Source: a virus. Taken from it: 20,945 bases of DNA. How positions within the stretch are numbered: position 1 is the first letter of the stretch; the number at the start of each line of letters is the position of its first letter. A model generated the notes under the pieces. That model made no database searches. It was not told where the DNA came from and was given only the letters and a program-made list of their open reading frames with translations. The stretch lies in IMG/VR virus record IMGVR_UViG_3300005838_000083, positions 1 through 20,945 of that record. One strand, 5' to 3'. Positions 1 through 20,945 of this stretch are shown in pieces. Both the position numbers and the translations under genes were made by a program.

Positions 1-279
1 AATAACAGCAATTTGATTAGTTTGAACTTTTTTAAGCCATCCCTCTTGGTGTAATGCACCTAGCATATTTCTACCGTCTGGTAAAGTTGCTTTATGGAAA
101 GCATCACTTAGTGATTGTTCTTGTTGTCCTTCAGTTTCTAACACTTTCATTACTGGATCATGAACACCGCCTGGCAGTACATCTGAATATACAACTAATG
201 CCATGTGTGGTTCTGCAGGAACTTCTCTATAAACGATAATAATCTTACGTTCATTATGTCTTCCAACATGTTTAATCAT
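1..279 (-). CDS. Conserved phage protein of unknown function (3' part beyond the window)
   Basis: The frame opens with ATG at 279 and stays open to base 1, giving 93 residues with the C-terminus missing. It begins MIKHVGRHNERKIIIVYREV and continues with a compact alpha/beta-looking region rich in V and I. No catalytic motif, membrane segment or zinc site is visible. The style resembles short conserved proteins of marine T4-like phages, but I cannot name a function. The start overlaps the end of the upstream 92-aa gene by 8 bp (272-279), so translation is probably coupled. The start is well supported because it is the first ATG and the overlap is short. Confidence 0.7.
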   Translation of the reverse strand, partial: MIKHVGRHNERKIIIVYREVPAEPHMALVVYSDVLPGGVHDPVMKVLETEGQQEQSLSDAFHKATLPDGRNMLGALHQEGWLKKVQTNQIAVI

Positions 280-550
280 TTTTTGTTTCTCCTTTATCAG
301 CAGTGTCTGTTTCTTTTTCTTCTGCATCTTTTGGTGGTAGAAGTGACTGTAAAAAGGATGATAACTTTTCATATATGGCACCAACTTGTGTTAACTCACC
401 GGCACGCCATGCACCTCTTTGTGAACCTAATTCAATACAACTACGTAGCAAAGCTAAATCTTGTACTGTTAATTGTGGTCCAGGTTGCTGTTCTTCTTCT
501 TTTACTTCTTCTTTTACTTCTTCTTTCTTTTCTTTAATATCTTTAACCAT
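272..550 (-). CDS. Small charged conserved phage protein, 92 aa
   Basis: This 92-residue protein has three parts: a Lys/Glu-rich head (residues 3-21, with a repeated KEEV unit), a central region of about 45 residues (LTVQDLALLRSCIELGSQRG onward) predicted to be helical, and a Lys/Glu/Asp-rich tail. The central part resembles small conserved proteins of T4-like marine phages, but the function is unknown to me. The ATG at 550 follows AGGAG with an 8-nt spacer. A 12-bp palindrome overlaps that ribosome binding site and a late-promoter-like motif lies about 30 bp upstream, so the gene may head its own unit. It overlaps the next gene by 8 bp. Confidence 0.75.
   Translation of the reverse strand: MVKDIKEKKEEVKEEVKEEEQQPGPQLTVQDLALLRSCIELGSQRGAWRAGELTQVGAIYEKLSSFLQSLLPPKDAEEKETDTADKGETKND
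494..526. repeat. 12-bp tandem repeat inside the 92-aa gene
   Basis: The unit TTCTTCTTTTAC occurs at 494-505 and 506-517, with a partial third copy to about 526. On the minus strand it encodes the repeated KEEV segment. It is a low-complexity coding repeat that could change length by slippage in whole codons. Confidence 0.8.
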
Positions 551-559
551 GTAATACTC

Positions 560-571
560 CTATTCGAATAG
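560..571. promoter_or_regulatory. Palindrome overlapping the ribosome binding site of the 92-aa gene
   Basis: CTATTCGAATAG is a perfect 12-bp dyad. Its proximal end overlaps the AGGAG ribosome binding site of the gene starting at 550. It could be a protein-binding operator or a weak translational hairpin. No function is shown by sequence alone. Confidence 0.35.
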
Positions 572-579
572 TGTGTTTC

Positions 580-587
580 TACTTATA
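580..587 (-). promoter_or_regulatory. Candidate T4-type late promoter
   Basis: TATAAGTA on the minus strand differs by one base from the T4-type late promoter TATAAATA and lies about 30 bp upstream of the ATG at 550. There is no good -35 box, as expected for that class. The motif is short and could be chance. Confidence 0.3.
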
Positions 588-619
588 TTTAACGGTGTTA
601 TACCATTGGGGGTAAATTT

Positions 620-1942
620 TTATTTGTTTTCTTCGTACAATGCCCATTGGCCAAACGGTGGGTTAGGATTATCATTGCTATGTATAACCCATACAGTTTC
701 GCAATAGTTAGCGTCACCCCAGGTCCCCCAAGGATAACCATCTGTAAACACTACCAATCTTTTTGGTAAAATATCATTGTCCTTAAGATAGTTGAACATA
801 CAATCAAAATCTGTTCCGCCCCCACCTTCTATTTCATACTCAGTGATATCATCTAAGTTCTCACTGGTAAACTCTTGAGGATTATGAACTTCTGTATCAA
901 ATGAGAACATATGTATTCTGTAATTGTTAAATTCTTCAGTGATACCTTTAATTTCACCTTTAAAATCACTTAGCATTTTATCACTCATTGAACCTGATGC
1001 ATCAATACCAATAGCAATATCAATCATTTCTTCATGATCTGTACCTGGAAGTATAGCATCCATGTGCCAACCTCTTCTACTTGGGCGAGCAAATGTATAA
1101 TCACTTTTCTGTGTACTTTCAAGTTGTTGTCTTAACAGTTCTCTCCAGTTCATCTTAGGCTCTGTAATTTCCTGTATTATTCTTTTAACACCACCTGGAA
1201 GATTATCAGCACCTGTTTGTTTAGCGGCACTTACTATTGCTTCTTTGAGTTCGTCTTTGATGTCTTGTAGCTCTTGTTTAGATAGTTTAGGACGACCTTT
1301 GCCTTGACCTTCTTCTTTTTTCTTATCTTTACCTTTACCTTCGTCGTCGCCGCTACCTTCAGAAGTAGTTGATTCCTCATTTTCTAAATGCTCATCTAAT
1401 AACTGGTCAACTAGATCTTGTATATCAACCTTTTCAGCATTCTCATATAAATCATCATACACACGTTCGTAGTTCCAACCATAATATTTTGTATCGTGTA
1501 AGCATGGAACAGTAGTAATCATCTCGCCCACTTTGTGTTGTACTAGATCACCATTAACACAATAGTCAGCGGCAACGTTTGAAAGTTGAGCTTGATGATC
1601 GTTGTCAACTCTACGACCAATATGCTCATATACACAATGAAGAACTTCGTGGCCAAACAAAAACTCACATTCTTTCTCTCCTGACAACATCATGATAAAG
1701 CGTGAATTGTAGTAAAACTTACGACCGTCTGTTGCCGCAGTAGGACACCATTCATCAGCATTAGTAAGTGTTAGTCTTGTTGCCAGGTTGCCAAAGAAAG
1801 GTTGTTTAAGAAGTAAGCCAATTCTAGCAGTAACTAAACGTTCTCTCGCTTCTCTATCAATATCTTTGTCTGTAGGACCTAAGATATCTGCAAATTTATC
1901 TTCTATGTCTTTTGTGTTTGATGTTGTAGTAGTTGTAGTCAT
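620..1942 (-). CDS. Putative metallopeptidase with C-terminal VWA domain (DUF2201-like), MoxR partner
   Basis: The protein has 440 residues. An N-terminal metallopeptidase-like region carries HEVLH at 98-102 with a further His at 106. A Lys/Glu/Gly-rich linker spans about 188-235. A von Willebrand A domain follows, with the metal-binding DASGS at 314-318, GGGTD at 374-378 and DGYPW at 401-405. This order fits the DUF2201 family (putative metallopeptidase plus VWA-like), whose members usually act beside MoxR-type AAA+ ATPases; such an ATPase lies about 1.8 kb upstream in the same direction. By analogy the pair would remodel or activate a target complex; the target is unknown. A perfect sigma70 promoter ends 7 nt before the ATG, so the mRNA would be leaderless. 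No other ATG occurs before residue 84. The first codons are rich in C and A. Confidence 0.88.
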   Translation of the reverse strand: MTTTTTTSNTKDIEDKFADILGPTDKDIDREARERLVTARIGLLLKQPFFGNLATRLTLTNADEWCPTAATDGRKFYYNSRFIMMLSGEKECEFLFGHEVLHCVYEHIGRRVDNDHQAQLSNVAADYCVNGDLVQHKVGEMITTVPCLHDTKYYGWNYERVYDDLYENAEKVDIQDLVDQLLDEHLENEESTTSEGSGDDEGKGKDKKKEEGQGKGRPKLSKQELQDIKDELKEAIVSAAKQTGADNLPGGVKRIIQEITEPKMNWRELLRQQLESTQKSDYTFARPSRRGWHMDAILPGTDHEEMIDIAIGIDASGSMSDKMLSDFKGEIKGITEEFNNYRIHMFSFDTEVHNPQEFTSENLDDITEYEIEGGGGTDFDCMFNYLKDNDILPKRLVVFTDGYPWGTWGDANYCETVWVIHSNDNPNPPFGQWALYEENK

Positions 1943-1948
1943 ACAAGT

Positions 1949-1977
1949 ATTATATGAGTTTTTGAATTAAATGTCAA
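1949..1977 (-). promoter_or_regulatory. Perfect sigma70 promoter with predicted +1 at the VWA start codon
   Basis: TTGACA (1972-1977) and TATAAT (1949-1954) are separated by 17 bp (1955-1971). The seventh base after the -10 box is the A of the ATG at 1942, so the transcript would have no leader. The -35 box overlaps the TGA stop of the 78-aa gene. Confidence 0.85.
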
Positions 1978-2210
1978 TAGTTATTTTTTGCACTAAATTT
2001 TAATAAGAATACTTCTGCATAGTATTCATTTTCAAATACAAAATATAAATGTTTTCGACCTCGAATTGAACAGTTGTGTGTTTGTGCTAACCAAAAAGAT
2101 ATTTCTTTACCTAAGTCTTCAGATTCCATAGCCCATTCTTCTTTATGTGTCATGAAATGATGTTTAACATTTTCCCACATTGTGGGTTCTAAAGGAACTT
2201 TAATACTCAT
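1974..2210 (-). CDS. Small phage protein, 78 aa, C-terminal 'LxFxxxxxAxxFxLK' family
   Basis: The function is unknown. This 78-residue protein is rich in aromatic residues and ends with a segment (LYFVFENEYYAEVFLLKFSA) that resembles the C-termini of the 70-aa (2793-3005) and 99-aa (3478-3777) neighbours: a beta strand, a short acidic turn, then an amphipathic helix with F/L-x-L-K. I infer that the three are distant paralogues sharing a small fold. The ATG overlaps the TGA of the DegT-like gene by 4 bp. No ribosome binding site is visible. The start codon lies in the centre of a 21-bp palindrome, so hairpin-controlled or coupled translation is likely. Confidence 0.75.
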   Translation of the reverse strand: MSIKVPLEPTMWENVKHHFMTHKEEWAMESEDLGKEISFWLAQTHNCSIRGRKHLYFVFENEYYAEVFLLKFSAKNNY

Positions 2211-2220
2211 TGAGTATTAA
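2200..2220. promoter_or_regulatory. 21-bp near-perfect palindrome at a stop/start junction
   Basis: The arms TTAATACTCA (2200-2209) and TGAGTATTAA (2211-2220) are exact reverse complements around one central base. On the minus-strand mRNA, 7 to 8 bp can pair, leaving the AUG of the 78-aa gene and the UGA of the preceding gene in the loop. It may be a translational switch or a DNA operator. Confidence 0.6.
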
Positions 2221-2800
2221 TTTTAATATTTTTTAAGTTAGGATACTGTTTGTATTTAGGCATTTGATCATGACTACCTAATAGCTCTAATGCTTTTAGA
2301 GCTTCTTCTGGTACGGGTTTATAGTGATAACCTAGTTCAAACTGTTCCTGTTTGTCCCAAGGTGACACAGATAAGTCTCTACCATCATAGCACATCAGTT
2401 TAAGCTTCTTATACAATTCATAATCATCTAACAAGATAGCACCACCACGTCCTAATGTCAAGGGCTTACCATGTCCAAAACTTAGACACTGTATCTGTCC
2501 TGGTTTATACATTCCTTCTGTTAGCTTTCTTGCTGAATCCCAGATGTTAGTATGCCAAAAATAGTATTCACCTAACCACTGTTCGTCGTTGTTATACTTA
2601 AAGTCAACACCAATCTTATGTAACATCATTGGTATTGAAATATAAGTGTAAGGAGTAAACTCTGTCTTTTTAAAGCCCGTTGCTAAGAAAGATAGTTCAA
2701 GTGCGTGTGTACAACAATCAGTCATTACAGAGTACCTAGCGCCTGTGTATTGTGCTAGTGCTTCTTCAAACTCTGTTATGTAGTCAAATGGGTTATTCAT
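2207..2800 (-). CDS. Minimal DegT/DnrJ/EryC1/StrS-like aminotransferase
   Basis: This 197-residue protein resembles the PLP-dependent DegT sugar aminotransferase family. Family-like elements are an N-terminal FEEALAQYTGARYSVMTDCC block (11-30), an Asp at 88 in WDSARK (the position of the PLP pyridine-contacting Asp), and Lys112 in SFGHGKPLTLGRGG (107-120), the expected Schiff-base lysine. Full enzymes are about 370-400 residues, so the C-terminal small domain is almost absent. It may be a compact phage version or a protein that binds PLP or nucleotide-sugar without full catalysis. The ATG at 2800 is preferred to an in-frame GTG at 2815 because it gives a shorter overlap (8 bp) with the 70-aa gene and the conserved block starts right after it. 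Confidence 0.72.
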   Translation of the reverse strand: MNNPFDYITEFEEALAQYTGARYSVMTDCCTHALELSFLATGFKKTEFTPYTYISIPMMLHKIGVDFKYNNDEQWLGEYYFWHTNIWDSARKLTEGMYKPGQIQCLSFGHGKPLTLGRGGAILLDDYELYKKLKLMCYDGRDLSVSPWDKQEQFELGYHYKPVPEEALKALELLGSHDQMPKYKQYPNLKNIKINTQ

Positions 2801-3005
2801 TCCACAAGTAACCACCTAATTTTAAACTGGCCGCAACAGCATCACGTTCGTTATTAAAGAATATAGTTATAGCTTGATGATTTATATGAGAATGCCAATT
2901 CTTTCCAGGTAGTCCAAACTGTTCAGTAACCCAGGCCATTTCTTCATTCCATTGGCGTAGAGTGTCTCCCTGTTTCCATCTCACTTTAACTGGATACTTT
3001 TTCAT
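2793..3005 (-). CDS. Small phage protein, 70 aa, same C-terminal motif family
   Basis: The function is unknown. This 70-residue protein has a basic, tryptophan-containing N-terminus (MKKYPVKVRWKQGDTLRQWN), a middle segment EEMAWVTEQFGLPG and a C-terminal AITIFFNNERDAVAASLKLG. The end matches the strand, turn and 'DA..A.LK' helix pattern of the 78-aa and 99-aa neighbours. The ATG at 3005 is chosen over an in-frame TTG at 3017; GAAGAG just upstream is a modest ribosome binding site. It overlaps the end of the deformylase gene by 20 bp and the DegT-like gene by 8 bp, so it belongs to one tightly coupled unit. Confidence 0.72.
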   Translation of the reverse strand: MKKYPVKVRWKQGDTLRQWNEEMAWVTEQFGLPGKNWHSHINHQAITIFFNNERDAVAASLKLGGYLWNE

Positions 3006-3471
3006 TTTGCTCTTCAAAACGATTGTGCATAACTATACCATCTAGGTGATCAAGTTCATGTTGAAAGCAGATAGATTTTATCCCCCAAAGTATTGCTTTG
3101 ATTAACTCACCTTTGTGATTATGATATTCTACCTCTATCTGTGCTGGACGTTTTATATTCATTGACTCACCAGGAAAACTTAAACACCCTTCCTCAATTT
3201 GAATCAACTGTTCACTGTGGCTAACAATACGAGGATTAAAGCATTGCATAGGTAATCCTCCTGTAATAAAGTCAGTTTGCATAACAAACACTCTAGCTGA
3301 TATACCAAGTTGCGGAGCCGCAAGCCCAATGCCATTAGACTTTTTCATAAACTCTACCATTCTTTGTGCTAGATGTAAATTCTTTTCGGGTTTAGTAAAG
3401 TCAAAAGGTTGTGCAACCTCGTGTAACACAGTGTCTTTAAATTTAAATTTACTTGGTATCTTTACTTTCAT
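2986..3471 (-). CDS. def: Peptide deformylase
   Basis: The enzyme removes the N-formyl group from nascent proteins as they leave the ribosome. All three family motifs are intact in 161 residues: GIGLAAPQLG (47-56, with Gln54), EGCLSFP (94-100, metal ligand Cys96) and QHELDHLDG (137-145, metal ligands His138 and His142, catalytic Glu139). Bacterial enzymes are about 165-190 residues; the short C-terminal helix makes this resemble other phage deformylases. It sits between small unknown genes in the MoxR unit. The ATG at 3471 lies 6 bp after the stop of the 99-aa gene. Phage deformylases are established in marine phages and are thought to sustain translation late in infection. Confidence 0.95.
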   Translation of the reverse strand: MKVKIPSKFKFKDTVLHEVAQPFDFTKPEKNLHLAQRMVEFMKKSNGIGLAAPQLGISARVFVMQTDFITGGLPMQCFNPRIVSHSEQLIQIEEGCLSFPGESMNIKRPAQIEVEYHNHKGELIKAILWGIKSICFQHELDHLDGIVMHNRFEEQNEKVSS

Positions 3472-3477
3472 TTATTA

Positions 3478-3777
3478 TCATTTCCATTTTAGTAAAAATA
3501 CGTCAACTTCCTTAGATGACAAAAAATATATCCTATTAGGGTGTACGGTGTTTTGATTATCCCAACACCAAAATTGATTAGATCTCTCTCTTTTCTTTAG
3601 TCTTAACCAACTTTGTAAGTCTATTGAGTTACCAAATGATGCCCAACACCAACTAACAGCTTCAGCAAAATCCTCTACTGCTTGTTGATAACTTATACGA
3701 TCAAATTCAACACAGTAGAGGAAGTCTGGATGTGCATTCCATTGCACTGATGTTCTTCTGACTTTAAATGTACGCAT
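3478..3777 (-). CDS. Small phage protein, 99 aa, same C-terminal motif family
   Basis: The function is unknown. This 99-residue protein is rich in Trp and Phe. It has a helical middle (AVEDFAEAVSWCWASFGNSI) and ends NRIYFLSSKEVDVFLLKWK. The end has the same strand, short polar turn and hydrophobic helix with F-L-L-K as the 78-aa and 70-aa proteins downstream. The ATG at 3777 follows the MoxR stop by a single base, with no clear ribosome binding site, so it is probably read by re-initiating ribosomes. Its position directly after MoxR makes a link with the ATPase possible but unproven. Confidence 0.75.
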   Translation of the reverse strand: MRTFKVRRTSVQWNAHPDFLYCVEFDRISYQQAVEDFAEAVSWCWASFGNSIDLQSWLRLKKRERSNQFWCWDNQNTVHPNRIYFLSSKEVDVFLLKWK

Positions 3778-3778
3778 T

Positions 3779-4864
3779 TTAACGACTGGCTTTTAATATA
3801 TACTTTCCATACTTATCATGAAACTTGTCAAAGCTCTTAAGTTTAGTTGGACTAAACTTTAAGTCATATGTAGTAAGAGCTGTTCTAGCACCCATAACTA
3901 CAATTTCTGTTTCAAAGTTTTTCATCATATATTCAAAGAAGCAGTCAAGATTTTTAAGCCATTTATCTTCTTTGACATTGTTTTCTTGTCGCTCTTTAAG
4001 TTCATAACACATGGACACTACCAACGAATACATAGCTGATATATCTTTAATTTCTAACTCTTTAACTTTGCCTTCTAGTATGTCTTCTGGATTAGGCATT
4101 TGTCCAGCTACTTTTCTGTGTGCCATAAACTTAACAGCCAGGCCTTCTCCAACACTACCTGCTATTAGGTTGAGTAGAACGTTCTTGTCGGAATCTTCGT
4201 CTTCAAGTAACTCTGAGACAAAAGTCCACGAACGGGGGGTAGCGAACGCCCTACTCGAACTCTTAGGATCGAAATCGTATAAATCTTGTTTACTATATGC
4301 AAGATAACCGATAACGTCTTTATGTATTTTGTTTTTAACAGCCCATTCTTCCCAGCTTTCAAAATCAACTCTCATTTCTAAATGAATAAATCTATTAGCA
4401 AGTGGAGTAGGCATTCTGTAAGTAACACCTTTATCTGACTCTCTGTTACCTGCGGCTACCATAACAACATTGTCTGGTAAATGATACTTACCAACACGTC
4501 TGTTTAATATTAATTGATATGCCGCGGCCTGTACAGCAGGTGCCGCTGAATTCATTTCATCTAAGAACAATACAACAACTGGATATTCTTTAGCAAGTTC
4601 TTCACTAGGTAAATCAATTGGAGGAGCCCAATCCATTAATCCGTTTTCTTTATTATAAAAAGGAATACCTCTGATGTCTGTTGGATCCATTTGACCTAAA
4701 CGTAGATCAATCATATGACCTTTCATGTCTTGAGCAATATCTGCTACTAATTCTGATTTACCTATACCTGGAGGACCCCAAAGGAATACAGGACGTTGTT
4801 TTTCAAAACATTTTCTAAGTCCTGTTCTAGCATCTTGTGATGTTATAGTTCTTGTATCTGACAT
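3779..4864 (-). CDS. MoxR-family AAA+ ATPase
   Basis: This is a 361-residue AAA+ ATPase of the MoxR/RavA type. Visible motifs are Walker A GPPGIGKS (30-37), Walker B VVLFLDE (97-103), sensor-1 Asn140 in VAAGN, and an arginine in PLANRF (154-159) at the usual finger position. MoxR ATPases form hexamers that work with VWA-domain partners to mature or remodel protein complexes. The partner here is most likely the metallopeptidase-VWA protein encoded at 620-1942. Expression starts from a consensus promoter at 4908-4936, leaving a leader of about 37 nt with a GGGGGTG ribosome binding site before the ATG at 4864. The substrate is not indicated by the context. Confidence 0.92.
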   Translation of the reverse strand: MSDTRTITSQDARTGLRKCFEKQRPVFLWGPPGIGKSELVADIAQDMKGHMIDLRLGQMDPTDIRGIPFYNKENGLMDWAPPIDLPSEELAKEYPVVVLFLDEMNSAAPAVQAAAYQLILNRRVGKYHLPDNVVMVAAGNRESDKGVTYRMPTPLANRFIHLEMRVDFESWEEWAVKNKIHKDVIGYLAYSKQDLYDFDPKSSSRAFATPRSWTFVSELLEDEDSDKNVLLNLIAGSVGEGLAVKFMAHRKVAGQMPNPEDILEGKVKELEIKDISAMYSLVVSMCYELKERQENNVKEDKWLKNLDCFFEYMMKNFETEIVVMGARTALTTYDLKFSPTKLKSFDKFHDKYGKYILKASR

Positions 4865-4907
4865 TTTTTACACCCCCGTGTTATTAATAAATTTCTAACT
4901 TACAAAC

Positions 4908-4936
4908 ATTATATAATAATGTGATTTACTAGTCAA
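4908..4936 (-). promoter_or_regulatory. Sigma70 promoter of the MoxR unit
   Basis: TTGACT (4931-4936) and TATAAT (4908-4913) have a 17-bp spacer. The -35 box overlaps the last codons and TAG stop of the upstream 127-aa gene. The predicted +1 is near 4901. Confidence 0.85.
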
Positions 4937-5312
4937 CCACTATTATGTCTTCTTGATAATCTTCTTTTTGTCTAAGTTCTTCAAATACTTTTTGATCTTC
5001 GGGTGACATAACAAAGTCTTCACTTTCTGTAGTTAATCCGTCAAGTGCTTCAAGTTCATTAGGGCCTAAGTATCTTGTAGTACCATCTTTATCTGGTGCT
5101 GGTTCTACTGTGCTTTCAAACTCTATAGGTCTTTGAAATTCTTGACTGCCGTTGTGTTGTTTTGGATTTTTTTCTATTTCTAGACCTAAAGGATTAAGCC
5201 ACTGTTGATATGTTGAATATCCACTTAACATAATAAGTAGAATGACAACTACATAAGACCATGCCTTATATTGAAGGTACTGCTTCTTTGTTATTTTCTT
5301 CTTTAGTTTCAT
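4929..5312 (-). CDS. Single-pass membrane protein with acidic tail, 127 aa
   Basis: The function is unknown. A basic N-terminus (MKLKKKITKKQYLQYK) is followed by one membrane segment (about residues 18-36) and then a long soluble part rich in Glu and Asp that ends IIVVD. The charge pattern favours the tail lying outside the cytoplasm, as in a type II protein. The start overlaps the preceding 83-aa gene by 47 bp in another frame, which is unusually long for this window. Overlap and single-pass topology recall an inner-membrane spanin, but the partner lacks a lipobox and coiled-coil content is low, so I do not make that call. Confidence 0.7.
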   Translation of the reverse strand: MKLKKKITKKQYLQYKAWSYVVVILLIMLSGYSTYQQWLNPLGLEIEKNPKQHNGSQEFQRPIEFESTVEPAPDKDGTTRYLGPNELEALDGLTTESEDFVMSPEDQKVFEELRQKEDYQEDIIVVD

Positions 5313-5517
5313 CTAACTGCTTTCTAAATTCTTTAAGGAACTGACTGAGTTGATCACTGTAATCTGATATGTTGGTTGTTTCCTTATAGTGACAGAATGT
5401 TGTAAAATGTGTAATCTCACCACTTAGAGCCTCACATTCTTCAAAGGTATCATATTGAGGGCCTGGATAGAATCCTGTGGATGTTATTAACATTAAAGTT
5501 ACCACTGCTTCATTCAT
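5266..5517 (-). CDS. Small protein with hydrophobic N-terminus, 83 aa
   Basis: The function is unknown. The 83 residues start with a short hydrophobic stretch (MNEAVVTLMLITSTG) that could be a weak signal sequence or half of a membrane segment. A middle part with two cysteines (about 28 and 42) follows and could form a disulphide if exported; then comes a helical Lys/Glu/Gln-rich tail. The ATG overlaps the stop of the preceding gene as ATGA, so translation is coupled. Its 3' end overlaps the next gene by 47 bp. Confidence 0.65.
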   Translation of the reverse strand: MNEAVVTLMLITSTGFYPGPQYDTFEECEALSGEITHFTTFCHYKETTNISDYSDQLSQFLKEFRKQLDETKEENNKEAVPSI

Positions 5518-5726
5518 AACTTATTCTCCTGTTTATACTTTTCTTTCAAAAACCATTTATACTTGTTGAAGTAATCTTTTGGGCTACCTTTTGGCATTTT
5601 ACCTTCCCATTCTAGACATTCTTCTCGGTATTCAAACCATTTCTCATTAATCCATAATCTAAATGCACTGTCGGTTGTTTCAGCAAAACTAAATTTAATC
5701 TCTTCTTGGTGATAGTTGGAACTCAT
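5514..5726 (-). CDS. Conserved small phage protein, 70 aa (WFEYR motif)
   Basis: This small soluble protein has the sequence WINEKWFEYREECLEWEG at 25-42 and DYFNKYKWFLKEKYK at 51-65, a pattern I associate with short conserved proteins of marine T4-like phages; no activity is known to me. I chose the ATG at 5726, not the in-frame ATG at 5756. It forms a TAATG stop/start overlap with the 45-aa membrane peptide, has AAGG 8 nt upstream, and avoids a 31-bp overlap. The protein is strongly charged with many aromatics, and probably folds as two helices. Confidence 0.7.
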   Translation of the reverse strand: MSSNYHQEEIKFSFAETTDSAFRLWINEKWFEYREECLEWEGKMPKGSPKDYFNKYKWFLKEKYKQENKL

Positions 5727-5863
5727 TAAAGCGACCTTGCTCGAAAAAGTTTCCATTTGATACTAACGTATTGTATAACTTTTTCAACTAAACCAATCTT
5801 CCAGGCCCATAATAAATCCATTAATAACATACCTGCAAACATACCTAATAAAAAATTAAACAT
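5726..5863 (-). CDS. 45-aa membrane peptide
   Basis: A short frame starting MFNFLLGMFAGMLLMDLLWA encodes one hydrophobic helix (about residues 2-20) followed by a basic, amphipathic C-terminus ending in FRARSL. A strong AAGGAG lies 6 nt before the ATG, and the stop overlaps the next ATG as TAATG. Good initiation signals and tight coupling support a real gene despite the length. The topology suggests an inner-membrane peptide with a cytoplasmic basic tail. The function is unknown; a lysis or superinfection role is possible but not indicated. Confidence 0.7.
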   Translation of the reverse strand: MFNFLLGMFAGMLLMDLLWAWKIGLVEKVIQYVSIKWKLFRARSL

Positions 5864-5902
5864 ATTGTCTCCTTATTTTAAAAAATTGTGCCGCTTTTCG
5901 GA

Positions 5903-6256
5903 CTACCACCAACTGCTGTAAAAGACTTTCATACCTTTGGATATTGCTTCTAAGGCATCTTTAACAAAGAACTTGTCGTTCTGTTTGTAAAAGTCATCTG
6001 CATCACCACCATAAAAGAAGCCAGTGGTATCAGGAAGTCTGTTTAGAACAACAGCTTCAAACAAATCATCAAGATCTTTTTCAGTTAATTCAACTTCAAC
6101 ACAATTAAAAGATTCTTCAGTACCACCCTTAGCACGATATAACTGTTCCATCCAACCATGCAAGTTAGGATGCTTTCTCCACTCTGCAAGTTTTGTAGGC
6201 TCTTGAGTTTTATCTGCTGTTGGATCTATTGCATAAGCTGTCATATCTAATCCCAT
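5903..6256 (-). CDS. Conserved phage protein, 117 aa (MGLDM...YSSWW family)
   Basis: The protein begins MGLDMTAYAI and ends KVFYSSWW, with an internal LHGWMEQLYRAKGG block (32-45) and FNCVEVELTEKDLDDL (50-65). These features match a family common in tailed phages of marine and freshwater bacteria, where it is sometimes annotated, without support, as phosphoglycerate kinase. The length is typical and no catalytic motif of a known enzyme is visible. It is the first gene after a consensus promoter at 6289-6317 that carries three direct repeats. The leader is about 25 nt and contains GGGG before the ATG. Confidence 0.82.
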   Translation of the reverse strand: MGLDMTAYAIDPTADKTQEPTKLAEWRKHPNLHGWMEQLYRAKGGTEESFNCVEVELTEKDLDDLFEAVVLNRLPDTTGFFYGGDADDFYKQNDKFFVKDALEAISKGMKVFYSSWW

Positions 6257-6288
6257 TGTCTGCCCCTTTATCTAATTGTCTTACTTAC

Positions 6289-6317
6289 AGTATACAACCA
6301 AAATAACCAAAAGTCAA
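6289..6317 (-). promoter_or_regulatory. Sigma70 promoter of the 117-aa gene
   Basis: TTGACT (6312-6317) and TATACT (6289-6294) are separated by 17 bp. The predicted +1 is near 6282. The promoter is threaded by three AACCAAAA repeats. Confidence 0.8.
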
Positions 6318-6323
6318 CCAAAA
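6296..6323. repeat. Three direct copies of AACCAAAA across a promoter
   Basis: Copies lie at 6296-6303, 6305-6312 and 6316-6323, with starts 9 and 11 bp apart, close to one helical turn. They cover the spacer and -35 box. A fourth copy overlaps the -35 box of the 7101-7129 promoter. The pattern suggests an operator or activator site. Confidence 0.6.
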
Positions 6324-6330
6324 TATTCAT

Positions 6331-6636
6331 TTATTTCATATATAAATGACCCGAACCACAATTATTTTCAAGGTAATCTATATCGTCAAATAAGTTATAC
6401 CTCACACCTTTTGCTGGTGCGTTCCAACTTGCTGGCATAAACACATCACCAGTGTTTTTATCAATAAAAGCGTTAACACTCTGTGATACAACTTCACCGT
6501 CTTCATTGTAACCTGAAGATATTTTAATATACTTTCTACCTTCATTAGTTACCCAAGTTTTAGTTAATGATGTACCGTGTTTGTTCCAATCTCTTTCAAG
6601 CCCTGCTATGTATCTTTTAACTAGTGTGTCTATCAT
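6331..6636 (-). CDS. Conserved phage protein, 101 aa (DKNTGDVFMPASW motif)
   Basis: The 101-residue protein contains VNAFIDKNTGDVFMPASWNA (54-73) followed by PAKGVRYNLFDD (74-85). This motif recurs in small proteins of many tailed phages; the function is not known. It reads like a small beta-rich domain with a basic N-terminal helix. The ATG at 6636 has GGAGGG 7 nt upstream. It follows the 47-aa gene closely and ends just upstream of the next promoter, so it is probably the last gene of the unit started at 7101-7129. Confidence 0.8.
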   Translation of the reverse strand: MIDTLVKRYIAGLERDWNKHGTSLTKTWVTNEGRKYIKISSGYNEDGEVVSQSVNAFIDKNTGDVFMPASWNAPAKGVRYNLFDDIDYLENNCGSGHLYMK

Positions 6637-6639
6637 TGT

Positions 6640-6783
6640 CTAACCCTCCACTTCGTCTGAAAAATCTTTTTTCATTCTTAGTTGTTCAGCACATATCTGT
6701 ATGTCACGTGCTAAACTGCCATCAGCTGGCATAACTTGACGACTGATATCATACATTATTCTTACTGCGTTTGTTATATCCAT
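6640..6783 (-). CDS. 47-aa helical protein
   Basis: A short gene starting MDITNAVRIMYDISRQVMPA encodes a largely helical soluble protein with one cysteine (31) and an acidic end. GGAGGT lies 7 nt before the ATG, and TAATG joins the start to the stop of the upstream 88-aa gene. The stop is 3 bp before the start of the 101-aa gene. The strong ribosome binding site and flush packing argue that it is real. The function is unknown. Confidence 0.72.
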   Translation of the reverse strand: MDITNAVRIMYDISRQVMPADGSLARDIQICAEQLRMKKDFSDEVEG

Positions 6784-7049
6784 TACGCTACCTCCATAAC
6801 TTCAAGAACATTTTTTTGGAATTGTGACACAGGAATATCTGTTTCTGTTTCTCTTTCATTTGAAAACAAACTATCCTGATGACAGTCAACATTTTCGTAG
6901 CTAACATTAACAGCAGTACCCCAATCTGGATGATCACACCAACCGTTATATGTAGCAACAGTTTCAACTTGATCACTTACATTATGATCCCATGCTTTGA
7001 TTAAAACTTTAGTACCAGCTTCTAATGCATCAAATTGTTTGTTATTCAT
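6783..7049 (-). CDS. Hypothetical phage protein, 88 aa
   Basis: The function is unknown. The N-terminus (FDALEAGTKVLIKAWD) looks like the first strands of a small beta-barrel of SH3 type. The middle contains a Cys/His/Asp-rich stretch (WCDHPDWG, then DCHQD) that could bind metal, but no standard zinc motif is present. The end is an amphipathic helix (VSQFQKNVLEVMEVA). It is the first gene of a unit starting at the 7101-7129 promoter, with a leader of about 45 nt and AGGGG upstream of the ATG. It is coupled to the 47-aa gene by TAATG. Confidence 0.75.
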   Translation of the reverse strand: MNNKQFDALEAGTKVLIKAWDHNVSDQVETVATYNGWCDHPDWGTAVNVSYENVDCHQDSLFSNERETETDIPVSQFQKNVLEVMEVA

Positions 7050-7100
7050 AATCTCTACCCCTAAAAATTAAAAATGTCTGTTTCCTTATTTATTACTACT

Positions 7101-7129
7101 ATTATAGCAATTTTGGATTTTTTGGTCAA
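7101..7129 (-). promoter_or_regulatory. Sigma70 promoter with a dyad over the -35 box
   Basis: TTGACC (7124-7129) and TATAAT (7101-7106) are 17 bp apart. On the minus strand the -35 box sits inside TTTTGGT-TG-ACCAAAA, a 7+7 bp inverted repeat that could be an operator. The predicted +1 is near 7094. It drives the 88-, 47- and 101-aa genes. Confidence 0.82.
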
Positions 7130-7142
7130 CCAAAACTACCAA

Positions 7143-7406
7143 TTATTTTTGGAAATGTTGACTTTTAAGTTCTAGATATTCTTGACAAGGAGCACATAAC
7201 TGTACACCTTTAACTGCTAAACGTCTAGCTTCAGGAATATCTTCGCCACACTCTTGACATTCTTTTGCACTAGGTCTTTTTGCTTGTTCTTCTAATTCAC
7301 GAGCAACTTTAGCTATATGATTCATATTATTGTGAATAGAATGAAGTTGTCCCATGTCCTCTTCAGACATTGTTTCATTACTGCGATCTAACTCATCATT
7401 GACCAT
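7143..7406 (-). CDS. TraR/DksA-like C4 zinc-finger regulator
   Basis: The 87-residue protein ends in a four-cysteine zinc finger, CQECGEDIPEARR then LCAPCQ (Cys50, 53, 71, 74), almost the TraR signature CxxCGxxIPEARR...GVxLCxxCQ. Its N-terminus MVNDELDRSNE resembles the acidic tip of F-plasmid TraR (SDEADEA), which reaches the RNA polymerase active site through the secondary channel. TraR-type proteins are about 70-90 residues and mimic DksA plus ppGpp, repressing rRNA and activating biosynthetic promoters. The ATG at 7406 (GAGG 9 nt upstream) is chosen over an in-frame TTG at 7442. It overlaps the end of the omega-like gene by 11 bp, so the two are made together. I am confident of the family; the effect on host promoters is inference. 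Confidence 0.9.
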   Translation of the reverse strand: MVNDELDRSNETMSEEDMGQLHSIHNNMNHIAKVARELEEQAKRPSAKECQECGEDIPEARRLAVKGVQLCAPCQEYLELKSQHFQK

Positions 7407-7665
7407 TGAATTGTACCTCTTCTTCTTTAGTTTTAGGCTCAACGTGATCGTCTGGATAATCTGAAGTGATTAGCCCTGCGTCAATTTCCATTAGTGCCAC
7501 TACAGTAGGTTTGTGTGATTCTAATCCTGGAATCAAAGGGGTGGCTCCTTTTTGTAGATCATGAGCTCTTTTACCAGCTGTTATTACCATTGCATATTTG
7601 CCGCCAGGAAACTTTTGTTCTGTTTCAACTTCAACTGTGAAACTTTTCTTTGCATTCCAAACCAT
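7396..7665 (-). CDS. rpoZ-like: RNA polymerase omega-subunit homologue
   Basis: The 89-residue protein matches the omega core: KYAMVITAGKRAHDLQKGA (23-41) then KPTVVALMEIDAGLI (52-66), corresponding to E. coli omega segments RFDLVLVAARRARQMQ and KTTVIALREIEEGLI. E. coli omega is 91 residues, so the length fits. Omega clamps the beta-prime subunit, helps assembly, and its N-terminal MARVT residues form part of ppGpp site 1. Here the N-terminus is MVWNAKKSFTVEVETEQ, without the MAR motif, so the protein may assemble into host polymerase while altering ppGpp binding; that is inference. The start has AAGGAG 5 nt upstream. The gene lies 16 bp after tRNA-Glu and overlaps the TraR-like gene, all behind one consensus promoter. 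Confidence 0.85.
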   Translation of the reverse strand: MVWNAKKSFTVEVETEQKFPGGKYAMVITAGKRAHDLQKGATPLIPGLESHKPTVVALMEIDAGLITSDYPDDHVEPKTKEEEVQFNGQ

Positions 7666-7681
7666 GATATCTCCTTAAAAT

Positions 7682-7756
7682 TGGTACACCCTAGGAGAAT
7701 CGAACTCCTCTCCCGGCCGTGAAAGGGCCGTGTCCTAACCGATAGACGAAGGGTGC
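7682..7756 (-). tRNA. tRNA-Glu (anticodon TTC) with encoded CCA
   Basis: The 75-nt cloverleaf has acceptor arms GCACCCT/AGGGTGT (one G-U pair), anticodon stem CGGCC/GGCCG around the loop CTTTCAC (anticodon TTC), T-arm GAGGAGTTCGATTCTCC, and an encoded CCA. It is intact by eye and closely resembles bacterial tRNA-Glu. It is the first product of the 7798-7826 promoter, about 35 nt downstream of the predicted +1, and must be processed away from the omega-like mRNA. Confidence 0.95.
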
Positions 7757-7797
7757 ATAAATGTAATCGTATACTTTAAATTTCTAAGCATGGAGTT

Positions 7798-7826
7798 ATT
7801 ATATGGTCGATAGTAATAAATGTCAA
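7798..7826 (-). promoter_or_regulatory. Perfect sigma70 promoter of the tRNA-Glu / omega / TraR unit
   Basis: TTGACA (7821-7826) and TATAAT (7798-7803) are separated by exactly 17 bp. The predicted +1 is near 7791. It lies inside the longer of two possible N-termini of the plus-strand gene, which argues that that gene starts at 7851. Confidence 0.87.
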
Positions 7827-7850
7827 CCTTTATTTCAAATAAGTAATAGC

Positions 7851-8132
7851 ATGATTCCAATAGGTAAAGTTGTTAAGTTTATTAATAAAGATTATAAATC
7901 TCATCCAGTTAGATTTGTAGTTGAAGTTGTTGCTTGGATATTAAGTATATCAGCAAGCGTGATTATGGCGGCCACTGTCCCTAATCCTCCTCTATTGATA
8001 ATATATCTACTTTGGGTAATAGGTTGTTCGTTATACTCTTGGGCCGCCATTAGTCGTGGTAGTTTTGGTCTGCTAGCAAACTATGCTCTACTAACAGCTA
8101 TTGATACTTATGGGTTGATTGCTATACTGTAA
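7851..8132 (+). CDS. Conserved phage membrane protein (MIPIGKVVKF family), only plus-strand gene
   Basis: The protein has about 93 residues with three likely membrane segments (roughly residues 21-40, 44-62 and 70-92) after a basic head MIPIGKVVKFINKDYKSHPV. I recognise this as a recurrent small membrane protein of marine tailed phages; no function is known. It is the only gene here on the plus strand, divergent from tRNA-Glu and overlapping the end of the 59-aa minus-strand gene by 11 bp. An in-frame ATG at 7803 with GGAG upstream is an alternative start, but that extension covers a consensus minus-strand promoter, and my recollection of the family is that it starts at MIPIG. TATACT at 7770-7775 is a possible -10 box for it, without a good -35. 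Confidence 0.78.
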   Translation: MIPIGKVVKFINKDYKSHPVRFVVEVVAWILSISASVIMAATVPNPPLLIIYLLWVIGCSLYSWAAISRGSFGLLANYALLTAIDTYGLIAIL

Positions 8133-8301
8133 AGCGTCTTTGTATCTCAGTTCTGTATCTTGCTTTCTCTTTGTTACGTGACGCTTTTTCTATTGCTTCT
8201 TCTAATCTTGCTTTTGTCCATCCTTTAATTCTTGCTTTACCGTTACAAGTTTTCTCTGGATCCGCTTTACGTTGACCTGGGTGTACTTTTGCTCCTGCCA
8301 T
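8122..8301 (-). CDS. Small basic protein, 59 aa
   Basis: A short frame with AAGGAG 7 nt before its ATG encodes a Lys/Arg-rich protein starting MAGAKVHPGQRKADPEKTCN. A helical basic stretch (WTKARLEEAIEKASRNKEKA) follows. The composition suggests a nucleic-acid-binding peptide, but no known fold is recognisable. It lies 25 bp downstream of the tRNA remnant and its 3' end overlaps the convergent plus-strand gene by 11 bp. The strong ribosome binding site and lack of alternatives support it. Confidence 0.68.
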   Translation of the reverse strand: MAGAKVHPGQRKADPEKTCNGKARIKGWTKARLEEAIEKASRNKEKARYRTEIQRRFTV

Positions 8302-8326
8302 TTATATTCTCCTTGTTTCATAATTT

Positions 8327-8389
8327 TGGTGCCCTCACCATGACTCGAACACGGGAAGTGCGTTGCTCTACCAACTGAGCTATAAGGGC
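8327..8389 (-). pseudogene. tRNA-Thr-like remnant lacking the anticodon arm
   Basis: This 63-nt element keeps a 7-bp acceptor stem (GCCCTTA/TGAGGGC with one wobble), a canonical D-arm (GCTCAGTTGGTAGAGC), a T-arm CCGTG-TTCGAGT-CATGG, and a terminal ACCA. Between D and T arms only 10 nt remain instead of about 23. The residue ACGCACTT equals the 5' anticodon stem and first loop bases of a tRNA-Thr(TGT); the lost 13 nt would be the rest of the anticodon loop, the 3' stem and most of the variable loop. It cannot decode. It could be a decayed gene, a processing signal, a tRNA-like structure or an assembly error. Its first base is the last base of the upstream TAG stop. Confidence 0.8.
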
Positions 8390-8763
8390 TATACTAATGT
8401 ATTCTCTACAAACTTTTCTAAACTACCACAAAGGTTAATGAGAACAGCATCTCGTTCTCCAAACAAATATAACTTACCTTTTGTTTTTTTACTTCGTGCC
8501 CTTTTTATATAATACGGAAATTCCATTTTCCTGTCAAGAGCTAATACTACACGATTGCCCAATACTGAGTTGGCTTCTATATCCCACTCGTATGATTTGA
8601 TATCTAACTGTTGTGTGAATAGTGCAAATCCATGTTCTGTTAATCCCATACCACCAGTGTCTTGTATATTAGTCCACCAGGTTGCTAATGCAATTTCTAA
8701 TGCTAGTGGTTTGTTGATGGTAGCAAGTATTTGCTTAGTTAGATTTAGTTTTTTTCTTTCCAC
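8389..8763 (-). CDS. Conserved phage protein, 124 aa
   Basis: The function is unknown. Notable blocks are an N-terminal helical part (LALEIALATWWTNIQDTGGM), a central FALFTQQLDIKSYEWDI, then LALDRKMEFPYYIKRARSKK and YLFGERDAVLINLCGSLEKF near the end. The order WW...GG...LTxxGFxxF...LDRxxxxPYY...FGxxxA is one I associate with a conserved protein of marine T4-like phages. The best start is GTG at 8763, because no ATG or TTG occurs in the following 35 codons; it overlaps the preceding gene by 29 bp. The stop TAG shares its last base with the tRNA remnant. Confidence 0.76.
   Translation of the reverse strand: MERKKLNLTKQILATINKPLALEIALATWWTNIQDTGGMGLTEHGFALFTQQLDIKSYEWDIEANSVLGNRVVLALDRKMEFPYYIKRARSKKTKGKLYLFGERDAVLINLCGSLEKFVENTLV
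8509..8537 (-). promoter_or_regulatory. Possible internal sigma70 promoter within the 124-aa gene
   Basis: TTGACA (8532-8537) and TATTAT (8509-8514) are separated by 17 bp. It could transcribe the tRNA remnant and the 59-aa gene. It lies in the conserved LDRKMEFPYY coding segment, so protein constraint alone could explain it. Confidence 0.35.
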
Positions 8764-9052
8764 TCTCAGGATATATTACTTTTCCTTTGTCTAGTAATAC
8801 AACAGAGAACCCATCTGTTTGGAATTGCTCATTGAGTTTTTTTGCTAGATTAATAGCGTGACCAGGATTACTAAATGATACTTTTTTATATTTAGGTCCA
8901 GGGTACTGAACAAGATAGTTGCTGGTTTTTAAATTAATAGGGCGATCTTCAAAATATACTGCCCATATTCCATCACTTGCAAGTACTTGCTCGGTTTTAT
9001 ATGTTTCTTTGTTGGTTATCTCAACCAATACTTGAGGTCTTGGACGACTCAT
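8735..9052 (-). CDS. Conserved phage protein, 105 aa
   Basis: The function is unknown. The 105-residue protein has a probable beta-rich N-terminal half (QVLVEITNKETYKTEQVLAS), a segment KKVSFSNPGHAINLAKKLNE (56-75) and FSVVLLDKGKVI near the C-terminus, then a basic tail. The GHAINLAKKLN helix recurs in small proteins of marine phages as I recall them. The ATG at 9052 is the only early start. A 55-bp gap separates it from the upstream 64-aa gene and holds a 14-bp palindrome plus an AT-rich TATTAT-like -10, so a promoter there is possible but not clear. Confidence 0.75.
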   Translation of the reverse strand: MSRPRPQVLVEITNKETYKTEQVLASDGIWAVYFEDRPINLKTSNYLVQYPGPKYKKVSFSNPGHAINLAKKLNEQFQTDGFSVVLLDKGKVIYPESGKKKTKSN

Positions 9053-9095
9053 GTTTATAATAATACCTAATAATTAACTGCTAGTATTTAGTTAA

Positions 9096-9109
9096 AAACT
9101 ACGTAGTTT
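9096..9109. promoter_or_regulatory. 14-bp perfect palindrome between two genes
   Basis: AAACTACGTAGTTT begins next to the TAA of the 64-aa gene. On the minus strand it can form a 5-bp stem with ACGT as loop, followed by a short run of T, so it might be a weak terminator or an operator. The stem is too short for a confident terminator call. Confidence 0.35.
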
Positions 9110-9302
9110 AAAATGAATCGCCTTTTATTTCAACGTTGATTACGTCGTTAGCTGTGGTTGCTGTTTCTTGATTAGTGTCTATTAGCAACTTTGTGATGTC
9201 TGCATGCAATAATCTTGCTTCGTGCATACTCATAGTAAAATCTTTACTGTTAGTTACTTGTAGGTCATTTAAACGATCTATAAAGCGTTTGATATGTTGC
9301 AT
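9108..9302 (-). CDS. Conserved small phage protein, 64 aa
   Basis: The function is unknown. A helical protein starting MQHIKRFIDRLNDLQVTNSK has a second helix MHEARLLHADITKLLIDTNQ and a beta-like end NVEIKGDSF. It looks like a two-helix hairpin that may oligomerise. Similar short proteins with FIDRLN and K-D-x-x-M near the start are common in T4-like marine phages. It is coupled to the upstream gene by a TAATG overlap at 9302. Confidence 0.75.
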   Translation of the reverse strand: MQHIKRFIDRLNDLQVTNSKDFTMSMHEARLLHADITKLLIDTNQETATTANDVINVEIKGDSF

Positions 9303-9760
9303 TATGCTTTAACTTTAAGTAGATCTGACGGTGATTGATAAGGACCTCGATGATCATACCGTTCAATGGTAATTAACTTTGGACAAAACTCTTGTTTCCA
9401 GTTACGTCCTTTTTTAATTAAAAACCATCCAGCACAGAACCAACTCTTGCTATTGTCTTCTTTAGTGTATATAGGCGCCTTATGCGATAGGTCCCATACA
9501 CCATTAAATGGTTCAGCGTCTGTAGGATAACCGTGTACTTGATCTCTTTCTACAAATTCGCGTTTAGGAGGATCAACAAATCTAATCTTCTTTCTGCCAA
9601 TTTTAAGATCGTTAACAGTATCAACATTTTCTCGGGCACCGTGAAATGTAATTGAATAACCTCTACCGACACGGTTAGCTGATATTTCTCCTATACGTTG
9701 TTTGTTTTCAATTAGAACCCAAAACTTATTTTTAACAATACCTTTTGCTGTTACTGCCAT
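9302..9760 (-). CDS. Conserved phage protein, 152 aa
   Basis: The function is unknown. The protein has a KFWVLIENKQRIGEISAN block (12-29), a strand-rich middle with SITFHGARENV, and a C-terminal half with KAPIYTKEDNSKSWFCAGWF, then FCPKLITIERYDHRGPY. This two-part arrangement recurs in marine T4-like phages in my memory of the family. Aromatic and basic residues are frequent, so nucleic-acid contact is possible. The ATG at 9760, with AAGGAG upstream, is preferred over an in-frame TTG at 9778. It begins one base after the methyltransferase stop. Confidence 0.78.
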   Translation of the reverse strand: MAVTAKGIVKNKFWVLIENKQRIGEISANRVGRGYSITFHGARENVDTVNDLKIGRKKIRFVDPPKREFVERDQVHGYPTDAEPFNGVWDLSHKAPIYTKEDNSKSWFCAGWFLIKKGRNWKQEFCPKLITIERYDHRGPYQSPSDLLKVKA

Positions 9761-9761
9761 A

Positions 9762-10421
9762 TCACTTCTCCTTTTCAAATACTATTCTAATGTGCCCGTT
9801 CAGATAGAAATCATCTACTACATCTGGTTGTTGAAAAATATAATCATCATATGCTAACACATTTGATAATGCTAGATCAACTTGTTGTTTGATATGTGAT
9901 GATAACTGTTCATTCGGGATCAGTTCACTTGGTTTGGTTACTTCTATCATTCTTTTAACGTTAAATGTAATAAAGCCTCTACCACCAGGTTTAATGATAT
10001 TAGAAAAATTATTAAGTTGTTTAGTAATGTCAGTCAATGAAATAAAATGTAGAGAATTGATAGCCATAGCACAATCAAATTTGTTTGTGTGTCCAATACT
10101 AAAGTCCTCGTCAAAATAATCAACCTGATCAACATTAGGATTCTCTACTGGATCATTTCCGTGTATCTCAGGAATAAAATTTTTAAAAAAGTTTGAGCCA
10201 CACCCAATGTCTGCTATTTGTTTAGGATTCTTTTCCAATAACTTCAGTATATAAAAAAATGGAGCAACACGTAAAGTTAGTATGGTGTCACGTGGTTGAG
10301 CATCATAGTCAACGGGTGAATACCTAGTAGTCATCCATCTTGGTGTTTCAGCTAATAGTCTTTTTCCAATTTCTGTCTTAGGAAAATCAATTTTAAATTG
10401 TTCTTCGTTGTAGTTGTCCAT
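9762..10421 (-). CDS. Class I SAM-dependent methyltransferase
   Basis: The 219-residue protein has the Rossmann SAM-binding motif IADIGCGSNFF (69-79), an acidic region after the second strand (GNDPVENP), a motif IV-like FDCAMAINSLHF (115-126) and a post-core strand IIKPGGRGFITFN (142-154). The substrate is not evident; the fold is the small-molecule or RNA type without a DNA-recognition domain. SAM may be boosted by the phage MetK encoded at 13502-14584. The start ATG overlaps the stop of the flap nuclease gene as TAATG. The N-terminal 65 residues are helical and may act as a substrate cap. Confidence 0.8.
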   Translation of the reverse strand: MDNYNEEQFKIDFPKTEIGKRLLAETPRWMTTRYSPVDYDAQPRDTILTLRVAPFFYILKLLEKNPKQIADIGCGSNFFKNFIPEIHGNDPVENPNVDQVDYFDEDFSIGHTNKFDCAMAINSLHFISLTDITKQLNNFSNIIKPGGRGFITFNVKRMIEVTKPSELIPNEQLSSHIKQQVDLALSNVLAYDDYIFQQPDVVDDFYLNGHIRIVFEKEK

Positions 10422-11416
10422 TACCCTTTCTCTGGGTAACTGGCGTTCATCCAGTCAACCATTGTGTTAGCGTTATCGCTTAGTTTTACTAAATCATATT
10501 TACCACAAAACTTTAAGAACTTAGCTCCTACCATTGGAACCTGTTTTGCTTTAGACCCTTCAGCAATAGTTTGTGCCATCTTAACTTTAATGTCATCTGG
10601 CTGTTTTGTCAAGTCTACTAGAATACAATTACGTTCATAATCATCTAACACTCGATGTTCTTCTTCATTGTGATCAACCCAACGCTGTAACATCATATTA
10701 TTCCAGTTGTAACCTTTTTTCTTTTTATCTTCAAAAGCTTCAACTAATCCAACTTTGTTACGTGTACCTTTTTTACGTACACCTGGATAAGCAGAGAATA
10801 CATTATCTGTAGCATCACCACGCATACATTTCTCAAACAGTATCCATTCAGGATCTGGTACTACCTTAGGCTCTTTAGTTTTCTTATCTAGCACACGATT
10901 ACCTTTTTTATCAAAGATACCTTCAAGTGTGTGTAGCTCATCTGTGATACCATTATACTGTTTTACATTTTCTGCTAGCAGTTGATAAAAGTCTGTGTCT
11001 GAACTTACAATAATGTGTTCATCATTGGGATGACTCTGGATCCAACCTGCTATCAAATCATCTGCTTCAAGCTCTTTGTGCTGTAATGTTGTACAGTTTG
11101 TACCTTCTTTAATAAAAGTATTCATAGCATCAAAGCTTTCCCAGAATGCTTTATCTTCTTCTGCTTCTTTGTCAGTTAGTGCTTGTCTTGCTACAGTTCT
11201 ATTCTTTTTGTAGGGCTCATAAAAGTCTTTACGCCATGAGCGTCCTTCTAAACAGAATATAACATGATCTGCTTTTTGGTCTCTGTGTACTTTGTTTATG
11301 CTTGCTAGAGTAACATGAAGTGCAAAGCCTACTTTTTCCCAGGTATCGCTTGCTCTAAATGCTGAATGTCTAGCACGAAAGAATGTGTTTGCTGTGTCTA
11401 CTAATAAGTATCTCAT
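10421..11416 (-). CDS. rnh: 5'-3' exonuclease / flap endonuclease, T4 RNase H-like
   Basis: The 331-residue protein is a FEN/PIN-fold nuclease that would remove RNA primers and flaps during lagging-strand synthesis. Metal-binding acids are seen at Asp7 (LLVDTANTFFRA), Glu117/Asp119/Asp120 (ELEADDL), Asp140/Asp142 (SSDTDF) and Asp201/Asp204 (RGDATDN), followed by a helix-hairpin-helix-like YPGVRKKGTRNKVGLVEAF. The bridge region with YEPYKKNR (67-73) is typical. T4 RNase H is 305 residues, so the length fits. A perfect promoter ends 7 nt before the ATG at 11416, so transcripts from it would be leaderless; upstream read-through is also possible. The 5' coding sequence is rich in A and C. Confidence 0.9.
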   Translation of the reverse strand: MRYLLVDTANTFFRARHSAFRASDTWEKVGFALHVTLASINKVHRDQKADHVIFCLEGRSWRKDFYEPYKKNRTVARQALTDKEAEEDKAFWESFDAMNTFIKEGTNCTTLQHKELEADDLIAGWIQSHPNDEHIIVSSDTDFYQLLAENVKQYNGITDELHTLEGIFDKKGNRVLDKKTKEPKVVPDPEWILFEKCMRGDATDNVFSAYPGVRKKGTRNKVGLVEAFEDKKKKGYNWNNMMLQRWVDHNEEEHRVLDDYERNCILVDLTKQPDDIKVKMAQTIAEGSKAKQVPMVGAKFLKFCGKYDLVKLSDNANTMVDWMNASYPEKG

Positions 11417-11422
11417 ACTAGT

Positions 11423-11451
11423 ATTATACGATCAAACGAGTTTATTGTCAA
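11423..11451 (-). promoter_or_regulatory. Perfect sigma70 promoter with predicted +1 at the flap nuclease start codon
   Basis: TTGACA (11446-11451) and TATAAT (11423-11428) have a 17-bp spacer. The -10 box, six bases and ATG read TATAATACTAGTATG, nearly identical to TATAATACTTGTATG at the VWA gene. The -35 lies inside the last codons of the upstream SGNH-like gene. Confidence 0.86.
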
Positions 11452-12136
11452 TAATGTACCGTACCATAACTTTACTCCATTCACTGTGAGCTTTTTCGTC
11501 ATAATGATAGCTGTCTTTGGTTACTGTCTGGAATCCAAGTTCTTGTAATTGGTTATGATATGTTAGTTTACTGTCATAGGGACCAATATAACTTGCTCCC
11601 CAATCTTTTTGATCTCTTATTTGTGCAAAGTCTGTATTACCGTTAAAGAAAACATGAGGTATGTTTTTATCAGTTAACTCATTATGGAATTTCCATATTT
11701 CATTGTGCCAATGACGAGTACATTCTTGCCAGTCAACATTAGCTACGAATTCTTTATATTTTTTCTTATGACTGTCTGGCACATGATCAATGCCTGATGC
11801 ATTAACTTGGAACCATTCTCCATCGATCTCCCACTCTTGTCGTTCCCAAGTTGACCATTGAATCACTACCAATATATCATCATTGCCGTCCCACTTCTCA
11901 TTGAGGAACTGTCTAGTAGTGCGTAGAATACGTTTATTTGAACTTGCTGACTCTGCCAATACGTGTGGTGTAGCTGATAACATCTTACTTAACTTTATAC
12001 CCCAACTCGCTTTTAGATTGTCTGGATGAGGACTACGGTGCATGTTTACATACTTAGGATCATCATAGGCAAAGCTGTGTTGATTAACTGCTTCAGCACC
12101 TGCTGTGTGGCTGTCGCCATTAATTAGTAGTATCAT
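11432..12136 (-). CDS. SGNH/GDSL-like hydrolase-fold protein
   Basis: The 234-residue protein begins MILLINGDSHTAGAEA with the block-I GDS (Ser9 as candidate nucleophile). ESASSNKRI gives a candidate oxyanion Asn67, and YHYDEKAHSEW near the end supplies an Asp213/His217 pair in DxxxH spacing instead of the usual DxxH. The central part contains WSTWERQEWEIDG, rich in Trp. Family members are esterases or acyl-hydrolases acting on lipids, sugars or polysaccharide O-acetyl groups. In a phage it could modify surface glycans or host lipid, but the substrate is unknown. It lies directly after the HIT gene with no gap. The changed Asp/His spacing makes activity less certain. Confidence 0.72.
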   Translation of the reverse strand: MILLINGDSHTAGAEAVNQHSFAYDDPKYVNMHRSPHPDNLKASWGIKLSKMLSATPHVLAESASSNKRILRTTRQFLNEKWDGNDDILVVIQWSTWERQEWEIDGEWFQVNASGIDHVPDSHKKKYKEFVANVDWQECTRHWHNEIWKFHNELTDKNIPHVFFNGNTDFAQIRDQKDWGASYIGPYDSKLTYHNQLQELGFQTVTKDSYHYDEKAHSEWSKVMVRYIIDNKLV

Positions 12137-12484
12137 CTAGTACTTCTGTTTTTCTGCAATAACACCACGTACACCGCCTCTAGGATCTGCACAATCGCCG
12201 TCTGTGCGTGGAATCATATGTACATGAGGATACATTACTGTTTGTCCTGCTGACTCGCCTACGTTTTGACCTATATTAAAACCAGTGCAATAACCTTTTT
12301 GATATAGATCTAATCCCCAATCATATGCTTCTTCAAAGCAGGCTTTTCTGTGCATCGGGTCGTCTTGTTTAGGAACAAACAATAAGTGGCCTTTGGTTAC
12401 AGGATATTTGTCTTCAAATACTAAAAATAATGGATGATCCATTAGCGGTTTTGATTCAAACCAAGGAGTATCTTCTAGTTTCAT
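12137..12484 (-). CDS. HIT-family nucleotide hydrolase/transferase
   Basis: The 115-residue protein carries the HIT core: VFEDKYPVTKGHLLFVPKQ (22-40), FNIGQNVGESAGQTV (69-83) and PHVHMIPR (86-93). The usual HxHxH appears as Y-P-H-V-H: the catalytic middle His (87) and the last His (89) are kept while the first is Tyr85. The following GDCADPRGGVRGV is typical of dinucleoside polyphosphate hydrolases. Such enzymes cleave AppppA-type or adenylylated substrates. The first 63 residues are almost identical to a truncated copy encoded 540 bp upstream. The ATG at 12484 is 7 bp after the 104-aa membrane protein gene. Confidence 0.85.
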   Translation of the reverse strand: MKLEDTPWFESKPLMDHPLFLVFEDKYPVTKGHLLFVPKQDDPMHRKACFEEAYDWGLDLYQKGYCTGFNIGQNVGESAGQTVMYPHVHMIPRTDGDCADPRGGVRGVIAEKQKY

Positions 12485-12491
12485 AATATTC

Positions 12492-12806
12492 TCACAATTC
12501 GTTAATTAACTTATCAAAAGCTTCTTGACCTAGTACGTTGTACAAAACTAGGACAACAAATATAAACCATAATAATCGAAATACATAATAGCCTAGTTTT
12601 GTCCAACCTAGACCTAATACTTTGTATACTGTTGGCATAGGTAGATACTTCTCAAATAGCGTAGTAATATCCCACGCAAATTTAAGCATGAATATCCACA
12701 TAAATGCTCTAACGTATTTGTTTTCAATGTCAGACACTTTGAAGTTTGCTTGTGCTTCTTTTACTTTCTTATCGTGTGCCTTGTAGCGTTGCCATAAGTT
12801 TTTCAT
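12492..12806 (-). CDS. Membrane protein, 104 aa, between the two HIT copies
   Basis: The function is unknown. A basic helical N-terminus (MKNLWQRYKAHDKKVKEAQA) is followed by two likely membrane segments (about 33-51 and 72-93), the second very hydrophobic (LLWFIFVVLVLYNVLG), and a short acidic tail. It may be an inner-membrane protein with both ends in the cytoplasm. The start overlaps the stop of the truncated HIT copy as ATGA. The gene appears trapped between the two halves of the duplication. Confidence 0.75.
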   Translation of the reverse strand: MKNLWQRYKAHDKKVKEAQANFKVSDIENKYVRAFMWIFMLKFAWDITTLFEKYLPMPTVYKVLGLGWTKLGYYVFRLLWFIFVVLVLYNVLGQEAFDKLINEL

Positions 12807-13024
12807 TTAACTTCAGTGTAGCCACCGCCTAAGTCTTTTTGATATAGATCTAATCCCCAATCATATGCTTCTTCAAAGCAGGCTTTTCTGTGCATTGGGT
12901 CGTCTTGTTTAGGAACAAATAGCAAGTGTCCTTTAGTTACAGGATACTTGTCTTCAAATACTAAAAATAATGGATGGTCCATTACTGGTGTTGATTCGAA
13001 CCAAGGTGTGTCTTCTAGTTTCAT
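12803..13024 (-). CDS. Truncated HIT-domain paralogue with swapped C-terminus
   Basis: The 73-residue protein repeats residues 1-63 of the full HIT protein with very few changes (mainly S-K-P-L to S-T-P-V), then ends DLGGGYTEVK. The whole HIT signature and catalytic histidines are missing, so it cannot be an active HIT enzyme; it might bind the full copy, or be a relic. The new tail resembles the end of the 122-aa neighbour (DLGDGKSEIS), suggesting a recombination join within a short similar sequence. It starts with an ATGA overlap with the 40-aa membrane peptide and the frame is intact, so it is probably translated. Confidence 0.8.
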   Translation of the reverse strand: MKLEDTPWFESTPVMDHPLFLVFEDKYPVTKGHLLFVPKQDDPMHRKACFEEAYDWGLDLYQKDLGGGYTEVK

Positions 13025-13143
13025 ATCTTTTTGTTAATCCATCTGATAAGTGCGTATACAACCAGTGCCATTATGATATAAATGATACCGTCCCACCATG
13101 ATATGTTGTTTAAGAAATCTGCTGTAATAAATGATAAGTCCAT
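13021..13143 (-). CDS. 40-aa membrane peptide
   Basis: A short gene starting MDLSFITADFLNNISWWDGI encodes one strongly hydrophobic helix (about 20-34, IIYIIMALVVYALI) with a basic end RWINKKI. GGAG lies 9 nt before the ATG. The start overlaps the stop of the 122-aa gene as TAATG, and the stop overlaps the start of the truncated HIT gene as ATGA. The fit on both sides supports it as real. The function is unknown. Confidence 0.72.
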   Translation of the reverse strand: MDLSFITADFLNNISWWDGIIYIIMALVVYALIRWINKKI

Positions 13144-13511
13144 TATGATATCTCCGATTTACCGTCACCTAAGTCACGCTTGTTAGTTTTCATCCCAGGA
13201 TTCATTGCTTGTTCCTGCTCATATGTTTCCATTACTACGTTTCGACAGATATTTTGAAACCATTGATCTACTAGAGCTTGATCAGTTTTTCCTTGATACC
13301 CTGCCTTTATTAATCTAGCAATAAAAATATCATTCCAATCAAGTTCAAATGCTCCGTCATTTAAATTTTCTGGATCAACATCCATACTTACTATATTAAT
13401 GTATGGTTCTTTATTTTTATCTGCTAATTCTTTAGCTGATAATTTCTTTTTACCTTTCTTAGGCTGTTCTTTCTGGCCTAACATGCTTTTAAGTTTATCT
13501 GTTATTCCCAT
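13143..13511 (-). CDS. Conserved phage protein, 122 aa
   Basis: The function is unknown. A basic, Lys-rich head (MGITDKLKSMLGQKEQPKKG) is followed by LSAKELADKNKEPYINIVSM, then DVDPENLNDGAFELDWNDIF (44-63), a helical DQWFQNICRNVVMETYEQEQ and the tail DLGDGKSEIS. The DPEN...G.FELDWN block is one I recall from a conserved protein of T4-like cyanophages and related marine phages. It overlaps the MetK stop by 10 bp and is probably driven by the consensus promoter inside metK at 13577-13605, with a leader of about 59 nt. Its last residues resemble the tail of the truncated HIT protein. Confidence 0.8.
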   Translation of the reverse strand: MGITDKLKSMLGQKEQPKKGKKKLSAKELADKNKEPYINIVSMDVDPENLNDGAFELDWNDIFIARLIKAGYQGKTDQALVDQWFQNICRNVVMETYEQEQAMNPGMKTNKRDLGDGKSEIS

Positions 13512-14584
13512 CCTATTTTCTCCCAGGGTACGTTTTTATTACCAAAGTGTCCGTAAACACAGTTCTCACGATAGTTATTATAGTTGAATAAATCAAATCT
13601 GTCAATGATTCCTAACGGTGTTAAATCAATATTAGATCTAATAAACTTTTCTATAGAACGATTATGCCCATTTGATTCTACATATATTGATGTAGGTTCT
13701 TTAACACCAATAGCATAACTTAACTGTATTTGACACCAGTCAGCCATTTCACTAGCTACTACATTTTTTGCTAGCCAACGGGCCATATAGGCCGCTGAAC
13801 GATCTACTTTAGTTGGATCCTTGCCACTAAATGCACCACCACCATGTGGAGCCCATCCACCATAAGTATCTACGATAATTTTTCTACCTGTTAGTCCTGA
13901 ATCTCCATCTGGACCACCTACTACAAAGTTACCAGTAGGATTGAGATGCCATACAGTATCATCATCTACTAGATGCCCTAACACTGACAGTGCCACATCT
14001 TGTGATATTTTTCTAGCTTGATCACAATCTCCTTCAGTGTGTTGAGTGCTTATTACCACTTGGTCGATACGCTGTATTTGATCACCTATATATTCAACAC
14101 TGACTTGACTTTTAGCATCTGGCAACAATATATCATTGTTTTGTCTTGCTTGTTTTAGTTGTTTAAGTATCTGGTGACTGTAATATATAGGTGCAGGCAA
14201 GTATGCTTCGTTGTCTCTATTAGCATATCCAAACATAATACCTTGATCACCTGCCCCAAAATCGTCTGTACCTAAGGCAATGTCAGCTGATTGGCTATGT
14301 ATATGATTGTCTATTTCTAGTGTATTCCAATGGAATCCTTCTTGTTCGTATCCAATCTTCTTAACAGTATCTCTAACTATTTGATTGGCATCAACGACAT
14401 TAAAGTTTTTAACTTCACCAGCTAGTGTTACGTGATTTGTTGCTACTAATGTTTCAATCGCTACTCTTGTTGTGCGATCACCTAGTTCTAACCCAGCATC
14501 TACTAAGGCATCAGATATTTGATCTGCTACTTTATCTGGATGTCCGTCTGATACTGATTCACTTGTAAATATATATTTGTCCAA
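13502..14584 (-). CDS. metK: S-adenosylmethionine synthetase
   Basis: This enzyme makes SAM from methionine and ATP. The 360 residues contain the family motifs: FTSESVSDGHPDK (6-18), GAGDQGIMFGYA (110-121), GGPDGDSGLTGRKIIVDTYG (223-242) and GGGAFSGKDPTKVDRSAAY (248-266). Bacterial MetK is about 380-400 residues, so this is slightly short but complete, with the substrate-loop and metal-binding signatures intact. It sits between queE and the 122-aa gene. SAM is used by QueE and by the two methyltransferases in the window, so the phage may be raising its own cofactor supply. The start follows the QueE stop directly. A perfect sigma70 promoter lies within its last 100 bases. Confidence 0.95.
   Translation of the reverse strand: MDKYIFTSESVSDGHPDKVADQISDALVDAGLELGDRTTRVAIETLVATNHVTLAGEVKNFNVVDANQIVRDTVKKIGYEQEGFHWNTLEIDNHIHSQSADIALGTDDFGAGDQGIMFGYANRDNEAYLPAPIYYSHQILKQLKQARQNNDILLPDAKSQVSVEYIGDQIQRIDQVVISTQHTEGDCDQARKISQDVALSVLGHLVDDDTVWHLNPTGNFVVGGPDGDSGLTGRKIIVDTYGGWAPHGGGAFSGKDPTKVDRSAAYMARWLAKNVVASEMADWCQIQLSYAIGVKEPTSIYVESNGHNRSIEKFIRSNIDLTPLGIIDRFDLFNYNNYRENCVYGHFGNKNVPWEKIGWE
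13577..13605 (-). promoter_or_regulatory. Perfect sigma70 promoter inside the 3' end of metK
   Basis: TTGACA (13600-13605) and TATAAT (13577-13582) are separated by 17 bp, within codons for IDRFDLFNYNNY. The predicted +1 is near 13570, so the transcript would begin about 60 nt before the 122-aa gene. It can uncouple the 13511-11432 genes from metK. Confidence 0.78.
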
Positions 14585-15451
14585 TTATGTTCCCCAGGCA
14601 TTACGCCAAATGTCTACTTGTAGTCTAGGTGAATACCTATATGCTTTTTTCATTGATAATTCTGCTACTTGTTCAGTATTAAGATGATAGTCTTCTGGTA
14701 ATCCACCTATAGGCATTAAGTATACTGGTCCTTGAAATCCTGCATCTCTGTATTCTTTTACTGCACGATCAACATCTTCAACGTCATCTTCAGTTGACAC
14801 TACAAACTTAAGATATGTATAACCTAGTTTTTCATAGTTAACAACAATGTCAGGTTTAATTGCTTCTTCCCACTTCTCACCTGAACATGGCAGTTTAGCA
14901 CTCACTGAGAATGTTAGTTGATCCCATAGTCTCAGACCATGCCATACATTGTAAACCCATTGTTCAAACTCTGGTGCTATCTCTTGTGTACCGTTAGTTT
15001 CAAATGTTATGTTGTGTAATCCTTTTTCCATAGCTTGTTCAAGCAGTTCTGGATAGCTACGTTGCCAACCCAATAACGGTTCACCACCTGTAATTACTAA
15101 GTGTACATCTTGCTGTGAATCATTATCCCAACGACCTCCTGGAATAAGTTCTTCCATTCGTTGATTAACAGCCGTTGTTTCTAATACTGGAGATAAGTGC
15201 TTAAACTTTGGATGCCATGACGCATAACTATCACAACCTGTTGCCGCTAAAGGCAGTTCCTCATATATCTTAAACTGATCTACCTTTTCAGCTATTTCCT
15301 CAGGAACTGTAGTAGATTCACCTTTAGGTAAACCAAACCCTCTACATTGAAAGTTACAACCAAAAGTTCTTAAGAATACACTAGGCACACCTGCCCATTT
15401 ACCTTCACCTTGTAAACTATAAAATATTTCTGCTACTTTAAGTTTTTTCAA
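14585..15451 (-). CDS. queE: 7-carboxy-7-deazaguanine synthase (QueE-like radical SAM enzyme)
   Basis: QueE turns 6-carboxytetrahydropterin into 7-carboxy-7-deazaguanine with a radical SAM iron-sulphur cluster. Visible features are EIFYSLQGEGKWAGVPSVFL (8-27), Cys32 and Cys36 in GCNFQCRGFG, ITGGEP (120-125) and FETNGT (149-154). The usual third cysteine two residues later is absent; the likely replacement is Cys73 in ATGCDSY, giving CX3CX36C. The 288 residues exceed the 210-225 of typical QueE, in keeping with an insertion. Together with QueD at 17751-18326 it supports 7-deazaguanine synthesis, for tRNA queuosine or for modification of phage DNA. No DpdA, QueC or FolE is present in this window. 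Confidence 0.85.
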   Translation of the reverse strand: MKKLKVAEIFYSLQGEGKWAGVPSVFLRTFGCNFQCRGFGLPKGESTTVPEEIAEKVDQFKIYEELPLAATGCDSYASWHPKFKHLSPVLETTAVNQRMEELIPGGRWDNDSQQDVHLVITGGEPLLGWQRSYPELLEQAMEKGLHNITFETNGTQEIAPEFEQWVYNVWHGLRLWDQLTFSVSAKLPCSGEKWEEAIKPDIVVNYEKLGYTYLKFVVSTEDDVEDVDRAVKEYRDAGFQGPVYLMPIGGLPEDYHLNTEQVAELSMKKAYRYSPRLQVDIWRNAWGT

Positions 15452-15664
15452 TTATCTATTCCTATCTCGATCATAATATTCTTTAGTGTGTTCATAGTCG
15501 TCTTTATTTTCTTCAACTTTCTTTTCAAAGTTACAGTCTTTTCCTAAAGGGCATTCTTCATCATCGACGACCTCAACCATATGGTCAACTACCCAGAGAA
15601 TAACAACTACTAATACTGCACAAAATATTATCCATAAACCAAAAACTATTAGACCTGTACTCAT
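15452..15664 (-). CDS. Small single-pass membrane protein, 70 aa
   Basis: The function is unknown. Residues 4-27 form a strong membrane helix (IVFGLWIIFCAVLVVVILWV). A short acidic part with ECPLGKDC (two cysteines) follows, then a very charged tail ending DRDRNR. The tail is probably cytoplasmic or a flexible anchor. The start overlaps the methyltransferase stop as TAATG and the stop is adjacent to the QueE start, so it is translated with its neighbours. No link to deazaguanine synthesis is evident. Confidence 0.72.
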   Translation of the reverse strand: MSTGLIVFGLWIIFCAVLVVVILWVVDHMVEVVDDEECPLGKDCNFEKKVEENKDDYEHTKEYYDRDRNR

Positions 15665-16455
15665 TATATTTTCCTTGCTTTAATTAGTAAGTGCCATCCT
15701 AGATACTCTTTAACTGCATCACGCATGAGTTCTGGCATAGCTTCAAACCAAGGTTCTAATTCAAGTTTACCTTGCTTATACATATCTATATTATACATGA
15801 AACAGTGTGCTTGACGCAACCTTAATATTTCAAAACTGTTTTCCAGAAGGTCATACAGTTCTGTTGATGTGTATGCCTGTGCAAATGGGCAATCTGCCTG
15901 TGCCTCAAACTGATCTAACCCTTTTCTGATCATAGCATACTTCCATGAATTCTTGGCATAGACCATGAAGCGGAACTCACCGCCCGGTGCCACTAACCCA
16001 TGTATATTTCTGATGATCTGTTCTATGTTGGGAAAGTGATGTATCACTCCCATGCTGTACACTAGATCATAATCGCCCTCAAGCTGTTTAATTTCCTCTG
16101 GATCAGCCATGTTTATAACCCTAAGGTCACCGTGTAGGCCATAGACTTTAAACTGCTTTTTGGCTAATTCTATTGATTTTTTGCTTATGTCTATGCCTGT
16201 ATAGTCAGCACCATGTTTGGCAAACTGTACTGCGTCCCACCCCATACCGCAACCTATCTCTAATACACGCTTGCCTCGCCATTCATGAAATCCAGCAAAG
16301 TCCATGACATGGGGTTCTACTTCATAGCGTGTACGACTACCGGATTCAAAATATTCCAGTGTACCAATCTCTCCATTACCTTTTTTAATGCCACAGGGCT
16401 GATGGTCCCAATAGCTTTTGATCTTACTCGTTAAGCTGTTTTCTGATCGTGTCAT
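15664..16455 (-). CDS. Class I SAM-dependent methyltransferase (UbiG-like)
   Basis: The 263-residue protein has motif I VLEIGCGMGWDA (64-75), acidic loop GIDIS (87-91), DLVYSMGVIHHFPN (130-143) and a VAPGGEFRF strand. N-terminal YWDHQPCG (15-22) resembles the start of small-molecule and sugar methyltransferases. The adjacent glycosyltransferase suggests action on a glycan or lipid-linked sugar. By hand count several lines here are 43-52% GC, against about 28-40% in flanking genes, so this gene and its neighbour look like a recent acquisition. Start ATG at 16455 overlaps the glycosyltransferase stop by 4 bp. Confidence 0.83.
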   Translation of the reverse strand: MTRSENSLTSKIKSYWDHQPCGIKKGNGEIGTLEYFESGSRTRYEVEPHVMDFAGFHEWRGKRVLEIGCGMGWDAVQFAKHGADYTGIDISKKSIELAKKQFKVYGLHGDLRVINMADPEEIKQLEGDYDLVYSMGVIHHFPNIEQIIRNIHGLVAPGGEFRFMVYAKNSWKYAMIRKGLDQFEAQADCPFAQAYTSTELYDLLENSFEILRLRQAHCFMYNIDMYKQGKLELEPWFEAMPELMRDAVKEYLGWHLLIKARKI

Positions 16456-17270
16456 GTTCTTGCAGTTACTTTGTGTGGATCATTTGCTTCTAGCTTGTCC
16501 CAGGCTGGGCCTTTACCTGATAATAACTTCTCAAAATGAGTGTTGTAATCTCCCTTTAGTTTAAGATGCCACATGATCTTAGCACAGTCAGTGTAGCGTC
16601 TTTGAATCATTTGCGGGCTATTTAGGTCCATTGGATTTTCAGGATTGCCTTCTAGTTGTGGCCTATTTTTAAATGTTTCATCGTTGGTTTCTGGATTACC
16701 GGTGATATCATGCCTGTCGTGAAATATTTCAATATCATATTCGTTTTCCATAATGTCACAAAGATACGCAACTTGACTTACCCAAGCATCAGTCATTTGC
16801 TGTGGACTGATAGTTCCGGTCAACACATAGAACTCATGCGGTATAATTGGAAATATTGCGTATGGGTGTTCCATGTTGTCTTTGACTCGTAGTATGCGGA
16901 ATTTACCCGTATGTTTGCATATAGTTTTATCCCAATCTTTGGATTTCATCCTAGCGTCATCATTAAAGAACAGGTACCAAGCACCACTGGCCTTTGAAGC
17001 CAAATAGTTTAGATATTCATTTAGTCGCTCATATCCCCATCTTGGAACGACATAGACCCCATAGTCTATCTTTTTCTTGTCCATGTAGGGTATGATTGTC
17101 TTTTTGAAGTAGTCTATGCTCTCCTGATCGTCATCGTCTAGTGCTATGAGATACTCAACACTTCCTTCCTTGCTCACAGTCTTCCATAAGCTTTTAAGAG
17201 CATCAAACATCATCTTAGGTCGTTTTCTCGTAGGAATCAAAACGCTGATACGTTTAGTGGGAGTTATCAT
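16452..17270 (-). CDS. GT-A-type glycosyltransferase
   Basis: The N-terminus carries the GT-A nucleotide-binding strand ISVLIPTRKRPKMMFDALKS (8-27), then EYLIALDDDD (39-48) and a DxD-like WYLFFNDDA (98-106), the expected metal and UDP or GDP site. The remaining ~165 residues carry the acceptor part, with no membrane segment. It resembles family-2-like enzymes that glycosylate phage proteins, DNA or host glycans; the target is unknown. I chose ATG 17270 because the domain starts there; an in-frame GTG at 17312 with GGAGG upstream and a TTG at 17339 are alternatives that would overlap the preceding gene. GC content is raised, as in the neighbouring methyltransferase. Confidence 0.75.
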   Translation of the reverse strand: MITPTKRISVLIPTRKRPKMMFDALKSLWKTVSKEGSVEYLIALDDDDQESIDYFKKTIIPYMDKKKIDYGVYVVPRWGYERLNEYLNYLASKASGAWYLFFNDDARMKSKDWDKTICKHTGKFRILRVKDNMEHPYAIFPIIPHEFYVLTGTISPQQMTDAWVSQVAYLCDIMENEYDIEIFHDRHDITGNPETNDETFKNRPQLEGNPENPMDLNSPQMIQRRYTDCAKIMWHLKLKGDYNTHFEKLLSGKGPAWDKLEANDPHKVTART

Positions 17271-17302
17271 CCTATTACAAAGTTCAGCTAAAGCTTTTTG
17301 TT

Positions 17303-17758
17303 CTACTGCCACCAGTCCTCCCAAGGAAACACTTGCCAAACATTTTCTTCAAGTTTATTAATATCAAGACTTGAATAATCAACTTCTTCAGTGCTAGCTT
17401 CATTGTTAATTAATACTGCATAGGTTACTGCGTCAGTTCCCCATACGTCTTTGATAGCAGATATAGTAGCACCAGTGTCATTGATATCATCTATCACTAA
17501 CACTCGTTTGCCTTTATTAATACCAATTTCTTCTTTGAGTGCATTGAGATTATCTTCACCTACATGGTCACGTAAGCTTACTTTTACGGCGTGCATTGGT
17601 ATATCTAGATACTGCGAAACCAGCACAGCGGGCGTTAAACCGCCCCTTGTGAGCCCAACTACACAATCAAAACTTTGTTGATCTACGTGAAGTTGTCTAA
17701 TAATATCCTGTGTCATTTCTTCAACTTGTTGCCAACTGTAAAACGCTTTCTTAGTCAT
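17303..17758 (-). CDS. Purine phosphoribosyltransferase
   Basis: The 151-residue protein has the PRPP-binding motif VLVIDDINDTGAT (86-98), a GLTRGG loop (35-40) near the diphosphate site and a C-terminal WQVFPWEDWW typical of guanine/xanthine/hypoxanthine PRTases. It would make a purine nucleotide from the free base and PRPP. Beside QueD this could supply guanine nucleotides or handle a 7-deazapurine base; that link is inference. Three in-frame ATGs exist (17788, 17764, 17758). I chose 17758, which gives an 8-bp overlap with queD and a GGGAG 10 nt upstream. Confidence 0.86.
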   Translation of the reverse strand: MTKKAFYSWQQVEEMTQDIIRQLHVDQQSFDCVVGLTRGGLTPAVLVSQYLDIPMHAVKVSLRDHVGEDNLNALKEEIGINKGKRVLVIDDINDTGATISAIKDVWGTDAVTYAVLINNEASTEEVDYSSLDINKLEENVWQVFPWEDWWQ

Positions 17759-18326
17759 TGCCATATTTCTCCCAACGAGGAACGTCATTTATATAAACTG
17801 ATCTTGACTTGGGTGTTTCATACCATTCAACACGTTGAACTCTAACACCAAGTTTCTTCATCTTGATTTCTACAAGTTCAGCCATCCAACTTGATAAGTT
17901 TTCTGATGTAGGCACAAAGTCTACAATCATGAAACCCTCATAGTATTCATATTCTGGTGTGTTAGGATCTAAATCGCTAAGATCTAAATGCCAACCTGTT
18001 ACGTGATTTACACCAGGTAATATAACTGGAATTAATTTACGATCACCAATCATTTGATTATATAGTGGATCATTCTTGTCTAGCACAAACTGATGATCAA
18101 TATATTCATTGATCCATTTCTTTAACCACTCTAAGTGTCTAAAGTCTGTTACCATGCCAGTTGCATCCAGTTTGTCTGCTGTCAGGTGAACAGTCATGCG
18201 TCCTTCATGACCATGTAAATGTCTACAAGCACATTTAAGATCAGCGGCGTATTCACCGTTTAGTGTCTGTGTGTGAACCCTGTGTCCATAACAGAATTCA
18301 AATGCTTTATCGATGATGTGTGTCAT
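17751..18326 (-). CDS. queD: 6-carboxy-5,6,7,8-tetrahydropterin synthase (QueD-like)
   Basis: QueD makes 6-carboxytetrahydropterin, the substrate of QueE. Family residues are present: zinc His15 in CYGHRV, Cys34 (catalytic) plus zinc ligands His38 and His40 in CRHLHGH (34-40), Asp77-His78 in IDHQF, and Glu142 in PTSEN. The protein is 191 residues against about 120 for E. coli QueD; the extra length lies mostly between about 85 and 135. An 80-nt untranslated leader precedes it, and the ribosome binding site is TGGAGAG before the ATG. The 3' end overlaps the phosphoribosyltransferase gene. It shares the deazaguanine route with queE, 2.3 kb downstream. Confidence 0.88.
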   Translation of the reverse strand: MTHIIDKAFEFCYGHRVHTQTLNGEYAADLKCACRHLHGHEGRMTVHLTADKLDATGMVTDFRHLEWLKKWINEYIDHQFVLDKNDPLYNQMIGDRKLIPVILPGVNHVTGWHLDLSDLDPNTPEYEYYEGFMIVDFVPTSENLSSWMAELVEIKMKKLGVRVQRVEWYETPKSRSVYINDVPRWEKYGND

Positions 18327-18406
18327 CTCTTCTCTCCATTGAGTTAATCAGATGACAGGCAGAATGTTTTGAGACGGATGACTGTCTGGAGGCGTCTTTG
18401 AGTACT
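18327..18406 (-). promoter_or_regulatory. 80-nt untranslated leader of queD with alternative pairings
   Basis: This is the longest untranslated gap in the right half of the window. On the minus strand CTCCA can pair with the TGGAG of the ribosome binding site, while AGACG/CGTCT and GACAG/CTGTC form alternative stems. A TATAAT at 18439-18444 upstream lacks a convincing -35. No known riboswitch pattern is recognised. Confidence 0.35.
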
Positions 18407-18568
18407 CTATTTACCACGGTTTTTCTTTGCTTGGTAATTATTATACTCTCCTTCTTTAATTGCAACAAATCTTTTAATAAAAGCCCTTCCTTGTGCTTTA
18501 GTAGGAAAGCTTGCCGCCATTACTTTTAATTCAGTTGATATTTTTACTGCTTTTGCATCATATGCCAT
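18407..18568 (-). CDS. Small basic protein, 53 aa
   Basis: A short frame starting MAYDAKAVKISTELKVMAAS continues FPTKAQGRAFIKRFVAIKEG and a basic tail. It is mostly helical and Lys-rich with no cysteine. The start overlaps the stop of the nucleotidyltransferase gene as TAATG, so it is probably translated by coupling. The function is unknown; size and charge are compatible with a nucleic-acid-binding or regulatory peptide. Confidence 0.68.
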   Translation of the reverse strand: MAYDAKAVKISTELKVMAASFPTKAQGRAFIKRFVAIKEGEYNNYQAKKNRGK

Positions 18569-19023
18569 TATTTTTTCTCCGCTTCTGCCACTCGTTTACG
18601 TAATGAACTTGAACTAAATGAATGATCGCGGCCATTATATACTAATTCAATTCCCCTTTTAATACAAATATCTTTACCAGTAAAGTCTTTATCTTTATAC
18701 TCTACTCCTAATATTCTAACATCTATTGGCATAGAAAGCAAGATATCTTCTAAATCTTTTTCTGTTTGGTATACCACAATTTCATCAACAAAGCGATTAC
18801 ATCCTAACTGTATCTGTCTTTCTACTATTGACTGTATAGGACTGTTTTTGTTTGCTCTGTCTAGTGTAGGATCTGTTTGCAATCCTGCTATCAAGTAATC
18901 ACAGTGATTTTTACATTCGCTTAACATAGCAACATGCCCAGCGTGTAATAGGTCAAAGGTTGAGAAAGTGATGCCTATCTTCAACCCTTGGTCTTTAAGT
19001 TGTTTTACTTTATCAAATATCAT
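18568..19023 (-). CDS. TagD/RfaE-like nucleotidyltransferase (HxGH family)
   Basis: The 151-residue protein is a cytidylyltransferase-like enzyme: ITFSTFDLLHAGHVAML contains the HxGH motif (His27, His30), and HSFSSSSLRKRV near the C-terminus corresponds to the second nucleotide-binding motif (ISSTxLR type). Such enzymes join CMP or AMP to glycerol-3-phosphate, ethanolamine phosphate or heptose-1-phosphate to activate a head-group or sugar. The single-domain length fits TagD-like proteins. It may feed the glycosyltransferase or surface modification, but the substrate cannot be read from the sequence. It is coupled by TAATG to the protease gene before it and to the 53-aa gene after it. Confidence 0.82.
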   Translation of the reverse strand: MIFDKVKQLKDQGLKIGITFSTFDLLHAGHVAMLSECKNHCDYLIAGLQTDPTLDRANKNSPIQSIVERQIQLGCNRFVDEIVVYQTEKDLEDILLSMPIDVRILGVEYKDKDFTGKDICIKRGIELVYNGRDHSFSSSSLRKRVAEAEKK

Positions 19024-20945
19024 TAAAAAGTAAACTCGTAAAATGCACCAACTAATGCGTCACCTTCTTGATCAACAGCACCATTAAGTCTTAAATTGTG
19101 TACATTACCAAATTTATCTTCTGAGTTGGTTAAGTTATACTGAGCACCTACATAACTAACAGGCTCACCTGTCATGTCTGCTTTGGCATTAGTATATGAC
19201 ATAACACCTGTGCTACTAACTGATGTTGGTATTCTTAAATCTAACTCACCATCTATCACAGTAGGCTTAACACCTACATATAAGTTTAAGTTATCGTTAG
19301 CCCAACCAGCAACACCATACATTGAAGTAATATTATCAACATCTTCAACTAGTCCGCTATCAAAGTCTGTTATAGAATACATAATACCTAGTTGTGCATA
19401 CCAATTGTCTGGCTTATACATTGTTGAATACTCAAATGTGTCTGTTGAATTAACTTGCCCCCACATACCACTGAAGCTCATAAAAGGTGATCCGTAACTT
19501 TTTGTGTAAGTAAATCTTTCTGTCCAGTTACTTGGATTCATAATTTTTCCAGTGTACTGATCTCTTATTGCCAGAGCTGAACTGTCAAACCCAACTGATA
19601 TTGCATCAAATGTATCATCACCTAAGTCTTGTTGATAAGCATTAAGATACCAACCTTTATAGTTTGCACCTTCTCCTCCTACAAACTTACTTGACCATGA
19701 ACTACCCACTGAGTGATCTAATTGATATACAGGAATTAAATTTGAGCTACCTTCCTTAAGATCTAGTGTTGATGAACTCAAATCAACTGTGTAGTCACGA
19801 CCTATTTCATCAACTACTTTAACACTTGACAGTTCTGTTATATCACTAATACCTGCTACGGCAATACCACCCGATAGTGGTGTAGTGGATCCTGTTCTAC
19901 CTGTCATTGATATACCTAAACTACCAATTGGTTCAGTAGCTCTCTTAAGATCTAACAAGCCTTGACCGTGTGTGTTAACATTGTAACCTACTATAGTTTT
20001 GTCAGCAGTATCTAATAACACTTGAACAATGTTTTCACCTTTCATGTATGGCCACATTTGATGTATAACTGCTACTGCACCAGCAACTACAGGAGCCGCT
20101 TGTGATGTACCACTCAATGCTTTATAAGTACCATCTTTGTATGCACCATACATATTACTGCCTGGTGCTAATATATAAAAGTCTGAAGTTCTATAAGTGT
20201 CTAAACATTCACTGCCACTATAGTTTTTACAAATATGTCCTGACTTTGCACCATCAATAGTGTTAGTAGAAGTATTCCATGCACTAACAACTATTGCACG
20301 ACCGTCCATAACCAAGTTACCTGAACTATCTGTTGCTACTGCAAATGTCGCAGGATTCTGTACATAATCGTTTGATTGATTACCTGCTGATATAGTTAAT
20401 ACTATTTCACTACCTGACATAGCACTACCCCAAGACTCTGGAGTTTCCATATTATAATAGTTAGTTCCGCCATAGTGTTCATGGTTACTAGTAAACACAC
20501 CATTACCTCGATTAGTAATTGAACTTGTGTAGGATGAATGATAGTTTGTATTTGCTGATAAGTTGGCTACTACTGCGTCTGTATTATTCTTAAGATATGT
20601 AATACCTTGTTTTGCAAAGCTCATTGAAGCTGACCATGAGTCAGTAATTTTAACAATAGCTAGGTTAGCATCTGGTGCTATACCCATAACATCTCCGCCC
20701 ATGTTACCAGCCGCAATTGATGCTACATGAGTACCGTGACCTACTGAATCTTCAATTCCATTGTCATAACCTGGTTCCCATTGATACTTAACTTTGCCAA
20801 CTAGTTCTGGGTGATCAATATCAACTCCACTATCTAATATACCAATTGTGGATCCTTTACCTGTCCATCCTCTTGACAATGCCCACTCTTGACCAACTGC
20901 TGAGTTAAAGTTTTTAAAGTTATCAAGACCTTGATAATATGTTGG
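19023..20945 (-). CDS. Subtilisin-like serine protease with C-terminal beta-barrel-like domain (5' end outside window)
   Basis: The frame stays open to the right edge, giving 640 visible residues (numbered from base 20945) with the N-terminus missing. The S8 triad is intact: Asp38 in GILDSGVD, His70 in GHGTHVAS, Ser281 in SGTSQAAP, with oxyanion Asn189 in ISAGN. After about residue 330 the sequence changes to alternating strands rich in Tyr, Trp, Ser and Gly and ends GAFYEFTF, a terminal aromatic typical of outer-membrane barrels. The layout resembles a subtilase autotransporter (SphB1-like) rather than a phage tail protein. A signal peptide, if any, is outside the window. It is coupled by TAATG to the nucleotidyltransferase gene. 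In a phage this is unusual; cell-surface proteolysis during infection is inference. Confidence 0.82.
   Translation of the reverse strand, partial: PTYYQGLDNFKNFNSAVGQEWALSRGWTGKGSTIGILDSGVDIDHPELVGKVKYQWEPGYDNGIEDSVGHGTHVASIAAGNMGGDVMGIAPDANLAIVKITDSWSASMSFAKQGITYLKNNTDAVVANLSANTNYHSSYTSSITNRGNGVFTSNHEHYGGTNYYNMETPESWGSAMSGSEIVLTISAGNQSNDYVQNPATFAVATDSSGNLVMDGRAIVVSAWNTSTNTIDGAKSGHICKNYSGSECLDTYRTSDFYILAPGSNMYGAYKDGTYKALSGTSQAAPVVAGAVAVIHQMWPYMKGENIVQVLLDTADKTIVGYNVNTHGQGLLDLKRATEPIGSLGISMTGRTGSTTPLSGGIAVAGISDITELSSVKVVDEIGRDYTVDLSSSTLDLKEGSSNLIPVYQLDHSVGSSWSSKFVGGEGANYKGWYLNAYQQDLGDDTFDAISVGFDSSALAIRDQYTGKIMNPSNWTERFTYTKSYGSPFMSFSGMWGQVNSTDTFEYSTMYKPDNWYAQLGIMYSITDFDSGLVEDVDNITSMYGVAGWANDNLNLYVGVKPTVIDGELDLRIPTSVSSTGVMSYTNAKADMTGEPVSYVGAQYNLTNSEDKFGNVHNLRLNGAVDQEGDALVGAFYEFTF

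Follow-up and report, generated by a model that had tools for sequence, protein, structure and literature searches.

The locus considered here occupies part of the window, i.e., the whole 20,945-nt stretch of viral DNA that was analysed, and is centred on a gene encoding a protein with metallopeptidase and VWA domains (Table 1). Both domain assignments score above the curated Pfam cut-offs (PF13203, 6e-37, 128 bits against a cut-off of 23.2; PF09967, 2.1e-18, 67 bits against 26.4), and the motifs HEVLH and DASGS are visible in the protein. The family has matches in at least 705 phage records; its RaK2 homologue is annotated as N4 gp25-like and adjoins a gp24-like ATPase. At the same time, PHROG 1314 and many phage records label the protein encoded at 620–1942 as an HNH endonuclease. 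This label is at odds with the DUF2201 metallopeptidase–VWA domains and probably represents a propagated misannotation.

The same protein families make up the N4 gp24/gp25-type pair of an ATPase and a DUF2201 VWA protein, and the homologues adjoin each other in RaK2 and 121Q. In the window, the two genes are split by ca. 1.8 kb (both lie within 620–4864), and a 99-aa ORF, a peptide deformylase gene, a short DegT-like aminotransferase gene, and a 78-aa ORF without a Pfam or PHROG match are found between them. Another difference is that the VWA gene of the window possesses its own predicted leaderless promoter, whereas the reference homologues are leadered. Elsewhere in the window, positions 19023–20945 encode an S8 subtilase (PF00082) running past the window end; its C-terminal part is long and, as judged by eye, bears a likeness to an outer-membrane beta-barrel. 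The only match in bacterial genomes was to a MAG contig labelled Akkermansia, in which the copy appears leadered; this match is uninformative on the host.

Table 1. Genes and promoter elements of the window discussed in the text.
Feature	Position	Strand	Remarks
DUF2201_N metallopeptidase and DUF2201 VWA protein, 440 aa, N4 gp25-like	620..1942	(-)	PF13203, PF09967
ATG start codon of the VWA gene	1940..1942	(-)	A at 1942 is the predicted +1; spacing kept in L005 and L006
Discriminator ACTTGT	1943..1948	(-)	Without Shine-Dalgarno (SD) sequence; anti-SD duplex +1.8 kcal/mol
-10 hexamer TATAAT	1949..1954	(-)	17-nt spacer from the -35 hexamer
-35 hexamer TTGACA	1972..1977	(-)	Overlapped by the TGA that ends the 78-aa ORF
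Upstream 78-aa ORF	1974..2210	(-)	Stop overlaps the -35 box; 31 nt from stop to the VWA ATG
AAA/MoxR ATPase, N4 gp24-like	3779..4864	(-)	phrog_1297, 3e-105; usual phage partner of the VWA protein
ATPase promoter TTGACT-17-TATAAT	4908..4936	(-)	43 nt before ATG 4864, strong SD; leadered comparator
5'-3' exonuclease gene (T4 RNase H-like), predicted leaderless	10421..11416	(-)	PF02739, 2.6e-20; phrog_107
Second perfect promoter TTGACA-17-TATAAT	11423..11451	(-)	Spacing to ATG identical to that of the VWA gene

The promoter of the VWA gene matches the sigma-70 consensus in all 12 hexamer positions, its 17-nt spacer falls within the 16–18 nt accepted here, and it is the sole perfect match in positions 1–5000. 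The earlier note placed the -10 box 7 nt before the start codon; the layout was confirmed, but strictly the two are six nucleotides apart, which makes the A of the ATG the seventh base following the box. An A in the seventh position after the -10 hexamer is the usual, favoured start of sigma-70 transcription. As predicted from the position of the -10 box, transcription of the VWA gene should start (+1) at the A of its ATG (1942). No anti-SD pairing was found upstream of this codon (+1.8 kcal/mol vs. -6 to -10 kcal/mol for the clear SD genes of the window). The only in-frame starts after codon 1 are ATG 84, ATG 85, and TTG 86, in agreement with the original observation that no other in-frame ATG precedes residue 84. 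The start codon is AUG, as leaderless initiation prefers, and ATG is likewise present in the relatives L005 and L006.

The first 45 nt of the VWA gene fold to 0.0 kcal/mol, i.e., they are unstructured, and consist of C and A by 76%, the highest value among the 26 genes of the window that were compared (mean 57%, sd 7%). Hence, the C/A-rich first codons pointed out in the earlier note are real, but they are not specific to leaderless genes, since the leadered L007 and L008 reach 71% and the leaderless exonuclease gene only 53%. A CA-rich start as an adaptation to leaderless translation was ruled out as specific evidence on these grounds, and the similarity to L007 and L008 suggests that the CA-rich poly-Thr start of the VWA gene was inherited.

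Comparison with relatives reveals both arrangements of the VWA gene. In L005 (85% identity) and L006 (82%), TTGACC or TTGACA is followed after 17 nt by TATAAT and then by exactly six bases preceding the ATG; these six bases are altered (ACTAGT, ACGTGT) compared with ACTTGT in the window. In L007 (78%), TTGACC-17-TATAAT is followed by 24 nt holding AAGGAG and then by the ATG, and in L008, L016, and L037 (60%) the -10 box and the ATG are separated by 23 nt with AGGAG inside. The promoters of L007 and L008 are comparable with that of the window, and their gaps are 17–18 nt longer. More distant environmental relatives display a promoter-like sequence and a leader with a recognisable SD in nearly all cases, and the homologues in reference phages are leadered. 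A leader with a ribosome binding site, the arrangement that the earlier note had set against its own reading, is found in the more distant relatives and not in the leaderless clade. In the tree of 21 VWA proteins, the three leaderless ones group together with 99/98 support inside the leadered ones, and one change is sufficient. The leaderless form is thus a single derived clade, and the loss of a short leader in one event would be the simplest reading. The start codon of the VWA gene aligns with the N-terminus of the leadered homologues (MATTTTSNTKDLEDKF in L007), which indicates that the leaderless ATG is the real N-terminus of the protein.

Overall, the window harbours four perfect promoters (16–18 nt spacing), which are found exclusively on the coding strand; dinucleotide shuffles yield on average 0.03 per strand, and this mean drops to 0.0025 if an ATG 5–7 nt downstream is also required. 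One of the four (7826–7798) precedes tRNA-Glu (7682–7756) and most likely serves it. In this case, an ATG at the seventh base opens an ORF of only 18 codons, so the spacing by itself is no proof of a gene. This ORF is present in G002, and its ATG is absent in G001. As the ORF is that short, runs into tRNA-Glu, and has no ATG in G001, this site was ruled out as a third leaderless gene. The ATPase gene has its own promoter, a 43-nt gap, and a strong SD, so leadered and leaderless genes coexist in the window.

The second predicted leaderless gene of the window is that of the 5'-3' exonuclease, in which the six bases ACTAGT lead from the -10 box to ATG 11416. Among its relatives, the best promoter lies at offset 6–9 from the ATG (counted in bases after the -10 box) in 62 of the 69 distinct upstream sequences, in 59 of them at exactly 7, and none of these 62 upstreams contains an SD. 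Pairwise differences at third codon positions in this set have a median of 55%, hence most of the sequences are not near-copies. The upstream gene ends anywhere from -44 to +1, and the -35 box occurs in all three phases relative to its stop, so the coding of that gene does not account for the hexamers. A column-wise profile of 67 sequences (numbered with the A of the start codon as +1) features two conserved blocks, -35..-30 and -12..-7, with neither an SD-like block nor a G at -1. The N-terminal residues YLLVDTANTF represent the conserved start of the enzyme and leave no room for a downstream start. In the tree of 77 exonucleases, the leaderless or leadered label needs only five changes. Taken with the conserved spacing in the VWA clade and the match of its start to the N-terminus of leadered homologues, the recurrence of the layout on other genes supports, at the level of sequence, the leaderless reading proposed initially.

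The isolate homologues (PA5oct-like, Eneladusvirus, and RaK2) of this RNase H-like exonuclease share 47–54% identity and the same N-terminus, but lack a consensus promoter fused to the ATG; their genes are leadered or coupled to the upstream gene. Isolate phages were rejected as a source of transferable start-site maps, since their exonuclease and VWA homologues are leadered or coupled; cyanophage gp46 homologues were set aside because they overlap the upstream gene. Across the -10 region, many of the exonuclease promoters (e.g., in L208, L215, and L237) show an inverted repeat of the type ATAATA-TGC-TATTAT, which may be an operator or a variant of the extended -10 element.

In the fetched relatives, the gene-start ATGs following promoters are found at offset 6–7 or mostly at 19 and above, with almost none at 10–18. 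This distribution is dominated by the exonuclease gene, and an independent sample was therefore taken from IMG/VR. It comprised 144 promoters of the form TTGACA-N14-TGN-TATAAT, among the matches listed, and represents a sample, not a census; nine ATGs opening at least 60 codons were found at offset 7 vs. ca. 0.7 per offset at 8–19. In exact-match IMG/VR scans, 85 of the 128 ATGs at offset 7 opened at least 60 codons among the matches listed; at offset 13, likewise among the matches listed, 27 of 115 did so, and the share for any ATG was 19%. The pattern fixed on TATAATACNNGTATG was found in at least 120 contigs, where 92 of the 123 ATGs open at least 60 codons among the matches listed, with DNA polymerase, gp46-like nuclease, and primase among the products. 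The two-mode offsets of the phages resemble the gap in leader length measured in Lactococcus cremoris, where there are no leaders of 4–14 nt (PMC10986495).

Two further observations concern other genes. In a family of 80–86 aa proteins (MTKELERLAEQAGLPVTD...), the ATG lies at the sixth base after TATAAT in about nine distinct sequences (L166 3849, L168 3619, L175 3501, and others), which makes this family a further leaderless candidate. A QueE-like gene is leaderless-like at offset 7 in L185 and L189 and leadered at offset 23 in L165 and L167, providing a second example of switching.

The following mechanism is proposed. A host-like RNA polymerase of the sigma-70 type would transcribe the VWA gene from the consensus promoter, and the transcript would start on the A of the initiation codon or no more than 1–3 nt from it, so the mRNA would begin with 5'-AUG. 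The ribosome would then take the terminal AUG with the initiator tRNA by the 70S route, as in lambda cI, instead of relying on an SD. The leaderless form would have arisen once in the clade from a leadered ancestor with a comparable promoter and a short SD leader, and the exonuclease gene of the same phage fragment would use this layout as well, which is conserved over a broad range of uncultured phages. The features behind this scheme, i.e., the promoter match, the spacing, the absence of an SD, the conservation, and the single derived clade, are directly observed. According to the introduction of PMC5230787, leaderless mRNAs are translated by undissociated 70S ribosomes and accept very few nucleotides ahead of the AUG; such a tolerance fits the narrow promoter–ATG spacing. 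We consider it highly probable that all of this holds jointly: a VWA mRNA starting at the AUG and read without an SD, a form that arose once, and an exonuclease gene behaving alike. The actual start site, the absence of a dominant leadered transcript, and the mode of translation would be as predicted from these sequences.

Other explanations have been weighed as well. A long transcript from the ATPase promoter (4936) could cover the VWA gene, and such RNA would carry no SD at the VWA ATG; the gene might be translated mainly from this or another read-through message in an SD-independent manner, via the unstructured A/C-rich region, with its own promoter only adding RNA. The genes are co-directional, the start region of the VWA gene is indeed unstructured, and no terminator-like site is present on this strand from 4864 to 1942 (in positions 1–5000, the only one lies inside the VWA gene). 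However, read-through leaves unexplained the 6-nt promoter–ATG gap in L005 and L006 and the clustering of starts at offset 6–7 with almost none at 10–18, and we regard it as unlikely. Still less probable is translational coupling, whereby ribosomes ending the upstream ORF restart at the ATG of the leaderless gene. Some exonuclease relatives (L166 and others) do have an ATGA overlap with the upstream stop at +1, but the stop upstream of the VWA gene is 31 nt away, and in the exonuclease set the stops vary in position and phase while the promoter remains fixed. Finally, an accidental promoter match and distance, with the real VWA start elsewhere, is hardly credible: AT-rich DNA often contains loose matches to the promoter consensus (18 observed vs. 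18.8 expected), but four perfect ones far exceed the shuffled expectation, and the promoter–ATG spacing is conserved in relatives.

Leaderless genes have been documented in other phages. The cI gene of lambda encodes a regulator of lysogeny and is transcribed from an activated promoter. Lambda cI is treated as the standard leaderless model in PMC5230787. The genes described here are similar to the cI mRNA transcribed from PRM in being phage genes with a promoter-proximal ATG and no SD; they differ in that perfect-consensus promoters serve genes for a metallopeptidase–VWA protein and a 5'-3' exonuclease, and in the setting, since the window fragment is related to large T4-like phages. In the Thermus thermophilus phage phiYS40, middle and late genes are leaderless (PMC3594737), so that one phage has several such genes, as does the window fragment with its two predicted ones. 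In contrast to the middle and late genes of phiYS40, the window combines host-like sigma-70 consensus promoters, SD genes alongside, and one recent switch.

Since leaderless phage mRNAs are already known from lambda cI and phiYS40, the novelty resides in how widely phage genes share the layout. In a literature search restricted to open-licence papers, no mention of leaderless genes was found for this phage group. That many uncultured phages conserve the layout on a replication-type gene, and that the VWA gene has recently switched, seems to be unreported in this literature, which is offered as a lead and not as a priority claim. We would only tentatively suggest that a conserved leaderless programme operates in uncultured phages, of which many are T4-like, and covers some of the genes for replication and takeover (exonuclease, DNA polymerase, gp46-like nuclease, primase, and VWA protein). 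In such a programme, promoter and start codon would be fused within ca. 35 bp, often located in the final part of the preceding gene, and genes would switch between the leadered and leaderless states.

If true, such a programme would mean that these genes are translated by a route without the need for an SD helix. Phage leaderless genes are known mostly as single cases such as cI, and the exonuclease layout described here spans many divergent phages. The VWA gene and its close leadered relative form a natural before-and-after pair on leader loss, and the strong compact promoter–ATG fusions provide a set for testing leaderless translation in infection. In addition, gene finders giving weight to SD sequences can misplace leaderless starts.

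Follow-up and report, generated by a model that had tools for sequence, protein, structure and literature searches.

The window examined here, the whole 20,945-nucleotide stretch of an IMG/VR virus record, carries on its minus strand a compact unit in which a sigma70-type promoter (7826 to 7798) is followed by a tRNA-Glu gene, a gene for a homologue of the RNA polymerase (RNAP) omega subunit, and a gene for a DksA/TraR-type zinc-finger protein (Table 1). The promoter, described as perfect in an initial annotation made from the sequence, is one of four sites in the window that match the sigma70-type consensus at 12 of 12 positions, all of them on the minus, that is, the coding strand; a first-order Markov simulation gives a chance expectation of 0.027 such sites for the window. 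The sequence AAGGAGAT lies immediately 5′ of the omega ATG, and a Shine–Dalgarno-like GAGG is found nine bases upstream of the zinc-finger ATG at 7406. With this start codon, the 11-bp overlap of the two genes given in the initial annotation is exact, and the overlap suggests that their translation is coupled. A 99-aa form of the zinc-finger protein, starting from TTG at 7442, was considered and judged unlikely, because relatives have the inner ATG in common. The next promoter-like site is the predicted downstream bound of the omega/zinc-finger unit.

Table 1. Position, strand, and supporting evidence of features in the window
Feature	Position	Strand	Evidence or remark
Sigma70-type promoter, TTGACA-17-TATAAT	7798-7826	-	12/12 consensus match; predicted to drive the unit
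tRNA-Glu, anticodon ttc, CCA encoded	7682-7756	-	ARAGORN; optional passenger
RNAP omega (RpoZ) homologue, 89 aa, ATG start	7396-7665	-	PF01192, TIGR00690, PDB sequence and fold
DksA/TraR-type C4 zinc-finger gene, 87 aa from ATG 7406	7143-7406	-	PF01258, phrog_54, fold
Overlap of omega stop region and zinc-finger start, 11 bp	7396-7406	-	Sequence
Promoter-like site, TTGACC-17-TATAAT, TG before the -10	7101-7129	-	Precedes the following gene
Conserved membrane protein, ~93 aa from ATG 7851	7803-8132	+	
Likely decayed tRNA-Thr	~8325-8390	-	None found by ARAGORN
HIT-like gene, partial duplication	12137-12484 / 12803-13024	-	First 190 bases of the ORF pair align ungapped, ~93% identity
S-adenosylmethionine synthetase, QueE-like and QueD-like enzymes, likely peptide deformylase	13502-14584, 14585-15451, 17751-18326, 2986-3471	-	
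Subtilisin-like serine protease, 640 aa, open at window end	19023-20945	-	Unusual for a phage; C-terminal end possibly barrel-like

Identity of the two proteins

The omega candidate scores 46.9 bits against Pfam PF01192 (cut-off 26) and 43.1 bits against the rpoZ equivalog TIGR00690 (cut-off 23.6), and a phmmer search of the PDB returned RNAP omega chains as its only significant matches (best E 4e-9). An AlphaFold2 model built from six family members (pLDDT 74.7, pTM 0.64) was compared with the PDB using Foldseek, and the top 50 matches listed are RNAP complexes, through their omega chains, or an omega (RpoZ) model, with probabilities of 0.84-1.00, a best E of 4.4e-3, and TM scores of ~0.5-0.6; the small size of the protein accounts for the modest E-values. 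A failure of the predicted structure of the 89-aa protein to match omega had been named beforehand as a possible refutation, and the structure matches omega. Sequence and modeled fold thus agree in identifying an RNAP omega homologue, as initially proposed. Its dN/dS of 0.10-0.35 across six relatives indicates purifying selection.

The phage protein resembles bacterial RpoZ in the core helices and in the VALxEIxxGLI and RA(H/R)xLQ motifs, and is ~36-45% identical to gammaproteobacterial omegas. It differs in being phage-encoded, in a seven-residue N-terminal extension (MVWNAKK...), in its long branch in the omega tree, and in having no in-register counterpart of Arg3 or Ala2. When the window omega was the sole query of a genome scan, no bacterial donor emerged; a wider scan returned gammaproteobacterial and acidobacterial omegas at ~33-51% identity. 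In a tree of 95 alignment columns, the omegas related to that of the window form one clade on a long branch (clade A, here the window clade; SH-aLRT 99), and the tree test does not reject one common origin for the phage omegas as a whole (p-AU 0.65).

The zinc-finger protein scores 41.8 bits against PF01258 (cut-off 24.9), matches phrog_54 (DksA-like zinc-finger protein) at 1e-17, and has four invariant zinc-finger cysteines; a dN/dS of 0.07-0.22 again indicates purifying selection. Searched by sequence, the PDB gives YbiI as best match (1.8e-8) and TraR at 8e-7. The AlphaFold2 model is weak (pLDDT 69.5, pTM 0.33) and is closest in fold to TraR (6n57/5w1s) and YbiI, followed by DksA; the structural comparison with TraR called for in the initial annotation thus returned TraR itself as best match (6n57_M, probability 1.00), on a model of low quality. 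Within this weak model, helices H27-55, H71-76, and H84-98 and an extra N-terminal helix are predicted, and the TraR layout of N-terminal helix, globular zinc domain, and C-terminal helix is present. One long helix, a C4 finger of the form C..CG..IPEARR..GV..C..CQ, and a short C-terminal helix are likewise common to TraR of the F plasmid and to Orf73 of lambda and Orf82 of P2, the latter two also being phage-carried. Escherichia coli YbiI and the phrog_54 proteins are related in sequence, but are single genes without an omega partner as far as seen.

The match to TraR proper is incomplete. Apart from having omega as a partner, the protein falls below the cut-off of the TraR subfamily model TIGR02419 (48 versus 59.7 bits), and its N-terminus is 12 to 14 residues longer than that of TraR, with a DxxDxS motif at another distance from the finger. 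This motif reads D4xxD7xS9 in the window and in the relatives L003 and L006; D4 is replaced by E or N in L005 and L007, and D7 by N in L002. From D7 to the first Cys there are 43 residues, versus 31 in TraR, or ~12 further. The N-terminal DxxDxA of TraR and its phage homologues extends to the RNAP active site and is required for their function (PMC9239242), and the contact made there by the zinc-finger protein may differ from that of TraR. The TraR-type label of the initial annotation therefore stands at the level of the DksA/TraR zinc finger, and we describe the protein as a DksA/TraR-type factor with a possibly TraR-like mode of action, without calling it a TraR.

Recurrence of the gene pair and its phage setting

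The initial annotation had proposed a search of phage genomes for the same two genes, and we find the pair, in identical order, in nine further IMG/VR contigs (L002 to L007, L255, L334, and L336), so that the pairing is more than chance and the notion of a coupled pair is borne out. These contigs represent eight distinct viruses, or nine among the ten with the window, since L004 has 98% of its 21-mers in common with L003. Every compared contig except L002 has ≤3% of 21-mers in common with the window, and identity among the aligned omegas falls to 38% for the most divergent one. Upstream of omega, at a distance of 27-132 bp, each of the ten contigs carries -35 and -10 elements spaced by exactly 17 bp, with 10 to 12 of 12 matches. 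The omega and zinc-finger genes overlap by 8 bp in L002 to L007 and in L334, and are separated by 4 bp in L255 and by 127 bp in L336.

The tRNA-Glu lies inside the unit in six contigs (the window, L002, L003, L004, L006, and L007), precedes the promoter in L334 and so falls outside the unit there, and does not occur in L005, L255, or L336. Because of this absence or displacement in four of the ten paired contigs, it is optional, and we rejected it as an essential part of the unit; the initial annotation was right about its presence and not about its membership in the functional core, where it is incidental. Other neighbors vary as well. A gene for a ClpP-like protease directly follows the TraR-type gene in L003, L006, L007, and L255, and is not found there in the window; the conserved membrane-protein gene of Table 1 is divergent from the tRNA-omega-TraR unit in the window and L002, whereas in L334 and L336 it lies directly downstream of the TraR-type gene and is codirectional with it. 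Where the window has its likely decayed tRNA-Thr, L002 has an intact one, of which an 18-of-19-base 5′ match remains in the window by local alignment.

For the flanking genes, the closest isolates are the Pseudomonas jumbo phages PA5oct and Paride (Arenbergviridae) and their kin, with 54% identity for the exonuclease and 52% for the ATPase, and with conserved order of QueE, exonuclease, small conserved genes, and MoxR-type ATPase. Paride and PA5oct share this neighborhood and each encode one DksA/TraR zinc-finger protein, but they have no omega gene, and their zinc-finger gene, of the short TraR-like form, lies ~40 kb away. We also considered the genes in the same place in Paride, PA5oct, Phosso, and an Erwinia phage (Paride_0129/0130) as homologues of the pair, and rejected them as conserved 105- and 124-aa neighbors. 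Since Paride and PA5oct lack omega and have the zinc-finger gene elsewhere, the omega-TraR unit has the appearance of an accessory element inserted into a block that is conserved in other respects.

This setting bears on whether the omega gene is bacterial contamination or a functionless transient acquisition, a concern raised by the named phage collection. Among its 50,697 records, we found no convincing isolate carrier of omega: two omega-bearing records that were inspected (Listeria and Enterococcus) are bacterial chromosome with the order gmk-rpoZ-priA, and the remaining matches are identical to the enterobacterial gene or, in one case, of the Listeria/Enterococcus kind, with further matches to annotated rpoZ on 240-kb Acinetobacter records and to one 4.4-kb fecal fragment. 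Phage-labeled records with a bacterial rpoZ include OR848334, OR846588, OR845831, OR851528, MG065691, CAKLQH020000003, and similar entries. The window and its relatives, however, are syntenic with the PA5oct/Paride phages, and their omega lies among phage genes in ten contigs under purifying selection; synteny with true phages and recurrence refute contamination, and we assign this explanation a negligible probability. What is present is a conserved phage gene pair of two known protein families, whose combination and setting are new to the papers and annotated collections searched.

Unpaired phage omegas and the omega N-terminus

Sigma factors, anti-sigma proteins, TraR homologues, and entire RNA polymerases are known from phages. 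We found no description in the literature searched of a phage-encoded omega or of any phage copy of a host RNAP core subunit, and PHROGs contains no omega family. Outside the window clade, at least ~95 IMG/VR contigs carry an omega (L108-L122 and L127-L219), some of them 300-524 kb in length, with omega adjoining tRNA arrays or other phage genes; the 524-kb contig 3300027749_002876 has two copies (L165 and L173). A T4-type terminase is present in all six unpaired-omega contigs of ≥170 kb tested, and a DksA/TraR zinc finger in none of 17 large ones. With the window-clade profile, weaker omegas are also detected in several more large contigs, which have the core neighbor gene of the window. With TraR but no omega in many phages, and omega but no TraR in many others, the pairing is not obligatory.

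That an omega could be a subunit of a phage-encoded polymerase specified elsewhere in the genome was considered, given that the window is a 20.9-kb fragment, so that beta and beta-prime genes could lie beyond it, and that multisubunit RNAPs exist in some jumbo phages. The known jumbo-phage enzymes, however, lack both alpha and omega (PMC7598289), and a beta-subunit homologue (PF00562) was found neither in Paride, a complete relative, nor in the 17 large unpaired-omega contigs, from which omega most likely serves the host enzyme. The consensus sigma70 promoters of the window also point to use of host RNAP, and a phage polymerase as the destination of omega seems to us highly improbable.

On host RNAP, ppGpp binds at site 1, between omega and beta-prime, and at site 2, between DksA and beta-prime, and residues 2 to 5 of E. 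coli omega help coordinate the ligand at site 1 (PMC7676912). The corresponding motif A-R-x-T, which we treated as a site-1 feature and not as a requirement for omega membership, is absent from the window clade. In an alignment that is not unique at the N-terminus, the Arg3 position is occupied by T, V, or I in all six window-clade omegas and by Arg in none, whereas R is found in 53 of 56 nonredundant phage omegas from outside the clade; of the 52 bacterial omegas with a residue there, 50 have R or H. The seven-residue extension (MVWNAKK/MAY...) is present in these six aligned window-clade omegas and in those of L334 and L255, which have I and H, respectively, at the Arg3 position; the L336 omega has no extension and begins MSRAFIVT. 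L255 and L336 weaken a strict rule that TraR-paired omegas have lost Arg3, although neither has Arg in strict register. Because the N-terminal alignment is not unique and Lys6 of the extension might substitute, it is a prediction only that ppGpp site 1 is lost with the omegas of the window clade.

Proposed action on the host polymerase

Directly supported are the identities and order of the genes, the promoter, the overlap, the recurrence of the pair, and purifying selection on both proteins. From these we infer expression, binding, exchange with host omega, and effects on promoters and ppGpp, and consider it probable that the pair is a two-gene takeover unit whose products both bind host RNAP and place it under phage, ppGpp-independent control. 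Host sigma70 RNAP would transcribe the unit from its consensus promoter, and the overlapping genes on one mRNA would yield omega and the zinc-finger protein together. The phage omega would bind beta-prime at the place of host omega, in newly assembled or omega-poor polymerase; omega variants with tighter binding to alpha2-beta-beta-prime can act over the resident omega (PMC7700224). The TraR-type protein would enter the secondary channel, the place of DksA and ppGpp site 2, and, judging from TraR and lambda Orf73, would act without ppGpp and exclude DksA (PMC9239242, PMC6970531). Under such control, ribosomal promoters would be less active, leaving more polymerase for phage promoters. In lambda, P2, and other phages, TraR homologues bind RNAP and reprogram host promoters, and lambda Orf73 raises phage yield (PMC9239242).

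Compared with the host system, the two phage proteins correspond to both small proteins that form ppGpp sites with beta-prime (PMC7676912), and the fit with sites 1 and 2 put forward in the initial annotation agrees with the omega and TraR/DksA-type identities. The arrangement suggests that the phage refits host polymerase at both places where ppGpp normally acts. Unlike DksA with ppGpp, TraR-type proteins do not use the nucleotide, and the window-clade omega is without the usual N-terminal residues. A more far-reaching version, which we advance as possible though doubtful, is that host RNAP loses ppGpp control at sites 1 and 2 simultaneously, with the TraR-type protein displacing DksA at site 2 and giving ppGpp-independent control, and an omega without the ppGpp-coordinating N-terminus replacing host omega at site 1; more broadly, phage omegas would be an undescribed, widespread class of host-polymerase remodeling factors in large phages.

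Speaking against a takeover role, E. coli strains that lack omega show weak phenotypes. The most serious rival, since most phage omegas are unpaired and host-like at the N-terminus, holds that the phage omega is mainly an assembly chaperone that maintains folded beta-prime and the RNAP supply over a long jumbo-phage infection and has no particular influence on ppGpp, and that the TraR-like protein is independent and merely coexpressed. Omega does help beta-prime to fold and RNAP to assemble (PMC7700224, PMC5811629), and nearly all of the ~95 contigs with omega outside the paired clade have the host-like N-terminus; the conserved TraR overlap and the remodeled N-terminus of the paired clade would be left unexplained, and we regard a mainly chaperone role as unlikely. 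Dominant-lethal omega mutants that poison RNAP through tighter binding (PMC7700224) offer a precedent for a decoy that displaces host omega and inactivates the enzyme, for example in transcription shut-off, with the zinc-finger protein stabilizing the inhibited state. Full inactivation would, however, harm the phage, which itself seems to depend on host sigma70 RNAP and whose tested relatives gave no match to sigma-70 region 2; a poison is quite improbable.

The elements, homologies, and pairing of the initial annotation thus hold, whereas the role of tRNA-Glu does not, and the zinc-finger protein scores below the TraR subfamily cut-off; the proposed binding to host RNAP, altered stringent control, and lowered rRNA synthesis are predictions from TraR homologues such as lambda Orf73 (PMC9239242), so that the initial interpretation is supported in part. 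New beside it are the omegas of many uncultivated phages without TraR and the altered N-terminus of the window clade. As a probable takeover unit, the pair maps onto both ppGpp sites of RNAP, and its members are for that reason natural reagents for separating sites 1 and 2. Paride replicates on dormant hosts, for which relA/spoT and rpoS are needed (PMC10761892), and the pair found in its relatives bears on the dependence of some jumbo phages on host stress physiology.

Follow-up and report, generated by a model that had tools for sequence, protein, structure and literature searches.

Does a phage place a protease on the outside of the cell that it infects? The question is raised by a linear virus fragment from IMG/VR, 20,945 nucleotides in length (we term this whole stretch the window), at one end of which sits an ORF encoding a subtilase with a strand-rich C-terminal part. 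The start codon is missing, as the gene runs past the end of the contig. The features of the gene and its neighbors are collected in Table 1.

Table 1. Coordinates of the subtilase gene, its parts and the genes that follow it in the window
Feature	Position	Strand	Basis or remark
Subtilase-barrel ORF	19023..20945	minus	640 aa plus stop, open throughout; 5′ end cut by contig end
Peptidase_S8 catalytic domain, residues 29-328	19962..20861	minus	Pfam PF00082, E 3.9e-32; subtilisin fold by Foldseek
Catalytic Asp38	20832..20834	minus	Invariant in 18 aligned family members
Catalytic His70 (HGTH)	20736..20738	minus	Invariant in 18 aligned family members
Oxyanion-hole Asn189	20379..20381	minus	Invariant in 18 aligned family members
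Cys239...Cys247, the only two cysteines	20205..20231	minus	Invariant in 18 members
Catalytic Ser281 (GTSxAAP)	20103..20105	minus	Invariant in 18 aligned family members
Protease-barrel linker, residues 341-431, with invariant D379 and R383	19653..19925	minus	Alignment of 18 members
Predicted 12-stranded beta-barrel, residues 432-640, ending in Phe640	19026..19652	minus	AF2, Foldseek, profile match to bacterial domain
TAATG stop/start overlap with next gene	19021..19025	minus
Nucleotidyltransferase, CTP_transf_like, heptose-adenylyltransferase-like; coupled downstream gene	18568..19023	minus
Operon-like run continuing downstream	13502..18326	minus	Annotation and synteny
QueD	17751-18326	minus
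Phosphoribosyltransferase	17303-17788	minus
Glycosyltransferase	16452-17339	minus
Methyltransferase	15664-16455	minus
QueE	14585-15451	minus
SAM synthetase	13502-14584	minus

The match to PF00082 and the alignment place Asp, His and Ser in the order that defines the S8 family. The complete triad reported in the initial annotation is intact (D38, H70 and S281) and, together with N189, unchanged in all 18 members. Cys239 and Cys247 probably form a disulfide, and a like pair is present in 67 of 72 family members. The linker that follows the protease contains a motif resembling one in bacterial relatives. The closest relative used here, L003, is 88% identical to the window protein across its 640 residues. 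Comparison of the two gave dN/dS = 0.145 overall, with 0.142 for the S8 domain and 0.178 for the barrel; since the ratio is low in each, both parts are under purifying selection.

What is the structure of the C-terminal part? AlphaFold2 run on the family alignment gave a model (pLDDT 88, pTM 0.79) with 12 strands in residues 432-639, in line with the strand-rich character first noticed there, and the same 12 strands were obtained for the C-terminal domain alone (pLDDT 88, pTM 0.82). Because a Foldseek comparison of the full model with the PDB gives mainly subtilisins, the barrel was modeled separately. Its matches were nearly all outer-membrane barrels (OmpF, PorB, OmpG, OprD and OmpT-type), at a weak level (best E 0.01, TM about 0.3), with no solved autotransporter barrel among the 50 PDB matches listed. 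A sequence search of the PDB with the barrel profile returned nothing usable. The alternation of side chains along the strands exceeds that of shuffled strands, with 23 of 5000 shuffles as high. The chain ends in Phe, as the initial annotation had it; this residue is C-terminal in 63 of 71 family members and is replaced by Trp in two. L020/L022-type lineages have additional residues following the barrel, so that there the end of the barrel is not the C-terminus. We regard an outer-membrane-type barrel as a fair prediction, and on the model the domain is likely to sit in the outer membrane.

The N-terminus was read from relatives in IMG/VR, numbering more than 70. P0001 retrieved 23 of these and the family alignment 79 loci, the two sets overlapping. 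From the second set 72 ORFs were read, 66 of them 5′-complete. A Sec-type signal peptide stands at the start of 64 of these 66, 38 being of the lipoprotein type (SPII; for example LTACGGGG) and 26 SPI, as called by a simple purpose-written rule rather than by SignalP. A stricter rule was passed by 13 of the 20 5′-complete proteases in the first set of loci; among the 284 other ORFs of at least 150 aa at those loci, only 5 passed it. L003 also has a signal peptide, its N-terminus reading MLFLRSILVVVMLFVSTSVYA and then G. The feature sought upstream of the protease is thus found in the relatives, and the window protein, whose own N-terminus is truncated, may be credited with a Sec signal peptide by homology with L003. 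The region preceding the protease is very variable in length across the phage family. In L003 it has a repetitive EARLAE stalk immediately before the point at which the window contig starts, which is probably the cause of the assembly break. Taking these N-termini together, export of the phage subtilase is well supported and highly probable.

Proteins of related construction are known in bacteria. Subtilisin-like autotransporters constitute Group 15 of type Va, with NalP, SphB1, EprS and Ssp, of which NalP and SphB1 are tethered by lipid and process other surface proteins (PMC9289746). The phage family has in common with these four a Sec signal peptide, an S8 passenger, a predicted 12-stranded C-terminal barrel and a terminal Phe; many of its members have a lipobox, as do NalP and SphB1, and EprS has a cysteine pair in the C-terminal half of its S8 domain, as in the phage proteins. 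They differ from Group 15 in being phage-encoded, in their early-type promoter and in the very variable region before the protease. Moreover, their barrel is not detectable as an Autotransporter beta-domain (PF03797), which was matched by none of 18 family members, whereas the classical autotransporter controls L037 and L065 do match it. A profile comparison (hhalign) of the phage C-terminal domain with classical EprS-type barrels was negative, and no passenger-associated repeat was found in the 18 members scanned. The proposed kinship with type V surface proteases is therefore sustained by the signal peptides, the predicted 12-stranded domain and the C-terminal aromatic residue, a BAM signature, but not by homology to PF03797.

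The C-terminal domain does have bacterial homologs. Profile comparison with the corresponding domains of four proteobacterial secreted subtilases gave a probability of 99.2 and E 2e-19. Generic subtilases dominated the matches listed in a scan of genome contigs, which was replaced by whole-genome searches with the barrel profile; by these, 58 of 385 alphaproteobacterial and 15 of 369 gammaproteobacterial genomes in the sample have the domain. Most of the instances that were read have a recognizable subtilase motif ahead of it, and a lipobox or a start resembling a signal peptide. The unnamed proteobacterial secreted S8 proteins (L034, L030, L057, L128 and others) share with the phage proteins the S8 domain, a homologous linker, the C-terminal domain and the signal peptide or lipobox; they differ in being encoded in bacterial chromosomes and in forming a separate clade. 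No Pfam model is matched above cut-off in the C-terminal domain of the bacterial members scanned. An undescribed barrel domain is thereby indicated, missed by current family models; barrel-like C-termini of this kind (L034, L030, L025, L057, L128-L147) are present in about 15% of the alphaproteobacterial genomes sampled.

Could the gene then be a bacterial one that has been misbinned as viral, through contamination or as cargo of a decayed prophage? The bacterial homologs might suggest so, as might the single bacterial sequence (L130) that falls inside the phage clade. Yet in a tree of 33 sequences this is the only bacterial row in a clade (100/100) of 16 phage proteins. The T4 Gp23 capsid gene is present on seven contigs that carry the family, including records of 343,632, 306,714 and 302,518 bp, the second of which adds T4 portal and terminase genes. 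Since these contigs bear T4 structural genes, the family is genuinely viral and belongs to large T4-related myoviruses, and for the family as a whole misbinning is refuted. Synteny is also kept across the loci, and in PA5oct the genes for QueE, exonuclease and ATPase follow one another as they do in the window. The window's exonuclease shares 54% identity, and its ATPase 52%, with the counterparts in PA5oct-like jumbo phages. We therefore give a bacterial origin of the record almost no credence. A search of the PA5oct genome found no subtilase anywhere in it. As to L130 itself, its gene is chromosomal and adjoins genes for GcvP, gamma-glutamyltranspeptidase and an integrase, so that the tree placement may reflect a possible transfer between phage and bacterium. 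The same genome (G235; L130/L148) offers a bacterial lipobox S8-barrel gene inside the phage clade, beside an integrase.

When in infection is the protease made? Read from the sequence, a sigma-70-type site (TTGACN, N16-18, TATnnT) lies within about 100 bp upstream of the protease at 14 of 16 loci. In a wider set, which overlaps the first, 42 of 64 members have such a site and 22 have none that is recognizable; upstream of other ORFs it occurs in only 22 of 350 cases. At the same loci there are 51 sites on the coding strand and four on the opposite strand, a bias that suggests true promoters. Neither set showed a T4-type late motif ahead of the protease; the control for this motif in capsid-region genes is thin, as in one record a late-like motif is present for the portal gene but absent for the capsid gene. 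In T4-type phages a site with −35 and −10 elements, read by the unmodified host polymerase, is early. The sigma-70-type promoters and the lack of a late motif thus point to early expression rather than to a part of the virion, and the protease is probably an early gene, although the window's own promoter would lie outside the contig.

This bears on the second reading offered in the initial annotation, that of a virion-attached protease, which as part of the tail or capsid would cut the host surface at adsorption. Phage S8 proteins that adjoin tail fiber or minor tail genes do occur, in the cultured jumbo phages Atu_ph07 and Phosso (phrog_3677), and BFVD lists an S8-like fold for a baseplate wedge protein of a cyanophage and for a tail fiber protein. 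However, the Atu_ph07 and Phosso proteins, which have the S8 domain in common with the window family, start without a signal peptide, and that of Atu_ph07 has no match to the family C-terminal profile (hhalign). They are of a different kind, and show how a probably virion-linked S8 protein is likely to look. The window family, with its signal peptides, sigma-70-type promoters and location outside tail modules, among metabolic genes, does not resemble them, and attachment to the virion is very unlikely. PHROG 3677, the best PHROG match, contains the tail-region S8 proteins of Atu_ph07 type and was set aside. In cultured phages the full architecture was not found: when five family members were compared by tblastn with 50,697 phage records, the S8 domain alone was matched, mainly in Gram-positive phages. 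'Pseudomonas phage Y5' was dropped as a Gram-negative relative, as the stretch concerned is P. aeruginosa-like chromosome; in this unverified record (L106, OQ572407.1 51180-60139) an EprS autotransporter, a transporter and ornithine carbamoyltransferase are encoded, which are not phage genes.

The reading that we prefer is of a surface-displayed, early, autotransporter-like S8 protease made by the phage on the infected cell, toward which the evidence as a whole inclines. The phage would produce the protease early in infection, and Sec would move it across the inner membrane by its N-terminal signal peptide, which is of SPI type or, in over half of the family, has a lipobox. Insertion of the 12-stranded C-terminal domain into the outer membrane would follow, with BAM, engaged by the terminal Phe, as the probable route. 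The S8 domain would be left on the surface of the infected cell, by analogy with autotransporters of the NalP/SphB1 type. That the protease domain is outside the cell we consider probable. Once there it would most likely cut host surface proteins, removing phage receptors and excluding other phages.

The neighborhood of the gene offers some indication of its use. The translational coupling to the downstream gene that was first proposed is borne out by the stop/start overlap. The description of that gene as TagD-like holds only roughly: it encodes a CTP_transf_like nucleotidyltransferase, which among the PHROGs comes closest to a family of heptose-1-phosphate adenylyltransferases. The partner is not conserved; elsewhere among the relatives its place is taken by a thymidine kinase or by an ORF unrelated to it. 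The neighbors of the protease gene are metabolic and not tail genes, and include those of surface-glycan type: glycosyltransferases, a sugar epimerase and a DegT aminotransferase. SAM synthetase, QueE and QueD lie in one run (13502-15451 and 17751-18326), and family loci add GTP cyclohydrolase upstream of the protease; together these genes are a deazapurine (queuosine-type) pathway block. Near the protease gene of the 306,714 bp phage contig (L014 10116-10688) is another ORF with a signal-peptide-like start, MFKKILIATVIATLTLSSHA.

Early synthesis together with nearby glycosyltransferase, epimerase and aminotransferase genes fits remodeling of the host surface, most simply by the shaving of receptors. 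Superinfection exclusion or surface shaving is thus a plausible main role, with a likelihood somewhat short of even. The main alternative use of the same protein at the same location would be nutrition, the infected cell digesting outside protein and so feeding the long infection of a large phage; the protease would then serve as an auxiliary metabolic gene product. The metabolic block around the protease (QueD, QueE, GTP cyclohydrolase, SAM synthetase and nucleotide genes) would agree with this, and a tethered protease might suit the capture of products; against it, no gene for peptide or amino-acid uptake was found among the neighbors scanned, and the benefit to one lysing cell would be questionable, so that we consider feeding rather doubtful. 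An exported location would also be compatible with a helper in lysis or maturation. Such a helper would loosen the envelope to let the phage out, or would act on a further exported phage protein in the way that bacterial subtilase autotransporters process other surface proteins (PMC9289746). This is unlikely, as an early-type promoter is poorly suited to release and no conserved exported partner gene adjoins the protease. Returning to receptor shaving, we suggest tentatively that large T4-type phages may own an autotransporter-like secretion device. This would be a protease made early, as a lipoprotein or in secreted form, with a translocating barrel of a family outside PF03797, and by shaving the infected cell it would keep rival phages out. 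If so, phages would employ a type V-like pathway for placing an enzyme outside the infected cell, and receptor shaving by proteolysis would be a testable mode of superinfection exclusion.

To our knowledge, phage-encoded outer-membrane or surface proteins are mostly small lipoproteins or porins. We found no published description of an autotransporter-like subtilase of phage, or of a phage-borne surface protease of this kind, within a partial coverage of the literature. At least one such protein has apparently been deposited already, without interpretation: A0A6J5TBB6 in BFVD, a Peptidase S8/S53 domain protein of an uncultured Caudovirales phage, matches the fold of the window protein over its whole length (TM 0.70, 717 columns). 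By fold its architecture is apparently the same, with 21% identity in sequence. BFVD also has phage proteins named 'autotransporter beta-domain'. The pelagimyophages encode the curli secretion genes CsgF and CsgG (PMC7029224). These are likewise phage-encoded secretion or outer-membrane machinery of unclear use, but they belong to type VIII and, unlike the phage subtilase, are neither a protease nor a single-polypeptide system.

Some other features of the window may be noted. A stretch of 191 bases is duplicated with 93% identity (12295-12485 and 12835-13025); in this area a small ORF resembling a membrane protein lies between a full HIT-like ORF and a truncated copy, and L003 has one copy. 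A tRNA-Glu (TTC) gene is located at 7682-7756 on the minus strand. Finally, a DUF2201 metallopeptidase/VWA-like protein lies near a phrog_1297 ATPase (620-1942 and 3779-4864), forming a VWA-ATPase pair.
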